Shown here: in pieces, positions 1-64,000 of the stretch
Numbering within the stretch: the stretch's first letter is position 1
Layout: every line of letters begins with the position of its first letter
NCBI GenBank assembly: GCA_008636105.1
Contig: VSDH01000004.1
Span: 78,122-142,121 of the forward strand
From: Candidatus Scalindua sediminis
GTDB taxonomy: Bacteria > Planctomycetota > Brocadiia > Brocadiales > Scalinduaceae
Direction of reading: 5' to 3'
Length of the DNA stretch: 64,000 nt
Notes under the pieces: model-generated
The model's database searches: none
Told to the model about the DNA's origin: nothing
The model's input: only the letters and a program-made list of their open reading frames with translations
Program-made: the position numbers and the translations under genes

Positions 1-213
1 AGAGACATTGACCTGGTTTTTTTACAAGAGGCAGGTGAACTTCTTTCCTTTCAGATTCTGAAAAGAGGTCAAGTTATATTTGAGAGAGATAGGGAAGTGC
101 ATAGATCCTTCAGGGCTTTTAGACTTATTCAATGTCTTGATTTCCAATTTCTTGAAAATCGGATGCAAAGGGGGATGATTGCTGCTATGAAGGGAGGTAT
201 CATTGGTCAATAG
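1..213 (+). CDS. MNT-type nucleotidyltransferase, C-terminal part (left edge)
   Basis: The reading frame is open from the first base to a TAG at 211-213. It begins inside the nucleotidyltransferase active site, at an Asp-Ile-Asp-Leu-Val stretch matching the D-x-D of the GSx10DxD motif. The remaining roughly 65 residues look like the tail of a MntA antitoxin, the family that AMPylates a HepT partner. A HepT remnant follows directly in the order MNT then HEPN, which supports the call. The start and the GS half of the active site lie outside the window, so it is not known whether the gene is intact. Identification rests on a short motif plus its neighbour. Confidence 0.6.
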   Translation, partial: RDIDLVFLQEAGELLSFQILKRGQVIFERDREVHRSFRAFRLIQCLDFQFLENRMQRGMIAAMKGGIIGQ

Positions 214-223
214 ATCGGTCATC

Positions 224-630
224 CTAAAAAAGATTTCTCTTATCCGCTACAATCTATCAAGACTAAGAGATAGGATAATGTCCCTTTAGAGTCCTTCAAA
301 AATGACCTTGATATACAAGATATCGTATTACATAACCTTCAGTTTGCCATTCAGGGATGCATTGATATTGGAAGCCATGTAATTTCAGATGAAGGGTGGG
401 GTGTTGCTGGCAGCTTAAATGAAATCTTCTATATTCTTAGGGATAAGGGAGTAATAAAAGCAGAGATGGTAGAGAAGATGATTTCTATGGTTGGTTTTAG
501 AAATATACTGGTTCATGAGTATGAAAATATTAACTTCGATATCGTATACAATATCTTACATCACCATCTGAGAGATATTAATGAGTATTTGCTGGCAATG
601 GTGAACTATTTCAAACTGGATTGGCGGTAG
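224..630 (+). pseudogene. HEPN-domain toxin HepT, frameshifted and without start codon
   Basis: A HepT/DUF86-like protein can be read in two frames. The N-terminal helix (about 20 residues from 224) stops at a TAG at 287-289. The rest (about 115 residues) continues in the next frame to the TAG at 628-630. Inserting one base in the T run near 285-287 joins them. The C-terminal part keeps the RNase motif R-x4-H-x-Y (Arg-Asn-Ile-Leu-Val-His-Glu-Tyr). No ATG, GTG or TTG precedes the first segment in frame. It follows the MNT gene, so this was probably a HEPN/MNT pair whose toxin has been lost. A sequencing error could explain the frameshift but not the missing start as well. Confidence 0.72.
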
Positions 631-670
631 TCCCTGCTTCAGGGAGTAAAAATGCTTGAAGAAGTTTAAA

Positions 671-1663
671 ATGGAAAAAAATATCGCAGTAGTAGGCGCT
701 GGTTATTGGGGTAAGAATCTTGTTCGAGTCTTTTATGAACTGGGTGCCCTTAATACTATATGTGATGTGGATAAGGAACTGGGCAGTAAATATAAATTAC
801 AGTTTCAAAATATAAAAGTTATCGATTCATTTAAAAATTTACTCAATGATTCCTCGCTTGAGGCAGTGGCTATTGCCACTCCTGCTGATTATCATTATCA
901 GATGGTCAAAGAAGCCCTACTTTCTAAGAAGCATGTCTTTGTAGAAAAACCTCTGGCTCTTAAGGTTGAGCAGGGGGAGGAGTTGGTTAGCCTTGCTAAG
1001 AAGCAAGGGCTTGTTCTTATGGTCGGCCATATTCTCCGTTATCATCCTGCCATAAGGAAGCTGAAGGAGTTTGTTAGCACGGGTGAACTGGGAAAAATAC
1101 AATATATATATTCTAATCGGTTGAATATTGGTAAAATCCGCTCTGAAGAAAATATCCTCTGGAGTTTTGCTCCCCATGATATATCAGTGATACTCTTTCT
1201 TCTAAATGAATTTCCGGAAACAATCTATGCTACAGGTGGAAGCTATCTACAAAAACGGATCCCTGATGTTACCTTGACTATTATGGATTTTAAAAGTGGA
1301 GTGAAGGCGCACATCTTTGTTAGTTGGCTACACCCTTTCAAAGAACAGAAACTTGTAGTTGTGGGTGACGAAAAAATGGTGGTTTTTGATGACGTAAGCA
1401 CAGAGAAATTACTTCTATATCCACACAAGATTAAGTGGGTAGAACGTATTCCGGTGGCATGTAAGGCAGAAGCAGAAGCGGTTCCTATCAAAAAAGAAGA
1501 GCCTTTGAAAGTCGAATGTAAGCACTTTCTGGAATGTATTGAGAACAATCAGATACCTGAAACTGATGGTAATGAGGGATTAAAAGTTCTTCAAATTCTT
1601 CAAACATCCCAGGAATCCTTGAGTAACGACGGGCTAAAAATTTCCATTGATGAAAAACAGTAG
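671..1663 (+). CDS. Gfo/Idh/MocA-family dehydrogenase, WlbA-like
   Basis: This 330-residue protein has an N-terminal Rossmann fold with a GAGYWG nucleotide motif at residues 9-14, the Glu-Lys-Pro of the family at 92-94, and a C-terminal Gfo/Idh domain. Together with the adjacent WbpD-like acetyltransferase it fits the UDP-GlcNAc-uronate 3-dehydrogenase (WlbA/WbpB) step toward 2,3-diacetamido-2,3-dideoxy uronic acids. An upstream in-frame TTG at 656 exists. I chose the ATG at 671 because GAAGAAG at 658-664 is well placed as a ribosome site and because the partial second copy at 4028 begins at the equivalent ATG. The UDP-sugar 6-dehydrogenase and aminotransferase of this pathway are not adjacent and may lie elsewhere. 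Confidence 0.85.
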
Positions 1664-2258
1664 ATTGAGCAAATCCGGGAAACAAGAATACTTTTTACAT
1701 GAGTCTTCGTACGTAGATGAAGGATGTGATATTGGTGCAGGTACACAAATTTGGCACTTTTCACATATCTTAAAGGGTTCTAAGATAGGCAAGAATTGTA
1801 AGATTGGCCAAAATGTGGTTATAGGACCAAATGTTACTATCGGAAATGGTTGTAAGATACAAAATAATATCTCAATATACGAAGGTGTTACTTTAGAAGA
1901 CGAAGTATTCTGTGGGCCTTCTATGGTCTTTACGAATGTCTTCAATCCGCGGTCAGCAATACCTAGAATAAGTGAATTACGTCCGACTTTGGTTAAGAAA
2001 GGTGCGACCATCGGTGCTAATGCCACCATCATATGCGGTAATACAATAGGGCAGTATGCCTTTATAGGTGCTGGGGCCGTGATAACAAAGGATGTTCCGG
2101 ATTATGCTTTAATCATTGGCAATCCTGGACGGATAGAGGGATGGATGTGTGAATGTGGAGTAAAACTTAGCTTTGATAAGCAAGTGGTTAGTAGATGCAA
2201 AACGTGTACACTGGTTTATGAGAAGATAAACGAAGTTACTGTTAGAAATAAAATGTAG
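1650..2258 (+). CDS. Hexapeptide-repeat N-acetyltransferase, WbpD/WlbB-like
   Basis: Residues 15-150 consist of left-handed beta-helix hexapeptide repeats (recurring Ile-Gly-x-x-Cys/Val units), as in UDP-2-acetamido-3-amino-2,3-dideoxyglucuronate N-acetyltransferases. The length of 202 residues is normal for that family. The C-terminus carries a Cys-x-Cys and a Cys-x2-Cys that look like a small zinc ribbon, a common tail in this group. The start ATG lies 14 bases inside the end of the preceding dehydrogenase, so the two are translationally coupled and probably act in sequence: C3 oxidation, transamination by an enzyme encoded elsewhere, then acetylation. Family assignment is strong, the exact substrate is inferred. 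Confidence 0.85.
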
Positions 2259-2396
2259 TGCAAATAAGGAAAACCCTCATAATTCCTGGCTTACAAAACT
2301 GTGCGAAAGCATTTATTTAGGTAAGGGTAAGGACTTGGAAAGTAGTCTGCCCCTTTTGTGCTTTATTATAGTGAATAGTGAATAGTGAATCACAAA

Positions 2397-2804
2397 ATGA
2401 ACGAAGTCTTGTTTAATAAACTCCAGAGATTGAAGGAAGAGGCTAAATATCTTGTTGATAATAAACCTAAGCTTCTTCGCACATTGAAGTCTTCTCTTGA
2501 AACAAAGAAGATTGTTGAGCGTTCTGTGTACCTCTGCGCAGAGATAGTTCTTGATATAGCGGATCTCCTTATTATTAAGAAGGAATACCCAAAACCATCC
2601 TCTTATAGTGATTCTATCTATAAGCTTGGAGACTATGGCCTTATCCCGAAGGAATTTGCCTATAAATTTGTATACATAGCAGGCATTAGAAACTTCCTTG
2701 CACATGACTATCAGAAAAACACCATCCCGGAATTAGAAAAATTTTTGAAATACGGCCTGGAAGACATTGAACATTTTGTAAAAGCAATCGAGGATTTAAC
2801 ATGA
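2397..2804 (+). CDS. hepT: HepT-like HEPN-domain RNase toxin
   Basis: This 135-residue helical protein of the DUF86/HepT family carries the RNase motif R-x4-H-x-Y at residues 98-105 (Arg98, His103, Tyr105). HepT proteins cleave RNA and are silenced when a partner MntA AMPylates the motif tyrosine. The ATG at 2397 is preferred over a GTG at 2385 that lies inside a GTGAATA direct repeat (about 2371-2391). Its stop overlaps the start of the MNT gene by four bases (ATGA), so this is a complete type VII-like toxin-antitoxin pair. It lies just downstream of the WlbA/WbpD-like pair, and a broken pair lies just upstream of it. Confidence 0.85.
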   Translation: MNEVLFNKLQRLKEEAKYLVDNKPKLLRTLKSSLETKKIVERSVYLCAEIVLDIADLLIIKKEYPKPSSYSDSIYKLGDYGLIPKEFAYKFVYIAGIRNFLAHDYQKNTIPELEKFLKYGLEDIEHFVKAIEDLT

Positions 2805-3205
2805 AAGAAGATATAAGGCGTCTAATCGAAACACTTGATAGCAGACCGTCTGTAGCTTTTGCCTATCTATTTGGTTCAAAAGTCAAGGGATTTGCGAATG
2901 ATAGGAGTGATTGGGATATAGCGATATATTTTTCAGAACCATTAGAGGAGGTTGGGCGATGGCCTGCATTTGAACTCGAAGCTGAACTGTCACGAGCTGT
3001 TGGGTCGACTGTTCAGGTAATAGTCCTTAATATTTTTCCACCTCCTATCCTTGGCTTTCAAATAGTGAGTAGTGGTGTTGTGCTTATTGACAGGGATGAG
3101 AACGGCAGAATGGATTTTGAGAATAGGACATTAAGGCAATATTATGACTGGCAATATTTTCTCAAAAGACAAATGAATGCGGAAAGGCGGTCATCTCCCA
3201 TTTAA
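2801..3205 (+). CDS. mntA: MntA-like nucleotidyltransferase antitoxin
   Basis: This 134-residue minimal nucleotidyltransferase has the full active site: Gly25-Ser26, ten residues, then Asp37-Trp-Asp39. In characterised HEPN/MNT systems this enzyme transfers AMP to the HepT tyrosine and neutralises it. The start overlaps the hepT stop in ATGA, giving tight coupling. The C-terminal third (Arg-rich, with a Tyr-Tyr-Asp-Trp-Gln stretch) resembles the tail of the partial MNT protein at the left edge but is clearly diverged. The order here is HEPN then MNT, the reverse of the first locus, so the two are independent acquisitions rather than a tandem duplication. Confidence 0.87.
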   Translation: MKEDIRRLIETLDSRPSVAFAYLFGSKVKGFANDRSDWDIAIYFSEPLEEVGRWPAFELEAELSRAVGSTVQVIVLNIFPPPILGFQIVSSGVVLIDRDENGRMDFENRTLRQYYDWQYFLKRQMNAERRSSPI

Positions 3206-3231
3206 ACCCACAGGACAGGCTACTTTACCTA

Positions 3232-3434
3232 AATTGAGCGATTTTTGCCCGTCCCCGCCAGAAAGCCCGTCCGACCGGCGTTGCCGGTCGGGTAGCCGCA
3301 ACCTTCAGAACCTGCCCTGAGCGTATCGAAGGGTTGCGTAACTTACATGAATTGTCATAAACTCATCAAATGATGGGAAACGTCCGCCTAGAGACGGACG
3401 GCCACATTGACATGCAATATAAAATCGCTCAATT
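3232..3434. mobile_element. 203-bp MITE-like element with 14-bp perfect terminal inverted repeats
   Basis: The sequence AATTGAGCGATTTT at 3232-3245 is exactly reverse-complemented at 3421-3434. The interior is GC-rich compared with the surroundings and contains nested palindromes: a CCGACCGGC/GCCGGTCGG stem near 3270-3291, a GCAACC...GGGTTGC pair near 3298-3337, and a GTCCG...CGGAC stem near 3382-3398. No reading frame fills it. These are the hallmarks of a non-autonomous element mobilised in trans. No clear target-site duplication is visible. It separates the HEPN/MNT pair from decayed sequence ahead of the ABC transporter. Confidence 0.6.
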
Positions 3435-3458
3435 AGTTTTTATGAGTATTCTAAGAAG

Positions 3459-3760
3459 ATGACACCGAATAGCGGAGACAGTGAAAAGCAGGGTGTTGCA
3501 AAAAAAAGAAACGTAGTATTTCAACATCCTATCAAGAGCATTTTCCCCTTCTTCACTTTACAAAAATGGTTGAAACTCTGTGGGGACTTGAAGGAGACGA
3601 ACTCTTATACCTTTGGAACTCACTCCTTCAAAGGAAATTGGAGTAAAACCTCGAATATAATAACAGTGTATTAACCTTTTACTTTTTCAATAAAGATGAA
3701 ATAAATGTCTTTCGTAAGGAGCATAAGGGAGTAAAGGTTGTTGCTCTTAGAGAATAGAGT
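3459..3760 (+). other. Probable decayed coding sequence, unidentified
   Basis: Between the inverted-repeat element and the hairpin no convincing gene is present. A 71-codon frame at 3459-3674 has no recognisable domain. Another frame gives protein-like text from an ATG near 3567 to a TAG near 3759, interrupted by one TAA near 3644. Its last part is charged and Val/Lys-rich (Phe-Arg-Lys-Glu-His-Lys), which reads more like a degraded gene than random sequence. I cannot name a family, and this may simply be noncoding. Confidence 0.25.
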
Positions 3761-3779
3761 AAAAAAAGCATAGTTCACT

Positions 3780-3820
3780 CCCGCCAGAATGAGTATCGGG
3801 CTGGTACTCATTCTGGCGGG
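3780..3820. repeat. Perfect 16-bp hairpin, GC-rich
   Basis: CCCGCCAGAATGAGTA at 3780-3795 is exactly complemented by 3805-3820 around a 9-base loop. The next bases (TCGGGCTGG) partly repeat the loop. A T tract does not follow immediately, so it is not a classical Rho-independent terminator. A REP-like or mobile palindrome is as likely. It sits about 375 bases upstream of the ABC transporter. Confidence 0.6.
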
Positions 3821-4027
3821 TCGGGCTGGTTGTTTTACAAGCAGCCTCAAAAAAACCAGCATACTTGAATAGTTTGATGTAAGCATTCGATGGTTATGAT
3901 GTTATGCACATTTCTGCGTGTAACTGAGAAGGGATTGGTCTGTGCTGAGACTATCTGTTTTAAGATAATATGTATTGCAGGGAGTGGCTTGACTAAAAAT
4001 GGAAGGGAAAGTTAGAAAAAGTTTAGA

Positions 4028-4153
4028 ATGGAAAGAAATATAGCCGTAGTAGGTGCTGGTCATTGGGGTAAGAGCCTGATTCGTGATTTTTATGAATTAG
4101 GAGCACTCCATACTATATGCGATACATACAAAGAACTCTGTACTAGAAACTAA
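4028..4153 (+). pseudogene. Truncated second copy of the WlbA-like dehydrogenase, N-terminal 41 codons
   Basis: From the ATG at 4028 the first 37 residues match the intact dehydrogenase at 671 in 29 positions, including the GAGHWG nucleotide motif. The similarity ends after four further codons at a TAA (4151-4153). Some 30 bases before the ATG also resemble the upstream region of the intact gene, so the copied unit included its leader. Only four bases separate the stop from the ABC transporter start. The missing continuation of this copy is found 41.6 kb downstream at 45803-45970. The fragment is too short to make a functional enzyme. Confidence 0.85.
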
Positions 4154-4156
4154 GCA

Positions 4157-5917
4157 ATGTTCTCCCATCTAAAAGAAATCTTCTACCTGCTAGGCGATGA
4201 TCGCCGAAGACTCCCTTGGCTGATTGTTATATTTATCGTATCTTCGCTCTTAGATATTGCAGGACTCGGAATGATCGGCCCCTATGTCGCCTTGGTGGTT
4301 AATCCTGATGCGCTGTCTGGAACGAGCCATGCCCAATTGCTTGCTACTGTTGGGCTGTCAACAGAACCTCAAGATCTGTTGGTTATATTAGGACTGGGGC
4401 TGATCGCTGTATTTGTCTTAAAGGCAGCAGCAGCAATTCTTATCAACAGGTCTATTCTCCTCTTCTCGTTTAAACGGGTCGTACAAATCCGCGCCTTTTT
4501 GATGAGTTCCTTCCAAAGTTTGCCCTACACTGAGTATCTGCGTCGAAACAGCTCGGAATATATTTACGCTATTCATGGGCTGACAACACAGTTCCAAGGA
4601 ATTATGCAATCTATACTACGACTTATTAGTGAAGGTTTGGTTGGGATAGTAATCCTGATCTTTTTAGCCTTAAACAGCGGTTCGGTACTAGGGCTGGTTG
4701 TCATTTTGCTGGGCGGGATGATTCTTGTTTATGATCGCATCTTTCGAAGAAACATCAGGGAATATGGACGTCTAACGAATGAACATGCTACTCGTATGGT
4801 GCAGGGTATCCATGAAGGGATGGAGGGGCTTAAAGAGATCCGGATTCTCAACAAAGAAGAACACTTTCGTCGAACTGTTACCGATAGTGCGAAGATATAT
4901 TCCGAGATTTATGTTAAATCACAGATTATCAGGACCGCGCCACGTTACCTGTTGGAGTTGATCTTGGTGACGTTTGTTGTTATTCTAGTGTTAGGCGCAC
5001 TTTCCCTGGGGCAAGACCTCAACGCCTTGGTTCCCACCTTGGGCATATTTGGTATTGCTGCCTTACGATTGATGCCAGCAGCGAACACCATATACAGTAG
5101 TCTCGCGCAGTTGCGTTTTGGACGCAATGCAACATCTTTGCTTTATGCCGATCTCAAGCAGTTAGAACAACGTTCCGCTTCTGCTACTAAGCAGACTGTT
5201 TCTAAAGATCCTGAACCTTTCCAAACACTAACCCTGCAGAATGTCTGTTTTGCCTATCCAAATGCCAGGCAGTCCGCTCTCAACGAGGTATCACTGACGA
5301 TTAGAGCAGGGGAATCGATTGGATTGATTGGACCATCCGGTTCCGGAAAAACAACTTTGGTGGATGTGCTACTCGGTCTTCTTGAGCCGCAATTAGGAAA
5401 AATCCAGTACAATTATCAACCAATGCAAGAAAGGGTTGCAGAGTGGAGAGCCAATGTCGCTTATCTTCCACAGCAAGTTTTTCTGATCGATAATACACTA
5501 CGCTGTAATGTTGCTCTCGGTGTACTTGAAGCGGAGATCGACGAGCAGCGTTTTAGCGATGCTCTACAAAAGGCCCGTTTGTCAGAATTGGTTCAAGAAC
5601 TTCCGGATGGAGTTGAAACCATAATCGGAGAGCGAGGAATCCGACTCTCTGGTGGCCAACGACAACGCGTGGCTTTAGCACGGGCTTTTTACCACGGCCG
5701 CAGTGTTTTAGTGATGGACGAAGCGACTAGTGCCCTGGATTATGAAACTGAACACGAAGTTGTCGAAGAAATCAAACAGCTAAAAGGACAGAAAACCATT
5801 ATAGTCATTGCCCATCGTCTGACAACTGTGCAAAATTGTGATCGTATCTATAGATTGGATAAAGGGGAAATTGTGGAACAGGGAAGTTATGCGGATGTGG
5901 TTGGAAGCCTAAAATAG
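4157..5917 (+). CDS. ABC-type lipid-linked glycan flippase, PglK/MsbA-like
   Basis: A 586-residue half-transporter: an N-terminal six-helix membrane domain (about residues 15-320) is fused to a nucleotide-binding domain. Visible motifs are Walker A at Gly392-Thr400 (GPSGSGKTT), a Q-loop (Pro-Gln-Gln), the signature LSGGQ at 497-501, Walker B ending Asp521-Glu522, and an H-loop His in IAHRLTT. Family knowledge: PglK-type homodimers flip undecaprenyl-linked oligosaccharides across the inner membrane using ATP. Base composition is noticeably richer in G and C than flanking genes, and it follows a gene truncation directly, so recent transfer is plausible. A Wzx flippase also exists at 48130, so the locus has two potential export routes. 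Confidence 0.9.
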   Translation: MFSHLKEIFYLLGDDRRRLPWLIVIFIVSSLLDIAGLGMIGPYVALVVNPDALSGTSHAQLLATVGLSTEPQDLLVILGLGLIAVFVLKAAAAILINRSILLFSFKRVVQIRAFLMSSFQSLPYTEYLRRNSSEYIYAIHGLTTQFQGIMQSILRLISEGLVGIVILIFLALNSGSVLGLVVILLGGMILVYDRIFRRNIREYGRLTNEHATRMVQGIHEGMEGLKEIRILNKEEHFRRTVTDSAKIYSEIYVKSQIIRTAPRYLLELILVTFVVILVLGALSLGQDLNALVPTLGIFGIAALRLMPAANTIYSSLAQLRFGRNATSLLYADLKQLEQRSASATKQTVSKDPEPFQTLTLQNVCFAYPNARQSALNEVSLTIRAGESIGLIGPSGSGKTTLVDVLLGLLEPQLGKIQYNYQPMQERVAEWRANVAYLPQQVFLIDNTLRCNVALGVLEAEIDEQRFSDALQKARLSELVQELPDGVETIIGERGIRLSGGQRQRVALARAFYHGRSVLVMDEATSALDYETEHEVVEEIKQLKGQKTIIVIAHRLTTVQNCDRIYRLDKGEIVEQGSYADVVGSLK

Positions 5918-6003
5918 GTTTGATTTGAGTAATTAAACAGAAACAGGAATGATTGTTGATGAGTTTACCGAGAAGGAAATTGGGTAAGGAGTAAGCAGCA
6001 GAT

Positions 6004-7002
6004 ATGAAATTGAATAAGAAAAAAGTTATGGTTACCGGAGCCGATGGTTTTATAGGTTCTCATTTGGTTGAGGCTTTGTTACGAGAAGAATGTGAGATTC
6101 GGGCGTTTGTCTATTATAATTCATTTAATAGTTGGGGCTGGTTGGATACACTATCTGAAGATAAAAAAGATAAGTTAGATGTTTTTTCAGGAGATATAAG
6201 GGATCCTAATGGAGTAAGAGAAGCCATGAAGGGCATTGATGTCGTTTTTCATTTAGCCGCACTTATCGGGATTCCCTTCTCGTATAATTCTCCGGCTTCT
6301 TATGTGGATACAAATATTAAAGGGACATTAAACATATTGCAGGCTTCAAGAGATGTATGTGTTTCTAAAGTTCTCATTACTTCGACTTCCGAAGTTTATG
6401 GAACCGCGCAGTATGTGCCCATAGATGAAAACCATCCTAAACAGGGGCAATCACCTTATTCCGCGACAAAAATAGGGGCTGACCATTTGGCTCTTTCTTT
6501 TTATAGAAGTTTTTATTTGCCGGTTGTCATTGTGCGTCCCTTTAATACGTATGGCCCCCGTCAGTCTGCACGTGCTGTTATTCCGACGATCATTACGCAG
6601 TTATTAGCAGGTACTAAAGAAATTAAACTGGGATCATTACATCCAACAAGAGATTTAGTCTTTGTTGAGGATACAGCGAGGGGGTTTATTGAGATTGCTA
6701 AATCTGATGAAACTCTCGGTAAAGAAATTAACATTGCTACGGGACAAGAAATTTCTATCGGAGATTTAGCCGAGAAAATTAAGGGTATTGTTAATCCAAA
6801 TGCAGTAATATCGGAAGATTTACAGCGAATACGTCCTGAAAATAGTGAAGTGGAGCGACTGTTGGGTGAGAAAAAAATGATTGAGTCGTTAACCGCATGG
6901 AAACCTGAAACTGATTTAGACGAAGGACTTAAGAAGACAGTGAACTGGTTTGACAATTCTGACAATATAAAACTGTATAAAGCAGGTGTTTACAATGTCT
7001 AA
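6004..7002 (+). CDS. legB: NAD-dependent 4,6-dehydratase LegB
   Basis: This extended SDR enzyme of 332 residues has the nucleotide motif TGADGFIG at residues 11-18, the STSE segment at 127-130 and the catalytic Tyr152-x3-Lys156. The segment Phe-Val-Tyr-Tyr-Asn-Ser-Phe-Asn-Ser-Trp-Gly-Trp-Leu-Asp near residues 35-48 is characteristic of LegB-type dehydratases. These start legionaminic acid synthesis by converting NDP-GlcNAc to the 4-keto-6-deoxy sugar. The aminotransferase gene begins inside its last codons. This is the first gene of a continuous nonulosonate operon reaching at least to 13292. Confidence 0.92.
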   Translation: MKLNKKKVMVTGADGFIGSHLVEALLREECEIRAFVYYNSFNSWGWLDTLSEDKKDKLDVFSGDIRDPNGVREAMKGIDVVFHLAALIGIPFSYNSPASYVDTNIKGTLNILQASRDVCVSKVLITSTSEVYGTAQYVPIDENHPKQGQSPYSATKIGADHLALSFYRSFYLPVVIVRPFNTYGPRQSARAVIPTIITQLLAGTKEIKLGSLHPTRDLVFVEDTARGFIEIAKSDETLGKEINIATGQEISIGDLAEKIKGIVNPNAVISEDLQRIRPENSEVERLLGEKKMIESLTAWKPETDLDEGLKKTVNWFDNSDNIKLYKAGVYNV

Positions 7003-8095
7003 AATAATTGAGTTAGATGCTCCCAGTATTGGAGAGACAGAAAAGAAATATTTATGTGAAGCTGTAGACTCAGGTTTTATTTCATCTGTTGGTTCTTTCA
7101 TTCCTGAATTTGAGAAAAAGGTTGCCAACTACTTGGATGTTAAAGGAGCTGTTGCCCTTCAGAGTGGAACAGCAGCTATCCATATGGCGTTATATGAATT
7201 AGGGATAGGGTCAGGCGATGAAGTGATCGTGCCGGCGTTAACGTTTGCTGCTACGGTTAATCCTGTTCTTTATACCGGCGCGACTCCGGTGATCGTTGAT
7301 GTTGATCCAAACACGTGGAATATAGATCCGCAGAAAATAAGGCAAGCGATTACAAAGAAAACAAAAGCTGTCATTCCAGTTCATGTGTATGGTAATCCAT
7401 GTGATATGAAGGAAATTATGGCGATTGCTAAGGAGCATGATCTTTATGTTATTGAAGATGCAACAGAAAGTTTGGGCGCAAAATTAAATGGAAAACATAC
7501 CGGAGACTTCGGGGAATTTGGCTGTTTTAGTTTTAATGGGAATAAGTTAATAACAACAGGTGGCGGTGGTATGGTTGTTAGCAACAATATTGAAAAAATC
7601 GAACATATTCGATATTTAGCCAATCAGGCAAAAGATAAAGATAGGCCGGGCTGTCATTCTGAAATGGGATTTAATTATCGAATGACTAATGTTGAAGCGG
7701 CATTGGGTTTAGCACAATTCGAAAGAATGAGCGAATTTTTAGATAAGAAAAGAGCTTTCAAAGAAATATATCAAGAAGTCTTGGGTGATTTATCTGGCGT
7801 TCGTTTTCAGGATACATATAGTAACGCTACAGAGAGTAGGTGGTTTACATGTATTGCCATTGAAAATGAAGCTAAGGTTTCTGATGTGATGCAACAGTTA
7901 AAAGAGAAAGGCATTTCAACTAGAAGAATATTTGTACCTCTTGACGAGATGCCTTATTTGAGAAAATATGCAACAATGTGCTCTAATGCTCACGCAGTTT
8001 ATAATAGGGGGATTTGTTTGCCTGGTTCGGTGTTAAATGAAGAAAGTGATATTAAAGAGGTAGCATTAATCATGAGAGAGATTTTGGGTGGCTAA
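6995..8095 (+). CDS. legC: PLP-dependent aminotransferase LegC
   Basis: A 366-residue DegT/DnrJ/EryC1-fold aminotransferase with the PLP-binding lysine at Lys184 in Phe-Asn-Gly-Asn-Lys, the Glu-Asp-Ala-Thr-Glu cofactor segment at 154-158 and the Ser-Gly-Thr-Ala phosphate pocket at 57-60. LegC adds an amino group at C4 of the keto sugar made by LegB. The ATG at 6995 overlaps the legB stop by 8 bases. AGCAGG at 6981-6986 is a suitable ribosome site, so I prefer this start to the GTG at 6986. Gene order legB-legC followed by an acetyltransferase matches known legionaminate operons. Confidence 0.92.
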   Translation: MSKIIELDAPSIGETEKKYLCEAVDSGFISSVGSFIPEFEKKVANYLDVKGAVALQSGTAAIHMALYELGIGSGDEVIVPALTFAATVNPVLYTGATPVIVDVDPNTWNIDPQKIRQAITKKTKAVIPVHVYGNPCDMKEIMAIAKEHDLYVIEDATESLGAKLNGKHTGDFGEFGCFSFNGNKLITTGGGGMVVSNNIEKIEHIRYLANQAKDKDRPGCHSEMGFNYRMTNVEAALGLAQFERMSEFLDKKRAFKEIYQEVLGDLSGVRFQDTYSNATESRWFTCIAIENEAKVSDVMQQLKEKGISTRRIFVPLDEMPYLRKYATMCSNAHAVYNRGICLPGSVLNEESDIKEVALIMREILGG

Positions 8096-8732
8096 AAAAG
8101 ATTTAATTTTAGTTGGCGGCGGCGGGCATTGTAAATCCTGTATCGATGTTATCGAGGCGGAAGGGACATTTAATATAGCAGGAATCGTTGACGTAGAGGG
8201 TAAGCTACGCGAAAAAGTTTTAGATTATGAAATTATCGCAACGGATAATGATTTAGAAAGTTTGGCAACTCAGTATCAATATTTCTTAATTACGATCGGC
8301 AGCATTAAAGATCCTCGCAAAAGGATAGATAAATTTGATTACTTAAAGCAATTGGGCGTAACGTTTCCTGTGATTGTTTCCCCGTTGGCATATGTTGCAA
8401 AAAGTGCTTGTGTGGGGGAGGGAACGATTGTGATGCATAAGGTCTTGATCAATTCTGATGCATGTGTAAGGATGAATTGCATCATTAATACCTTGGCATT
8501 AATTGAGCATGATTCAACAGTAGGTGATCATTGCCATATTTCAACGGGAAGTATCATAAACGGAAAGTGCAATATAGGAAATAGAGTTTTTGTCGGTAGC
8601 GATAGTGTCGTAATTGATTGTGTAAACATTGGAGACGATGCAGTCATAGGTGCCGGTTCGGTTGTATTAAAATCACTTAGCGAAGCGGGGCTTTATGTGG
8701 GAAGTCCGGCAATTAAAGTTACAGATGGATAA
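8088..8732 (+). CDS. NeuD/PglD-family acetyltransferase
   Basis: The 214-residue protein has an N-terminal Rossmann-like part with the Gly-Gly-Gly-Gly-His motif at about residues 10-14 and a C-terminal left-handed beta helix of hexapeptide repeats (from about 95). This two-domain plan is typical of PglD, NeuD and LegH N- or O-acetyltransferases. In this position it most likely acetylates the C4 amine installed by LegC. The start is a GTG at 8088 that overlaps the legC stop by 8 bases; no ATG fits the N-terminal domain. Because a deacetylase and a formyltransferase follow, the acetyl group may be transient or on a different position. Confidence 0.85.
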   Translation: MAKKDLILVGGGGHCKSCIDVIEAEGTFNIAGIVDVEGKLREKVLDYEIIATDNDLESLATQYQYFLITIGSIKDPRKRIDKFDYLKQLGVTFPVIVSPLAYVAKSACVGEGTIVMHKVLINSDACVRMNCIINTLALIEHDSTVGDHCHISTGSIINGKCNIGNRVFVGSDSVVIDCVNIGDDAVIGAGSVVLKSLSEAGLYVGSPAIKVTDG

Positions 8733-8755
8733 AGAATTAAAGGAATTTGTGAATT

Positions 8756-9430
8756 ATGAGCGATAAGGTCTTGGTCATAGCACCACATCCGGATGATGAA
8801 ACATTAGGTTGTGGGGGAACGTTATTAAAATATAAAGAAAACGGTGATCAGATTTATTGGATGATCGTGACAAATATTGATGTTGATAATGGCTGGGACG
8901 AAGGGAAAGTGCAGGAAAGGCAAGGAGAGATCCATCAGGTTTCCCAAATGTACGGTTTTGAGAAGACCTTCAAATTGGATTTTCCGACGACAACGCTAGA
9001 TTCAATCCCCTACAATGAACTTATCGCTAAAATTTCAGATGTTATTAAGGAAATCGAGCCTTCTGTTGTGTATCTTCCCAATCGTAGCGATATTCATACG
9101 GACCATAAGATAACATTTAATGCCGTGATGAGCTGTTGCAAGGATTTTCGAATGCCTTGTATTAAGCGAATTCTCATGTACGAATGTTTGTCGGAAACCG
9201 AATTTGCTCCTGCGCACAAGGAATGTGTTTTTGTGGCCAGTGTGTTTATTGATATAAGTGAGTATTTTCAGCGAAAACTAGAAATTTTAAAGGTGTATGC
9301 CTCAGAAGTTATGGCGTCGCCACTTCCAAGAAGTATAGAAGCTGTTACCAGTCTCGCTCGATACAGAGGCAGCAGGATTGGGAAAGAGTATGCAGAAGCC
9401 TTTTATCTGTTATTTGAAAAAAACATTTAA
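8756..9430 (+). CDS. PIG-L family (LmbE-like) deacetylase
   Basis: The N-terminus carries the zinc-site motif Ala-Pro-His11-Pro-Asp13-Asp14-Glu15, and a second metal motif His-x2-His occurs in Asp-Ile-His-Thr-Asp-His near residue 112. With 224 residues it matches single-domain PIG-L enzymes, which remove N-acetyl groups from GlcNAc-type sugars and conjugates. Placed between an acetyltransferase and a formyltransferase, it probably exposes an amine for N-formylation. Which intermediate it acts on (UDP-sugar, free nonulosonate or CMP-nonulosonate) cannot be read from sequence. Confidence 0.87.
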   Translation: MSDKVLVIAPHPDDETLGCGGTLLKYKENGDQIYWMIVTNIDVDNGWDEGKVQERQGEIHQVSQMYGFEKTFKLDFPTTTLDSIPYNELIAKISDVIKEIEPSVVYLPNRSDIHTDHKITFNAVMSCCKDFRMPCIKRILMYECLSETEFAPAHKECVFVASVFIDISEYFQRKLEILKVYASEVMASPLPRSIEAVTSLARYRGSRIGKEYAEAFYLLFEKNI

Positions 9431-9444
9431 ATCATAGGATGGTT

Positions 9445-10371
9445 ATGAAAATAGTATTCATGGGTTGTGTGAAATTCAGTTTGATGACTTTGGATCACCT
9501 ACTTTCCATCGACAACTCACAAATTGATGTTGTGGGTGTCGTAACAAGAGAAAGGTCCAGTTTTAACGCTGATTTTAAGTCGCTGATTCCGCTCGCAGAG
9601 GAAAACAATATCCCATATTTTGTTGCCGAGGAGAATGACCAGTCAGCGATGCTAAACTGGTTAAAGAGTGTTTCACCGGATGTTGTCTACTGTTTTGGTT
9701 GGTCATATTTACTCAAAGAGCCAATATTGAAACTGCCGAGGCTTGGCGTCGTCGGGTATCATCCGGCATCTTTGCCGCAAAACAGGGGGCGCCATCCTAT
9801 TATCTGGGCACTGGCACTTGGCTTGAAGGAAACAGGTTCGACATTTTTCTTTATGGATGAAGAGGCCGATTCAGGGGATATATTAAGTCAGAAGTTGATA
9901 GCTATTGAGGATTCAGATGATGCTGCCATGTTGTATCAGAAGCTTGTTGATGCGGCATGCGAGCAGATCTCAACGTTTACACCGCAGTTGATTGCTGGGG
10001 ACTTCAAGCGTGTTGCTCAAGACGAATCAAAAGCAAGTTACTGGCGCAAGCGCACAAAGGAAGATGGGAGAATTGATTGGGAAAGGCCGGCGCAAGATAT
10101 TCACAATTTGGTAAGGGCATTAACAAGGCCGTATGTTGGTGCTCATTTCGACAGTAATGGTGAAGAGATCAAGGTTTGGAAAACCGAGATTGATAGCGAT
10201 GATCAGATAAAAGATGGTGAACCGGGGGAAATACTGAAAGTTGAGAGAGGTGTTATCACGGTAAAATGTGGTGAAGGTTGTTTGAATTTGATCGATTATG
10301 ATAGCCGCTGTTCTTTAAAGTTCGGAGATCATTTGCAATTAAGAGAGAGCTATGGACACAGCCGTATTTAG
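9445..10371 (+). CDS. Sugar N-formyltransferase (methionyl-tRNA formyltransferase fold)
   Basis: A formyltransferase core of about 200 residues contains Gly-Tyr-His-Pro-Ala-Ser-Leu-Pro followed by Asn-Arg-Gly-Arg-His-Pro, and further on Asp-Ser-Gly-Asp-Ile-Leu, providing the catalytic His and Asp; a C-terminal domain follows. Sugar N-formyltransferases use N10-formyl-tetrahydrofolate to formylate amino sugars. The Asn of the usual Asn-x-His triad is Gly here (Val-Gly-Tyr-His), which is worth checking. I prefer the ATG at 9445 over the ATG at 9439 because AGGA at 9436-9439 is better spaced from it. It overlaps the next gene by 20 bases. The context predicts an N-formylated legionaminate derivative. 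Confidence 0.83.
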   Translation: MKIVFMGCVKFSLMTLDHLLSIDNSQIDVVGVVTRERSSFNADFKSLIPLAEENNIPYFVAEENDQSAMLNWLKSVSPDVVYCFGWSYLLKEPILKLPRLGVVGYHPASLPQNRGRHPIIWALALGLKETGSTFFFMDEEADSGDILSQKLIAIEDSDDAAMLYQKLVDAACEQISTFTPQLIAGDFKRVAQDESKASYWRKRTKEDGRIDWERPAQDIHNLVRALTRPYVGAHFDSNGEEIKVWKTEIDSDDQIKDGEPGEILKVERGVITVKCGEGCLNLIDYDSRCSLKFGDHLQLRESYGHSRI

Positions 10372-11221
10372 TGTTGTTTATACTGGAGTTGAGCTGTTTT
10401 TACCTGAATTGTTAAGGTCATTATCAGATCAGACAGATAATGATTTTACTCTCTTTTTAATAAACGATGGTATGGCCGATCTAGAAAAACACTTAGAAAA
10501 AGTTGATCTGGATGTTGAGGTGTTAGAGAAAAGCGTCCCTGCAGCAGAGCTGAGAAAGATCGGTATTGAATGGATCATCTCTAAAGGAGCCAAGAAGATC
10601 ATTTTTGTCGATGCTGATGATCATGTGGCGAACAATCGTGTTGAGGTGACAAAAGAAATGTTGGATGAATACGATATTATTGTTAATGAATTGATGCTGA
10701 TAGGGGAGAGTTATTCCAAACCTGTCACCATGTTTGGAAAATTCTTTGAGGAAAGAAAGGAAATAAGCACAGATGATATGATGACTGGCAATTGTATGGG
10801 TTTGACCAATACAGCCATACGTGCTGAAAGTATTTCTCGTGATATCGAGTCGGTACCAAATAATATCATCGCTTTTGACTGGGCGTTATTTGCGATGTGT
10901 ATTCATGCCGGGGCGCGTGCGGTTTTTACGAAAGAAACTCAAACGTATTATCGGCAACACAATAATAATACGGCATTTATCCAATGCTTTTCAGAACAAC
11001 AGATTATGCGGGGTGTGAAAGTAAAGAGAGATCATTATAAATTGATGACAAAGTTTTATAAAGAATATGATTCCTATGCTGAAGAATTTGAGAATCTCCT
11101 TTCTCAATTACAGGGAAATAATGGATTAAAGCAGGAATATTGTGAAGCCGTAAGACATCAGGGACAAAGTATTTCACTCTGGTGGGAGCCTATTAAGTCA
11201 TTGGAGGAATTAGGAATATGA
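10352..11221 (+). CDS. Family 2-like (GT-A) glycosyltransferase
   Basis: The 289-residue protein starts with a GT-A fold (Phe-Ser-Val-Val-Tyr-Thr, then Leu-Phe-Leu-Ile-Asn-Asp-Gly) and has an acidic Asp-Ala-Asp-Asp metal motif near residues 91-94. This is consistent with a nucleotide-sugar dependent transferase, though the N-terminal half is more diverged than ordinary GT2 enzymes. The start is inside the formyltransferase gene. The stop TGA (11219-11221) forms an ATGA overlap with the next start, and a GIY-YIG element is inserted exactly there. It may transfer the sugar made by this operon, or an acceptor-side sugar. Confidence 0.72.
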   Translation: MDTAVFSVVYTGVELFLPELLRSLSDQTDNDFTLFLINDGMADLEKHLEKVDLDVEVLEKSVPAAELRKIGIEWIISKGAKKIIFVDADDHVANNRVEVTKEMLDEYDIIVNELMLIGESYSKPVTMFGKFFEERKEISTDDMMTGNCMGLTNTAIRAESISRDIESVPNNIIAFDWALFAMCIHAGARAVFTKETQTYYRQHNNNTAFIQCFSEQQIMRGVKVKRDHYKLMTKFYKEYDSYAEEFENLLSQLQGNNGLKQEYCEAVRHQGQSISLWWEPIKSLEELGI

Positions 11222-11538
11222 ATCCCGCCCCTTCTTTATCTAGCCGTTCCGAGATGTTCATGGATGGTTGGTATATGGTTTATATATTAAAAAGTAAAAA
11301 GAATAACAAGATTTATATTGGTTGTACTTCTAATATTGAGAAAAGAATGAAAGAGCATCAAACAGGTCTCTGTTATTATACAAGTAGGATGTTACCAGTT
11401 GAGTTGATTTATTATGAAGCATTTAAATCAAAGAAAGATGCTTTTGAACGTGAGAAAAGATTGAAATATTATGGGAGTGCTTTAAGAAATCTAAAATTAA
11501 GAATTCAAGACGCCATATTATCAGGAGGGGCGGGATGA
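11218..11538 (+). CDS. Stand-alone GIY-YIG nuclease-domain protein
   Basis: The 106-residue protein has a short Pro/Ser-rich leader and then one GIY-YIG domain: Tyr-Met-Val-Tyr-Ile-Leu (GIY half), Tyr-Ile-Gly-Cys-Thr-Ser (YIG half), an Arg-Met-Lys-Glu-His stretch, and a C-terminal Glu-Arg-Glu-Lys-Arg-Leu-Lys-Tyr segment typical of the small YhbQ-like/UPF0213 family. It has no evident link to sugar metabolism. Both its start and its stop are ATGA overlaps with the flanking glycosyltransferase and legI genes. Almost the entire frame is contained within an inverted-repeat element (see 11223-11535). Internal ATGs at 11254 or 11275 are possible true starts for the domain. Confidence 0.87.
   Translation: MNPAPSLSSRSEMFMDGWYMVYILKSKKNNKIYIGCTSNIEKRMKEHQTGLCYYTSRMLPVELIYYEAFKSKKDAFEREKRLKYYGSALRNLKLRIQDAILSGGAG
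11223..11535. mobile_element. 313-bp inverted-repeat element carrying the GIY-YIG gene, with 4-bp TGAA flanks
   Basis: The left end reads TCCCGCCCCT (11223-11232) and the right end AGGGGCGGGA (11526-11535), perfect 10-bp inverted repeats with weaker similarity inward. The bases immediately outside are TGAA on both sides (11219-11222 and 11536-11539), which looks like a target-site duplication. Removing the element plus one TGAA copy restores an ordinary ATGA overlap between the glycosyltransferase stop and the legI start. The element supplies the AGGAGG at 11523-11528 now used by legI. Boundaries are read directly; mobility is inferred. Confidence 0.75.
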
Positions 11539-12590
11539 AGTTGGGCAATCGAGATGTTAAAGATTTTGGTTTACCCTATGTGATAGCAGAAATCGGAGCC
11601 AACCATAATGGCGATATGAATTTGGCTAAAAAGCTGATCGATGCCGCTAAAACTTGCGGATGCGACGCGGCCAAATTTCAATCATGGACGCCTGAGTCAT
11701 TAATTTGTGAAGAGGAATACAATAGAAATCAGACATATAATGATTTGCCTAAGAAGCATTTTGGGTCTCTTAAGGAGATGGTGGAGAAGTACTATCTTAG
11801 GACTGATCAACATATGGAGCTGAAAAAGTATTGCGATAAGGTGGGGATAACATTTCTATCAACACCATTTTCACTAGAGGAGGTCGATCTTCTAGAAGAG
11901 CTGGATGTTCCTTTTTATAAGATTGCCTCAATGGATGTAAATAATTTACAGTTGCTCGAATATGTTGCAAAGAAAAAAAGACCTATTGTGCTTTCAACGG
12001 GAATGGCGGCAATGGCTGAAATTGAGAATGCCGTCAAAACGATAGAAGCGCAAGATAATGATCAGATCATTCTGTTGCATTGCATTGCGGTTTATCCGCC
12101 TGATTACGAAGATATTAATTTAAACAACATTACGATGCTTCGCGAAAAGTTTGGGTATCCGGTTGGTTTTTCTGATCATAGTAAGGGAACTGCGATCCCA
12201 TTGGCTTCTGTTGCCCTGGGAAGTTGCGTGATTGAAAAGCATTTTACCTTGGATAAGGATATGCCGGGTTGGGACCACGATGTATCTGCTGATCCTGAAG
12301 ATATGAAAAGAATCGTTGAAGAATCACAGAAAATCGTAAAAGCGTTAGGATCATATGAGCGTATTATCGGAAAAGCTGAGCAGGAGAAGAAATTAAAGTT
12401 CCGACGCAGTATTGTGGCCAAAACAGATTTAAAAGAAGGGCATAGTTTGACGATTGAGGACATAATATTTAAGCGACCTGAAGTGGGAGGTATACGCCCG
12501 GATGAAGTTTCGCAAGTGCTCAGTCGCCAGTTAAAACGCAATATATCCCGGGATGAAATGATTCGATGGGAGGATATAGCAAAAAGGTAA
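11535..12590 (+). CDS. legI: Legionaminic/sialic acid synthase LegI (NeuB family)
   Basis: A 351-residue NeuB-family enzyme: a TIM barrel (residues 1 to about 280) with Ala-Glu-Ile-Gly-Ala-Asn-His-Asn-Gly near 17-25, the metal-binding His of Gly-Phe-Ser-Asp-His and the second His of Glu-Lys-His-Phe-Thr-Leu-Asp, followed by a C-terminal SAF (antifreeze-like) domain from about 285. It condenses a 6-deoxy diamino mannose-type sugar with phosphoenolpyruvate to give a nonulosonic acid. Placement after LegB and LegC and before a CMP-transferase supports legionaminate over sialic acid. The ATG is formed at the edge of the GIY-YIG element, and its AGGAGG ribosome site lies inside that element. Confidence 0.9.
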   Translation: MKLGNRDVKDFGLPYVIAEIGANHNGDMNLAKKLIDAAKTCGCDAAKFQSWTPESLICEEEYNRNQTYNDLPKKHFGSLKEMVEKYYLRTDQHMELKKYCDKVGITFLSTPFSLEEVDLLEELDVPFYKIASMDVNNLQLLEYVAKKKRPIVLSTGMAAMAEIENAVKTIEAQDNDQIILLHCIAVYPPDYEDINLNNITMLREKFGYPVGFSDHSKGTAIPLASVALGSCVIEKHFTLDKDMPGWDHDVSADPEDMKRIVEESQKIVKALGSYERIIGKAEQEKKLKFRRSIVAKTDLKEGHSLTIEDIIFKRPEVGGIRPDEVSQVLSRQLKRNISRDEMIRWEDIAKR

Positions 12591-12593
12591 ATT

Positions 12594-13292
12594 ATGTTAG
12601 CCATTATTCCAGCACGTGGGGGATCAAAAGGGATCCCCGGAAAAAATATAAGGCTTTTATGCGGCAAGCCGCTCATTGCGTATACGATTGAAGCGGTGCT
12701 GGCATCAGTATTGATCGATCGCATTATAATCTCTACAGATGATCCAAAGATCGCTGAAGTGGCTCGGCAGTATGACGTTGAGATTCCTTTTATGCGTCCT
12801 AAAGAATTAGCGAAGGACGACTCGCTAGCTATTGACAATTATATTTACACAATTGACAGGCTTAACAAAGAATTTGACAATAATTATGAAGAATTTGTGG
12901 TGCTTCTTCCAACAGTTCCTTTGCGGCTATCAGAGGACATTGATAAAGCAATAGAATTGTTTCATAATAAGAATGCAGAATCTGTTATTTCCTGTGCAGA
13001 AGTAGGTCATCCTCTTGAATGGATATGTAGTATTAATGATCATGGCGTTATTCAAAGGAGCAATGATGTCGATATAAAAAAGATGATGAATCGACAAGAA
13101 TCTCAAGCGGGTTATATACCTAATGGGGCGATATTTGTTTTTAAGCATTCTTTACTGAAAGAAAAGTGTTCTTACTATTCAGATAAAACATATGCTTATG
13201 TGATGCCGCCGGAGCGTTCAATTGATATAGACACAGAATCAGATTTTGAGTTTGTAGAATTCTTAATGAGAAAGAGGGATTTTAATGCGTAA
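12594..13292 (+). CDS. legF: CMP-nonulosonate synthetase LegF/NeuA-like
   Basis: The 232-residue protein begins with Ile-Ile-Pro-Ala-Arg-Gly-Gly-Ser-Lys-Gly-Ile-Pro-Gly-Lys-Asn, the CTP-binding signature of acylneuraminate cytidylyltransferases. Later come Ser-Thr-Asp-Asp and a C-terminal Asp-Ile-Asp-Thr-Glu-Ser-Asp-Phe metal motif. It activates the nonulosonic acid made by LegI as its CMP derivative. The gap to legI is three bases and its end overlaps the next gene by 8 bases, so it belongs to the same operon. The exact sugar specificity is inferred from position. Confidence 0.9.
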   Translation: MLAIIPARGGSKGIPGKNIRLLCGKPLIAYTIEAVLASVLIDRIIISTDDPKIAEVARQYDVEIPFMRPKELAKDDSLAIDNYIYTIDRLNKEFDNNYEEFVVLLPTVPLRLSEDIDKAIELFHNKNAESVISCAEVGHPLEWICSINDHGVIQRSNDVDIKKMMNRQESQAGYIPNGAIFVFKHSLLKEKCSYYSDKTYAYVMPPERSIDIDTESDFEFVEFLMRKRDFNA

Positions 13293-14208
13293 AGATTTAA
13301 AGAAGATGAGAACGCTATATGATGAAGGTGTAAACATAATTAAACACATTAAAAAGGAATCCCAGTCTGATAAGAATTCTTCCGAAATGATAACGATAAG
13401 CTATGATCTTCAATCTGGTAATTATATAAAAAAAGCATTGGAGTATCCAGAGTGGGAAGATGAATATTCAAATATTTTTGCAAAGGTGTTGAATCAATTG
13501 GGGGAATATGATTCTATTTTAGAAGTTGGAGTCGGAGAAGCTACAACTTTAAATAATATTTTATCAAGAATATCGAATGTTCCATCAGGTATTTTCGGAT
13601 TTGATATTTCATATTCAAGAATACAATATGCAATGAATTATTTAAAGAAAAAAAATGTTAAAAATTCAACATTATTCATGGGTGATTTATTCAATGCAGC
13701 TATTTTAGATAATTCAATAGATGTTGTTTATACTAGTCACTCGTTAGAGCCAAATGGTGGACGGGAGGCAGAGGCATTATCAGAATTATATAGAATTACG
13801 AAAAAATATCTTGTGCTTTTTGAGCCAAGCCATGAGCTTGCTGATAGTGAAACAAAATCTTTTATGGAACAACATGGTTTTGTGAAGAATTTATATTCAA
13901 CGGCTGTGAAGTTAGGCTATAAAGTGATTGAGCACAAGCTTCTCATTGGCCAGGATCCTATAAGTGTGAATAAGAATAACACAGCCGTGTTAGTCATTGA
14001 AAAAATAAATGATTTTAATTCAGTGTCCCCATCCTTGCAAGAAATTCCTTTGGCTTGCCCGATTACAAAAGCGCCATTGGAATTAATTCGAAACAACTAT
14101 TATTGCAAGGAGAGCCTGTTGCTGTATCCGATTGCGGATCAGATCCCGTGCTTATTGCCGGAAAATGCTATTATCGCCACTCATTATATGGATGATTTTG
14201 AGGAATAA
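13285..14208 (+). CDS. Class I SAM methyltransferase with C-terminal Trm112-like segment
   Basis: The 307-residue protein has the SAM-binding motif I Leu-Glu-Val-Gly-Val-Gly-Glu-Ala-Thr near residues 75-83 and a downstream acidic motif (Phe-Gly-Phe-Asp). The last 55 residues (Cys-Pro-Ile-Thr-Lys-Ala-Pro-Leu ... Tyr-Pro-Ile-Ala-Asp-Gln-Ile-Pro) look like a Trm112-type small domain, here with few cysteines. Target unknown; an O- or N-methylation of the nonulosonate is reasonable given its coupling to legF. Alternatives such as a C-methyltransferase cannot be excluded. Confidence 0.75.
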   Translation: MRKDLKKMRTLYDEGVNIIKHIKKESQSDKNSSEMITISYDLQSGNYIKKALEYPEWEDEYSNIFAKVLNQLGEYDSILEVGVGEATTLNNILSRISNVPSGIFGFDISYSRIQYAMNYLKKKNVKNSTLFMGDLFNAAILDNSIDVVYTSHSLEPNGGREAEALSELYRITKKYLVLFEPSHELADSETKSFMEQHGFVKNLYSTAVKLGYKVIEHKLLIGQDPISVNKNNTAVLVIEKINDFNSVSPSLQEIPLACPITKAPLELIRNNYYCKESLLLYPIADQIPCLLPENAIIATHYMDDFEE

Positions 14209-14221
14209 ACGAGTGTAAAAA

Positions 14222-15280
14222 ATGAAAGAAATCGATAAATACAAAGTTTCGGTTCATTCTTCAATCCGTGATGCAATCAAGCATATGGACGAAGTGGGCA
14301 TGGGCTTCTGTGTATGTGTTGATGATGAAGACAAAGTAATTGGAGTTATTACAGATGGAGACTTCAGGCGTGCCGTCCATAATGTGATTCAGCTCGATGA
14401 GAATGTAGGTAAAATTATTAACAAAGATTTTTATTATGTGCAAAAAAATTATGATAAGGAAGAAGTGGAGAGGATTTTTAATAATACCATTGTTAAGCAA
14501 GTGCCGGTGATAGGAAACGACAAACTCCTTGATATTATAACGGAAGAAGAATTTCTTGGCATAGAGAAGGGTAAGAAAAGGGGAATTCTGGATAACCCAG
14601 TGGTCATCATGGCAGGGGGTAAGGGTAAGCGTCTGGATCCTTTTACTCGAATCCTTCCTAAGCCACTCATTCCTCTCGGTAATGAGCCAGTCATCAAGAT
14701 AATCATGGATGAGTTTTATAAGTTTGGGATGAGCAACTTTTATATTTCTTTGGGCGATAAGGAAAAGATGGTTAAGGCCTATTTTCATGATCATGATTTG
14801 GGTTATCAGATTAAATACGTTCATGAGGGAAAACCGCTTGGCACGGCCGGAGCGCTGAAATACCTTGAAAATACATTGGGCGTCCCGTTTTTTGTTTCCA
14901 ACTGTGACATAATTATCCATGCAGACTATGGCTCGATCTATGAATTCCACAAAGAAGGCCCCTACGACCTGACCATGGTAGGTTCCATGCAACAGTACAA
15001 GATCCCTTACGGGGTCTGCGAAATTGGCGACGGGGGCGTGCTGAAGCAGATTCGCGAGAAACCGGAGTATGATTTTCTGGTCAATACGGGCTTTTACCTT
15101 CTTGATCCTATCGTTCTGCAATACATTCCTGACAATACATACTTTGACATGACTGACTTAATATGCAAGATACAGGATAACAGTTTGAAGATCGGAGTTT
15201 TTCCGGTGTCGGAAAAGTCCTGGGTCGACGTAGGACAGTGGCGTGATTGTGGTAACACTGTCAAAGAATTGGGAATTTGA
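14222..15280 (+). CDS. CBS-pair/sugar-1-phosphate nucleotidyltransferase, PtmE-like
   Basis: Residues 1 to about 118 form a pair of CBS domains (Val-Ile-Gly-Val-Ile-Thr-Asp-Gly-Asp-Phe-Arg-Arg in the first). Residues 125-352 form a sugar nucleotidyltransferase with Met-Ala-Gly-Gly-Lys-Gly-Lys-Arg-Leu and Pro-Lys-Pro-Leu-Ile-Pro-Leu. The same architecture is known in PtmE, the glucosamine-1-phosphate guanylyltransferase that makes GDP-GlcN for legionaminate in Campylobacter. It may therefore supply the GDP-linked precursor used by LegB and LegC here. The CBS pair suggests allosteric control by an adenine or cytidine nucleotide. Confidence 0.85.
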   Translation: MKEIDKYKVSVHSSIRDAIKHMDEVGMGFCVCVDDEDKVIGVITDGDFRRAVHNVIQLDENVGKIINKDFYYVQKNYDKEEVERIFNNTIVKQVPVIGNDKLLDIITEEEFLGIEKGKKRGILDNPVVIMAGGKGKRLDPFTRILPKPLIPLGNEPVIKIIMDEFYKFGMSNFYISLGDKEKMVKAYFHDHDLGYQIKYVHEGKPLGTAGALKYLENTLGVPFFVSNCDIIIHADYGSIYEFHKEGPYDLTMVGSMQQYKIPYGVCEIGDGGVLKQIREKPEYDFLVNTGFYLLDPIVLQYIPDNTYFDMTDLICKIQDNSLKIGVFPVSEKSWVDVGQWRDCGNTVKELGI

Positions 15281-15310
15281 GTTTATTTCTTAAAAAACAA
15301 CAGAAGAGCA

Positions 15311-16834
15311 ATGAAAAAAAGGATTATTTATTCCTATTTTAATGTTGATGAACATCGGTTAATCGTGGATTCCCTGCATGATAAGCACTGTTGGGAGCCT
15401 ATTTTTTTTCATGGTGATGAAAGTATGCGAAGTTGGGTAGAGGAAAAGTATCCAGATGCTGTATTACAGGACGCAATGGCATTGAGGCAGTCCCGCTTCG
15501 ATTATTCACGGATAGGCAAGCCCGTTCCCATTGACGCTGAGATCATCGGTACCCTTTCTAGATATGAATCGAGATACCTCAATTGGTTGGAGGACACGAC
15601 TGGATGGAACTTCAGTTTTTATGAGAGGCGCAGGTATTATTATGATTTACTGAAATACTGGAATACGGTGATACATCACTTGAAGCCGGATATTTTTGTC
15701 GCCTACACCTGGCCACATCTGCCATCTGATTATCCACTCTACATCTTGTGTAAACATTACTATTCCATTCCGGTGGTCTTTTTTATTCCGATACCCTTTT
15801 TAGAAGATGAGTACTATACCTTTGGGTATTCTCTTGAAGATCTATCTGCACAATTTAGTGACATTTATCTTTCAGAAGAATATCTGGAAGTTTCAAACGT
15901 TGTAAAAAAATATCTCGCACGTTTACGGTCACAAGAAGCGAAATCGCCGAAATATGTTATAGATTATTACCGAAGATTAGATAAATCCTATCGCTATCGT
16001 CATATGGATATTCTGAGACTGCTTAAAATGATTCTGAGGGGAACCGCTTTCAACATGGCAGGAATAGCATTTAAAAAAAATAAAAAACCTTGGGAGTCAA
16101 AGTATTCAAAATTAACTAATATTGGATATTTATGGTTTAAAAGTAATCTTGTTAGAAAAAATAAGAAATTAAAAAGATATTATAATAAACTTGCCAAACC
16201 GGCAGATTTGAAGGAAAAATATTTATATTTTCCGGCTCCATATCAACCAGAAGCAATAAGCAACCTTTTTGTTGGTGTATATGAGGATATTTTTCTTGTT
16301 CTTGATATGATTACAGATATTATACCTGGTGACTGGGTAATTTATTATAAAGAACACCCCAACACATTAAAAGAGCGAGATAAGGGAGCATTAGGGAGAA
16401 GCAATCATTTTTATAATAAAGTAAATTCATACAGTAACGTCAGGATTATTCCTTTTGAAACGAACACTTTTACACTAATTGATAATTCACAAGCAGTTTT
16501 TACTGTGGGTGGAACTGCAGGCTGGGAAGCCATAGTTAGAGGTAAACCAGCACTTTTTTTTGGAAGCTTGTGGTATCAAAGCTGTAAGAGTGTTTTCTTC
16601 ATAAGAACTTACGATGATGCTAAAGAGGCAATAGAAAATATTGTTAATGGTTTTGTCCCGGACGAGGGAGATGTTGAGCGTTTTGCAGAAGCGATGCATA
16701 AAGCATGCATTAAGGATCTAATCGCTGTTAATGACATTGATGAAAAAACAAAAAAATGCAACTATCCTAAACATGAAATGGAACGGATTGCAAAGGCTTT
16801 TTATAAAGCTTATGAAATGTTCTATGGGCGCTAA
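15311..16834 (+). CDS. KpsC/KpsS-like capsule polysaccharide transferase (putative)
   Basis: The 507-residue soluble-looking protein carries in its C-terminal half a Tyr-Tyr-Lys-Glu-His-Pro-Asn motif and then Val-Gly-Gly-Thr-Ala-Gly-Trp-Glu-Ala-Ile with Gly-Lys-Pro-Ala-Leu-Phe-Phe-Gly. This pattern is typical of the capsule-synthesis superfamily (Capsule_synth), whose members transfer CMP-linked Kdo. The N-terminal half is not recognised. Following legF and the PtmE-like gene, it is a good candidate for the transferase that uses the CMP-nonulosonate made here. The spacing from the previous gene is 30 bases. Confidence 0.65.
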   Translation: MKKRIIYSYFNVDEHRLIVDSLHDKHCWEPIFFHGDESMRSWVEEKYPDAVLQDAMALRQSRFDYSRIGKPVPIDAEIIGTLSRYESRYLNWLEDTTGWNFSFYERRRYYYDLLKYWNTVIHHLKPDIFVAYTWPHLPSDYPLYILCKHYYSIPVVFFIPIPFLEDEYYTFGYSLEDLSAQFSDIYLSEEYLEVSNVVKKYLARLRSQEAKSPKYVIDYYRRLDKSYRYRHMDILRLLKMILRGTAFNMAGIAFKKNKKPWESKYSKLTNIGYLWFKSNLVRKNKKLKRYYNKLAKPADLKEKYLYFPAPYQPEAISNLFVGVYEDIFLVLDMITDIIPGDWVIYYKEHPNTLKERDKGALGRSNHFYNKVNSYSNVRIIPFETNTFTLIDNSQAVFTVGGTAGWEAIVRGKPALFFGSLWYQSCKSVFFIRTYDDAKEAIENIVNGFVPDEGDVERFAEAMHKACIKDLIAVNDIDEKTKKCNYPKHEMERIAKAFYKAYEMFYGR

Positions 16835-16918
16835 AAACCTTTATTCTTTAGACAAACTAGTCTTGTATAGAAGTTGAGTTAATTGAATACTTCATTCGAT
16901 AGAAAATAAATGTAGAAA

Positions 16919-18859
16919 ATGAAAATTTATATAGGTAAGAGCTATATTAAGAATTCTATTCAAGTGCTTGATAAAAGTACTGTTATATATGAAGGTGAGA
17001 GTGTCCTTATTTCATCAGATAGGCCTCCATGGATGAATATATCTTTAGGGGAAAGCCGTACTCTGTTTGTTTGGGGACATATTTATGCTATCCACAGTGA
17101 AGATGGTTCATTGACTAAATTTGAACCCATAAACAATGGGCCAACATTGCTCAGAAAATTAATGTTAAAAAATAATGTAAGTACACTTGCTGCGAGGATA
17201 GAGGGACGTTATATTGGGATAGTTACTAATTCAAAGTCAGAAATTACAATTTTTACTGATCTATATAATGAAAAGGATGTGTTTTTTGCACATAATGACA
17301 ATTGCTTGGTAGCTGCCACAAATCTTGAACCCGTCATTAATGCTTTCCCTCATACTCAATACAATCAAACAGCCCTTGCAAGTGTTTTTAACATATATGG
17401 AATGTCTCCACCAAAAAAGCAAACCATATATGAGGGCGTTCATAGGCTAGGCGTTGGTGAAAGAATCGAATATCGGAATGGTCGAATTAAAATATTGTCT
17501 GAGCCATTCACGCCTAGACAAACCGAAGAATACAACGAGAGTGATCTGTGTAAGTATTCAGATATATTCGAGTCTGCTGTTGAAATAAGAAGTTCGAAAG
17601 AGTGTAATTGGGTATATCTTTCAAGTGGATGGGATTCATCGTCTATACTTGCGATGCTTGTTAAGATACACGGCCCAAGTAAAATACGTGCTATTATGGG
17701 GAGATTCAAATATTCAAATAAAAGTGGCATTACAAACAATATTGAAATTACAAGAGCTAAAAAGCTTGCAGAGTACTACTCGGTTCCATTAGAAATAATT
17801 GAAATAGACTATAGTGGTAACGATTTCTTAAATTACATGAGTAATATGAAGCATGAATTAAGAGATAATCATCTCTTTTTGCCATTTAACTATTTTTACA
17901 TGAAGATTGCCAAACATACCGCCAAGCACGGTTCCCAATCACATGCGGTTTTTAACGGAGAGATTAGTGATGGTGCACATAATCTAGGATTTTCACAATT
18001 TGCAACTATCCTAGAACATCCAGATTTAGGCTTTCGTGAATATAGTGATAAAATGGCATCATATCTTTATGGTCCATCATTTTTCAAATCAATCCTTGAT
18101 GGTAATTATATTAATGACTTTGTATATAATGTTCTTTGTACAAGGTCAGGAGCTAGTTTTTATAATGCACATAACCTGAACAACAATGATAAAAAAGCAA
18201 AATATATAGAATCATTCTTTCTTTCACCACAGAGGCTCCCATTGATCAAATTTTCAGAAAATAATATATTAACTGATAAAGGTTTTAGTGAATATGAATC
18301 AACAATGTATGAAACTTATTTTAAGCCGTTCGTTGATAGTGCAACACCAGAGACATTGTATTCATGGATACTACATTTATATAATAGTTTTCATTGGCAA
18401 TGTGGAACTGTAAAAGGTTTAATGCATGGGCTTGATTGTCATAATATGCAAGTTAGTATGCCCTTCTGGGATACACGTATTCAATCATTCCTAAGTGCAA
18501 TGCCTGAGTCTTGGGGTAGGGGGCTAGAGCTTAATCCAACTAAATATCCGTTGAAATGGATGCTTCAAAACAAAGTAGATTATCCTTCCCACTTACAAGT
18601 AGGTCCTCATTCATATTTATACGACGTTAATCCTAATTGGCATGTATTTTCAGATTTAATATATGGATCAGATGCTAAGAGTTACTTTAAAGATATTATT
18701 CATGACTATAAATATGAAAATATTCTTAGTGAAAGCAACTTCAACTTATCATATCTTAAAAAAATAACAGATGACTATTGCAATGATGTCGAGGTCACAG
18801 GACAGCAACGATGCGATCTTTTTACATTGATAGGGCTTTCATTAGTAGGATGGTATTGA
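16919..18859 (+). CDS. Asparagine-synthetase-like protein without glutaminase cysteine
   Basis: The 646-residue protein has an N-terminal class-II amidotransferase-like fold and a PP-loop ATP-pyrophosphatase domain with Leu-Ser235-Ser-Gly237-Trp-Asp239-Ser240. Residue 2 is Lys instead of the catalytic Cys2, so it cannot hydrolyse glutamine in the usual way. Free ammonia, another amine, or ATP-dependent adenylation without amidation are possible. Related proteins amidate uronic acids in O-antigens or close beta-lactams; the glycan context favours the former. It is separated from its neighbours by 84 and 375 bases, so it may be its own transcription unit. Confidence 0.78.
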   Translation: MKIYIGKSYIKNSIQVLDKSTVIYEGESVLISSDRPPWMNISLGESRTLFVWGHIYAIHSEDGSLTKFEPINNGPTLLRKLMLKNNVSTLAARIEGRYIGIVTNSKSEITIFTDLYNEKDVFFAHNDNCLVAATNLEPVINAFPHTQYNQTALASVFNIYGMSPPKKQTIYEGVHRLGVGERIEYRNGRIKILSEPFTPRQTEEYNESDLCKYSDIFESAVEIRSSKECNWVYLSSGWDSSSILAMLVKIHGPSKIRAIMGRFKYSNKSGITNNIEITRAKKLAEYYSVPLEIIEIDYSGNDFLNYMSNMKHELRDNHLFLPFNYFYMKIAKHTAKHGSQSHAVFNGEISDGAHNLGFSQFATILEHPDLGFREYSDKMASYLYGPSFFKSILDGNYINDFVYNVLCTRSGASFYNAHNLNNNDKKAKYIESFFLSPQRLPLIKFSENNILTDKGFSEYESTMYETYFKPFVDSATPETLYSWILHLYNSFHWQCGTVKGLMHGLDCHNMQVSMPFWDTRIQSFLSAMPESWGRGLELNPTKYPLKWMLQNKVDYPSHLQVGPHSYLYDVNPNWHVFSDLIYGSDAKSYFKDIIHDYKYENILSESNFNLSYLKKITDDYCNDVEVTGQQRCDLFTLIGLSLVGWY

Positions 18860-18950
18860 TGTAATACTTGAAATCCTGGCTAATCTAAATTTAAGGATCA
18901 CCTCCCAATTAGTTTGCAAAAGCCTGTATGATTTTCAAAGAGAAGCATCT

Positions 18951-19103
18951 TTAGCCATGGAATCCATATGCTTTTCTTTTTATAACTTTGATCTTACTGT
19001 TAACCCATTCCCGCTTACTGGTACGAACTTTATAGTCGCAATGATTTGAAATTCCATAGCGGTATCTCTGGAGCATTTCTGCAAACTTGTTCACTGCATG
19101 AAG
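18951..19103 (-). pseudogene. ISL3-family transposase, C-terminal remnant
   Basis: Read on the minus strand, this gives about 50 residues ending in Ile-Lys-Val-Ile-Lys-Arg-Lys-Ala-Tyr-Gly-Phe-His-Gly and a stop. That matches the end of DDE transposases of the ISL3 group (usual form: ...NsKIKviKRrAYGFrn...). A stop at 19104-19106 closes the frame upstream, and no catalytic residues remain. The rest of the 375-base gap (18860-19234) holds no gene, although the stretch beyond 19106 may also derive from the same IS. Confidence 0.65.
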
Positions 19104-19234
19104 CTAAGGGACTATATCAATAGTAAAATGTTTGCGTGTGAGACGGAGGTTGTGCTGGCGTCTACATTGTAAACCTCTTTTCTTTTGAGGGGTACGCAGT
19201 ATTTCTAACCGGACAACGCTGGGTATAAACAAAA

Positions 19235-19951
19235 ATGAAGAATGTTGATGAATACAAATTATGGAGGCATCAATTTGAAGATTATTTTAATTGCGAAAAG
19301 TACTTTATGGAAAACCATTTTGAAAATACCGATACTGTGCTTGATGTGGGTGGAAGCTCTGGTGGTTTTTATGGAGCTCTAAGAGAAAAATATCCTAATT
19401 TAAATTATACTTCTTTGGATACAGATGAAAAAGCATTAGATATCGGGAGAAAACTCTATCCTGATGCAAATTTTTTCAATTCAGGCTTTTTTGAATATAC
19501 TCCTAAGAAAAGATTTAGTGCTGTAATTTATTTTCAACAACTTTTCCTCAGCCCCAATTGGAAAGAGGCACTAAATAAATTGGTTTCTTTGGCGGATAAA
19601 AATATTTTCATCGAGAGCCGTTTTAGATTAGATGGAAATACCATTACTGATCCTGAGGTGTCTTTTAGTTATTATAACGGGCTGAAAGATTTCAAATGGA
19701 GTGATAATGCCAAGAGAGTTCCGTGGATTGTTGTAAATGTTTATGAATTTGTAACTTATTGTTTGGGGAGTTTTCCCATCTCAAGATTAGAAATATATGG
19801 TTACTACCAGAATCCACCACCTCCGCATTTTATACCAATGGACAGAAAAAAAGTTGTGGCTGCTTGTTGTTGGATCACTCTTGACAGAGACAATGTAGAA
19901 GATGGTCGCAATGCAACAGTGAAATGGAATCTTCCAGATTCAAATTATTAA
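19235..19951 (+). CDS. Class I SAM-dependent methyltransferase
   Basis: The 238-residue protein has motif I as Val-Leu-Asp-Val-Gly-Gly-Ser-Ser-Gly-Gly near residues 36-45 and Thr-Ser-Leu-Asp-Thr-Asp as the acidic loop that binds the SAM ribose. No partner domain is seen. Substrate unknown. The adjacent downstream gene, 18 bases away, is a B12-binding radical-SAM enzyme, so both may modify the same sugar or lipid-linked intermediate. It lies directly after the transposase remnant, which suggests the module arrived by transfer. Confidence 0.78.
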   Translation: MKNVDEYKLWRHQFEDYFNCEKYFMENHFENTDTVLDVGGSSGGFYGALREKYPNLNYTSLDTDEKALDIGRKLYPDANFFNSGFFEYTPKKRFSAVIYFQQLFLSPNWKEALNKLVSLADKNIFIESRFRLDGNTITDPEVSFSYYNGLKDFKWSDNAKRVPWIVVNVYEFVTYCLGSFPISRLEIYGYYQNPPPPHFIPMDRKKVVAACCWITLDRDNVEDGRNATVKWNLPDSNY

Positions 19952-19969
19952 TTCAAGAAAGGGCGTTAA

Positions 19970-21424
19970 GTGCATATATTATTTATCTATACTAATAAAA
20001 ATAGTCAATATAGAATACCCGCAGGCCCTGCTATCATATTAAGAGTATTAAATAATCTTGGCCATAGCGTTAGCCTGTATGATACTACATTTACTAATAG
20101 TAATTATCAAGAAAGCACCGATACTCGAGAAAAACAAAGAACTGTTTTAAAAACGGATATGCAAAATTATATTGGAAAAATCAAGCAAGTTAATCATAGT
20201 GATGAACTGCAGGAAATATTAAACAATAAAAAACCAGATTTAGTGTTTATGAGCACTGCAGCACATAACTATAAATTCGGCATTAGCCTACTGAAGATAA
20301 TTAAAAGTCATGGTGATTATACAACGTTAGTCGGCGGAATATTTCCTACAATTTGTCCCGACATTGTTATAAATAATGAATATGTTGATATGGTCTGTGT
20401 CGGAGAAGGTGAAGAAGCAATTATTGATCTTTGTGAAAGATTTGGAAGGCCAAAAGATCGCAATAATAATGGTAAAGCATATCCGCTACCATCATCTGAA
20501 ATACCGAACATTTGGATCAAACAAGATGGTGTTGTATACCGATCTAGGCCAAAACTTGTACATAACTTAGATAAAGTTCCATATCAAGACTGGTCTCTAT
20601 TTGATAAACGTCATTTATGGAAGGCATTTGTTGGCAAAGTCTGGAAATCTGGCGGTTTTGAATTAAGTCGCGGTTGTCCACAACATTGCAACTTTTGTGT
20701 AGAAGACCAAAAAAGGTTGAACACAATTGGTGATGGAACGTGGCGAAGAGAAAAGACACCTGGAGCTGTTATTAAAGAGTTGAAGTATTTTATAGAAAAA
20801 TATGATCTTGAATTAATAACATTTGGTGATATGAATTTTTTATCCGGCTCAGTTGAGAAAACAAGGCGATTTTCTGAATTATACAATAATGAAATTGGGC
20901 TTCCCTTTATAATACAAAGTGGGCCGGAAACCTTAATTAATGAAGAAAAGGTAAAGCTTCTCAAAGAGATGAACTGCGTGACGATCAGTATAGGAGTAGA
21001 AAGTGGTGTAGAAGAAGATCGTCAGAGGGTACTGAATAAAAAGGTATCAAATGCGCATATTATTAAAGCATTTGAAAATGCTAAAAAATATAAAATAAGA
21101 ACTACCGCAAATTATATAATAGGCCTACCTTTTGATACCGAAGAGAAGATTAAAAGATCCATCGAGTTTAATCTGAAAATCATGCCTGACAGTATTGATG
21201 TTTTTTATTTCATTCCGTTTTTAGGGACACATCTGTTCGAAATCGCTCAGGCAGAAGGTCTTCTACCTGAGCATGATGAAATTTCTGCAGATATATTAAG
21301 TGAACCATATCTAGAATTACCTGGGTTATCTAAAAGAAGAATGGTAGGTCTTCACGCAGAGTTTGTTGAAAGATACAATGAACGTTTCGCTAAGCTAGGC
21401 ATGCAACATGGCTTATTTGAATAA
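19970..21424 (+). CDS. B12-binding-domain radical SAM protein
   Basis: The 484-residue protein has an N-terminal cobalamin-binding Rossmann-like domain (about residues 1-150, with Val-Gly-Gly-Ile-Phe-Pro-Thr and Gly-Glu-Gly-Glu-Glu-Ala) and a radical-SAM core with the cluster motif Cys-x3-Cys-x2-Cys in Ser-Arg-Gly-Cys-Pro-Gln-His-Cys-Asn-Phe-Cys near residue 230. Such enzymes methylate unactivated carbons or phosphinates, or carry out rearrangements. In polysaccharide loci their substrates are mostly unknown. Translation starts at GTG 19970; no ATG fits the N-terminus. Confidence 0.88.
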   Translation: MHILFIYTNKNSQYRIPAGPAIILRVLNNLGHSVSLYDTTFTNSNYQESTDTREKQRTVLKTDMQNYIGKIKQVNHSDELQEILNNKKPDLVFMSTAAHNYKFGISLLKIIKSHGDYTTLVGGIFPTICPDIVINNEYVDMVCVGEGEEAIIDLCERFGRPKDRNNNGKAYPLPSSEIPNIWIKQDGVVYRSRPKLVHNLDKVPYQDWSLFDKRHLWKAFVGKVWKSGGFELSRGCPQHCNFCVEDQKRLNTIGDGTWRREKTPGAVIKELKYFIEKYDLELITFGDMNFLSGSVEKTRRFSELYNNEIGLPFIIQSGPETLINEEKVKLLKEMNCVTISIGVESGVEEDRQRVLNKKVSNAHIIKAFENAKKYKIRTTANYIIGLPFDTEEKIKRSIEFNLKIMPDSIDVFYFIPFLGTHLFEIAQAEGLLPEHDEISADILSEPYLELPGLSKRRMVGLHAEFVERYNERFAKLGMQHGLFE

Positions 21425-21969
21425 TTAATGAATAAAATATTTTCCAACAGTAATATTTGAAAAGTCACAATTGACAATATGGCTATTTGATTGATGAAGC
21501 AGACCAACTATATGGTGGTTTACTAAGTGTGACACGTATATGTAGCGGGATTGGTTGTTCGGATACTCAAGTAGAATACCGATTATCATTTACGCTCACA
21601 GAGGAACTTTATTCATCTGTTTATGTTGTAAACCAGCTAGAAGCGTTCTCTTATCTCTGCCTTATGACTCGGCTTGTCCAAGACGTTTCAGTCTGAAGTA
21701 TTTTGAATCCTTGGCTGACAATTGCGGTAAAGACAAGGCAGTAGCCGGACAAGTAGAACGTATATGAGCAATGTGATTGGCCTTTGTCTGGTGGAATGGT
21801 GCAAGGTCTATCTGCTATCGTGACATTTATCCAAAAAAGGGAGCAACTCAGGGGCTTCTACGACTGATACGTTTTCAGTTTGTTTGTGGCAGTTGATTCT
21901 GAAAGAGAGATTAAGCTTTGATAAGTAGGGATAACAAATTCACAAACAACAACCATATTGAGACATTCA
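21425..21969. other. 545-base stretch without a recognisable gene
   Basis: Several short frames of 60-70 codons exist (for example 21487-21696 and 21555-21767) but none resembles a known domain, and they overlap one another. The base composition and broken frames suggest decayed coding DNA, possibly from an insertion sequence. No inverted repeats or IS motifs were identified with confidence. Any promoter for the following ACP-like gene should lie at its right end. Confidence 0.4.
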
Positions 21970-22209
21970 ATGGGAAATCAGATTCAAAAAAGGATCAAGG
22001 GAACCATGTCTGCGATTTTTAATGTGCCTGTTGATGAAATCGACAGTACTGCATCTCCTCGCACTATAAAATCATGGAAAGGAAAAAATCACCTAAAAAT
22101 GGTGGAAGCGTTGGAGTCTGAATTTGATATAAAATTTGAAGAATGTGAAATAGAAACACTCGTCAGTTATAAAGTCATTAAAGCAACTGTTATGGCTTAC
22201 GTTAGCTAG
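21970..22209 (+). CDS. Acyl-carrier-protein-like protein lacking the attachment serine
   Basis: The 79-residue acidic helical protein resembles acyl carrier proteins: a first helix, then Val-Pro-Val-Asp-Glu-Ile, then the region around Ser-Trp-Lys-Gly-Lys-Asn-His-Leu-Lys-Met, then Leu-Glu-Ser-Glu-Phe-Asp-Ile. In true carriers the central element is Trp-Asp-Ser-Leu-x-His-Leu, where Ser holds phosphopantetheine. Here Asp-Ser-Leu is Lys-Gly-Lys, so the prosthetic group cannot attach at the usual place. The ATG at 21970 is preferred to a TTG at 21958. It is followed after 17 bases by an SGNH-like protein, suggesting a small acyl-transfer or regulatory module. Confidence 0.7.
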   Translation: MGNQIQKRIKGTMSAIFNVPVDEIDSTASPRTIKSWKGKNHLKMVEALESEFDIKFEECEIETLVSYKVIKATVMAYVS

Positions 22210-22226
22210 TTCAATCCTATATTAAG

Positions 22227-22889
22227 ATGAGCAAATTTTTAATTCTTACCGATTCCATAGGTAATCCAAGGAGTTTTCCTGTTTCTGAAATTACGCAATT
22301 AGAGGAAACTTACTCATACATAATTAGAAATAATTTTAAAAACTCTACGTTTTGGCAATTATCATATGGTAATGTCTCCACCGAACAACTTTTTAGCCAG
22401 GCTGCCGGATATCTTTCTAATTGGGAGCCGGACATTATCATTATTCATTCTGGAATTATCGATTCGCGACCGGAAGCGTTTACGGAATTTCAAAAAACCG
22501 TCATCAATAAACTCACGGGACGTTTCGTATTCGGAAAGATAAAAAAATATGTGTTTCACCCGGCTCTGATTAGACACAGGCAGGTGTACCGGGTATCGAA
22601 AGCGAGATTTAGAAAAACGGCAAAAAAGATAAAACTGCTATTCGGGCAATCTAAAATACTTTGGCTGGAAATCTGTGTCGCAGATGGTTATGAAAGCGCT
22701 CGCCCGGGAGCGAACAAACGAATGGAGGCTTACAATAATATCATTAAAGAGATATACGGCAAGGATTTTGTCAAGATTAAGGAAAAGATACTTGAAGTCG
22801 ATGGTTTCAATGTTGACAACCTGCACTGGAACAAGAGTGGCCACCGGGCCGTGGCTGATATAATCCTTGACAGGATTAATGCTGCCTGA
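22227..22889 (+). CDS. SGNH/GDSL-like hydrolase or acyltransferase
   Basis: The 220-residue protein starts with Leu-Ile-Leu-Thr-Asp-Ser-Ile-Gly, a GDS-like block I containing the potential nucleophile Ser. It ends with Asp-Asn-Leu-His-Trp-Asn-Lys-Ser-Gly-His, the block V Asp-x2-His. A Gly/Asn block is less clear (Ile-His-Ser-Gly-Ile-Ile-Asp). No signal peptide or membrane helix is visible, so it is probably cytoplasmic. The family includes sugar O-acetylesterases and O-acyltransferases. Adjacency to the ACP-like gene favours a role in acyl decoration. Confidence 0.72.
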   Translation: MSKFLILTDSIGNPRSFPVSEITQLEETYSYIIRNNFKNSTFWQLSYGNVSTEQLFSQAAGYLSNWEPDIIIIHSGIIDSRPEAFTEFQKTVINKLTGRFVFGKIKKYVFHPALIRHRQVYRVSKARFRKTAKKIKLLFGQSKILWLEICVADGYESARPGANKRMEAYNNIIKEIYGKDFVKIKEKILEVDGFNVDNLHWNKSGHRAVADIILDRINAA

Positions 22890-22949
22890 ACACAGGTGAT
22901 ATTGCCATTATTGATTAACAGCAGATTAAATGAACGAGTAACAAAATAG

Positions 22950-23951
22950 ATGATTATGGACAGAATCTACATTATCGCCGAAATGGCCTGCTCTCACGAA
23001 GGGGAGTTAGAACGTGCATTAAAGATTATCGACGGCGCTGCAAAGGCCAGCGCAGATGCTGTTCAATTGCAGATATGGTCATTGTCTCATATGATGGCGC
23101 CTCAGAGGAAGGAATACGAACTGCTGAAAAAAATTGAATTGTCACATGGTAATTGGACTGAGTTGGTGAAATATACCAGGAAAAAATATCCTGAAATGCA
23201 GGTATATGTGTGTGTTTATGAGCACAGTAGTATCGATTTCATTGATAGTATGGGTGTTGATGGATATAAATTGAATTCATCTGATCTTTCTAACCCATTG
23301 GTGCTTGAAAAGGTAGCGGCCACATACAAACCAATAAACTTAAGTATAGGCGCTTCAACAGTAGATGAGATTCAAGCAGCAATTGAGCGTATCCAAGCCG
23401 TTTCTAAATCCAGAATTACACTCATGTATGGACATCAAAACTTTCCCACGTCTATTAAAGATATTCATCTTAATTATATGGTAAAACTAATGGAATTATT
23501 TGAATTGCCCATTGGATATCAAGATCATTGTGATGCCTCAAGTGAAGCTGCATTTTGGATACCTGCGTTGTCTGCAGGGATGGGTGTGAGTATTTTAGAG
23601 AAACATATTACCCATGATCGTTCATTAAAAGGAGTAGATTATGAATCAGCATTAAATCCATGTGAATTTAAACGTTTTGTTAGCATGGTACGAGAATTAG
23701 AATCTGCAAAAGGAATATCAATACCGAAACCACTTTCTCCAGATGAATTGAAGTATAGACAGTTTCAAAAAAAGAGTATTGTAGCTGCACATAATCTAAA
23801 AGTAGGAACACAATTACAAAAAACGGATATTAATTATTTACGTGCTGAGGAACTTGGCATTCCTCCTGATAAAGCGGATAAAATAATAAATAGAATTATT
23901 AAGCGAGACATCATCGCACATCAAATAATTCGAGAGGATGATTTATCATGA
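22950..23951 (+). CDS. NeuB-family synthase paralogue 2 (divergent)
   Basis: This 333-residue protein has the NeuB layout: barrel beginning Ile-Ala-Glu-Met-Ala-Cys-Ser-His-Glu-Gly, metal-site histidines in Gly-Tyr-Gln-Asp-His and Leu-Glu-Lys-His-Ile-Thr-His-Asp, and a C-terminal SAF-like domain starting near Lys-Lys-Ser-Ile-Val-Ala-Ala. The usual Ser-Asp-His-Thr is Gln-Asp-His-Cys, and the Gly-Ala-Asn-His-Asn-Gly loop is replaced, so its aldose substrate probably differs from that of LegI. Its stop overlaps the next gene in ATGA. It is the first gene of a second nonulosonate-type block. Confidence 0.8.
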   Translation: MIMDRIYIIAEMACSHEGELERALKIIDGAAKASADAVQLQIWSLSHMMAPQRKEYELLKKIELSHGNWTELVKYTRKKYPEMQVYVCVYEHSSIDFIDSMGVDGYKLNSSDLSNPLVLEKVAATYKPINLSIGASTVDEIQAAIERIQAVSKSRITLMYGHQNFPTSIKDIHLNYMVKLMELFELPIGYQDHCDASSEAAFWIPALSAGMGVSILEKHITHDRSLKGVDYESALNPCEFKRFVSMVRELESAKGISIPKPLSPDELKYRQFQKKSIVAAHNLKVGTQLQKTDINYLRAEELGIPPDKADKIINRIIKRDIIAHQIIREDDLS

Positions 23952-24703
23952 AAATTGCAATATTGATTACTGCTCGCTTAAAGTCAGCGAGATTGCCCTT
24001 GAAAGTAATCAAACCCATTCATGGTCGACCAATGATTATTCATATGTTGAATAGGTTGAAGTTGGCCAAGAAACCTCAAGAAATCATTATTTGTACATCC
24101 ACTTTAGAGCAAGATGATCCGCTAGTGAAAATTGCTGAGGAAGAAGGTGTCAAGTGTTTCCGGGGACATCCTGATGATGTTCTTTTGCGGTTAACGAATG
24201 CCGCTAAAGAACATGATGTTGATTTGGTCATAAACTGTACAGCAGATAATCCCTTTGTTGATCCTGAATATATTGATTACCTTGTTGATTATCATATCAA
24301 AAGCGCCAATGAATTCAGCAAAATTGAAGGGCTACCCTGGGGAACATTTTCATATGCAATTAATCCTTCAGCAATGGAAAGAGCATGTAGCATAAAAGAC
24401 GAAGTTGATACGGAAGTATGGCATGGGTATTTTATGGATACAGGATTGTTTAAGTGGGGTGCATTATTAGTTAATGATCCTGAAGTGGTTTGGCCAGAAC
24501 TCCGTTTAACGGTAGATACTTCAGAAGATTTTCAACTCATCACACGCATTTTTGATGAATTATATGATGGCGAAAAAGTATTTCCTTTACGTGATATCAT
24601 ATCATTATGTCGAAGGAAACCAGAATTACCTGAAATAAATAGTATCATTGAGCAAAAGCCCGGGATTCCTCTTAGAATAAAAAAAGAAATTAGAGGGTTT
24701 TAG
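23948..24703 (+). CDS. Cytidylyltransferase-like protein, SpsF family
   Basis: The 251-residue nucleotidyltransferase starts Ile-Thr-Ala-Arg-Leu-Lys-Ser-Ala-Arg-Leu-Pro-Leu-Lys, the variant signature of the SpsF/CMP-Kdo-like group, and has Thr-Ala-Asp-Asn-Pro-Phe-Val-Asp-Pro as the metal/base-binding segment. SpsF-type genes accompany NeuB-like SpsE genes in spore-coat and surface-glycan loci. The likely reaction is CTP-dependent activation of the product of a neighbouring NeuB homologue. It overlaps the upstream gene by four bases, and the next gene begins at its last base. Confidence 0.83.
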   Translation: MKIAILITARLKSARLPLKVIKPIHGRPMIIHMLNRLKLAKKPQEIIICTSTLEQDDPLVKIAEEEGVKCFRGHPDDVLLRLTNAAKEHDVDLVINCTADNPFVDPEYIDYLVDYHIKSANEFSKIEGLPWGTFSYAINPSAMERACSIKDEVDTEVWHGYFMDTGLFKWGALLVNDPEVVWPELRLTVDTSEDFQLITRIFDELYDGEKVFPLRDIISLCRRKPELPEINSIIEQKPGIPLRIKKEIRGF

Positions 24704-25770
24704 TGCCAAATTCTATAAAAATTGGAAATAATGTAATTGGTAATTGCTCTCCATGTTTTATTATCGCTGAAGCCGGGGTAAACCACAATGGTGATATGGA
24801 AGTTGCCCATAAGCTTATCGATGCTGCGGCAGAAGCAAACGCTGATGCAGTAAAATTTCAAACTTTTAAGACGGAAAATTTAATATTAGATGATATTGAG
24901 AAGGCTTCATATCAAAAAGAGACAACGAATGCAGGTGAGTCACAAACGGAGATGTTAAAAAGATTAGAGATCGATAAAGCCTTTCACGTAGAGCTTTTTA
25001 AATATTGTGAAGAGAAAAACATTCTCTTTCTTTCTACTTGTTATGATGAAGATAGTTTGAACTTACTTGTTGAATTGGGTGTTCCCGCTATCAAGATTGC
25101 TTCGACGGATACAACGAATTTATTGTTTCTTGAGAAAGTTGCGAAAACAAAAAAGCCGGTTATTTTATCGACTGGAATGTGTTCTCTATCAGAGATTGAA
25201 CAGGCATATCAGTGTTTAAAAGAAAATGGATGCAAAGAACTTGCTCTTCTCAAGTGTACTTCAAACTATCCAACGGATCCTAAGGACGTTAATTTAAACG
25301 CCATGGTAACAATGAATAATAGTTTTGAAGCCGTTATCGGGTTTTCGGATCACACTGAAGGAGTGGGCGCTTCTCCATATGCCGTTGCGATGGGAGCAAG
25401 TATTATCGAGAAACATTTTACCTTGGATAAAAGATTGGAGGGGCCAGATCATCAAGCATCTCTTTCTCCAGATGAACTTCTTTTGTGGGTCAAGGAAATA
25501 CGAAAAGTGGAACAAATGCTGGGAAGTAGCGAGATATTGTCTACTGAAAGCGAAAAAGAAGCAAAGAAAGCGTTACAAAAGCATCTGGTTTCCAAGATTG
25601 ATCTTAAAAAAGGAGATACAGTAACTCGTAAAAGTATTGCCGCCAAAAGAACGGGCGGAAAGGGAATCAGTGCATTAGAGTTTTATAATGTACTAGGCGC
25701 TACGTTAACATGCGATCTGTCTCAGGACCGGCCTATCGAGGAATCGCATTTAGAGAAGAGAGTGAAATGA
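24703..25770 (+). CDS. NeuB-family nonulosonate synthase paralogue 3
   Basis: The 355-residue enzyme has canonical motifs: Ala-Glu-Ala-Gly-Val-Asn-His-Asn-Gly at about residues 22-30, Gly-Phe-Ser-Asp-His-Thr and Glu-Lys-His-Phe-Thr-Leu-Asp, then a SAF domain ending with Gly-Ile-Ser-Ala-Leu-Glu-Phe. It is closer to standard NeuB/LegI than the paralogue at 22950. Start is GTG at 24703, sharing one base with the previous stop. Since LegI at 11535 already completes the first operon, this copy probably makes a different nonulosonate, with the two downstream enzymes processing its sugar precursor. Confidence 0.87.
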   Translation: MPNSIKIGNNVIGNCSPCFIIAEAGVNHNGDMEVAHKLIDAAAEANADAVKFQTFKTENLILDDIEKASYQKETTNAGESQTEMLKRLEIDKAFHVELFKYCEEKNILFLSTCYDEDSLNLLVELGVPAIKIASTDTTNLLFLEKVAKTKKPVILSTGMCSLSEIEQAYQCLKENGCKELALLKCTSNYPTDPKDVNLNAMVTMNNSFEAVIGFSDHTEGVGASPYAVAMGASIIEKHFTLDKRLEGPDHQASLSPDELLLWVKEIRKVEQMLGSSEILSTESEKEAKKALQKHLVSKIDLKKGDTVTRKSIAAKRTGGKGISALEFYNVLGATLTCDLSQDRPIEESHLEKRVK

Positions 25771-26624
25771 TCTATGTTTCATCAGCATGTGTTCGGCGCG
25801 ACACAATAAAGGAATCCGTTGAAGAGCTTGCTCAGAGTGGATTTAAGAGTATTGAGCTTTCTGGAGGGACAGAGTATTACCAAGGATATCAAGAAAGCCT
25901 TTTAGAATTAAAAAATAAATACAACCTCAATTATCTTCTACACAACTATTTTCCTCCTTCCAAGAAGAATTTTATATTGAATCTAGCCTCACTAAACGAC
26001 GAAATATATCAGGAAACTCTTGAACATTATGAAAAGGCTATTTTGCTTTCAAGAAAATTGGATTCGAAAAAATTTGGACTACATGCTGGTTTTTTTATGG
26101 ATTTTAATACAAAAGAGATTGGGGAAAATATCTCATTGACTGAACTATATGATAAAGATAAGGCAATAAAGAGATTTTGCGAAGGGTATGATTACCTTAA
26201 AGAAAAAACTAACGATATTGAGTTATATATAGAAAACAATGTCATATCAGAAAGTAATGCCAAAACTTTTCAAGGCCAAAATCCATTTATGATTACTGAT
26301 TACAATGGGTATGAAGAATTAAAAAGTCTTATTGATTTTAAGTTGCTTTTGGATGTTGCTCACCTGAACGTGAGTGCGAATTCTTCAGGACTCGATTTTG
26401 TTGAGCAATTAAAAAAGACGATTCCGATTTCTGATTATATACATCTGAGTGATAATAATGGGTTGCATGACCAAAATAGATGTTTTAGTGATGATAGTGA
26501 TATTCTACATATTCTTAAAGATTTTAATTTTAATGATAAAACCGTAACACTAGAAACAAATGGCAGCATATCGGATATAAAGTTATCACAAGTAGTTTTA
26601 AAGAAATCCTTGTGTTTAGGTTAA
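25767..26624 (+). CDS. TIM-barrel sugar isomerase/epimerase-like protein
   Basis: The 285-residue protein resembles the xylose-isomerase-like TIM-barrel (AP endonuclease 2) superfamily: Phe-Lys-Ser-Ile-Glu-Leu-Ser near the N-terminus, Leu-His-Asn-Tyr, Gly-Leu-His-Ala-Gly, Tyr-Ile-Glu-Asn-Asn, Leu-Leu-Asp-Val-Ala-His and Thr-Leu-Glu-Thr supply the usual metal-binding His/Glu/Asp set. The ATG at 25767 overlaps the upstream stop (ATGA), so the longer frame starting at 25710 is unlikely. Role: probably isomerises or epimerises a sugar intermediate for the adjacent NeuB paralogue. No hydrolysing UDP-GlcNAc 2-epimerase is seen, so it could fill that gap, but this is speculative. Confidence 0.72.
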   Translation: MIYVSSACVRRDTIKESVEELAQSGFKSIELSGGTEYYQGYQESLLELKNKYNLNYLLHNYFPPSKKNFILNLASLNDEIYQETLEHYEKAILLSRKLDSKKFGLHAGFFMDFNTKEIGENISLTELYDKDKAIKRFCEGYDYLKEKTNDIELYIENNVISESNAKTFQGQNPFMITDYNGYEELKSLIDFKLLLDVAHLNVSANSSGLDFVEQLKKTIPISDYIHLSDNNGLHDQNRCFSDDSDILHILKDFNFNDKTVTLETNGSISDIKLSQVVLKKSLCLG

Positions 26625-26656
26625 AGCGAATCTTAAATTTGATTGGAGTTTAATCA

Positions 26657-28120
26657 ATGCGGAAGATAGATAGAAAGAAAATTGATGAAATATGCATTTC
26701 CCCTGCTAGTACGATCAGGCAGGCAATGGAGGTTGTTGATAGAGGTGAAATAGGAGCAGTGTTTATTGTCGATGATCAGACGAGGAGTTTCTTAGGTCTT
26801 ATAACAGATGGTGATATTCGAAGGGCTATATTAAAAGGAGGTAATCTAGATACTGAAATAGAACTTGTTGAAAGGCCAAGAACTAAAACGGCAACTGAGG
26901 TCATGAAAACTGAAGAAATATCTGAAATGTTTGATGGAAAAGTGCGCATCATTCCGGTTCTTGATCTAGAAAACAAAATTGTTGATATTGCTTTATACGA
27001 TCAGCGGATCCATTTACCTGTTGCCGAACCGTCATTAGGCGAAAAGGAGTTATCGTATGTTAGCGATTGCATCATTTCTAATTGGATATCTTCAACTGGA
27101 AAGTATGTGAATAAATTTGAGTCCTTATTTGCTGATTATTGCGGCTCACGATACGCTGTGGCAACAAGCAATGGCACAAGTGCTTTACATCTGGCTTTAT
27201 TGGCTTTGGGTATTCATCAGGGCGATGAAGTAATAGTCCCAAGTCTTACGTTTATTGCAACAGCCAATGCCGTTACTTATACCGGAGCTAAGCCTGTATT
27301 TGTTGATAGTGAACCAGAAACATGGAATATTGATCCGAATCTAATTGAAGAAGCTATCTCTCCGAAGACAAAAGCTATTATACCTGTTCATTTGTACGGG
27401 CATCCTGCGGATATGGATCCTATTCTTGAAATTGCACGTTCTCATAATTTGGCGGTGATTGAGGATGCCGCCGAAGCTCATGGGGCAGAATATAAGGGGA
27501 AGAAAGTTGGAGGTATTGGCGATATTGGCATTTTTAGTTTTTATGGGAATAAAATAATTACAACGGGTGAAGGGGGGATGATCGTAACAAATAATTCCGA
27601 TTTTGCTGAACGAATAAAGCTATTTCGTAATCATGGAATGTTGCCTTCGAAACGCTACTGGCACCCTGTTCTTGGATATAATTATAGATTAACAAACATT
27701 CAGGCTGCTATCGGAGTCGCGCAAGTTGAAAGAGTTGAGTCGATTATAAAAGCAAAATTGGATATCGCTGATCGGTATGAAAAGCAGTTAGGTTGTGTTA
27801 AAGGGATTATATGTCCGCCAAAAGCAAAATGGGCAAAAAATGTTTACTGGTTGTATTCTATTCTTGTGGAAGAAGAATATGGAATAAGCAGAGATGAATT
27901 GATAAAAGAATTGAGTTCAATGGGTATAGATACACGCCCACTTTTCCCACCTATACATATGCAACCAATTTATAATACCGGACAGAATTTAGAGGTTGCA
28001 GGGGGGCTTGCATCTCGTGGATTAAGTCTCCCTGGTTCGTCAGGTTTACAGTATCACGAAGTTGATCGAGTTTGTCGTGCTATTAGCACTATACAAAACA
28101 GAGTGATAAATACGAGATAA
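26657..28120 (+). CDS. CBS-pair fused to DegT/DnrJ/EryC1 aminotransferase
   Basis: Residues 1-120 form two CBS motifs (Phe-Leu-Gly-Leu-Ile-Thr-Asp-Gly-Asp-Ile-Arg-Arg). Residues 125-487 form a complete sugar aminotransferase with Ser-Asn-Gly-Thr-Ser-Ala, Glu-Asp-Ala-Ala-Glu-Ala-His and the PLP lysine in Phe-Tyr-Gly-Asn-Lys-Ile-Ile-Thr-Thr-Gly-Glu-Gly-Gly. LegC-type aminotransferases lack the CBS part. The same regulatory module heads the nucleotidyltransferase at 14222, so both nonulosonate blocks may respond to one nucleotide signal. The upstream GGAG near 26645 gives a good ribosome site. Confidence 0.88.
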   Translation: MRKIDRKKIDEICISPASTIRQAMEVVDRGEIGAVFIVDDQTRSFLGLITDGDIRRAILKGGNLDTEIELVERPRTKTATEVMKTEEISEMFDGKVRIIPVLDLENKIVDIALYDQRIHLPVAEPSLGEKELSYVSDCIISNWISSTGKYVNKFESLFADYCGSRYAVATSNGTSALHLALLALGIHQGDEVIVPSLTFIATANAVTYTGAKPVFVDSEPETWNIDPNLIEEAISPKTKAIIPVHLYGHPADMDPILEIARSHNLAVIEDAAEAHGAEYKGKKVGGIGDIGIFSFYGNKIITTGEGGMIVTNNSDFAERIKLFRNHGMLPSKRYWHPVLGYNYRLTNIQAAIGVAQVERVESIIKAKLDIADRYEKQLGCVKGIICPPKAKWAKNVYWLYSILVEEEYGISRDELIKELSSMGIDTRPLFPPIHMQPIYNTGQNLEVAGGLASRGLSLPGSSGLQYHEVDRVCRAISTIQNRVINTR

Positions 28121-28135
28121 GGAAAATATCTTTTT

Positions 28136-30187
28136 ATGAAAACGGTTTGGGTTGACTTGTTGTGTTTGAGATCTGTCTTGAAAATATGCTTTCTTTCGCG
28201 CAGAATCGCAATCAAAGAAATATTTTTTATAAACCGGACCAAGTTTTTCTATAGGTTTTTTATTAATGTAATTGTCAAATTGGTTAAAAAGCCTGTTAGA
28301 CAAGTGGATTGGATTGCTGAAGGAGATGAAAAAATAGACGGTATTTCTTTGTATGAAACAATTCAATTAAGATTAAAAGATATTTTAGATAAATGGGTTT
28401 CCAAAGAAAATATTTCTAATGAGAGCCAGTTATTTTGTGAGAAATACAAATATAATTTAATCAAGTTTAAAGAACATGTGAAAGAAGCTGCTTATAGGCA
28501 TATATTCAGATTAGTTGAAATAAGCGTTTTAGCCGAGAAAATTTCCGGAAAAGAGAATTCGTTATTTATTCTTCGAAACAGTCCATTTAATAAAGCTGTT
28601 CTACTTTTTTTAAAAGCGGAACAGGTGCGATTCTATAATACCTGGCTTCTTTCGTATAAATTCGTTGAGAAAAGAAAAGAGTATTTTTATGATGGTTTTC
28701 TAAATCAATATTTTTCTAACAGAATCAGGGCTATCTGGTCGATTTGGGTTCTGTATTTATCTCCGTTGGTATCTTCTGTTTTATGTAAATTATTAAGGAA
28801 AAGCATTCCGCAAGAGAATATTAAAAATGTAAATATTGGAGCCGACCTAACTACAATTAGAATCCGTTTAAACGAGAGTAATGATTTATATTGGCTTAAA
28901 GACTCTTCGATTAATCCAAAAACAGTGTGGGGAATTGAACATAGTGACTATGATCAAAAATCAAAAGATGCTTTGAATACGTTAGGCATTCGATATTGCA
29001 AAATTATTAAAAATCCTTTTCGTTTGTTTGCCGCCAAGAAATATTCCAGCGATAGCACTTGCCGGTATTTAACCATCGGGGTAATGGATTCTCTGAAGAT
29101 TGCAGGCAGTATACTAAGATTAACGTTGTCTGCACTATTATGGAATGAGTTGGGTTGGATTCAGTCCAAAAAAGCAACGTATGTACTGGGTACATCATTG
29201 TGGGAATCAATATATAAACAATTAAATATTAGAATATTTTGGAGCATGCATGATATCGATCCGGACAAACTTGTGAAAGCGCAAGCGATAGAAAATTTGG
29301 GAGGGCTTTTTGCGGGAAGCCATCTAAGTAATCAACCTATGTGCAGGGTTGACATTCAGAGATGTTACGATGTTTTTCTGGTGTGGGGGGCGCATTTTGA
29401 ACACGATCTTTATCGGGGCTTCCCATATATGGCTGTGTTCCAGGTGGGATATCCTTCTGATTTTTACTTTGAGGAAAAAAGGGCAAGCGCTCTTAAAATA
29501 TCCAATAAATATCCGGGAAAATTCATTGTATCCTTTCAGGATAATATAATGGCATACGATCTGATGTATAGTAAAAATATGCATTTACAAATTTATAAGA
29601 TGTTTCTTTCAATAATAGAAAATAATCCTAATTTTATATTGTTTCTTAAGCCCAAATACAAATGGACATTCGATAAAATCTTATTAGAGTTACCTGAGCT
29701 GCAACAAGCTATTGATAAAGGGCGAGTTGAAGTTTTCTTAGGAGATACCCCATGGACGAAAGCTGTCCCAGCGACAGTTGGGATGGCAAGCCATTTGGTC
29801 ATCGGGCTGGGAATTAGTTCAGCTGCTGCCGAATGTTTTTTTGCGGGAACAGTGGCTTTCCATGCTGAATTTACAGGTTTTGAGCGGAATACGTTTGCGC
29901 AAGAAGGGCTAAACAAGATTGTGTTTCGAGATGTTGAAAGTCTTGAGCACGCGATTTATCGGCAAATTGAGGGGGAAGGGGTCACTGTTGAGGAGTGTAA
30001 GCCTTATTATGAATCTCTTGACTCTTTTCAAGACGGTAAAGCATATATAAGGACAGGCTATACCATTAAAAGATTACAGGAGAAACTACAGACAGGCTAC
30101 TCTCGAGAAAATGCCGTTAAACAGGTTAAAGATGATTATCAGCAATACTTAACAACATTTCTGGCGGCTTCACAACTAATTTATTAA
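28136..30187 (+). CDS. Large putative surface-polysaccharide transferase (GT-B-like)
   Basis: This 683-residue protein has no clear signal peptide. Its last 250 residues contain His-Asp-Ile-Asp-Pro, a Gly-Ala-His segment, Leu-Lys-Pro-Lys-Tyr and a terminal Val-Ile-Gly-Leu-Gly-Ile-Ser-Ser-Ala-Ala-Ala-Glu with Phe-Ala-Gly-Thr. The latter matches the nucleotide-binding end of GT-B transferases related to capsule and CMP-Kdo enzymes. The N-terminal 280 residues are basic, aromatic-rich and unrecognised. It sits between a nonulosonate block and a KdsB-like gene, which makes it a candidate CMP-sugar transferase. Confidence 0.5.
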   Translation: MKTVWVDLLCLRSVLKICFLSRRIAIKEIFFINRTKFFYRFFINVIVKLVKKPVRQVDWIAEGDEKIDGISLYETIQLRLKDILDKWVSKENISNESQLFCEKYKYNLIKFKEHVKEAAYRHIFRLVEISVLAEKISGKENSLFILRNSPFNKAVLLFLKAEQVRFYNTWLLSYKFVEKRKEYFYDGFLNQYFSNRIRAIWSIWVLYLSPLVSSVLCKLLRKSIPQENIKNVNIGADLTTIRIRLNESNDLYWLKDSSINPKTVWGIEHSDYDQKSKDALNTLGIRYCKIIKNPFRLFAAKKYSSDSTCRYLTIGVMDSLKIAGSILRLTLSALLWNELGWIQSKKATYVLGTSLWESIYKQLNIRIFWSMHDIDPDKLVKAQAIENLGGLFAGSHLSNQPMCRVDIQRCYDVFLVWGAHFEHDLYRGFPYMAVFQVGYPSDFYFEEKRASALKISNKYPGKFIVSFQDNIMAYDLMYSKNMHLQIYKMFLSIIENNPNFILFLKPKYKWTFDKILLELPELQQAIDKGRVEVFLGDTPWTKAVPATVGMASHLVIGLGISSAAAECFFAGTVAFHAEFTGFERNTFAQEGLNKIVFRDVESLEHAIYRQIEGEGVTVEECKPYYESLDSFQDGKAYIRTGYTIKRLQEKLQTGYSRENAVKQVKDDYQQYLTTFLAASQLIY

Positions 30188-30358
30188 ATCTATCGCTGTA
30201 AGGAATAATTTCAAAGAAATTAATTCATGTAATCAACCATCACTAGAAGGCATTAGAGGTTGTCAGTCTTTATGGCCAAGTAACTTCGAAGAGGAAGTAG
30301 GTATTTTGATAACGGGTGTAAAAGTTACCGTTTTGAAACCGATAAAGGGGAAATTAAG

Positions 30359-31093
30359 ATGGAGGTTATAGGTGTAATACCATGTAGATATAAATCTTCC
30401 AGGTTTCCAGGTAAAGCAATAGCACCGATCTGTGGAAAACCGATGTTGTGGCATGTATGGAATCAGGCTAAGAAGACAAAATATGTAGATAAGCTGATAG
30501 TCGCTACTGACGACAACCGTGTTTATGATGTTTGTTATCAATATGGTATTGAATCAATTATGACATCAGAAGATCATAATACTGGAACTGACAGAGTAGC
30601 GGAGGTAGCCGAAAGAATTGAGGGAGATATCTTCGTAAATATCCAGGGTGATGAACCTTTGATAGACCCAGATGGTATAGATAGTGTCGTTTCAGAGATA
30701 GTGAACAATGATAAAGTGAATGTTGCTAATGCATATTCATTGATTGAGAACATGGGTGATCTCGTAAACGCAAATGTCGTCAAAGTCATTACATCTATAG
30801 ATGGTTGCGCTATGGCTTATAGCCGATCTTCTATCCCCTATCCAAAAGAATCTAATCCTGTGTATAAAAGACAGATTGGGCTTTACGCGATAAAACGGGA
30901 TATTATTTTGAAGTTTCCGTCTTTAAGCAGGGGATATCTTGAATTATCTGAAGGGATTGAAATGTTCAGGTTTCTAGAGAATGGGTATAGTATTAAGATG
31001 GTAGAGGTTTCGGATGGCGGTTCAATACCCGTAGATATCTCTGATGATGTTCCGCGTGTAGAATTATTAATGAAAAACATGGGTGATAAATGA
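30359..31093 (+). CDS. CMP-Kdo synthetase-like cytidylyltransferase (KdsB family)
   Basis: The 244-residue protein starts Ile-Pro-Cys-Arg-Tyr-Lys-Ser-Ser-Arg-Phe-Pro-Gly-Lys and has Asn-Ile-Gln-Gly-Asp-Glu-Pro-Leu-Ile, both diagnostic of 3-deoxy-manno-octulosonate cytidylyltransferases. A cell normally has one housekeeping kdsB with the Kdo genes. This copy, coupled by ATGA to a HAD phosphatase inside a glycan locus, more likely activates a pathway-specific Kdo-like or nonulosonic acid. It is the third cytidylyltransferase of the window. Confidence 0.87.
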   Translation: MEVIGVIPCRYKSSRFPGKAIAPICGKPMLWHVWNQAKKTKYVDKLIVATDDNRVYDVCYQYGIESIMTSEDHNTGTDRVAEVAERIEGDIFVNIQGDEPLIDPDGIDSVVSEIVNNDKVNVANAYSLIENMGDLVNANVVKVITSIDGCAMAYSRSSIPYPKESNPVYKRQIGLYAIKRDIILKFPSLSRGYLELSEGIEMFRFLENGYSIKMVEVSDGGSIPVDISDDVPRVELLMKNMGDK

Positions 31094-31707
31094 ATCCTAA
31101 ATACAAACTTATCCTGTTTGATCTGGATGGTGTTCTAATTGATTCCAAAAGAAATATGGAATTAAGCTGGTCTGCTGTGCAGGCAACGTTTGAACTAAAT
31201 GTACCTTTTGAGAAGTATTTTGAACTAATAGGACGTCCTTTTAATGATATAATGACGAAATTAGGGTTGAATGATCAAGCTGACAAAATTAAGAGTGTAT
31301 ATAATGTGGCAAGTTCCTGTCGTATTGATTTAATAGATACCTATAATAACTGTATAGAGGTAGTTGAAAAGATAAAGAAAATGGGCATTAGAATCGGAGT
31401 GGTAACCTCAAAAGATAAGATCAGAACCCTTGAGATCTTGAAAATATTTAACCTCTTATTTGATGTAGTCGAATGCCCTGATGATAAGAGTAGGGGGAAG
31501 CCAAGCCCTGACCCTCTTTTCCGAGCTATGCTTAAATGTCAAAGGGATCCATCTGAGACTGTATACATAGGTGACATGGATGTAGACTTGGGAGCTGCCA
31601 AAAGGGCAGGTATAGATTATATACATGCTGATTGGGGTTATGGTAATTGCAGCTTAGATGTAATTAAGGCATCAAAGCCTGATGATATCCTAAAGTTGAT
31701 TGTCTGA
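31090..31707 (+). CDS. HAD-superfamily phosphatase
   Basis: The 205-residue protein has the HAD motif I Phe-Asp-Leu-Asp-Gly-Val-Leu, motif II Val-Thr-Ser, a motif III Lys (Gly-Lys-Pro-Ser-Pro) and motif IV Gly-Asp-Met-Asp-Val-Asp. The alpha-helical cap resembles phosphoglycolate-phosphatase-type enzymes. Coupled by a 4-base overlap to the KdsB-like gene, it probably removes the phosphate from an acid-sugar phosphate (Kdo-8-P or nonulosonate-9-P type) just before CMP activation. The reaction is inferred from position only. Confidence 0.83.
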   Translation: MNPKYKLILFDLDGVLIDSKRNMELSWSAVQATFELNVPFEKYFELIGRPFNDIMTKLGLNDQADKIKSVYNVASSCRIDLIDTYNNCIEVVEKIKKMGIRIGVVTSKDKIRTLEILKIFNLLFDVVECPDDKSRGKPSPDPLFRAMLKCQRDPSETVYIGDMDVDLGAAKRAGIDYIHADWGYGNCSLDVIKASKPDDILKLIV

Positions 31708-31722
31708 AATAGTAAGAAGATA

Positions 31723-31782
31723 ATGTGTGGTATCTTTTATGCGAATTCCATATTAGTGGAAGAGTTAATTCCCAGCGTTTAA
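31723..31782 (+). pseudogene. N-terminal remnant of a class-II glutamine amidotransferase (AsnB-like)
   Basis: From the ATG at 31723 the frame reads Met-Cys-Gly-Ile-Phe-Tyr-Ala-Asn, the unmistakable start of asparagine synthetase B with the catalytic Cys2, and stops after 19 codons. In another frame about 15 more residues (to about 31825) recall the following segment. The remainder of the gene is absent; the FkbM methyltransferase starts at 31841. Confidence 0.6.
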
Positions 31783-31840
31783 CACCCTTAATTGCCTCTT
31801 TAGAATTGCATGTCAGTCGAAATAACCAAATAAAATCTCT

Positions 31841-32851
31841 TTGAATAACATCTTTAACGAACTAAAAAAAGAAAAAATTATTTGTGTGGATGTTGGTGCT
31901 CGTTGGGGAATTGCAGAACCGTGGATTCATTTTGGAGATATTGTTAATATCATTGGCTTTGAGCCAGACGAAACAGAGTGCAAGAAACTAAATGCGCAAA
32001 TTCGAGAGAAAGATCTGCTTATAAAATACCTACCGACTGCTCTTTCTTTCGAAAAAGAAGAACGCACCTTAAATATTACTAAAAGTCCTGGTTGTTCCTC
32101 GCTTTTAAAACCTAATAGGAAGATACTAAATCAATTTCCTGATTTTGAACGTTTTAATATTGTAAACAAAATTCAATTGAATACTAATTCTCTTGACTCT
32201 GTACTTGAGGAGAATCGTATTGAGAATATTGATTTTATAAAAGTTGACACACAGGGGACGGAGTTAGATATTCTTCAGGGTTCTGAAAAGGTTTTGTCCA
32301 AAGATGTTTTTGGGATTGCGGTGGAAGTGGAATTTGTCCAATTATATGAAGGGCAGCCTTTATTTTCTGATGTTGATAGGTATTTGAGAGAGAAAGGCTT
32401 TACATTGTTTGACTTAAACCGACACCGATGGAAAAGAAAAAATGTTCCGACAAATATGCCCTGTAGAGGGCAAATAATTTTTGGCGATGCCTTGTATTTC
32501 AGGACCTGCTTCGGAGAAGGTATTAAATCGATAAGTAGAACAAAAGGGTTGAAAATGATTTTTATGGCTGCATTACATGGTTATTATGATTATGGTAGGT
32601 GTCTAAATGAGCTATTTTTAGAATACGGTATTTTTAATCAAGAAGATAAGAATCAGATTGAACAATTGCTTTATATAAAACCAATAAGTCAGGTAAAAAG
32701 AGTTACTGGTTTATTTAAGAGGTTCGTGGTTAATGTCTTAAGGCCACGAGGTATCCAAAATGACTGGGCAGATTCCGACGGATTTGAAACTGGAATATAT
32801 ATTAATGATCTAAAAACAAAAATAAGTAAATTGATTAATGAAGACAGTTGA
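31841..32851 (+). CDS. FkbM-family methyltransferase
   Basis: The 336-residue protein starts with Ile-Cys-Val-Asp-Val-Gly-Ala-Arg-Trp-Gly (motif I) and has Phe-Ile-Lys-Val-Asp-Thr-Gln-Gly-Thr-Glu-Leu-Asp-Ile-Leu, the FkbM-type signature, near residues 128-141. Family members O-methylate sugars. A C-terminal extension of about 120 residues without assignment follows. TTG at 31841 is the only start that keeps motif I. It overlaps the next radical-SAM gene by 14 bases. Confidence 0.8.
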   Translation: MNNIFNELKKEKIICVDVGARWGIAEPWIHFGDIVNIIGFEPDETECKKLNAQIREKDLLIKYLPTALSFEKEERTLNITKSPGCSSLLKPNRKILNQFPDFERFNIVNKIQLNTNSLDSVLEENRIENIDFIKVDTQGTELDILQGSEKVLSKDVFGIAVEVEFVQLYEGQPLFSDVDRYLREKGFTLFDLNRHRWKRKNVPTNMPCRGQIIFGDALYFRTCFGEGIKSISRTKGLKMIFMAALHGYYDYGRCLNELFLEYGIFNQEDKNQIEQLLYIKPISQVKRVTGLFKRFVVNVLRPRGIQNDWADSDGFETGIYINDLKTKISKLINEDS

Positions 32852-33908
32852 ACAAAAGACTTTTAAACAACTCGGTGTTGAATGGATTGGTATTGAACTC
32901 AATAATACCTGTAATATTAAATGCACATTTTGTCCAATTTCGTACAAAGAATTACAGAGGAAATCAAATGAGCGGCTCATGCCATTTGCATTGGTTAGAA
33001 AAATAATTAATGAAATTATTAAGGATGGAACGCTTGATCATGTTATTTTGAATGACTATGGAGAGCCTTTCCTCTATCCGAGGTTTAAGGATGTCTTGCA
33101 GCTATGTAAAGAAAATGGCGTACGCATGAGGTTTGCAACAAACGGGACACTGTTTACACATGAAAATGTCGATTTAATCAGAAAATATGAACCAGAGGAA
33201 GTAGTTATCTCAATCCAATATTTTCTGCGTGATAATTATAAGAAAGTCAAAGGAGCCTTAATTGATTTTGATGCCTGGCTGAAACAAATTGCTGATTTCT
33301 TAAGAGTGATAATAGATGAAAAGTTAAATACTAAAGTTCAAATTGCCATAGCTTGTAATTATAATAATAGTCTGAGAAACCGTATCTTTGGGTTAAGGTG
33401 CGGAGATGCAAATCTGTCTTATCCGGATAAGACTTTTTTTGCCAAACTAGATAGTTTTATTAAAGAGTTTTGTGAAAAACGACTTCATATTCCATATTAT
33501 CCTGAAAAAACAAACAAAAATATTACAAAACAAACGTACAATAAATATTACCAGATTGATGAGAATATATCTTTTGAATTGAAAGATTTTATTGATTCTA
33601 CGAACTTTTACAATTTTAAGGAATCAATGATCGTTTATTGCAGTATGCCGTACCTTGTTATTAATTCGCAAGGAAAAGTCATAATGTGTTGTGCCGACTA
33701 TATAGGTGGGACAGCTTTAGGGAATGTAAATGATAAAGAGATAAAGAATATCTTACTTGAAAAATATGTTTATTTTGTTAATGAAAATAACGAAAAAGTA
33801 AATTTTAAAATATGTCGTAGATGCGCAGGGGAGATAACCTATCGAGGTTTGTTGCTCAGACAATTATGGTACCTTATGAAAATAGCTATTAAAAGATATT
33901 CGGGGTGA
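32838..33908 (+). CDS. Radical SAM/SPASM-domain protein
   Basis: The 356-residue protein has the cluster motif Cys-Asn-Ile-Lys-Cys-Thr-Phe-Cys near residues 25-32. A C-terminal SPASM-like region has Met-Cys-Cys-Ala-Asp and Cys-Arg-Arg-Cys-Ala, which would bind an auxiliary iron-sulfur cluster. SPASM enzymes modify peptides or oxidise sugars; in glycan loci they often act as sugar dehydrogenases or epimerases. Both neighbours are methyltransferases and overlap it by a few bases, giving an MT-rSAM-MT unit. Confidence 0.87.
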   Translation: MKTVEQKTFKQLGVEWIGIELNNTCNIKCTFCPISYKELQRKSNERLMPFALVRKIINEIIKDGTLDHVILNDYGEPFLYPRFKDVLQLCKENGVRMRFATNGTLFTHENVDLIRKYEPEEVVISIQYFLRDNYKKVKGALIDFDAWLKQIADFLRVIIDEKLNTKVQIAIACNYNNSLRNRIFGLRCGDANLSYPDKTFFAKLDSFIKEFCEKRLHIPYYPEKTNKNITKQTYNKYYQIDENISFELKDFIDSTNFYNFKESMIVYCSMPYLVINSQGKVIMCCADYIGGTALGNVNDKEIKNILLEKYVYFVNENNEKVNFKICRRCAGEITYRGLLLRQLWYLMKIAIKRYSG

Positions 33909-33910
33909 AA

Positions 33911-34815
33911 ATGTTTGAAAAAATATTTAATAGGATAAGATTGCTTTCTTACAAAATAAGAGAGGAGAAATCATTGCATCCTGTTTTAAAAGAAATAAGT
34001 CTTTTAATCTGGATAATTCTACGTTTTTATTCATTAAAGTTGGCAACCAAAGAACAAAAATTAGTTCCAATTATGTTACAATTAGGAAAAATTGTTTCAG
34101 ATTATAAGGATCAATATAGTTACTCTAAAATCGAAGGTGAGTTTTGGAATTACAAAGTGTGTGCCCACCATACCTTTCAGGTTCGTTTGGCCAATGAAGT
34201 AATTAAGAGTTTTTTTAGTATAAACAAGAAAGAATGTATAACCATTGTAGATACGGAGACTCTTCCGGAACTCATGTGAAATATTTCCAAGAGATATATC
34301 TTAATCATAACATACGAAGTATCAGTGTTAATCTGGACCCAGTTGCTGTAGGAAAAATACAAGATAAAGGATTAGGAGCTATTCATGCAAAAGCCGAAGA
34401 ATTAGAAAAGCATGATATCCATCCGGATATTATTGTTTTCTTTCAAACACTGGAACACCTGAACTCACCTATAACCTTCTTAAAATCAATTGCTGATACA
34501 TCTTCATGTAAATATTTTGTCATAACGGTTCCCTATCTAGCGGTAAGTAGGGTCGGGTTATTTCACATTAGAAATCATATAGAGGAGAATGTTTATGCGG
34601 AAAGGATTCATATTTTAGAACTATGCCCTGAAGATTGGGAATTGATATGTATGCATGCAGGATGGAGGGTGGTAGAGGATAAAACCTATTTGCAGTATCC
34701 ACGAATGAATCCTCTGCGGCTTACCAAAAGTGGTTGGGCAAATTATGATCACGAAGGATCTTATGGAATGATATTGGAAAAAGATTCGACCTGGTCAAAA
34801 AGATATTTAGATTAG
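33911..34815 (+). pseudogene. SAM methyltransferase split by a one-base deletion
   Basis: The first frame (from ATG 33911) runs to a TGA at 34277-34279, ending Glu-Cys-Ile-Thr-Ile-Val-Asp and then nonsense. The next frame carries the rest, beginning Gly-Asp-Ser-Ser-Gly-Thr-His, and runs to 34815. Adding one base at about 34253 restores Ile-Val-Asp-Ile-Gly-Asp-Ser-Ser-Gly, an ordinary methyltransferase motif I, followed by Phe-Phe-Gln-Thr-Leu-Glu-His-Leu. The intact gene would encode about 300 residues. The break is inside the SAM-binding loop, so neither half would work. Sequencing error cannot be excluded. Confidence 0.8.
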
Positions 34816-34831
34816 TAGAAGACTTAATTTC

Positions 34832-36640
34832 ATGATTACATTATTCTATGGGACAATTAATAAATTTGAAAAGGTTATATTCAAGAATAACCTAAAAAAA
34901 ACGAATTGTACTTGGGGTTTGCTCGGAGAGGATTATAGGGCATTTGAGAAACTTCATCAATGCTTTGGATATAATAATAGAGATATAGAGATAGGCCCAC
35001 TCTTTCAAAGGATTTCAAGAACACTTAGGAATCCCGTGTTGCAATTTTTAGGAAAACTATCTAAAGGTAATCATTCTTTGGAATGGTGGTCGACCGGATT
35101 AGCTTCAAAAAGCATCTTCCAGCAGGATCTATTTCTTAGAGTTTGCTATATTAAGCTCTTGGAGGAGCTGAAAAAAAAAGAGAAAAATATTGTTTTTTAT
35201 ATTGCTGATGCAGATTTCTTTTTTTTGTTGAAAGATTTATTTGCTGGGCGATTCCATTTTGTTACTGATAGCTCTTACTTAACTTTCCATATCAAACGAT
35301 ATTTTCAGCTATTCTTACAGAAATACAAACGCTTTATAAAACTCTTTCTTAATAAACTTTTAACAGTTAGAATGTCCGATGAATCTTTCGAGATGGAGAC
35401 TCTCGTTTTTTCATGGATAGTAGGTAAATCATTTAATAAGTCTTGTGATTATAAAGATTTATGGGGGGGGAGTTTTTATGATGAATTTTCACGGTATTCA
35501 AACTGTAGAAGATTGGTTTTTCCTTCTAATAGTTTAAGGGCCTTAAGAAAGTCTTTTCTTTCCAATACATCGTTTATATACACGGCTTCTTATTGTTCGT
35601 GGAAGGAGTTCTTATTTATTTTATTCAAAAAGGTTACATTAAATAACAATTTCGAATATACATTCCAGGGTATCAACCTCAAGGCGTTGGTCGATGATGA
35701 AATAAGAAAAAGTAATGCCGGTTTAATTCATCAACATCTGATTTTTTATAAAGGCTTATGTCATATACTTAGAAAATCAACAAGATTGAAAATGGTTTTT
35801 CATCCATTTGAGGGGCAACCATGGGAAAAAATTATTAAATTGGCAATAATGGAATCAAAGAAAGACATAAAAACATTTGGTTTCCAACATAGCGCTTTTT
35901 CAGAGTTACATTTAAGTAATTTCTGTAGTATTGAGGAATATAAACTGAATACCATGCCTGATTATGTTCTTGCCAACAGCAATTATCACAGGAAAAAACT
36001 TGGCAGGGACGGTTTTCCTAAAGAAAGAATAATCACGATAGGTGACTTACGTTTTGGATATATTGCAAGTAATGAGGAAAGACTTAAACAGTCGAAGTCG
36101 AATACTTGTAAAGTAAGGACAATCTTAGTATGTTTAACAGTAAAGTCTGAAGAATCTCTAATGGCGTTATATGATTGCTGTCACGCTTTTATTAATCTCA
36201 AAAAAAAGGGTTATCAATTTAAGGTATATATTAAACCACACCCTTTAACGAACATTAAAATAGATAAGATTTATTTAATAAAGGAATTAAGTGGTTGTCT
36301 AGAGTTTTTTGACGGTGATATAGAAAGTATTTTAGAGAAGAGTGATTTATTAATTTATTTGCACGGAGCCGTAGGATGTGAAGCATTGCAGCAGGGAAAG
36401 ACTGTATTACAGAAAATGAATGATCTGACTATTGATTTAGACCCATTAAATCCTGATGAAAAGGTATCATTGCTTCATTCCTGTTTCTTTAATGAGATCG
36501 AAGGCAGAGTGGGAATGTTTTTGTCTGATGAAACAACAGAAAGGAAACCAGAAGTCAACAAGACAAAAAGTCCTTCATTCTTTGACCAGGTACAATATTG
36601 CAATTTTGAGAAGATAGCACATTTAGCAGGAATAAGATGA
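34832..36640 (+). CDS. Surface-carbohydrate biosynthesis protein, LIC13510-like (putative)
   Basis: The 602-residue protein has an N-terminal region with Leu-Gly-Lys-Leu and His-Ser-Leu-Glu-Trp-Trp-Ser-Thr-Gly-Leu-Ala-Ser-Lys, which I recall from a leptospiral O-antigen-locus family, and a C-terminal part with Ile-Lys-Pro-His-Pro-Leu and Leu-His-Gly-Ala-Val-Gly-Cys-Glu-Ala-Leu-Gln. The latter pattern matches GT-B folds of the capsule-synthesis type. Probably a glycosyltransferase. The start ATG lies 16 bases after the broken methyltransferase. Confidence 0.58.
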   Translation: MITLFYGTINKFEKVIFKNNLKKTNCTWGLLGEDYRAFEKLHQCFGYNNRDIEIGPLFQRISRTLRNPVLQFLGKLSKGNHSLEWWSTGLASKSIFQQDLFLRVCYIKLLEELKKKEKNIVFYIADADFFFLLKDLFAGRFHFVTDSSYLTFHIKRYFQLFLQKYKRFIKLFLNKLLTVRMSDESFEMETLVFSWIVGKSFNKSCDYKDLWGGSFYDEFSRYSNCRRLVFPSNSLRALRKSFLSNTSFIYTASYCSWKEFLFILFKKVTLNNNFEYTFQGINLKALVDDEIRKSNAGLIHQHLIFYKGLCHILRKSTRLKMVFHPFEGQPWEKIIKLAIMESKKDIKTFGFQHSAFSELHLSNFCSIEEYKLNTMPDYVLANSNYHRKKLGRDGFPKERIITIGDLRFGYIASNEERLKQSKSNTCKVRTILVCLTVKSEESLMALYDCCHAFINLKKKGYQFKVYIKPHPLTNIKIDKIYLIKELSGCLEFFDGDIESILEKSDLLIYLHGAVGCEALQQGKTVLQKMNDLTIDLDPLNPDEKVSLLHSCFFNEIEGRVGMFLSDETTERKPEVNKTKSPSFFDQVQYCNFEKIAHLAGIR

Positions 36641-36672
36641 AATTTCTTTACTGTTTTAACTAGATATACTGG

Positions 36673-36944
36673 ATGAAAATATTTATAGGAACAAGTTCAT
36701 TTGCGTCTTTTAGTAAGGAGGCATTAAAGATGTTGGATGGCAACGGGATTCAATACGAGCTTAATTCCTATGGTAAAACCCTTACGGAAGATCAGATATT
36801 CTGCAAAATAGAAGATATTGATGGCCTCGTAGCTGGCTTGGAACCTCTTACTAAAAGTGTATTAGGGAATGCCAAGAGGTTGAAGGTCATCTCCAGAGTC
36901 GGAATTGGCTTAGATACAATTGATCTAGATGAGGCCAAAAGGCG
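36673..36944 (+). pseudogene. D-3-phosphoglycerate dehydrogenase-like gene, N-terminal fragment
   Basis: About 90 codons resemble the N-terminal substrate domain of D-isomer 2-hydroxyacid dehydrogenases: Val-Ala-Gly-Leu-Glu-Pro-Leu-Thr and Lys-Val-Ile-Ser-Arg-Val-Gly-Ile-Gly-Leu-Asp-Thr-Ile-Asp-Leu. The NAD-binding domain is missing. The sequence passes directly into the middle of a radical-SAM gene in another frame, so this is a fusion of two broken genes. A frame continues to a TAA at 36991-36993, but its last residues are out-of-frame radical-SAM sequence. Confidence 0.75.
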
Positions 36945-37653
36945 AAAGAGCATGGTTATACTGTACTTATACTTACAAATGGGTCTTTGCTAACTGTTGA
37001 CAGATTTAAAAGACTGGAAGATATTGGGTTGGGTTCGATAAGGGTGAGCATATATGGTGATACACCAGAGTCGTATGATGCAGTACATGGGACGAAAAGC
37101 ACGGATTTATTCCGTAAAATTAAGGATAATCTGACTAAAATTTACAAGATTAAGGACCACACGAAGCTTTTAATTACCTACAATGTTGTTGATGGGTAAA
37201 ACAATTCAGCATTAAAGTCATGGATAGAATACTGGAACGACAAGGTGGTTTTGTTAGAAGTATGGACTCCACATAACTGGGGTTGATGGCAAATCTTATA
37301 GAACTATACAACAGAAGAAATCAAAAAGCTGTGGTCGTCCATGGAAGACACCTCTGCAAATACAGGTGGGTGGGACTGTGAACATGTGTTGCTTTGATTT
37401 TGATGGGAAATTACTTTTAGGTGACTTGAAAACACAAACACTTAAAGAAATATTTGAATCTTCGATGTTCAAAAAAATATTGAAACATCATGAAACCGTA
37501 GATTTTGGTGAAAGTGGATTAATTTGTGAGAATTGTGATCAAAGAAATTCAGACAAGTCTGATGTGATGATATACAATTCGAAATATGATATTAGTGAGA
37601 GAGTAAAAAAAGTTTCTACCACATATAGTGACATTAATGTTACAAATAATTGA
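36945..37653 (+). pseudogene. Radical SAM/SPASM protein, internal and C-terminal fragment
   Basis: In the frame starting with Lys-Glu-His-Gly-Tyr-Thr the text reads Leu-Thr-Asn-Gly-Ser-Leu and Ser-Ile-Arg-Val-Ser-Ile-Tyr-Gly, typical strands 3-4 of a radical-SAM barrel. The cluster motif is absent because the N-terminus is gone. A TAA at 37197-37199 and further stops interrupt it. The SPASM tail resumes in another frame near 37366 with Met-Cys-Cys-Phe-Asp-Phe-Asp-Gly and Cys-Glu-Asn-Cys-Asp. Non-functional by several independent lesions. Confidence 0.78.
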
Positions 37654-37668
37654 AATTGGGGATCGCCA

Positions 37669-39072
37669 GTGGGATTATCAAGATTAAACGTTTTATTTGT
37701 TTTTCCTAATATTGACGGAACTTATGAGGAGAGTTATGCTTTTGGCTTGGCGGCTATAGTCAGTATAACTAAAGAAAATGGTTATAATCCAAAAGTGGTA
37801 TATGTTAACACAAGGAGTGAGTATCAAGATGTTCTGAATGAAATTGCTACTTTTAAGCCTCAAGTCGTTGGTTTTTCGTCAGTTTCGTCACAGTTTAATT
37901 TTGTAAACGAATTATCTGCAATAATTAAGAAAAATGATCCTCATATCATAACTGTATGTGGTGGTGTTCATTCGACAATCAATCCTGCTTGTATTATGGA
38001 GAGCAAAGACTTAGATGGAGTATTTGTTGGGGAGGCAGACCATGCATTCATTGAATTTCTAGAAAAAGTGGAAAATAAATGTGATTATAAGGATACTGAT
38101 AATTTTGCCTACTCAGAGAATGGCAAACTTGTGGTAAATAAGCTTAAACCTCTTATTACTAATCTAGATATCTTGCCTTTTCCAGATAAAGAGTTAAGCC
38201 CTTACAAAGAGTATGTAGAACGGAGTAACTTTTCTCCTTTTTATTTTACCAGAGGATGTCCATATTTATGCTCTTATTGTAGTAATCACGCTATCGCAGA
38301 AACATATGGCCTTCAGAGGAATAGTCCTCGTTATAGAAGCCCGGCGTTGTGTGTATCTGAAATAGAGGAAGTAATAAATAAGATTCCTACAAAATTGATA
38401 TATATTGGTGATGATACTTTTGGGTTGAATAGAAAGTGGAGAAAGGAATTTTTAGCAGAATATAAAAGTAGGATCAGTATTGAATTCATATGTTTGTTGC
38501 GTGTGGATGTAGTTAGTGAAGAATTTATACAGGATCTGAAGGAGGCTGGGTGTTGTCGTATACAATTTGGTATTGAATCCGGGAATGATTATGTAAGAAA
38601 AGATATTATGCGTCGTAAAATGTCAAATAAACAGATTATCAAGGCTTTTGGTATAGTACATAGGTACGGAATAAAGACCAATGCCATAAACATAATAGGT
38701 GTTCCGGGAGAAACGGAAGAAATGATTTGGGACACAATTAAATTAAATAGAAGAATAAAACCATCTTCAAGTGGTGTTAACATTTTCTATCCATATAAAG
38801 GGACGAAACTGGGAGATAAGTGTTTTAAAGAAGGGTTGGTTAATGAGAAACTATATTATTCTTTTTCTAAGGAAAGGAGGGAAACTGTTCTAAATTATCC
38901 GAAGGAATTTAAAGAAAGACTTATTTATTATCATCAAAACTGGCAATGTCTGGTTTATCCATTGAATATGAAATATCGTTTAAAAAGATTGCTTATGATA
39001 TTACGTGTATGGGGTTTTATTAAAAATTTGAAAAGACGCACTTTAAATATAGTAAAAAAATCGCGAAGATAA
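37669..39072 (+). CDS. B12-binding-domain radical SAM protein
   Basis: The 467-residue protein has a cobalamin-binding-type domain (Val-Gly-Phe-Ser-Ser-Val near 75, Cys-Gly-Gly-Val-His-Ser near 103, Gly-Glu-Ala-Asp-His) and a radical-SAM core with Thr-Arg-Gly-Cys-Pro-Tyr-Leu-Cys-Ser-Tyr-Cys near residue 193. The canonical Asp-x-His-x2-Gly cobalamin loop is not obvious, which is common in this subgroup. The C-terminus is strongly basic. It starts with GTG at 37669. The next gene, a putative sugar O-methyltransferase, follows after 36 bases. Confidence 0.87.
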   Translation: MGLSRLNVLFVFPNIDGTYEESYAFGLAAIVSITKENGYNPKVVYVNTRSEYQDVLNEIATFKPQVVGFSSVSSQFNFVNELSAIIKKNDPHIITVCGGVHSTINPACIMESKDLDGVFVGEADHAFIEFLEKVENKCDYKDTDNFAYSENGKLVVNKLKPLITNLDILPFPDKELSPYKEYVERSNFSPFYFTRGCPYLCSYCSNHAIAETYGLQRNSPRYRSPALCVSEIEEVINKIPTKLIYIGDDTFGLNRKWRKEFLAEYKSRISIEFICLLRVDVVSEEFIQDLKEAGCCRIQFGIESGNDYVRKDIMRRKMSNKQIIKAFGIVHRYGIKTNAINIIGVPGETEEMIWDTIKLNRRIKPSSSGVNIFYPYKGTKLGDKCFKEGLVNEKLYYSFSKERRETVLNYPKEFKERLIYYHQNWQCLVYPLNMKYRLKRLLMILRVWGFIKNLKRRTLNIVKKSRR

Positions 39073-39108
39073 TACGGCTTGATATAATGGTAAAAGGGAG
39101 AGGCTTAA

Positions 39109-40113
39109 ATGAATAGGAATCTAGTTGTTAATAGAGCTGAGAGGAATTATAGTGAAATATTAAGTAAGTTATACAATAGATATTATAAGCGATTTACTCG
39201 ACATTCAGAAGTTACATCAAGTTTTTGGCGATCTGTAGGATGGCATAAAGTAGAAATGAGAAATGGTTGTTGGAGTGCACAAGGAGTTGGATTCGGGAGA
39301 TATCTTCCAGCTAATGTGCGGAGAAGGGTTCTTTTTCTTCCAATAAGACTTCAGTTGTTTTTATTGCTGAAAAGGCTTCGTTGTCCTTCTTATCTTATTG
39401 ATAAAGGACGGAGATTGGCAAATAAGGGTGAATTTCTGTTTGATTATGATTTTGTCAGACAAGTGCTTTCCCTTCATGAAATACTAAAACAGTTAGGAGT
39501 GAAGACATTGGACGATAAACATTATCCTTTATCCAGTCAAGGTATAAAGGTTGCCTGTGTAATAGGAGATGGATATGGTTATCTTTCGGCTTTATTGCGG
39601 GTCGTTGATTCCGGAATAAAAGTTATTTCCGTAAACTTGGGGCGTACTCTATTCTTTGATGTTCTCTATTCTCAAAAGTATCTTCCTATGCAAAACACGG
39701 TATTGCTGAGAAAAGAAGACAATAATAAACTTGAATTGCTTGCAAAACACAATTTAGTATTTTGTGAAGCAGAAAATTATCATATTCTAGAAGGTATGCC
39801 AATAGATCTTTTCATAAATATTGTATCTATGCAAGAGATGGATCCTCCAGTTATTGAAAAGTATTTTGATTACATAACCTCAAGCACATCCAGTTCGGTT
39901 TACTTTTATTGTTGCAATCGCCTGGAAAAAGAACTACCTGACGGTATGGTGACTCGATTTATGGAATATCCGTGGAAGGATTGCATTGTGTTGTTAGATG
40001 AACTATGTCCTTGGTGCCAAAAATGTCCGTTAACTAAGCCGCCCTTTTGGAAACCATTTGATGGGCCAATACAGCATAGATTTGTCAAGTGGAAAGCTGA
40101 TGAGAACAAATAA
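39109..40113 (+). CDS. Putative sugar O-methyltransferase (NanM-like family)
   Basis: The 334-residue protein contains Val-Ile-Gly-Asp-Gly-Tyr-Gly-Tyr-Leu-Ser near residue 151 in the position of methyltransferase motif I, then Val-Ile-Ser-Val-Asn-Leu-Gly-Arg-Thr-Leu. It later has Val-Ser-Met-Gln-Glu-Met and a Cys-rich Cys-Pro-Trp-Cys-Gln-Lys-Cys end. This matches the family annotated as putative sugar O-methyltransferases in O-antigen loci. Biochemical evidence for the family is thin, so the call is tentative. The 281 bases between its stop and the next gene's ATG at 40395 contain nothing recognised. Confidence 0.62.
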   Translation: MNRNLVVNRAERNYSEILSKLYNRYYKRFTRHSEVTSSFWRSVGWHKVEMRNGCWSAQGVGFGRYLPANVRRRVLFLPIRLQLFLLLKRLRCPSYLIDKGRRLANKGEFLFDYDFVRQVLSLHEILKQLGVKTLDDKHYPLSSQGIKVACVIGDGYGYLSALLRVVDSGIKVISVNLGRTLFFDVLYSQKYLPMQNTVLLRKEDNNKLELLAKHNLVFCEAENYHILEGMPIDLFINIVSMQEMDPPVIEKYFDYITSSTSSSVYFYCCNRLEKELPDGMVTRFMEYPWKDCIVLLDELCPWCQKCPLTKPPFWKPFDGPIQHRFVKWKADENK

Positions 40114-40394
40114 CCATTAGAAAGTGAGTGAAACACAACAAGTTACTACTAACGGCCAGATTTGTGCGTAAGAAATGAGAAAGAGGCTGGGGTTACCAAA
40201 TTAAATAATTGATTATAAGCGATTGTTTGCAATGTGAGAAGTATCTTGTCAGATTGTTATATGAGATTTAAATAGATTTCCCTAAAATGACGTTTGTTCT
40301 TTTCTGAATAAATTGCAATTGCTTAGTTCCATAAGACAAAACAAGGAGAAACTGTGAATAAGAAATATAGAAATGAGAGGAGAATATCAATAAG

Positions 40395-41119
40395 ATGAGA
40401 AATCCGTTGAAAACCTGGTTTTTTACTTTACAAAGATTTTTTTTTGTCTAAAACAATATGATCTTAATCAACTTCAGAAATTTGAAGCAGTGTTAGTTAA
40501 TAATGGCTATTCTCTAAGGCAATTTAAATCAATTTTAGATTTTGCGTGTGGTTACGGGAGGTTAACTAAGCATCTTTTTGCGCTTGTGCCAGAGGCAAGG
40601 ATTTATGGATGTGATATTCAGGGTGATCTTGTCTCTAGATGCCAACGAAATTTTCCGAAAGGGAATTTCATTAAGAATGAAGTAAAACCACCGCTGAATT
40701 TTGCTGATTCTTTTTTTGATCTGATATTCTCATATAGTGCATTCACGCATTTTAGTGAGACAAATCATGTCGCTTGGCTAAAAGAGCTTGCCCGTACGCT
40801 CAAGCCAGGAGGTGTGATGTTTCACACTACACACTACTTCTTGTCACTCAGACGAACTGCATTTTTTAGCCCAGAATCACCCAACAAGTACAGTCTTCCA
40901 GAACCCGTTGATCTTTTTGTATCGCACAAAGATACATATCACTATGCCATAAATGAACCATCTATGCCTGAATATGGTGTTACCATAATAGACAAGGAAT
41001 ATGTTATGAAGAGATGGCCGGATTATTCAGGACTAATGATTGTAGATTATGTTGAGGGAGCGATAGAATCATATCCAGAAGGTTGTCATGATATTGTCAT
41101 GATGGTGAAGAAAGGTTAG
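40395..41119 (+). pseudogene. Class I SAM methyltransferase interrupted at a T9 run
   Basis: A frame starting at ATG 40395 runs 16 codons into nine T residues (40437-40445) and then stops. The following frame carries a normal methyltransferase: Ile-Leu-Asp-Phe-Ala-Cys-Gly-Tyr-Gly-Arg-Leu (motif I), Tyr-Gly-Cys-Asp-Ile-Gln, Ser-Ala-Phe-Thr-His-Phe and Leu-Lys-Pro-Gly-Gly. One extra T would join them and give about 241 residues. Without it, translation could begin only at GTG 40490, leaving 209 residues that still contain all SAM motifs, so partial function is possible. Slippage of RNA polymerase on T9 could also restore the frame. Confidence 0.7.
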
Positions 41120-41215
41120 GAGTTCTTAATTATGGCAGACAATTTGTAAAGGAATCTTTTACAACCGTTAACGAAAATACTTTGCAATCATTTATTAGTG
41201 TAAATTAATTTAAAA

Positions 41216-42199
41216 ATGTCATTATCAAAAGATAACCAGTCTCAGAAATTGTTCGATTCTTCAGCCCCTACTGTGAGCATTATTATGAATTGCTTGAATT
41301 GTGAAAGGTATTTAAGGGAGGCTATAGATAGTGTTTTTGCTCAAACTTATGAAGATTGGGAAATTATCTTTTGGGAAGATAAAGCCTCAGAAGATAACAG
41401 CGGAAATATAGCAAAAAGCTATGGCAGCAAACTAAGATATTTTAAGGCGGATGTGTCCCTTCCTCTTTATGGTGCACGGAATCTTGCTATGCAGAAAGCT
41501 AGAGGTAAATATATTGCCATACTTGATTGTGATGATTTGTGGCTACCTACAAAGTTAGAAGAACAGATTCCACTTTTGGAAAGAGATGATGGAATGGGTT
41601 TGGTTTATAGTGATGCTTTCATGTTTAATGAAAAAGGAAAGGAAAAGCGACAATTTAGAATTAACAAACCATATAGGGGCAATATTTTTTCAGAATTATT
41701 ACTTTGTAACTTTATTAATACTCAAACCGTAGTAATCAGGAGGGAAGCATTTGATAGCATGGACCATTGGTTTGATGGACGTCTAATATTGGCAGGTGAT
41801 TATGATGCCTATCTCAGAATAAGCTACAGGTGGAAAGTTGATTATGTAGATAAACCATTAGCCAGGTATCGTGTTCATAGGAATAGTAAATCATGGAAGG
41901 ATGGCAGGAAACTCTTAACTGTTGAATTGGATTTAATAATGGAAAATCTTAAACAAATTGTTTATGAATTTGAAGATAAATACTCTGCGGAGATCAAAGC
42001 CGTGAAGAGATCAAGAGATGTTAAGTTGTCACTCTTAGATTGGGAAAAAGGAGATAAAAAGAAGGCAAGGAAAAGACTTCGCGTCTATATCCATGATGGT
42101 ATTTACTATTTGCTTTTGTATCTCTTAATGTATCTTCCTTATCACTATGCCTTCTATCCTTGCTATAGGATGTACACTAAAAACATAATGGCAGATTAG
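41216..42199 (+). CDS. Family 2 glycosyltransferase
   Basis: The 327-residue GT-A enzyme has Val-Ser-Ile-Ile-Met-Asn-Cys-Leu-Asn, Ala-Ile-Asp-Ser-Val-Phe-Ala-Gln-Thr-Tyr, the metal motif Leu-Asp-Cys-Asp-Asp near residues 101-105 and a later Gly-Asp-Tyr-Asp-Ala-Tyr acceptor-site motif. The C-terminus has a hydrophobic Leu/Tyr-rich segment (about 300-318) that may associate with the membrane. It is a likely repeat-unit transferase acting on undecaprenyl-linked glycan; sugar specificity is unknown. Confidence 0.87.
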   Translation: MSLSKDNQSQKLFDSSAPTVSIIMNCLNCERYLREAIDSVFAQTYEDWEIIFWEDKASEDNSGNIAKSYGSKLRYFKADVSLPLYGARNLAMQKARGKYIAILDCDDLWLPTKLEEQIPLLERDDGMGLVYSDAFMFNEKGKEKRQFRINKPYRGNIFSELLLCNFINTQTVVIRREAFDSMDHWFDGRLILAGDYDAYLRISYRWKVDYVDKPLARYRVHRNSKSWKDGRKLLTVELDLIMENLKQIVYEFEDKYSAEIKAVKRSRDVKLSLLDWEKGDKKKARKRLRVYIHDGIYYLLLYLLMYLPYHYAFYPCYRMYTKNIMAD

Positions 42200-42268
42200 T
42201 TCGTCCTATTACATTTCATTTACCACTTAGGTTGTTTTTCAAGCTTTAGTTCTTTAATTGGTATTAGT

Positions 42269-43189
42269 ATGGGAATATCTAAAAACAAAAAAGTTTTTAT
42301 TACAGGATGCGGTGGTATGCTAGGAAAAGCCGTGTATGAAAAATTCTCACCACATTGCAAGGTCCTTGCAACCGATATTGATCTAAATGAGCCTTGGCTT
42401 GAGTATGGCGACGTTATTGATTTTCAGGGAATATTGGAAATGGCTCGTAAGTTCAAGCCGGACTTAATAATTAATCTTGCTGCTTTAACTGATTTAGAAT
42501 ACTGTGAGAGAAACCCTGAGATAACCTGGAAAACAAATGCCCTGGGAGCTGAGAACATGGCTCTTATTTCTAAAAAACTAAATGCTACTTATATATACAT
42601 CAGTACCGCAGGAATATTTGACGGTAAACAGGAATATTATAGCGATTTTGAGCAACCCAACCCGATAAGTGTTTATGCTAAAGCTAAGTATTACGGTGAA
42701 ACTGTTGTTGAAAGAATGCTTGAAAATTATTTTATCTTTCGCGCAGGATGGATGATGGGGGGTGGGTATGAAAAGGATAAAAAGTTCATTAATAAAATAT
42801 TTAAACAAATCTTAAGTGGCAAGAAAGAGTTATTTGTTGTAAATGACAAGTTGGGTACGCCTACTTATACAGTTAATTTTGCTGAAGCCATGTTCGCAAT
42901 AGTACAAACTGAACTATTTGGGCTTTATAATATGGTTTGTGAAGGTAGCTGTTCTAGATATGATGTTGCTTTAGAGTTTATAAAATTGCTTGGACTAAAA
43001 AAAGAAATTAGTATTAAGGTTGTTGGTTCAGATTTCTATAAGAATGAATATTTTGCGCCACGTCCTGATTCTGAAAAGCTACTTAATCTCAAACTTTCTG
43101 CAAGAGGAATAAATTTTATGAAAGATTGGAAGAATTGCTTAAAGGATTATGTGGAATGTTTCAAACCATATCTTGAAAATAGTAGTTAA
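42269..43189 (+). CDS. RmlD-like NAD(P)-dependent sugar reductase
   Basis: The 306-residue SDR protein has Ile-Thr-Gly-Cys-Gly-Gly-Met-Leu-Gly (nucleotide motif) and the RmlD-type Asp-Leu-Ile-Ile-Asn-Leu-Ala-Ala-Leu-Thr-Asp, then Ser-Thr-Ala-Gly-Ile-Phe-Asp and catalytic Tyr-Ala-Lys-Ala-Lys (Tyr-x3-Lys). It resembles dTDP-4-dehydrorhamnose reductases. rmlA, rmlB and rmlC are not in the window, so the substrate may be another 4-keto sugar. No gene is seen in the 301 bases between its end and the next ATG (43190-43490). Confidence 0.83.
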   Translation: MGISKNKKVFITGCGGMLGKAVYEKFSPHCKVLATDIDLNEPWLEYGDVIDFQGILEMARKFKPDLIINLAALTDLEYCERNPEITWKTNALGAENMALISKKLNATYIYISTAGIFDGKQEYYSDFEQPNPISVYAKAKYYGETVVERMLENYFIFRAGWMMGGGYEKDKKFINKIFKQILSGKKELFVVNDKLGTPTYTVNFAEAMFAIVQTELFGLYNMVCEGSCSRYDVALEFIKLLGLKKEISIKVVGSDFYKNEYFAPRPDSEKLLNLKLSARGINFMKDWKNCLKDYVECFKPYLENSS

Positions 43190-43490
43190 ATAATTCTGCA
43201 CAAGAAAGAAATAACGGAAGATGGTGTGGAATTGATAAAATACATTCCTATGATTGTGAAATAAATTAGGATTTATAAAACATCATCAAAAGTACACGGT
43301 TCCCCGTAGTAACATACCACCTAATCACTATAGGAATAGTCTTGTCACCAATTGTTCTGGCAAAGTTACAGTGTGTTAATCGCATTTGTCAAAATGGCCT
43401 ACTTTTTACGTTGTAAAAGTTTTAAAACAATTTTAAGAAGAAGATTGTCTTGTAGCAAGGTCTGTTAATAATGGTTTGTTAGAATTGAGT

Positions 43491-45785
43491 ATGGATAAAT
43501 CTAAAAAGGTGAGAATATTGTTCATTAATGTTAGATCTGATTATGGCGGTGGTCCATCACATATGTTTGATCTTGTAACAAATTTGAGTAGTTCTTTTGA
43601 AAAGTATGTTGCCTGTCCAATTCAAAAGCCATTTTATAATTTGTATGTGGCGAGCAAAATAACAGCATTTCCTTTACCCTTCAGATCGTTTTCTATCTTT
43701 AGCTTTTTCAAATTGATACGTTTTACTAAAAGAAACTATATAGATATTATCCACTCTCATGGAAAAGGGGCGGGAATATACAGCAGATTATTGGGGGTTT
43801 TTACTAAAAAGCCGGTAATTCATACATTTCATGGGTTTCATTATAAAAAATATTCATACTGGCTTCAAAAGTTATATTTCACCACTGAAAGGAGATTGTC
43901 CCAACTTACAGAATGCATTATAAATGTATCTGACAGTGAAAATGACGAGGGCTTACAATTAAGGTTGTTTCCAAAATCAAAGGCGAGGGTGATATACAAC
44001 GGGATTGATTTCGGGAAAATGTGGAAAAGTGAAATAGATTTAGAATTAAAAGATTTAATAAATTCTATTAAAAAAGACAATTTATTGATATGTACCGTAG
44101 CTCGTTTTGATTTTGTAAAAGGTATTGATGTGGCAATACAGGCAATGAAACATTTAAAAAAATATCACAAGAATTTTAAGTATATTTTAGTTGGTGATGG
44201 AGAGTTGAAAAATGAAATTGTAAAAGCAATAAATACTTATGATATGAGAAATCACATATTACTTTTAGGATTTAGAGATGACGTGCCGGGTATTTTGAAA
44301 ATGATGGATATTTATCTTTCTCCCTCACGAAGTGAAAGTATGTCGTTAACCTTGCTGGAAGCTATGAATGCTGGATTGCCGGTAGTAGCATCCGATATTA
44401 TAGGTAATCGAAATCTAATCAAAAATGGTTTATTGGCACAGTCTGAATGTCCCATAGATATAGCCAGGAAGCTCAGCACACTAATTGAAAATTCTCAATT
44501 AAGAGATAGATTAGCAAATAAAAGTAGAACTATGGTAAAAGAAAATTATTCTTTGGAAAGAATGGTACGCAACACTGAGTATCTATATTATGATGTTTTA
44601 AATGCAAAGAGATTGCAAATTCCTTCTTTAGGCTTAAGCAAAGCTAGAAACATGCGAGTGGGAATAAATGCCTCAAAGTTCTCAGGTGTGAATACAGGTG
44701 TGGGACGGTATACGTCTAATTTATGTAAGTCTATTTTAGAAACTGACGGTAAGAATGATTATTTTTTGTATTCACCAGGTAGAATGGGTAATACCATCAT
44801 AGCGGATAGAGCAAGAATTCGTATTAAGAAGACAGGGATAACTCTACAAAATAATACGTTAAGAATCTTATGGGAACAAGTAGCTTTACCATTCGATTCA
44901 TTGAACGATAGGCTTGATTTGTTTCACTATACCGATCATGCCCTATCCAGATTACAAAGAACACGCCCGATCATTATTACGGTACACGACATAGCTTATG
45001 TCCGTTTTCCCTGGTTATTGAATAAATCAAGGCGAATTTATAAAAAATATATATTAAGAATGTCGATTAAAAAAGCTGACATTATTATTGCAGATTCCTA
45101 TTCAACAAAGAGAGATATTGTTGAGTTCTTTAGAATTAAAGAGGAAAAGATAAAGGTTGTCTATCTTGGTGTTGAGAGTAGATTCTATCCTATCAGTAAT
45201 GTGGAGGAATATAGATTAAGAAATAATCTACCTTCAAAAATGATTTTGAACGTAGGCACATTGGAACCAAGGAAGAATGTTGTTGCTTTAATAAAAGCCT
45301 TTAAGGAATTAAAGGGAAGAGGGTTGAAAGACTGTAAATTGGTTATAGCTGGCGATAAAGGATGGCTTTATAAACGAATCTTTGATGAAGTAAAATCTAA
45401 TGATTTACAGAAGGAAGTATTGTTTTTAGGTATTGTCGAAGATGAAGACCTGCCTATGTTATATAATTGTGCCGATATATTTGTTTATCCATCACTTTAC
45501 GAAGGATTTGGATTGCCTCCTTTGGAAGCAATGGCTTGCGGAATACCAGTAATCACATCTAACACATCTTCTCTACCAGAGGTGGTTGGTAATGCAGGGA
45601 TTATGGTGGGTCCTGATGATGTTAATTCCTTATGCGAAGCAATGCATAATGTGTTAAAAGATAAGGAATTGTGGCATCATATGAGTAAAAAGGGCTTAGA
45701 AAGGGCTAAATTATTTTCTTGGGAAGAGACGGCAAGGAAAGTATTAGAGATATATGACTTGGCCATTGCGAAGAATAACCATTAA
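43491..45785 (+). CDS. Tandem GT4-GT4 glycosyltransferase (two-domain fusion)
   Basis: Two complete GT-B glycosyltransferases lie in one 764-residue chain. Domain 1 (about 1-385) starts Phe-Ile-Asn-Val-Arg-Ser-Asp-Tyr-Gly-Gly-Gly and has Ser-Pro-Ser-Arg-Ser-Glu-Ser-Met-Ser-Leu-Thr-Leu-Leu-Glu-Ala, a GT4 E-x7-E type region. Domain 2 begins at Met388 (ATG 44652) with Val-Gly-Ile-Asn-Ala-Ser-Lys and has Tyr-Pro-Ser-Leu-Tyr-Glu-Gly-Phe-Gly-Leu-Pro-Pro-Leu-Glu-Ala. Each could add one sugar in sequence. The linker is about 15 residues. A downstream initiation at 44652 cannot be excluded. Confidence 0.85.
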   Translation: MDKSKKVRILFINVRSDYGGGPSHMFDLVTNLSSSFEKYVACPIQKPFYNLYVASKITAFPLPFRSFSIFSFFKLIRFTKRNYIDIIHSHGKGAGIYSRLLGVFTKKPVIHTFHGFHYKKYSYWLQKLYFTTERRLSQLTECIINVSDSENDEGLQLRLFPKSKARVIYNGIDFGKMWKSEIDLELKDLINSIKKDNLLICTVARFDFVKGIDVAIQAMKHLKKYHKNFKYILVGDGELKNEIVKAINTYDMRNHILLLGFRDDVPGILKMMDIYLSPSRSESMSLTLLEAMNAGLPVVASDIIGNRNLIKNGLLAQSECPIDIARKLSTLIENSQLRDRLANKSRTMVKENYSLERMVRNTEYLYYDVLNAKRLQIPSLGLSKARNMRVGINASKFSGVNTGVGRYTSNLCKSILETDGKNDYFLYSPGRMGNTIIADRARIRIKKTGITLQNNTLRILWEQVALPFDSLNDRLDLFHYTDHALSRLQRTRPIIITVHDIAYVRFPWLLNKSRRIYKKYILRMSIKKADIIIADSYSTKRDIVEFFRIKEEKIKVVYLGVESRFYPISNVEEYRLRNNLPSKMILNVGTLEPRKNVVALIKAFKELKGRGLKDCKLVIAGDKGWLYKRIFDEVKSNDLQKEVLFLGIVEDEDLPMLYNCADIFVYPSLYEGFGLPPLEAMACGIPVITSNTSSLPEVVGNAGIMVGPDDVNSLCEAMHNVLKDKELWHHMSKKGLERAKLFSWEETARKVLEIYDLAIAKNNH

Positions 45786-45802
45786 AAAACACCGGATTTT
45801 AG

Positions 45803-45970
45803 AAGTTTAAGTCACAATTTCGTGAGATAAAATTTACTGATGTATATAACCATTTACTCAATGATTCCTCACTTAAGGCAGTGGTCATTGCCACTCCTGC
45901 TGCTTATCATTATCAGATGGCCAAAGAAGCTTTGCATTCCAAAAAACATGTCTTTGTAGAAGAACCCTAA
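45803..45970 (+). pseudogene. WlbA-like dehydrogenase, internal fragment (residues about 40-94)
   Basis: The 55 codons match the intact dehydrogenase at 671 from Lys40 to Pro94 with 39 identities, including Asn-Asp-Ser-Ser-Leu, Ile-Ala-Thr-Pro-Ala and His-Val-Phe-Val-Glu. The frame is preceded by TAG (45800-45802) and ends in TAA (45968-45970). It begins within about one codon of the point where the 4028-4153 fragment ends, so the two are adjacent pieces of one ancestral copy. The following 256 bases (45971-46226) hold no recognised gene. Confidence 0.87.
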
Positions 45971-46226
45971 TTATTTTTGGAGAAAGGTTTTTCATTGCCG
46001 ATAGTGTAGAAGGCCTATTTCCAGAAAAGTGAGATTTTCTCCTGTTTTTCCTGTGTCGAAAATAATATTCGTGATCCCTCCTATTTTTTTCACCCCATAT
46101 CCGGTTAACTCTGCCCCATTGCTTTGCGAAACTGGATGTGTTTCTATTTGCCCCCAATGAAGAAAGCTATGTACTATTCAATCAGTTAGCTGTTTTGTAA
46201 ATATAGCTTAAGATTTATATAAAATA

Positions 46227-46883
46227 ATGAAAGATAATTTTTTCTTTAGGAGAAAAACAACCTGGAAAACAACTCTTTCATTCAAATTAATAATCTTCTT
46301 TAGTTTTTTCTTTGTAATTGTTTTGTTTCGTAGTTTCTGGTTGCAAAGTATTTACGGTATTCTGGTTCCAGAACCTAATATAGAAGTAGCCGATGCAATT
46401 CTCATTGAAGGCTGGACAAATGATCAGGAGATACAGTTTGCAGTAGACCTGTTCAAACAAGGGTTTGGCAAGTATATATTTACTACAGGTTATAAGATTG
46501 GAAGGTTTGCTGATTGCTATAAGAGTGATAATTATGCGGAAGTTACTAAAGAGCAGATAAGTAAGATGGGCGTTGAAGATAATAAAATTATTCCAATTAT
46601 ACAATCAGAGAGAGGTACGTATAATGAGGCTATGTCCAGCAAACTTCTGTTTGAAAAATATAATATTAAAAGTGTATTGATTGTGACATCCAATTGGCAC
46701 ATGTTGAGAACATACCTCACGTACAAAAAAGTTTTTGAAGAAAAACATATAGCATTTTACCTGGCGCCTGTTGAAGCTGAAATGTGCAAGGTTAATAATT
46801 GGTGGAAAAACCATTATGGTTTGGAGTATTTATTTAGAGAATATTTGAAGCTTATATATTATTGGTTTAAGGGATATATTTGA
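46227..46883 (+). CDS. DUF218 / YdcF-ElyC-like membrane-anchored protein
   Basis: The 218-residue protein has one N-terminal transmembrane helix (about residues 20-42) and a DUF218 domain with Ala-Asp-Ala-Ile-Leu-Ile-Glu-Gly, Phe-Thr-Thr-Gly, Glu-Arg-Gly-Thr-Tyr-Asn-Glu-Ala and Val-Thr-Ser-Asn-Trp-His-Met-Leu-Arg. The family includes ElyC and SanA, which influence envelope integrity and the use of undecaprenyl carrier lipid; the catalytic role is unresolved. Its location in the assembly part of the locus is consistent with carrier-lipid metabolism. Confidence 0.82.
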   Translation: MKDNFFFRRKTTWKTTLSFKLIIFFSFFFVIVLFRSFWLQSIYGILVPEPNIEVADAILIEGWTNDQEIQFAVDLFKQGFGKYIFTTGYKIGRFADCYKSDNYAEVTKEQISKMGVEDNKIIPIIQSERGTYNEAMSSKLLFEKYNIKSVLIVTSNWHMLRTYLTYKKVFEEKHIAFYLAPVEAEMCKVNNWWKNHYGLEYLFREYLKLIYYWFKGYI

Positions 46884-47074
46884 TTTTAAAGAGTGGTAGT
46901 CTGCGAGAATGGTACAAAATGAGAGAGTCTAATGTGTGCCGCTTCTGTATGAAGGCAGATAGGCAATAATTACAGGGAGAAGGAAAATAACTAATGAATT
47001 AGGCAAGAAGATGGAATGTAAAGTGATATGATTTCTGGAGCAGGTGTCACATATTATTTATGTGGGGAAAAATT

Positions 47075-48010
47075 ATGAAGAAACGAAACTGTCCTGTATG
47101 TGACTCAATGGAAGCTAAGATAATTATGAGTTTTACTCCTGAATTATTAACTGAAGTTAATAAAGGTTATCGTCCGGAAGTATTTAAAGAGGCAGTAAAG
47201 GGCAAGGAAGAGTTTATTACCTACTCTAAGTGTCGAAATTGCAGTATGGTTTATTGCGAAAATGTATGGGATGATAATACGTTAAAGAAGATATATGAGG
47301 ATACCATTGACCATGCTATAGGTGAAGATGCAGCAATATCTATTCAAAAAAGAATGTCCATGAATCGTATTTGGATAAATATATTACGAATACTGAAACT
47401 TTTAGGAAAAAAGAAAATTGAAGATTTTAAAATCATTGACTATGGTTCAGGATGGGGAGATTTCTTGGATGTAGTTGATGTATTTGGCGTTAGCGTTGTT
47501 GGCTATGAGAGAGATAGTCTAAGGATAGCATTTGCTAAAGAACGTGGGCAAAGAATTGTTACTGATATAGATGAACTTAAATCTTTTGGTCCCGTTGATG
47601 TAATTGTTATGACTTCGGTCTTAGAGCATTTGCAAGATGTAGACGATGTTCTGAATTTAACAAAAGAAATACTGAGGCCAGGAGGGCTATTCGTTTTTTC
47701 TGTTATGGATTATCGGCCTCAATATTTAAAGAAGAATATTAATCGCTTGGAAAAAAAATTGCCGGCATTAACAAAAAATCTCAATCCTGTTGAGCATGTA
47801 AATATATACGATTATAAATCAGTTATGGCAACTCTGGATAAATATAATTATGAATTTATTTCTACGGGTTATGTTCTGCATCTAACTGATAACCTTTTTA
47901 CGAGAAACAGTATGGGATTTATAAAGTATCTCAATTGGATAGAATGGTTATCCACCTATTTCATCACATGGAAAGATCTTAGCATAGCTGTTTATTTACT
48001 CAATAAATAG
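47075..48010 (+). CDS. Methyltransferase with N-terminal zinc-binding motif
   Basis: The 311-residue protein starts with Cys-Pro-Val-Cys and has Cys-Arg-Asn-Cys about 50 residues later, forming a putative zinc ribbon. A class I methyltransferase domain follows with Ile-Asp-Tyr-Gly-Ser-Gly-Trp-Gly near 128-135 and Leu-Glu-His-Leu-Gln-Asp. This architecture is like sugar 3-C- or O-methyltransferases of the TylCIII or class-I zinc type, without assignment to one. GGGGAAAA upstream supports ATG 47075 over the ATG at 47060. Confidence 0.78.
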   Translation: MKKRNCPVCDSMEAKIIMSFTPELLTEVNKGYRPEVFKEAVKGKEEFITYSKCRNCSMVYCENVWDDNTLKKIYEDTIDHAIGEDAAISIQKRMSMNRIWINILRILKLLGKKKIEDFKIIDYGSGWGDFLDVVDVFGVSVVGYERDSLRIAFAKERGQRIVTDIDELKSFGPVDVIVMTSVLEHLQDVDDVLNLTKEILRPGGLFVFSVMDYRPQYLKKNINRLEKKLPALTKNLNPVEHVNIYDYKSVMATLDKYNYEFISTGYVLHLTDNLFTRNSMGFIKYLNWIEWLSTYFITWKDLSIAVYLLNK

Positions 48011-48129
48011 AAAATAAACTGGGCTCATAAGGATACTCTTGAAAAAAGAGAACATGCTTTCTTAAAATTGCCTTAGGTTCTTTAGAAAATATTTAGTATT
48101 CCTCTATTCATCTCCAGTCTTTTTTCTTT

Positions 48130-49479
48130 ATGGCTTTCCTAATTGATAGTGTACTCGACTTTAAGTTGCGGTTTGTTGTTTTTATGCATCTATTTATAAA
48201 GAGTAAAACTACTAATAGGATCTTAAAAAATACCACTTTCCTTGCTATTGGATCCATTGTATCAAAAGGTATTGGTTTTTTCATCTTCATTTATATTGCA
48301 AGGATTCTTGGCCCTGCATCATATGGAAATTATTGGACTATTATTGGTTTTATCAGTCTTTTCGCCATAATCACAACTTTTGGTTTAGACATGGCCGTAC
48401 TACGGGAAGGCGCAAAGAATCTTGATAATATTGATGAATACCAGAATAAACTGTTTCCCATAAGACTTTATTTATCTTTTTCTGCTATTGTTTTAACGTG
48501 TGGAATTGTATTTTTTTTGCCATACTCCTTTGAATTAAAGGCCTTAATCATCATAGCATCGCCAATACTTATAATTGGCGGTACGATACAAGCGGGTCTT
48601 TCAGAACATTTCAATACAACCTATAGAATAGTCGAAAGAATGCATCATATTGCACTCTTTCAAATAATCCGCATGATAATTTTTGTTGGGATTGTCTTAG
48701 TATTCATTTCCTATGAAAAACTCAACGTTTTATCTGTCATAATAGCCCTATTATTAAGCAGCTTTATTACACTTATACTCCGTTTTTTGCATAGCAAGAA
48801 GTATGTCCATTATAAATTTAATTTAAAAATAGACTGGGAATTTTGTAAACCATTACTTTACGTATCATTTTGGTTCGGTTTAGCAACTTTATTGGCTACA
48901 ATCATTAGTAAGATTGATATTCAAATGCTTTATTGGTTATCTTCTTCAAAAGAGGTCGGATATTACTCGGCTGCATGGCAGGTTGTTATTTGTGGTGAAA
49001 TGTTTATATCCGGTTTATCGTTGTCGTTATTTCCAACAAGTTCACGAAGTATTCTTAAACCCGGTTATTCAAGAAAATTATTTATTCTTGTGTCTATTAT
49101 AACAACTCTCTCATGTATAATAGCGGCAATAACAGTTTTTACATCAGAATCTATTATTGTTAGTCTATTTGGTGAAAGATTTCTTTCTTCGGCTGCACTT
49201 CTTTCAATACTAATCTGGTTTATACCAATAAGATTACTTATGATATGGGGAAGTCAATCCTTGGAGTGTATGAATGCCCTGAAAATCAGGTTGGTTGGAT
49301 TTGTTGTACCATTAATACTGAATATAAGTTTAAATTTCTATCTCATTCCTAAATATGATGCAATAGGTGCGGCGATTGCCTCAATTATTGCCTACCTTTT
49401 TATGCTGATAATACTGACATATCTTGGGAGAAAAGTTTTGCATGCAAAAATGAAGGGAGGCTTGAATGTCATTGAGTGA
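48130..49479 (+). CDS. wzx: Wzx-type polysaccharide flippase
   Basis: The 449-residue polytopic membrane protein has about 12-14 hydrophobic helices and the MATE/MOP-superfamily opening Phe-Leu-Ala-Ile-Gly-Ser-Ile-Val-Ser-Lys-Gly-Ile-Gly-Phe, then Arg-Ile-Leu-Gly-Pro-Ala-Ser-Tyr-Gly. Wzx proteins move undecaprenyl-pyrophosphate repeat units to the periplasmic face. Start could be 48130 or the ATG at 48184, which removes 18 residues preceding the first domain. It overlaps the next gene by 14 bases. Confidence 0.88.
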   Translation: MAFLIDSVLDFKLRFVVFMHLFIKSKTTNRILKNTTFLAIGSIVSKGIGFFIFIYIARILGPASYGNYWTIIGFISLFAIITTFGLDMAVLREGAKNLDNIDEYQNKLFPIRLYLSFSAIVLTCGIVFFLPYSFELKALIIIASPILIIGGTIQAGLSEHFNTTYRIVERMHHIALFQIIRMIIFVGIVLVFISYEKLNVLSVIIALLLSSFITLILRFLHSKKYVHYKFNLKIDWEFCKPLLYVSFWFGLATLLATIISKIDIQMLYWLSSSKEVGYYSAAWQVVICGEMFISGLSLSLFPTSSRSILKPGYSRKLFILVSIITTLSCIIAAITVFTSESIIVSLFGERFLSSAALLSILIWFIPIRLLMIWGSQSLECMNALKIRLVGFVVPLILNISLNFYLIPKYDAIGAAIASIIAYLFMLIILTYLGRKVLHAKMKGGLNVIE

Positions 49480-50197
49480 CAAAAGATGGGATGATACATG
49501 GTATGTAGGGAAGAAGCCTGCATGGCCCGAATATACGAATCTACGGATTGAATGGTTCATAGAGGAGTGCAAAGATTTGAAAAAAAAACGTGAACTTGAG
49601 AAACCGGTCATTGTTGAGATCGGAGCAGGAACAGGATGGGTAACTAAGGAATTATGCAAGTTTTTTCCAGAAAGCCCATATTATTGTACTGATATATCCA
49701 TGTTTGCCCTTAAACAGATAGAGGATTTGAACTTGGCAAATGTTAAAACAATTCACATCTCAGAACTTGTTAAAATGGGGCATATTGCAGACATTATAAT
49801 TTGTGGAGATGTTATTGAGCATGTTGAAGACCGAATGACCTTTTTTGAAACGATAACTGATATTATCAAGCCTGATAGATATCTGTTGTTAACAACACCA
49901 AATCGCTATCTTCCCAATCTTTTTCTTAATCGTTTATTGGGAAAGGAAGCAACTTCGCAACCCTATGATAGACCATTTAGCCAAAAAGAACTTGAAGACG
50001 TGATATCCAATTATAATTTTGAAATCATAAAAAGTTTTCATATGAAAGCAGAGGGTTATCAACCTATAAAGTATAGATCAATTTTACGAAAAATTGTTCA
50101 CAAGGTATTGTTATCTCTCTTAACCTCATTTCTCAATATCAAAAATTTCAACACTCACGATAGTATAATGCTAAGAGCAAAATATAAGCCATCATAA
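49466..50197 (+). CDS. Class I SAM-dependent methyltransferase
   Basis: The 243-residue protein has motif I Val-Glu-Ile-Gly-Ala-Gly-Thr-Gly near residues 49-56, Tyr-Cys-Thr-Asp-Ile-Ser and Asp-Val-Ile-Glu-His-Val-Glu-Asp, with Leu-Leu-Thr-Thr-Pro-Asn-Arg at motif III. It is a UbiG-like methyltransferase. It starts inside the end of the wzx gene. A radical-SAM gene follows after about 107 bases, repeating the methyltransferase/radical-SAM pairing seen elsewhere in the window. Confidence 0.82.
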   Translation: MSLSDKRWDDTWYVGKKPAWPEYTNLRIEWFIEECKDLKKKRELEKPVIVEIGAGTGWVTKELCKFFPESPYYCTDISMFALKQIEDLNLANVKTIHISELVKMGHIADIIICGDVIEHVEDRMTFFETITDIIKPDRYLLLTTPNRYLPNLFLNRLLGKEATSQPYDRPFSQKELEDVISNYNFEIIKSFHMKAEGYQPIKYRSILRKIVHKVLLSLLTSFLNIKNFNTHDSIMLRAKYKPS

Positions 50198-50304
50198 TGA
50201 GAATTAATTCAGTGGTTAACTCAAGAAAGTGTAGAGGCCATTTTTTTACTAGCATTACTTAGTAACACTATAGTATGTGTTAAACACAAATTACGGAGTT
50301 AATT

Positions 50305-51705
50305 ATGTCAAAGGTATTACTAATTTCACCTTTTGGTAAGCAGGTCAAGGAAAGAGAAGATCATCCTATGGGGTTGTTATATATAGGATCCTATCTCCAA
50401 AAATATAATCATACAGTTAATATTTGTGATATGACATTAGAGAGTGAAGATGTTATTGCTAAGATTAGGTCTTTTCAGCCTGATTACGTTGGTATCCAAG
50501 TAATGACTACAGAACGATTTGTTGTTTTTGATCTATGTAAAAAAATCAAAAGTATTTCCCCGGATATTTTAATAATATTGGGAGGTAGTCATGTTCTTAC
50601 AACTTCACGTGAGATTTTAGAAAACTATTATTCATATGTTGACATCATTGTTCGTGGTTATGGTGAGGAGCCTATGGCTAAAATAGTTGATGGGATTAAG
50701 CTAGATGACATCCATGGGATTTCATACTTTGATGATAACAAAAGATATCATGAGAATCCGATTAATTCCAATCTAGATTATGACTCCCTCCCAATTGCAG
50801 ACTATACTTTATTCAACCTCAATAAATACCGTTTGTATGTAGGTGACAAACTTAGCCTTCCCTTGTTTACGAGCTTGGGGTGCCCCTTTAAATGTGTATT
50901 TTGTGCCGCGGGAAGTATGTCACAGACTGTGCGTTTCTTTCAATTTCATACAATCAAAAAAACAATAGAACTGATTAAAGAGCTTGGTTTTAATGCAATA
51001 ACTATCCAGGATGATACTTTCGGTATGAACAAAGAAATAGCTGTGAAAATAATGGAAAAAATTAAGAAAATGGGAATGCTTTGTAAAATAAAGACGAGAT
51101 TAAATCTTTTAGATAAGGATTTTCTTGAATTTTTAAAAGGGCATAATTGCTTGGGGTTTCACTTTGGAATAGAAAGTGCTTCACCAAAAGTTCGTAAGAT
51201 AATAGGTAAAAAAATTAACTTAGATAAGGCAGTTGAGATAGCAAAAATTAGCAATAGACTTAAGTTTGATTCTTATGCATTTTATATGATTGGAAATCCT
51301 GGTGAAAATAGAAACGATGCCCTGTTGACCATATCATTTTCTAAGAAACTCAGAAAATTAGGTATTAAGGATTCATATGCTACGGGAGTTTATGTATTTC
51401 CAGGTACTAAACTTGAAAGAATTGCAAGGAGTGAGGGCGTGTTGCCGGATAATTTTAACTGGACTTCACCCTATCAGGAACAAAGAAATCTCCTTCTAGA
51501 TTATTCTCCTTTTGTGCCTATCTATGAATCAATGGAACTTAAAATTGAGGATATTTATGAGCTAAAATGCGAATTATTATCGTCCGGTTTGTTTTATGAA
51601 AAAGTTAGACATAATGTGGCTAGTCTATTGTCGCAGAAGATTAGGATAAACGTAAAAAGGACTTGGTTATTTAAATATATGGAAATATGGATTCTAAAAA
51701 AATAA
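50305..51705 (+). CDS. B12-binding-domain radical SAM protein
   Basis: The 466-residue enzyme has a B12-binding-type N-terminal domain (Met-Gly-Leu-Leu-Tyr-Ile-Gly-Ser-Tyr, then Gly-Gly-Ser-His-Val-Leu) and a radical-SAM core with Ser-Leu-Gly-Cys-Pro-Phe-Lys-Cys-Val-Phe-Cys near residue 195. The C-terminal part has Phe-Gly-Ile-Glu-Ser-Ala, typical of the MiaB/BchE-like group. Substrate unknown. It overlaps the polymerase gene by 19 bases, tying it to the assembly operon. Confidence 0.88.
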   Translation: MSKVLLISPFGKQVKEREDHPMGLLYIGSYLQKYNHTVNICDMTLESEDVIAKIRSFQPDYVGIQVMTTERFVVFDLCKKIKSISPDILIILGGSHVLTTSREILENYYSYVDIIVRGYGEEPMAKIVDGIKLDDIHGISYFDDNKRYHENPINSNLDYDSLPIADYTLFNLNKYRLYVGDKLSLPLFTSLGCPFKCVFCAAGSMSQTVRFFQFHTIKKTIELIKELGFNAITIQDDTFGMNKEIAVKIMEKIKKMGMLCKIKTRLNLLDKDFLEFLKGHNCLGFHFGIESASPKVRKIIGKKINLDKAVEIAKISNRLKFDSYAFYMIGNPGENRNDALLTISFSKKLRKLGIKDSYATGVYVFPGTKLERIARSEGVLPDNFNWTSPYQEQRNLLLDYSPFVPIYESMELKIEDIYELKCELLSSGLFYEKVRHNVASLLSQKIRINVKRTWLFKYMEIWILKK

Positions 51706-53063
51706 CTCTTATTACCAGGAGAGGGATAAGTATAATATCGTTTTTATTCCTGAAACCAAGAATGGTAACCTATTTACTGATATTTTCTTGTGTTTTCGAT
51801 TTGGGGTTTTTCTCTCGTTGGTTTGAGGTACCTAGAACTATTGCACGCTTCCCTTACTTTTTATCTATACTATTATGTATTAAGCTATGTATTGATTATT
51901 TTTCTTTTAAAATTTCAGCACCTCGTAATATAAAACCATTAAAAATAATTCTAAGATTTATTGCCATCCTAATTTTCATTTCTGTCATATCACTGTTTTA
52001 TAGCAACCAAAGCATTGCTATAGTAATATTCGAGCTACGTTACTATTTTCTATTATTAGTCTTATACTTAAGTATCTATTATTATTTACCATTGCCGATG
52101 GAAGAGGAAATGTTTATAAAGTCGCTAGTCATTTTGGGTTTAATTCAGATACCATTTACAGCAATACAATATTCCGCTGTTATGTTTTATGATGTACATT
52201 TATCAGTGTCGCCATTAGATTTTAGTTCAGGTACATTCTCCAACTACACTGCTCTTGTATTTCTTCAGTGCGTTGATGTAGGTTTGGTACTATTATATCA
52301 ATTAAGAAGAAATCATCCCGTATTGATTATAAATAATTATTTCTTGATATTACTCCTAATGATTCCTTTACTACTTTCCAATTCCAGAAGTGCAATGGGG
52401 TTTGTTCTGGTCATATTTATGTCAGTAATTCTGAGACAAACTTATGTAAAGAGAGACTTCGTATTTTTTTTACGGAGTTTTGCTTTAATGATTTTCCTAT
52501 CGATAGCAACGTTTGCATTATTTTATTTTTTATTTTATAGAAAACATGGTTTTAGCGAGCAGTTAAATATTGGTTATATTGTTGAATATTTTTTCCGTCC
52601 ACATGATACTGTTGCTTACAATTATGAAATGGCGAGAGGAACGTCTATATTAGTAGCTATGAAGTTAATTTCTAAGTCATTTACAACTATGATTTTTGGT
52701 GTAGGTTCCGGGAGTTTTTCTGAGACTAGTTTATTAGGTGTTAGAGGACAACATCTTCAAGTGTCTGGTCCATTGGCAGGTTTAGAGAGAATACAGGTCT
52801 CAAAGACATTGGTAGAATACGGACTTATGGGGGTAATCAATTTTTTTATCTTTTTTTTGTGTATATTCAAACATGCAAGAACGGTCGCTAAATACTATAG
52901 TGAATCTTTGTTTCTAGATATATATATTGTGATTCTCATTAGTGTATTATTGCTGTTTTTCTACGCACCAGTATTTAATGCAAATATTGTTCTTTTAGTA
53001 ATAGCATATTATATAGCGTTTTCTCATTATAATTTGGGTGAATTCAACAAGCAAGTCTTTTAA
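51687..53063 (+). CDS. wzy: O-antigen polymerase/ligase-like membrane protein (Wzy candidate)
   Basis: The 458-residue protein has about 10-12 transmembrane helices and a large periplasmic-like loop (about residues 285-360) containing Arg-His/Arg-Pro segments (Phe-Phe-Arg-Pro-His-Asp). The stretch Leu-Leu-Leu-Ser-Asn-Ser-Arg-Ser-Ala is typical of the O-antigen ligase (Wzy_C) family. The sequence is poorly conserved in general, so the assignment rests on topology and the Ser-Arg-Ser motif. Position among wzx and glycosyltransferase genes favours Wzy over the WaaL ligase. Confidence 0.72.
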   Translation: MDSKKITLITRRGISIISFLFLKPRMVTYLLIFSCVFDLGFFSRWFEVPRTIARFPYFLSILLCIKLCIDYFSFKISAPRNIKPLKIILRFIAILIFISVISLFYSNQSIAIVIFELRYYFLLLVLYLSIYYYLPLPMEEEMFIKSLVILGLIQIPFTAIQYSAVMFYDVHLSVSPLDFSSGTFSNYTALVFLQCVDVGLVLLYQLRRNHPVLIINNYFLILLLMIPLLLSNSRSAMGFVLVIFMSVILRQTYVKRDFVFFLRSFALMIFLSIATFALFYFLFYRKHGFSEQLNIGYIVEYFFRPHDTVAYNYEMARGTSILVAMKLISKSFTTMIFGVGSGSFSETSLLGVRGQHLQVSGPLAGLERIQVSKTLVEYGLMGVINFFIFFLCIFKHARTVAKYYSESLFLDIYIVILISVLLLFFYAPVFNANIVLLVIAYYIAFSHYNLGEFNKQVF

Positions 53064-53262
53064 CCTAAATACGTTATCGAAGAAACATTACACTTTGTTG
53101 TGAGTATTCTTTCTGCCTTTAAATGTTCTCTTAATTGATTCATTTAAATTTGAATTCGATCGTGGTGCATCATATCAGCCTTTGGTTTGGTTTATTTTAG
53201 GAATCCATTATTCCGGGATAATGGCTGTTAAAAAAGCTAGTTTAAACCAGTTTGAAGAAAAG

Positions 53263-54333
53263 ATGAAAAGCATTCTTATAGTATCAGCTCGTCAATTTGG
53301 TTTACAAAAAAATTTTCTAGAATTTTGCAAAATGTTTTCTGGTAAATATAGGATAACTTATATTAGTAATGATTTGGGGTATAAGAAGGTTTCGGTAGAT
53401 GGAATTCGTACTATTTATATTAGAAGAAAAAAAGGGAAGATACTCAATAGGTTAACATTTTTATATAATTCTTTGCAGTATATCAATAATATTAGGCCTG
53501 CAATTTTGCTAATTGGTTATTTCCCACTGTCATTTTTACTTGGTGTTTCTGGGAGAATCAGAAATATTGTTACTATAATAGATATACGATCTGGTAGTAT
53601 TCGCAAAAGATGGCGTTTAAATAACTATCTCCTGCGTGTAGAATGTCTTTTTTTTACTAATATTTCTATCATAAATGAATCATTATCAAATTTTTTAAAG
53701 ATTCCAAAGAGTAAAAATTATGTTTACTCAGTAGGTTTTCAAAAAAGACTATTAACCATTCTTGAGAAAACATTTAGAGAGTATAATCTTTTATATGTGG
53801 GGTCTTTGGTGAGTAGACAGTTGTTTCTAACAATATATGCATTTGATCGATTTTGTAATGACCATCCTGAGCTAAAACTAAAATATAAGATTGTTGGATA
53901 CGGAGGATTGGAAGATGAGGAAATGATAATTCAAGCAATTCAGAATTCGAGAAATAGTGACAAAATTATATTTGAAGGATATAAAACCAGCGATGAGTTG
54001 TTTTCTGATTTTCAAGAGTTCAATATAGGCATTTCCTTTATCCCAGATAATGAATATTTCCAGTTTCAGCCACCTATTAAGACATATGAGTACCTTGCTG
54101 CAGGAATGCCTGTAATTGCTACTAATACATATGAAAACTTAAAAATACTGAGTAAATATAATTCAATTATAATACACGCAACAGAAGAGGGTTTTTATGA
54201 CGGGTTAGAGAAAATGATAGAAAAAGCCAGCATATTCAATTCCTATAAAATCCAAGAGCCGATCAGACATTTTAGTTGGGATGTTGTAAGTTTTAAATAT
54301 GAGGAATTCTTAAGGGGAAAATTATCCAATTAG
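53263..54333 (+). CDS. Family 4-like glycosyltransferase
   Basis: The 356-residue protein is a GT-B fold with Leu-Leu-Tyr-Val-Gly-Ser-Leu near the middle, then Tyr-Lys-Ile-Val-Gly-Tyr-Gly-Gly, and Tyr-Glu-Tyr-Leu-Ala-Ala-Gly-Met-Pro-Val-Ile-Ala near residue 290, a divergent GT4 donor site. ATG 53263 has a GAAGAAAAG ahead of it and starts directly with the first strand (Ile-Leu-Ile-Val-Ser-Ala-Arg), so I prefer it to upstream starts at 53221 or 53182. Confidence 0.78.
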   Translation: MKSILIVSARQFGLQKNFLEFCKMFSGKYRITYISNDLGYKKVSVDGIRTIYIRRKKGKILNRLTFLYNSLQYINNIRPAILLIGYFPLSFLLGVSGRIRNIVTIIDIRSGSIRKRWRLNNYLLRVECLFFTNISIINESLSNFLKIPKSKNYVYSVGFQKRLLTILEKTFREYNLLYVGSLVSRQLFLTIYAFDRFCNDHPELKLKYKIVGYGGLEDEEMIIQAIQNSRNSDKIIFEGYKTSDELFSDFQEFNIGISFIPDNEYFQFQPPIKTYEYLAAGMPVIATNTYENLKILSKYNSIIIHATEEGFYDGLEKMIEKASIFNSYKIQEPIRHFSWDVVSFKYEEFLRGKLSN

Positions 54334-54366
54334 GAAATATTCACTATAAGAATGCAATAAATTAGC

Positions 54367-55416
54367 ATGGAAAAGAAATTATTTATTATATCTGAGCTAA
54401 TTTGTGCTCCATTTGACGAAGGTCTTAAAAATATTGTTTATAACTTTATTGTGAATTGTCAATTTCACGACAATGTTAACATTGTAACTAAAAAGGGAAG
54501 CGAAACGAATGGATTAAACGTAAAGAAAGTAAGCTTAAATAAATTATTTCTTAATAAAGAACTAAATAAGCTTTTGTGTAGTTACTCTCCAGATATTATT
54601 TTATACATTCCCGAGGCATCCTGTACTTTTAATAGTTTCGTTAGAGCAAGGATATTACAGTTGATGTGCAATAAATCTAAAGTTGTAATTTTAGGATCAC
54701 AAAGAAGAAAATATTCGTTTATTAAGAAGTTCTTATTAGGTTTTTTGAGGCCGGATTTATTGTTGCTTTTGTGTAAAGCTGATAAGGGGTTTTTCGAGAC
54801 AAAAGGGATGAGAGTAAAAATATTACCGCCTGCTATTGATAAAGAGAGATTTTGTTGCGTTGATTTTGATACTAAATTCTCTTTCAGAAGAAAGTATAAT
54901 ATCCCTCTCAATAAAACTATAGTTTTACATGTTGGACATATAAGAAAAAGTAGAAATCTGGGCTGTTTTTTGAATATCCAGAATATAGATTGCATACAGG
55001 TTGTTATTGTTGGTAGTACTACTACTAAAAAAGATTATGATCTATTTCGACTGTTGAAAAGTCAGGGAATAATTATAATTGATTATTATATATCCGGAAT
55101 ACAGGAAATTTATCAATTATCTGATATTTATGTATTTCCAGTTAAGGAAGAAACGGCAGCGATAGATATGCCTCTATCTGTTTTAGAAGCGATGGCCTGT
55201 AATTTGCCGGTTATAACTACCAGGTTTGGGGGGTTAATTGATAACTTTTCGGAAGATAAGAATTTTAGATATGTTGATACTAATGAGAATATAACTGAAT
55301 TGGTGAAAATCAATGACTTTAAGAAGGTAACAAATCGTAGCAAAGTCAAACATTTAACCTGGAATTTTTTTGCAGATAAGATTGTACAGTCTTGCGAGGG
55401 GTTGTTACAGGAATAA
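54367..55416 (+). CDS. Family 4 glycosyltransferase
   Basis: The 349-residue GT-B enzyme shows Val-Leu-His-Val-Gly-His-Ile-Arg-Lys-Ser-Arg-Asn in the donor-domain entry and Ala-Ile-Asp-Met-Pro-Leu-Ser-Val-Leu-Glu-Ala-Met-Ala-Cys-Asn-Leu-Pro-Val-Ile near residues 260-278, the usual GT4 signature. The N-terminal acceptor domain is shorter than average. The next gene starts directly at its stop codon. Confidence 0.82.
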   Translation: MEKKLFIISELICAPFDEGLKNIVYNFIVNCQFHDNVNIVTKKGSETNGLNVKKVSLNKLFLNKELNKLLCSYSPDIILYIPEASCTFNSFVRARILQLMCNKSKVVILGSQRRKYSFIKKFLLGFLRPDLLLLLCKADKGFFETKGMRVKILPPAIDKERFCCVDFDTKFSFRRKYNIPLNKTIVLHVGHIRKSRNLGCFLNIQNIDCIQVVIVGSTTTKKDYDLFRLLKSQGIIIIDYYISGIQEIYQLSDIYVFPVKEETAAIDMPLSVLEAMACNLPVITTRFGGLIDNFSEDKNFRYVDTNENITELVKINDFKKVTNRSKVKHLTWNFFADKIVQSCEGLLQE

Positions 55417-56094
55417 GTGAATAAGACACTTTCAATGCGATGTTTCATATGTGTAGCCGGCATTGATGGTTCAGGAAAAAGTACTGTTTCTGAACGACTA
55501 ATTATGGCAAATAAAGGTTCACTTAAATATGTTTGGGCAAGGTGGGAACCTTTTTTTCTTAACCCGTTCATAGAACTCGTAAATAAAAAATTGAAAAAGT
55601 CTAATATTGGCAAACATGATGAGAGTGTTTATGAGGAACGGATGAATATTAAAAAACAATTGCTAAAATATAGTTTCATTAAAAAAATCTGGTTACTTCT
55701 TGCTGAAATTGATTATTTTTTTCAATTATTGTGTAAAGTGAGCATTCCGTATCTATTCAAAAAAAAAATTATATGTGACAGGTATATATATGACTTTTAT
55801 ATAGATCAATGCATTAACTTAGAAATACCTGTCAGTAATTTTGAAAGTATTTTTAAAACGCGTCTTTTAAAAATATTTCCGAAGCCAGATCTCTTATTTT
55901 ATATCAAAATAAGTCCTAAAATAGGATATGCACGAAAAAACGACGGAACTTCACAATCATATCTTGAAGAGCGAGTTAAGTATTATGATAAGTTGAAGTC
56001 AATTTACAGAACAATTGAAATAGATGGAGAACAAAAGCTTGATGATGTAGTTTATTCAGTTATGCATGAGGCGGGGAAATTTCTTAAGAGATAA
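55417..56094 (+). CDS. Thymidylate-kinase-like P-loop protein
   Basis: The 225-residue protein has Walker A Gly-Ile-Asp-Gly-Ser-Gly-Lys-Ser-Thr near residues 14-22 and Cys-Asp-Arg-Tyr-Ile-Tyr-Asp-Phe, the DRY-like segment of thymidylate kinases. A housekeeping tmk would be unlikely here; related kinases in glycan loci have no established substrate (a sugar or polyprenol-type acceptor is a guess). The GTG start abuts the previous stop, and its own stop directly precedes the next ATG, so the three genes are coupled. Confidence 0.75.
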   Translation: MNKTLSMRCFICVAGIDGSGKSTVSERLIMANKGSLKYVWARWEPFFLNPFIELVNKKLKKSNIGKHDESVYEERMNIKKQLLKYSFIKKIWLLLAEIDYFFQLLCKVSIPYLFKKKIICDRYIYDFYIDQCINLEIPVSNFESIFKTRLLKIFPKPDLLFYIKISPKIGYARKNDGTSQSYLEERVKYYDKLKSIYRTIEIDGEQKLDDVVYSVMHEAGKFLKR

Positions 56095-57528
56095 ATGAAA
56101 AGAAAATTATATCTGCTTGGTATTGATGGATTGTCGTTCCAATATATTAAGGATCATTTGGAAGATTTACCCAATTTTAAAGAATTGTTTGAGTTAGGAA
56201 ATTGTAAAGGTCTCGATTCGGTTTTCCCGCCTGATTCGATTCCTGCCTGGATAGCAATCTTTACAAGCTTATTACCTGCTGAACATGGTGTGCTGGACTC
56301 AATTGATTATCTGGTTGAAAACAATAATCAAAAAATCCCAAGCCTTGAAGCTTTTAAAGGGAAAACCTTCTGGGATGTTCTTTCAGCAAGAAATAAAAGG
56401 GTATGTATAATCAATCCTTTTCTCGCATTTCCGGTATGGGATGTCAATGGTTTCTTTGTTAACGGATCCGTCTTTACAAAAGACCGTAAGATAGATGCTA
56501 ATGATAGAGAATTACTAAGAAGATATCCTTTGCCTACCCTTGGTGGACTTACGACATTTCCCAAGAAGACCGAGTTGCCGAAATTTATTTATGATTCTTA
56601 TAGGGAAACAAAAGCTCTAAGTGATTATTCAGAACAGTTACATAATTATGATGATTATGATTTATTCTTTGTTTCATATTTTACTATGGATCGTTTTCAG
56701 CATTTTTTGTGGAGATATTCAGATGATGAGGATATGACACATCCAAAGAATAATCACCATATAAGTTCTATTTTGGATTTTTATAAATTTTATGATGAAA
56801 TAGTTGGGAATATAAAAAGCAGTTTAAAGGATGGAGAAGCTTTTGTCGTCATAAGTGATCATGGACATGGTAGAAGATGTACCCATGTTTTAAATATTAA
56901 TGAGGTACTGCGAAAAAAAGGGTTATATTTTGTTGATACCAAGAAGATAAAAATATTTGACAAAAAATATTTAATTGAACGATTGAAGAATATAACTATG
57001 GAAATAGTTTTTAAGTACAATTTAGAAGATATTTTTTACATTTTAGCTAAACGAATTCCAAATCGAAAGGCAATAAAGAAAGGAGAGCACTTAAAGTCAT
57101 CAAAGAATATCGCAGAGGCGTGTAATATGTTTGGGACTAATCCCTTTGGTGGGATTAGAATTAATAAAGAGAATATACCTCCTGACAGGGCATACGAAGC
57201 GGTTCGTGATGACGTTATCAAACTGTTTTCAAGCTACACACATAATGATAAACGTATATTTAAGTGGATTAGAAAAAGAGAAGATGTTTGTAGTGGCAGA
57301 AATATTGGCAAATTTGCTGATATTTTATTTGAAATGAATTCAGATTATGGAGTCAATTGGGCGGTATTTACAAAGGAGATTGGATTTAACACTACACACA
57401 AGAAAATTTCCGGTGGGCATGAATTTGTTGGATGCTTTTTTACTTATAACCTTGAGAAGAGATATTTTGATCGAGTTGAATCGGTAAACGATATTTATAA
57501 TTTGGTTATAAATTGTTTGGACTCATGA
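56095..57528 (+). CDS. Alkaline-phosphatase-superfamily phosphodiesterase/transferase
   Basis: The 477-residue protein has Leu-Leu-Gly-Ile-Asp-Gly-Leu near the start, Phe-Pro-Pro-Asp-Ser-Ile-Pro-Ala-Trp (candidate Ser/Thr nucleophile region), Met-Asp-Arg-Phe-Gln-His and Ile-Ser-Asp-His-Gly-His-Gly, the two-metal Asp-His motif of the type I phosphodiesterase/nucleotide pyrophosphatase group. No signal peptide is evident. In a polysaccharide locus it may transfer or hydrolyse phosphodiester substituents. It abuts the kinase-like gene upstream, which may work with it in phosphate chemistry. Confidence 0.78.
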   Translation: MKRKLYLLGIDGLSFQYIKDHLEDLPNFKELFELGNCKGLDSVFPPDSIPAWIAIFTSLLPAEHGVLDSIDYLVENNNQKIPSLEAFKGKTFWDVLSARNKRVCIINPFLAFPVWDVNGFFVNGSVFTKDRKIDANDRELLRRYPLPTLGGLTTFPKKTELPKFIYDSYRETKALSDYSEQLHNYDDYDLFFVSYFTMDRFQHFLWRYSDDEDMTHPKNNHHISSILDFYKFYDEIVGNIKSSLKDGEAFVVISDHGHGRRCTHVLNINEVLRKKGLYFVDTKKIKIFDKKYLIERLKNITMEIVFKYNLEDIFYILAKRIPNRKAIKKGEHLKSSKNIAEACNMFGTNPFGGIRINKENIPPDRAYEAVRDDVIKLFSSYTHNDKRIFKWIRKREDVCSGRNIGKFADILFEMNSDYGVNWAVFTKEIGFNTTHKKISGGHEFVGCFFTYNLEKRYFDRVESVNDIYNLVINCLDS

Positions 57529-57849
57529 AATTTCTACAAATTAAACTTGCTCTTTTGCGACTGTGGTGGGAATTGAACTCATGTGTTTGCAAAGACAACG
57601 CTGTTGAAATAACGAGGATATCCGGCTGATCTTTTTTCTATGAATCATCTACAGAATATTGGAAATCTGTATTTGAAATGTTTGCCGTCTTATATTTATT
57701 TTATGAAGCATTAGAAGATAAGAGCATCAAATGCCGTAGAAATCGTAGGCAGAGCATCTTATTCTTTTGAAAATAACACATTACAAAATTACCGTAAACC
57801 TTGATGGTTTGGTAGTAAAATATAATCATGATGGTCGGTTCATGATCTG
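57529..57849. other. 321-base gap without a recognisable gene
   Basis: Frames of up to about 25-40 codons are present on the + strand but none forms a known domain. No strong hairpin, T-tract terminator or repeat was noticed. It follows the alkaline-phosphatase-fold gene and may contain the promoter for the GT4 gene that begins at GTG 57850. Confidence 0.4.
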
Positions 57850-59112
57850 GTGATAATACAACATCCAAATCTAAACATACTTCATATCAACAAATTCCAT
57901 TATTTGCGAGGTGGATCGGAAGTAGTATATTTCAACACATCAAATCTCTTGGAATCTCATGGCCATAAATCCTTGTTTTTCTCTATGCATCATCAAGATA
58001 ATTTGCCCTGTGAAACCAAAGATTATTTTATGCCGTTTGTAGACTTCAATACCGATAGTAGTATCATGGGGCAGGTTAGTAAAGCAGGGCGAATCCTTTA
58101 TTCCTTTGAGGCAAGAAAAAGGCTTTCAAAATTATTGGATAAATATGTTGTTGATATTGCACATCTCCACAATATTTACCACCAGATTTCCCCTTCAATA
58201 CTACATGAATTTGCAAAGAGAAAAATTCCTGTTGTCATGACGTTGCACGACTATAAGATGGTCTGTACAGCCTATAATATGCCAACTGATGGAAAATATT
58301 GTGAAGCTTGTAGAGGGAAAAGATACTTTAAGGTTATTAAAAGAAAATGTGTTAAGAATTCGTTCGTTAAAAGTGTATTGTCTTGTATTGAGATGTACTT
58401 ACATCATAAAGTACTTGATATTTATGACAATATAGACATATTTATTTCTCCAAGTCAATTTCTTAAAGATAAATTAGAAGGGATGGGTTTTGAAAAGAAA
58501 ATTGTTCATTTGCCAAATTTTATAGATATTAAAAGGTTTAAGCAGATTAAGATTGAGGATTGTAATGAAAATTCTGTTGTTTATTTTGGAAGACTGTCTC
58601 CTGGAAAAGGGTTAAGAACGTTATTAGAAGCTGCTAAAAGATTAAATCTTGAGAGTGATATTGTAGTAAACATATTAGGCGATGGACCAATAAAAGAAGA
58701 ACTTGAGGAAAAGGTGAGGACAGAGAGTATAGATAATGTTAGATTTCTCGGCTATATGAAAGGTGAGAAACTATATAATGAATTAAGAAAAAGCCAGATC
58801 GTGGTCATTCCCTCTGAGTGGTATGAAAACAACCCTATTTCTATATTGGAAGCTTTTGCATTGGAGAAGCCTGTTATCGGTTCCAGAATAGGAGGAATAC
58901 CCGAATTGGTGAAAGACGGAAAAACTGGATACACTTTTGAACCGGGAAATGCAGAGGATTTGAGCGAGAAAATAAAAACACTTTTATCTGATGACTCATC
59001 ACGTATTAAGATGGGGCATAACGCCCGAAGGTTTGTAGAGTTAGAATTTAATCCTAAAAAACATTATCAGAAATTGATCAAGATATACGAAAGGGCCATG
59101 ATAAAATCTTAA
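57850..59112 (+). CDS. Family 4 glycosyltransferase
   Basis: The 420-residue GT-B enzyme has Phe-His-Tyr-Leu-Arg-Gly-Gly-Ser-Glu near the N-terminus, Thr-Leu-His-Asp-Tyr-Lys, Tyr-Phe-Gly-Arg-Leu-Ser-Pro-Gly-Lys-Gly and Glu-Asn-Asn-Pro-Ile-Ser-Ile-Leu-Glu-Ala-Phe-Ala near residue 335, a canonical GT4 donor site. A Cys-x2-Cys in the first domain (Tyr-Cys-Glu-Ala-Cys) is common in this subfamily. The start is GTG 57850. Confidence 0.87.
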   Translation: MIIQHPNLNILHINKFHYLRGGSEVVYFNTSNLLESHGHKSLFFSMHHQDNLPCETKDYFMPFVDFNTDSSIMGQVSKAGRILYSFEARKRLSKLLDKYVVDIAHLHNIYHQISPSILHEFAKRKIPVVMTLHDYKMVCTAYNMPTDGKYCEACRGKRYFKVIKRKCVKNSFVKSVLSCIEMYLHHKVLDIYDNIDIFISPSQFLKDKLEGMGFEKKIVHLPNFIDIKRFKQIKIEDCNENSVVYFGRLSPGKGLRTLLEAAKRLNLESDIVVNILGDGPIKEELEEKVRTESIDNVRFLGYMKGEKLYNELRKSQIVVIPSEWYENNPISILEAFALEKPVIGSRIGGIPELVKDGKTGYTFEPGNAEDLSEKIKTLLSDDSSRIKMGHNARRFVELEFNPKKHYQKLIKIYERAMIKS

Positions 59113-59204
59113 GATTCAATTTGTATAAAAATAATACAGTTTAAATAAAATAAATGAGTTCCCAATTATCATATCTTTAAATATTCCACTGTTAAAGAGA
59201 AATA

Positions 59205-60107
59205 ATGGCAAAAGTAATAAATCCACCTGAATACAATCATGTCTATTTATACTTGTTAGGCATTGCGTTTATGGTGTTAAATAAAGTTCGTCATGGAATA
59301 ATGGGTTATAAAACTCCTCGGACTTTCGCAACAACAGAAATAGAACGTAGCGTTGATTATTGTATTAATGTCGTCAATCAGCATGAGTTGCAACTACAAA
59401 AATATACTGGCACGAACAATCCGTTTAATAGAAAGAAAATATTGGAGATTGGACCTGGACCAGATTTAGGTACTGGTTTCTGCATGATTGCCAAGGGTGC
59501 TTTAAGATATACGGCTTTGGACAAAAACAAACTTGTTTCTCAAACACCAGATATTTTCTATGAGGTATTGTTAAAAAAATTAAAAGACTTTCCCAACTAT
59601 GTTAATGCTATAAACGCTTTTAAGACATTTAAAAGAAAGACCAATAATTCTATTATCAAATATATTTACGATCCGGAATTTAAATTTAAAGAAATCCAAG
59701 ATGGAAGTTATGATATGTTAGTAACTCAGGCTGTTTTAGAGCATATTGATAATATTAAATGTACGTTCCAAAAAATTAAGAATAAAATAACGCCAAATGG
59801 AGTTTTAAGTAACCTTGTTGATGCATCTACACACACTCGCTATATCAGGGATATTGATCATTGCAACTTATTAAGATATTCAGATTTTATCTATAATATG
59901 CTAAAATTTGATGGTTCCCCAAACTGTTTGAGAGCATCCCAATATGAGAAAATATTTAAAGAGCTTGACTACAAAAATATAAACATTGTACCTAATAAAA
60001 TTACGGATTCTGTTTATGTTAATAAATTGAAAGCTCATATTTCTCCAAAACTCAAAGATGATGATACATTACATATACTATCCTTTTATTTACTAGCATC
60101 TACTTAA
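59205..60107 (+). CDS. Class I SAM-dependent methyltransferase
   Basis: The 300-residue protein has motif I Ile-Leu-Glu-Ile-Gly-Pro-Gly-Pro-Asp near residues 81-89, an acidic ribose-binding Thr-Ala-Leu-Asp-Lys, and Thr-Gln-Ala-Val-Leu-Glu-His-Ile-Asp-Asn. A hydrophobic stretch near residues 12-26 might anchor it at the membrane. It precedes a radical-SAM gene, again forming a methyltransferase/radical-SAM neighbour pair. Confidence 0.78.
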   Translation: MAKVINPPEYNHVYLYLLGIAFMVLNKVRHGIMGYKTPRTFATTEIERSVDYCINVVNQHELQLQKYTGTNNPFNRKKILEIGPGPDLGTGFCMIAKGALRYTALDKNKLVSQTPDIFYEVLLKKLKDFPNYVNAINAFKTFKRKTNNSIIKYIYDPEFKFKEIQDGSYDMLVTQAVLEHIDNIKCTFQKIKNKITPNGVLSNLVDASTHTRYIRDIDHCNLLRYSDFIYNMLKFDGSPNCLRASQYEKIFKELDYKNINIVPNKITDSVYVNKLKAHISPKLKDDDTLHILSFYLLAST

Positions 60108-60280
60108 ATTGTAAAAGTGACATTGTCCCTTACATATTAGAACTTAGCTTCGCTTTGCTTCGCAATTGGAAGAATGGGTTTTGGGGAAATTTCATTTATA
60201 ACTCTATATAAAATAACCTAGAAATAAACCTTTAATATCAGTAAGTTGTAGAATTTCCGAGACGTTTAAATTAAATTGTT

Positions 60281-61318
60281 ATAAAGGATAAACTTCTGAT
60301 ACGAAACAGAATACAATCACCCAAAGAAATCTGCATCATACTTACTTACAGGTGCAATGCGAAGTGTAATATGTGTAATGTATGGCGTCATCCCACAAAA
60401 TCGAGTGATGAAATCACATTAAACGATGTTGAAAAATTGCCATCGGGACTGAGGTTTGTTAATATAACAGGAGGAGAACCTTTCATAAGGAAGGACATTG
60501 ATGAGATTATTAATGTAATACGACCTAAGACAAGGCGCATAGTAATAAGTACAAATGGTTTTTTTACAGAAAGAATAATAGAGTTGTGTAAGAAATTTCC
60601 AGAAATTGGGATAAGGATAAGTATAGAAGGTCTTCAAAAAGCTAATGACACTATCAGAGGAATACGCAATGGATTTGATAGGGGGCTTAGAACGTTGCTT
60701 GCATTGCGAAGAATGGGTATTAAGGATATTGGTTTTGGTATGACAGTTCAGGACATGAATTACAAGGATTTGTTACCTCTCTATGAGTTGTCAGATGCAT
60801 TAGGTTATGAATTTGCCACAGCAACACTCCATAATTCGCATTATTTTTACAAACTAGATAATCGTATAGAAAAAATAGATATGGTATGTAATGAATTCTC
60901 AAACCTAATAGTAGAATTACTAAAATCTAAATCCATAAAAAAATGGTTTAGGGCATATTTCAATTACGGGCTTATGAACTATATATATGGTAGAAAAAGA
61001 TTTTTAAAGTGTGAGATGGGCACCGAGTCTTGTTTCATAGATCCTTCAGGTGATGTTCTTCCTTGTAATGGTATGAATTGTAAGATGCCTATGGGGAATA
61101 TTAGAGAACAAGCTTTTGATGATATCTGGAATAGTAAAAAGGCTGATGAAGTTCGTAGAGCCGTAGATACCTGCAATAAAGAATGTTGGATGGTTGGTAG
61201 CGCAGCTCCTGTGATAAAGAAGAATATAAGTGTACCTTTCAAATGGGTATTAAAAAACAAACTCCGTGTTATGTTTAATAGAGAACCTGATTTGTGCTTC
61301 AATAATAAAAGATGTTGA
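60281..61318 (+). CDS. Radical SAM/SPASM protein with no standard start codon
   Basis: The reading frame is open from 60275 and gives Leu-Thr-Tyr-Arg-Cys-Asn-Ala-Lys-Cys-Asn-Met-Cys, the full radical-SAM cluster motif, at about codons 25-36 counted from 60281. It is followed by Asn-Ile-Thr-Gly-Gly-Glu-Pro-Phe and a C-terminal SPASM region (Pro-Cys-Asn-Gly-Met-Asn-Cys). The first ATG, at 60371, lies between the second and third cluster cysteines and would destroy the enzyme. Upstream only ATA (60281), ATT (60275) or CTG (60296) could act as starts. An ATG to ATA change at 60281 would explain this, so the gene may be poorly expressed or newly inactivated. Confidence 0.75.
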   Translation: MKDKLLIRNRIQSPKEICIILTYRCNAKCNMCNVWRHPTKSSDEITLNDVEKLPSGLRFVNITGGEPFIRKDIDEIINVIRPKTRRIVISTNGFFTERIIELCKKFPEIGIRISIEGLQKANDTIRGIRNGFDRGLRTLLALRRMGIKDIGFGMTVQDMNYKDLLPLYELSDALGYEFATATLHNSHYFYKLDNRIEKIDMVCNEFSNLIVELLKSKSIKKWFRAYFNYGLMNYIYGRKRFLKCEMGTESCFIDPSGDVLPCNGMNCKMPMGNIREQAFDDIWNSKKADEVRRAVDTCNKECWMVGSAAPVIKKNISVPFKWVLKNKLRVMFNREPDLCFNNKRC

Positions 61319-62460
61319 GGGTTGCAGTGCTGGGTACTCGTGGGTTTCCAAATGTGCAGGGTGGTGTTGAGAAGCACTGTGAAGAACTGTATCCCCGATT
61401 GGCTGATGGCAGCTGTGAAGTAACAGTATTTACCAGAAAGCCATATGTTAATCCAAAAATTCATACATACAAAGGGGTTAACTTAATCCCTCTATCCTGT
61501 CCAAAGAATAAATTCCTGGAAGCCTTTTTACATACCTTTATCGGAATAGTTGTCATCAGAAAATTTTCTCCTGATATACTGCATATTCATGCTATAGGAC
61601 CATCTTTATTTATACCACTTGCCCGTTTGTTGGGTCTAAAAGTTGTTATGACGCATCATGGACCTGATTATAAAAGAAAGAAATGGGGTAAGCTGGCAAA
61701 GTTTGTCTTAAAACTTGGCGAACGATTGGGATGTAAATGGGCCAATTGTATAATAACTATTTCTGGAACCGTTTCAGATCATGTAAGGAATGAATACGAG
61801 AGAGATGTAACGATTATTCCCAATGGTGTAACTATACCGGAAATTTTACAAAGTAATAATAGTCTTAAAGAATATGGCTTAGATAAAGGGAAGTATTTAT
61901 TGTCCGTTGGCCGCTTTGTGCCGGAAAAAGGTTTTCATGATTTAATAGACTCCTTTAACCAACTGTTAACATACAACTCTAAATCTCAAAATTCAAATAA
62001 CCAATTTTCCGCTCAGGATTGGAAATTGGTTATTGTTGGTGATTCTGACCATGAGGACAAATACAGCCTAAGACTGAAAGAGGAGGCATACAGAACTAAA
62101 AATATAATTATGACAGGGTTCTTAACTGGAGAACCTTTACATGAATTGTATAGTCATGCGGGGCTCTTTGTTTTGCCATCTTATTATGAAGGTCTCCCGA
62201 TAGTCTTGCTTGAGGCAATGAGTTATGGATTGTCCTGCATAGCTAGTGATATTCCTGCTAATAAAGATGTTGATCTCTTGGCAAAAGATAGGTTTTTTAG
62301 GGCTGGAGATATTAATGGGCTTGCGAAAAAGATAAACGAGTTTGTGGTTAAACCATTGTCAGAGGAAGAAAAAAGAATCCAACTAAACGGAATTGATGAA
62401 AAATACAATTGGGATAAAATAGCCAAAAAAACTACAAAGGTTTATAAATCAATCTTATAA
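61312..62460 (+). CDS. Family 4 glycosyltransferase (GT4)
   Basis: The 382-residue GT-B enzyme starts Val-Ala-Val-Leu-Gly-Thr-Arg-Gly-Phe-Pro-Asn-Val-Gln-Gly-Gly-Val-Glu, typical of a subgroup that often adds rhamnose or similar sugars. It continues with His-Ile-His-Ala-Ile-Gly-Pro, Ser-Val-Gly-Arg-Phe-Val-Pro-Glu-Lys-Gly and Pro-Ser-Tyr-Tyr-Glu-Gly-Leu-Pro-Ile-Val-Leu-Leu-Glu-Ala. Its ATG overlaps the stop of the radical-SAM gene by 7 bases. A short hairpin follows about 100 bases downstream of its stop. Confidence 0.88.
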   Translation: MLRVAVLGTRGFPNVQGGVEKHCEELYPRLADGSCEVTVFTRKPYVNPKIHTYKGVNLIPLSCPKNKFLEAFLHTFIGIVVIRKFSPDILHIHAIGPSLFIPLARLLGLKVVMTHHGPDYKRKKWGKLAKFVLKLGERLGCKWANCIITISGTVSDHVRNEYERDVTIIPNGVTIPEILQSNNSLKEYGLDKGKYLLSVGRFVPEKGFHDLIDSFNQLLTYNSKSQNSNNQFSAQDWKLVIVGDSDHEDKYSLRLKEEAYRTKNIIMTGFLTGEPLHELYSHAGLFVLPSYYEGLPIVLLEAMSYGLSCIASDIPANKDVDLLAKDRFFRAGDINGLAKKINEFVVKPLSEEEKRIQLNGIDEKYNWDKIAKKTTKVYKSIL

Positions 62461-62562
62461 AATTTACAATCAAATTCTCAGCCGTGCAATAAGTAACAAC
62501 CATATACGAATTTTAGATTGAAGATTACAGCTTCGAGATTAGTTATTCATTATTAGTCACTA

Positions 62563-62578
62563 GCCCGCTTGGGCGGGC
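62563..62578. terminator. GC-rich hairpin between the GT4 and sugar-transferase genes
   Basis: GCCCGC at 62563-62568 pairs with GCGGGC at 62573-62578 around TTGG. It lies in an AT-rich gap (62461-62636) and is followed by CGTCATTTT, a weak T stretch. It may be a terminator separating the final gene from the upstream operon, or a small palindromic repeat; I cannot distinguish these. Confidence 0.4.
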
Positions 62579-62636
62579 CGTCATTTTATGCCAGTGGGCA
62601 ATAATTAATAGTTATGATGTTTAGAAGAGGAAAACA

Positions 62637-64000
62637 ATGATTCGTGGTGAAAAATACTTAATCTCAAGAACTCACTTATTACTTGATGTTATTATAACAG
62701 CACTTGTCTTTATCTTTGCTTACCACTTGAAAAAGTATTATCTGCCTGAACCAATACGTGGTCTGGCAGTTGAGCCTAATTACTATATCATACTTTTGAT
62801 GGCGATAATAATATGGTATATCTCCTTTAGGCTTTTCCGTAATTATGAATCTTTTCATCAAATGGGTTTGTACGACGTATCGCTTAACATTGCAAAATCC
62901 GCAACTATTAGTATGGTCATTCTAATATGCATTCTCTATTTATTAAAAAGCGCAGAAGGCGTAAGCCGAATCTTTTTTACTACTTTTTATATTTTGGATT
63001 TATTCACATTAATAATCAGTAACTGTATTATTCATTACCTTGTATCGAGAAATTATAAAATATTATACCATTTAAAAAATATCCTTATTATAGGAAGCAG
63101 GGAGAGAGCTTCGGATGCGATTCGATCATTAACACAATCTAAATTCTCAGGATACAATATCATAGGATGTCTTGAAATTGATGAGAATTTTGTTGAAAAA
63201 GAAGTCTATCATGGAATAAAGACTATTGGAACAATGGATGATTTCTTTAAAATACTGCAAGACAATGCTATTGATGAGGTAATTTTTGCTGCACCAACAA
63301 ATCTCATCAAGGATTTTGAACAACAAATAGTTTTTGCCGAAAAAATTGGTATTACTGTAAGAATCATTCCGGATTGGCAAGCTTATAAAACGATTCGTAA
63401 CCCAAAGATTGCAAGAGTTTCTCTCGAGGATTTCTTTGGATTACACACCCTTACTTTATCTACATCTCCCATATATAAGCGGGGCATTTTTAGAAAAAAT
63501 ATATTTGATATTATTTTCTCTGCCATTTTACTATCCTTCTTATTTCCAATATTTATCCTAATTGCCATTGCCATCAAGCTGACATCAAAAGGGCCTGTAT
63601 TATTTAAACAAGTGAGGTCCGGCCTCAATGGAAGAGAATTTACGTTTTATAAATTTCGTACGATGGTTACGAATGCAGAGGGACTCAGGGATACTTTAGA
63701 AAGGGACAACGAAATGGATAGTCCGGTTTTCAAGATAACTAATGATCCAAGAGTAACTCTTATAGGAAAATTTCTTAGAAAAACTAGCCTGGATGAACTT
63801 CCGCAGTTATTTAATATTTTAAAAGGAGAAATGAGTTTTGTTGGACCAAGACCCCCAATACCGGCAGAAGTGAAAAAATATGAAATTTGGCAGATGCGAC
63901 GCCTTTCCATGAAACCCGGGCTGACGTGTTTATGGCAGGTAAACGGGAGGAACAAGATAAATTTTAATGATTGGATGACTCTGGATCTGAAGTATATTGA
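62637..64000 (+). CDS. Polyprenyl-phosphate sugar-1-phosphate transferase, partial (WbaP/ExoY-like)
   Basis: The frame is open from ATG 62637 to the right edge (454 codons) with AGAGG upstream at 62624-62628. It shows N-terminal membrane helices, a central Rossmann-like CoA-binding-type domain (Ile-Ile-Gly-Ser-Arg-Glu-Arg) and the bacterial sugar transferase domain with Lys-Phe-Arg-Thr-Met, Asp-Glu-Leu-Pro-Gln-Leu and Gly-Pro-Arg-Pro-Pro. Such enzymes place the first sugar on undecaprenyl phosphate to start O-antigen, capsule or exopolysaccharide units. Usual length is about 460-480 residues, so only a short tail is missing. Confidence 0.9.
   Translation, partial: MIRGEKYLISRTHLLLDVIITALVFIFAYHLKKYYLPEPIRGLAVEPNYYIILLMAIIIWYISFRLFRNYESFHQMGLYDVSLNIAKSATISMVILICILYLLKSAEGVSRIFFTTFYILDLFTLIISNCIIHYLVSRNYKILYHLKNILIIGSRERASDAIRSLTQSKFSGYNIIGCLEIDENFVEKEVYHGIKTIGTMDDFFKILQDNAIDEVIFAAPTNLIKDFEQQIVFAEKIGITVRIIPDWQAYKTIRNPKIARVSLEDFFGLHTLTLSTSPIYKRGIFRKNIFDIIFSAILLSFLFPIFILIAIAIKLTSKGPVLFKQVRSGLNGREFTFYKFRTMVTNAEGLRDTLERDNEMDSPVFKITNDPRVTLIGKFLRKTSLDELPQLFNILKGEMSFVGPRPPIPAEVKKYEIWQMRRLSMKPGLTCLWQVNGRNKINFNDWMTLDLKYI

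Follow-up and report, generated by a model that had tools for sequence, protein, structure and literature searches.

An acyl carrier protein homologue with Lys-Gly-Lys in place of Asp-Ser-Leu beside nonulosonic-acid-type genes of Candidatus Scalindua sediminis

The window analysed here, a stretch of 64,000 nucleotides, holds a short gene, P0001, whose product resembles an acyl carrier protein (ACP) but reads Lys-Gly-Lys at the place where ACPs carry the phosphopantetheine serine, which raises the question of what such a protein could still do in the cell. From the sequence alone, two answers had been put forward, namely a pseudo-carrier tied to an acyl-modifying partner or a carrier using another attachment residue. 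The features of the locus on which our analysis was based are compiled in Table 1.

Table 1. Features in and around the P0001 locus, with positions counted from the first nucleotide of the window
Feature	Position	Strand	Basis
ACP-like gene P0001, 79 aa	21970..22209	+	ORF, ACP profile, predicted fold; phosphopantetheine Ser absent
Lys-Gly-Lys loop (AAA GGA AAA) instead of Asp-Ser-Leu, start of helix II	22078..22086	+	Sequence, alignment with 19 Ser-bearing loci, model
SGNH/GDSL-like gene P0002, 220 aa	22227..22889	+	Weak Pfam match, fold match; starts 17 bases after P0001
NeuB-family synthase, divergent paralogue	22950..23951	+	Pfam NeuB, E 8.7e-47; NCBIfam NeuB_NnaB, 215.6 of 399.65 bits
Cytidylyltransferase	23948..24703	+	Pfam CTP_transf_3, E 1.6e-24
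N-acetylneuraminate synthase type NeuB	24703..25770	+	NCBIfam TIGR03569, 420.8 bits, cut-off of 399.65 exceeded
CBS + DegT/LegC-type aminotransferase	26657..28120	+	Pfam DegT, 445 bits; TIGR04181 LegC family, 388 of 420 bits

The ACP-like gene and its genomic setting

P0001 matched no family in either Pfam or NCBIfam at E values up to 1, so that automatic annotation is likely to overlook it, and it was not found among the three places of its own genome that reach the PF00550 cut-off. Its sequence homology to ACPs was established with a profile of relatives, into which 13 of the 19 loci described below were taken while P0001 itself was left out. This profile recognised P0001 at an E value of 5.1e-19, the next best among the 519 ORFs of the window having an E value of 2.5. 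The AlphaFold2 model of P0001, for which a three-sequence alignment was used as input, showed a mean pLDDT of 93.2, and its four helices (residues 2–17, 38–52, 58–63 and 67–78) are arranged as in ACPs. When this model was submitted to Foldseek, 44 of the 50 PDB rows listed named an ACP or an ACP complex; the other six (8tvt, 9gm6, 5wlw, 8pk8, 5wkp and 8xks) were chains of larger complexes that are not named in the printed titles, with 8tvt_C being designated as acyl carrier protein in a separate listing. Model and fold matches agree on the four-helix ACP fold, in line with the sequence-only reading that the carrier fold is kept. P0001 is a genuine ACP homologue and represents an unusual member of an already known class of proteins. 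With the fatty-acid ACP (AcpP, PF00550) it shares the predicted four-helix fold (query-normalised TM-scores of 0.76–0.91 across the 50 listed PDB rows), whereas it differs in lying below Pfam detection, in lacking the phosphopantetheine serine and in its near-neutral charge. Specifically, the net charge of P0001 is 0 versus −2 to −12 in 13 homologues, and its surface is thus unlike that of a typical acidic ACP.

The start of the gene, the ATG at 21970, lies near that of the closest homologue (L002) in the alignments, and the reading frame is intact. In the protein, W36 (22075–22077) is followed by K37-G38-K39 and then by N40-H41-L42-K43-M44. At the site of the Lys-Gly-Lys, homologues have Asp-Ser-(Leu/Ile/Met/Phe), or Glu-Ser-Ile in three AcpP-like ones, so the combination that marks a phosphopantetheine-binding ACP (D/E-S-L/I/M/F) is replaced by K-G-K in P0001, and the absence of the serine already seen from the sequence alone was confirmed. 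Helix II of the model begins at residue 38, that is, at the position of the lost serine. Because of this replacement, and if the assembly is right, P0001 is by its sequence unable to take phosphopantetheine at the usual site or, according to known ACP chemistry, to carry a thioester there. That proviso bears on another explanation, namely that an ACP which is in fact normal was misassembled or misread at the loop. The source assembly is a draft (2.96 Mb, 71 contigs, 93.57% complete), and no second genome with the P0001 locus was found; however, three whole codons differ while the frame is kept, which would not be expected from scattered single-base errors, and we consider an artefact improbable. 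The genome contains one place for an AcpS-type transferase (PF01648) and three canonical ACPs. It also harbours, on contig C14 (186000–195000; locus L067, 1–4602), a CrtI-like oxidoreductase, two FabF-like synthases, FabZ and an ACP in a run, which we take to resemble the gene sets proposed for ladderane lipids.

With regard to the setting, since two NeuB-type genes, a cytidylyltransferase gene and a LegC-type aminotransferase gene are located beside P0001, the region is, on the basis of these assignments, that section of a surface glycan cluster which is concerned with nonulosonic (sialic-acid-like) acids. A gene encoding a xylose-isomerase-like TIM-barrel protein lies between the second NeuB gene and that of the aminotransferase. 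The operon around P0001 had few close relatives in the genomes searched, and the best other match of the first NeuB (22950–23951) in 197 genomes was 36% identical. This divergent synthase adjoins the normal NeuB (24703–25770) and may make a different sugar acid. Scans of the region 21300–24000 for promoters (11 versus 9.7 in shuffled sequence) and terminators (2 versus 1.5) yielded counts near the shuffled level.

Conservation of the serine and partnership with FkbH

In order to place the loss of the serine, P0001 was compared with its homologues in two overlapping genome sets. A search with the single sequence against 197 related genomes gave matches in 15 of them at E values up to 0.01, and a search against 392 genomes of the phylum also gave matches in 15, at E values up to 0.001, with the own genome counted in both cases and nine of the other 14 in the second set being present in the first as well. 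Pooling both sets resulted in 19 homologous loci (L002–L020), some of them weak. The closest, L002, belongs to the same family, is 41% identical (E 8.5e-15) and reads WDSL. The serine was kept in all 19 loci and also in the single match among plasmids (Maritalea plasmid NZ_CP021332; E 3e-3, 25% identity), i.e., in 20 of 20 places, which indicates that its loss in P0001 is derived. No relative devoid of the serine, and hence no conserved pseudo-ACP family, appeared among the matches in the 197 and 392 overlapping genomes. The check proposed with the sequence-only reading, whether homologues consistently lack the serine, thus came out negative, and the intact Asp-Ser-Leu that had been named as evidence against that reading was largely found, with the qualification that the closest homologue is only 41% identical and that nearer orthologues, which could have pointed either way, are absent from the comparison. 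Altogether, P0001 seems to reflect an alteration confined to a single lineage and not the existence of a new family. The same comparison bears on the proposal that an acyl or other group is attached to Lys37 or Lys39. While lysines do flank the site, none of the 19 loci has a lysine at either position, and lysine is not known as a substrate of AcpS-type enzymes; no positive evidence for such an attachment was obtained beyond the position of the two residues, and we judge it very improbable.

Searches were also extended to other collections. P0001 had no match in phages, and of 43 pattern-matching stretches in genome contigs none was confirmed as a close relative. L002 had no match in plasmids. 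In viral contigs, the pattern W-K-G-K-x-H-L was found in 15 stretches, none of them in an ACP-like reading frame. In addition, a genome collection of 84,980 species was scanned with a DNA pattern for ACPs without the serine, which keeps W, H and E-x-E-F/Y, leaves the flanking residues free and asks for G or C as first base of the serine codon, so that it is blind to replacements by Thr, Asn, Lys, Ile, Tyr or Cys (codons starting with A or T). As a control, this pattern matched the window once and none of 100 shuffles. It yielded eight stretches, two of which were ACP-like (L042 and L044) and neither with KGK; in viral contigs, it matched one stretch that was not ACP-like. A counterpart pattern for serine-type codons matched 5 of the 392 phylum genomes, all five with serine, and extrapolation of this rate would put the number of such matches in the larger collection at about a thousand, a rough figure derived from one phylum. 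Judged by these scans, loss of the serine within the scanned ACP motif is rare and the cases found are isolated. Among the titles and abstract openings that made up the literature surveyed, no natural stand-alone ACP lacking the serine in a glycan cluster was found.

The two ACP-like stretches resemble P0001 in that the serine is replaced, but they retain the Asp and a hydrophobic third residue, come from unrelated organisms and are only 17% (L042) and 20% (L044) identical to P0001. In L042 (3421–5496, minus strand, on a contig titled Lokiarchaeota), an ACP with WDAM, i.e., Ala for Ser, directly follows an FkbH gene whose product scores 315 bits against TIGR01686 and has the motif DLDNTLW, suggestive of an independent loss of the serine next to an apparently intact loading enzyme. 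In L044 (5296–7963, minus strand, on a contig titled Oscillospiraceae), an MBOAT gene and a gene for a DHHW-family protein are accompanied by an ACP-like ORF with WDEL (Glu for Ser), which lies two genes after the MBOAT gene and had no PP-binding match in Pfam. Both cases stand alone, and the serine appears to have been lost independently in each.

The homologues of P0001 are commonly associated with FkbH. An FkbH gene adjoins the ACP gene at no fewer than 13 of the 19 loci, which span roughly 3 kb and thus cover the immediate neighbours. A DxDNTLW-type motif identified it in 11 of them, and the TIGR01686 model added L004 and L013. In L002, the gene order is FkbH, ACP and a hexapeptide-type transferase. 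It has been proposed that FkbH enzymes charge paired ACPs with glyceryl groups (PMC7489565). P0001 resembles such FkbH (HAD-IIIC)-paired ACPs, for example those of the glyceryl-ACP systems proposed there, in size, fold and the W-x-x-x-x-H pattern, but it differs from them in the lack of Asp-Ser-Leu and of a detectable FkbH in its genome. No FkbH motif was present in the window, and in a TIGR01686 search of five genomes none was detected in the genome of the window (G000, 93.57% complete) or in G008, in contrast to G015, G019 and G314, which served as positive controls; 14 named control genomes were without a match. As FkbH was thus found neither beside P0001 nor elsewhere in its genome, P0001 appears, as far as can be seen, to be an orphan ACP without an FkbH partner.

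The plasmid match mentioned above provides a further point of comparison. Its ACP domain, 25% identical to P0001, is similar in sequence and likewise has a NeuB-family synthase encoded in its cluster; in contrast to P0001, it reads WDSL, is fused C-terminally to an SDR and follows a HAD-IIIC phosphatase gene, and pseB is present in the cluster. In this stretch of the Maritalea plasmid (L075, 1470–11783), pseB, two sugar-nucleotide enzymes, the HAD-IIIC phosphatase, the SDR-ACP, a DUF4910 protein and the NeuB-family synthase are encoded consecutively, and they may represent, in intact form, a nonulosonate module for acyl modification.

The SGNH-like neighbour

The gene that follows P0001, P0002, had been described from the sequence as an SGNH-like gene lying immediately downstream. 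Its position holds, with only the short gap given in Table 1, but its identity as an SGNH protein turned out to be weak. The match to Pfam Lipase_GDSL_2 reached 22.0 of the 32.9 bits required (E 2.5e-4), and the model was of low confidence (pLDDT 58.6), its best Foldseek matches being TesA-type SGNH enzymes. P0002 shares Ser10, Gly48, Asp197 and His200 with its one homologue, located on a plasmid (L039). The Asn of block III is part of the SGNH motif; at that position, P0002 has Ile and this plasmid homologue Val. SGNH/GDSL hydrolases of the TesA type are thus what P0002 resembles, weakly, in Pfam and comes closest to in fold, whereas it is unlike them in scoring under the Pfam cut-off and in the replacement of the block III Asn. 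The possibility that P0002 corresponds to the N-terminal domain of FkbH (PF21211) was also considered and rejected, with an hhalign probability of 0.2%, which, given the shallow profiles of two and four sequences, is weak counter-evidence.

Conservation of the SGNH neighbour was not borne out. A tblastn search with P0002 against the 19 loci with ACP homologues, in which the flanks extend for about 1.5 kb or less, returned nothing, and among 17 family members and 197 relatives only P0002 itself was retrieved. There was no match in phages and none confirmed in viral contigs. The sole homologue found, 27% identical, is encoded in a nonulosonate cluster of the Sphingomonadaceae plasmid CP099622, and its 16.6-kb locus contained no ACP match. 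Similarly, the one locus inspected (L069) from the plasmid matches of the first NeuB (nine records) and the cytidylyltransferase (11 records) had neither an ACP nor an SGNH match. Within what was searched, the ACP-SGNH pair is, on these sequence comparisons, not a conserved unit, a statement limited by the sparse sampling of operon relatives. The view of P0001 as a pseudo-carrier tied to an acyl-modifying partner is a fair description of P0001 alone; it does not extend to its relatives, which keep the serine and do not share the SGNH neighbour.

Retention or decay of P0001

Whether P0001 is retained or decaying was assessed from the distribution of changes along the gene. At least six base changes in the nine loop bases are required to turn any Asp-Ser-Leu codons into AAA GGA AAA, and the loop of P0001 differs from that of L002 at seven of the nine bases. 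In leave-one-out profiles, P0001 ranked 12th of 14 sequences when the loop was unmasked (63.8 bits) and fourth when it was masked (72.8 bits), the masked score being tilted toward P0001 in two ways, as the homologues had been retrieved with it and its own profile contained 13 training sequences versus 12 for the others. Two of the 21 hydrophobic core columns were broken in P0001, one inside the loop and one outside, compared with 0–2 in the other 13 sequences. Identity between P0001 and L002 at the first, second and third codon positions was 39, 52 and 26 of 75, respectively, a pattern consistent with a constrained coding sequence, most of which history may predate the loss. Changes clustered in the loop, with the rest spared, are what one multi-base event or selection would produce, in contrast to scattered decay. 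Local copying of the word AAAGGAAAA from elsewhere in the window was rejected, since this word occurs twice versus 3.4 times expected by chance.

The concentration of at least six changes within nine bases, in a protein whose remainder scores as a normal ACP, favours the reading that we tentatively put first, albeit at somewhat less than even confidence: that P0001 is an FkbH-partner-type ACP in which Asp-Ser-Leu was converted into Lys-Gly-Lys in one lineage and which was kept as a cofactor-free docking protein. According to this reading, the phosphopantetheine site of an ancestral FkbH-partner-type ACP would have been replaced in this lineage, and the fold would have been kept because P0001 still docks, without the cofactor, onto an enzyme encoded in this nonulosonate cluster. 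P0002, encoded 17 bases downstream, would be the first candidate for this partner, and the extra positive charge of the loop together with the near-neutral net charge would alter what P0001 binds. This explanation is at its weakest in the docking step. In its favour, we counted the absence of the serine with the fold kept, the intact frame and the short gap to the next gene; for the FkbH-partner type, we counted FkbH beside at least 13 of the 19 relatives and the HAD-IIIC phosphatase gene preceding the ACP-bearing gene in the pseB/NeuB cluster of the plasmid.

The main competing explanation, which appears nearly as likely, is that P0001 is a recent relic: an FkbH-ACP pair would have arrived with the glycan cluster, FkbH would have been lost, and the then useless ACP would have lost its site, having no function now and a fold that persists as the loss is recent. 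This would be in accordance with the lack of a detectable FkbH in the genome, with the absence of an orthologue showing the same change, with the 545 bases upstream of P0001 (21425–21969), where the two ORFs tested matched no Pfam family, and with the scarcity of close relatives of the cluster genes in the genomes searched. On the other hand, the ORF is intact, and the clustering of changes in the loop with the rest scoring normally is unlike scattered decay, unless one multi-base event was responsible. Against docking, we also counted that no orthologue shares the loss of the serine, that L042 and L044 are isolated losses, that no conserved ACP-SGNH pair was found, and the bias of the masked score. 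Furthermore, in Staphylococcus aureus DltC, the substitutions Ser36Ala, Asp35Ala and Phe37Ala are each described in PMC12838833 as abolishing stimulation of the partner DltA, which implies that losing the serine loop can destroy the effect on a partner. On balance, a kept docking role was slightly favoured over a recent relic, with little weight given to lysine attachment. A more specific version, in which an SGNH enzyme that modifies nonulosonic acids has recruited the cofactor-free ACP as its docking or regulatory subunit, the basic Lys-Gly-Lys loop being part of the new interface where the phosphopantetheine site used to be, seems unlikely to us. If P0001 is kept for docking alone, it would provide a clean natural case in which the scaffold role of an ACP is separated from its carrier role; were P0001 a relic instead, it would exemplify the disintegration of acyl-modification modules during the reshuffling of glycan clusters.

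Further observations were made elsewhere in the window. The glycan cluster includes an asparagine-synthase-like protein (16919–18859, plus strand), of which Pfam Asn_synthase covers residues 215–351 only. An ORF of 683 aa (28136–30187, plus strand) had no Pfam match at an E value of 0.01. Moreover, overlapping genes for a HepT-like (HEPN) ribonuclease and a nucleotidyltransferase (2385–2804 and 2801–3205, plus strand) were identified by Pfam, a pair that presumably has the make-up of a HepT-MntA type toxin-antitoxin system.
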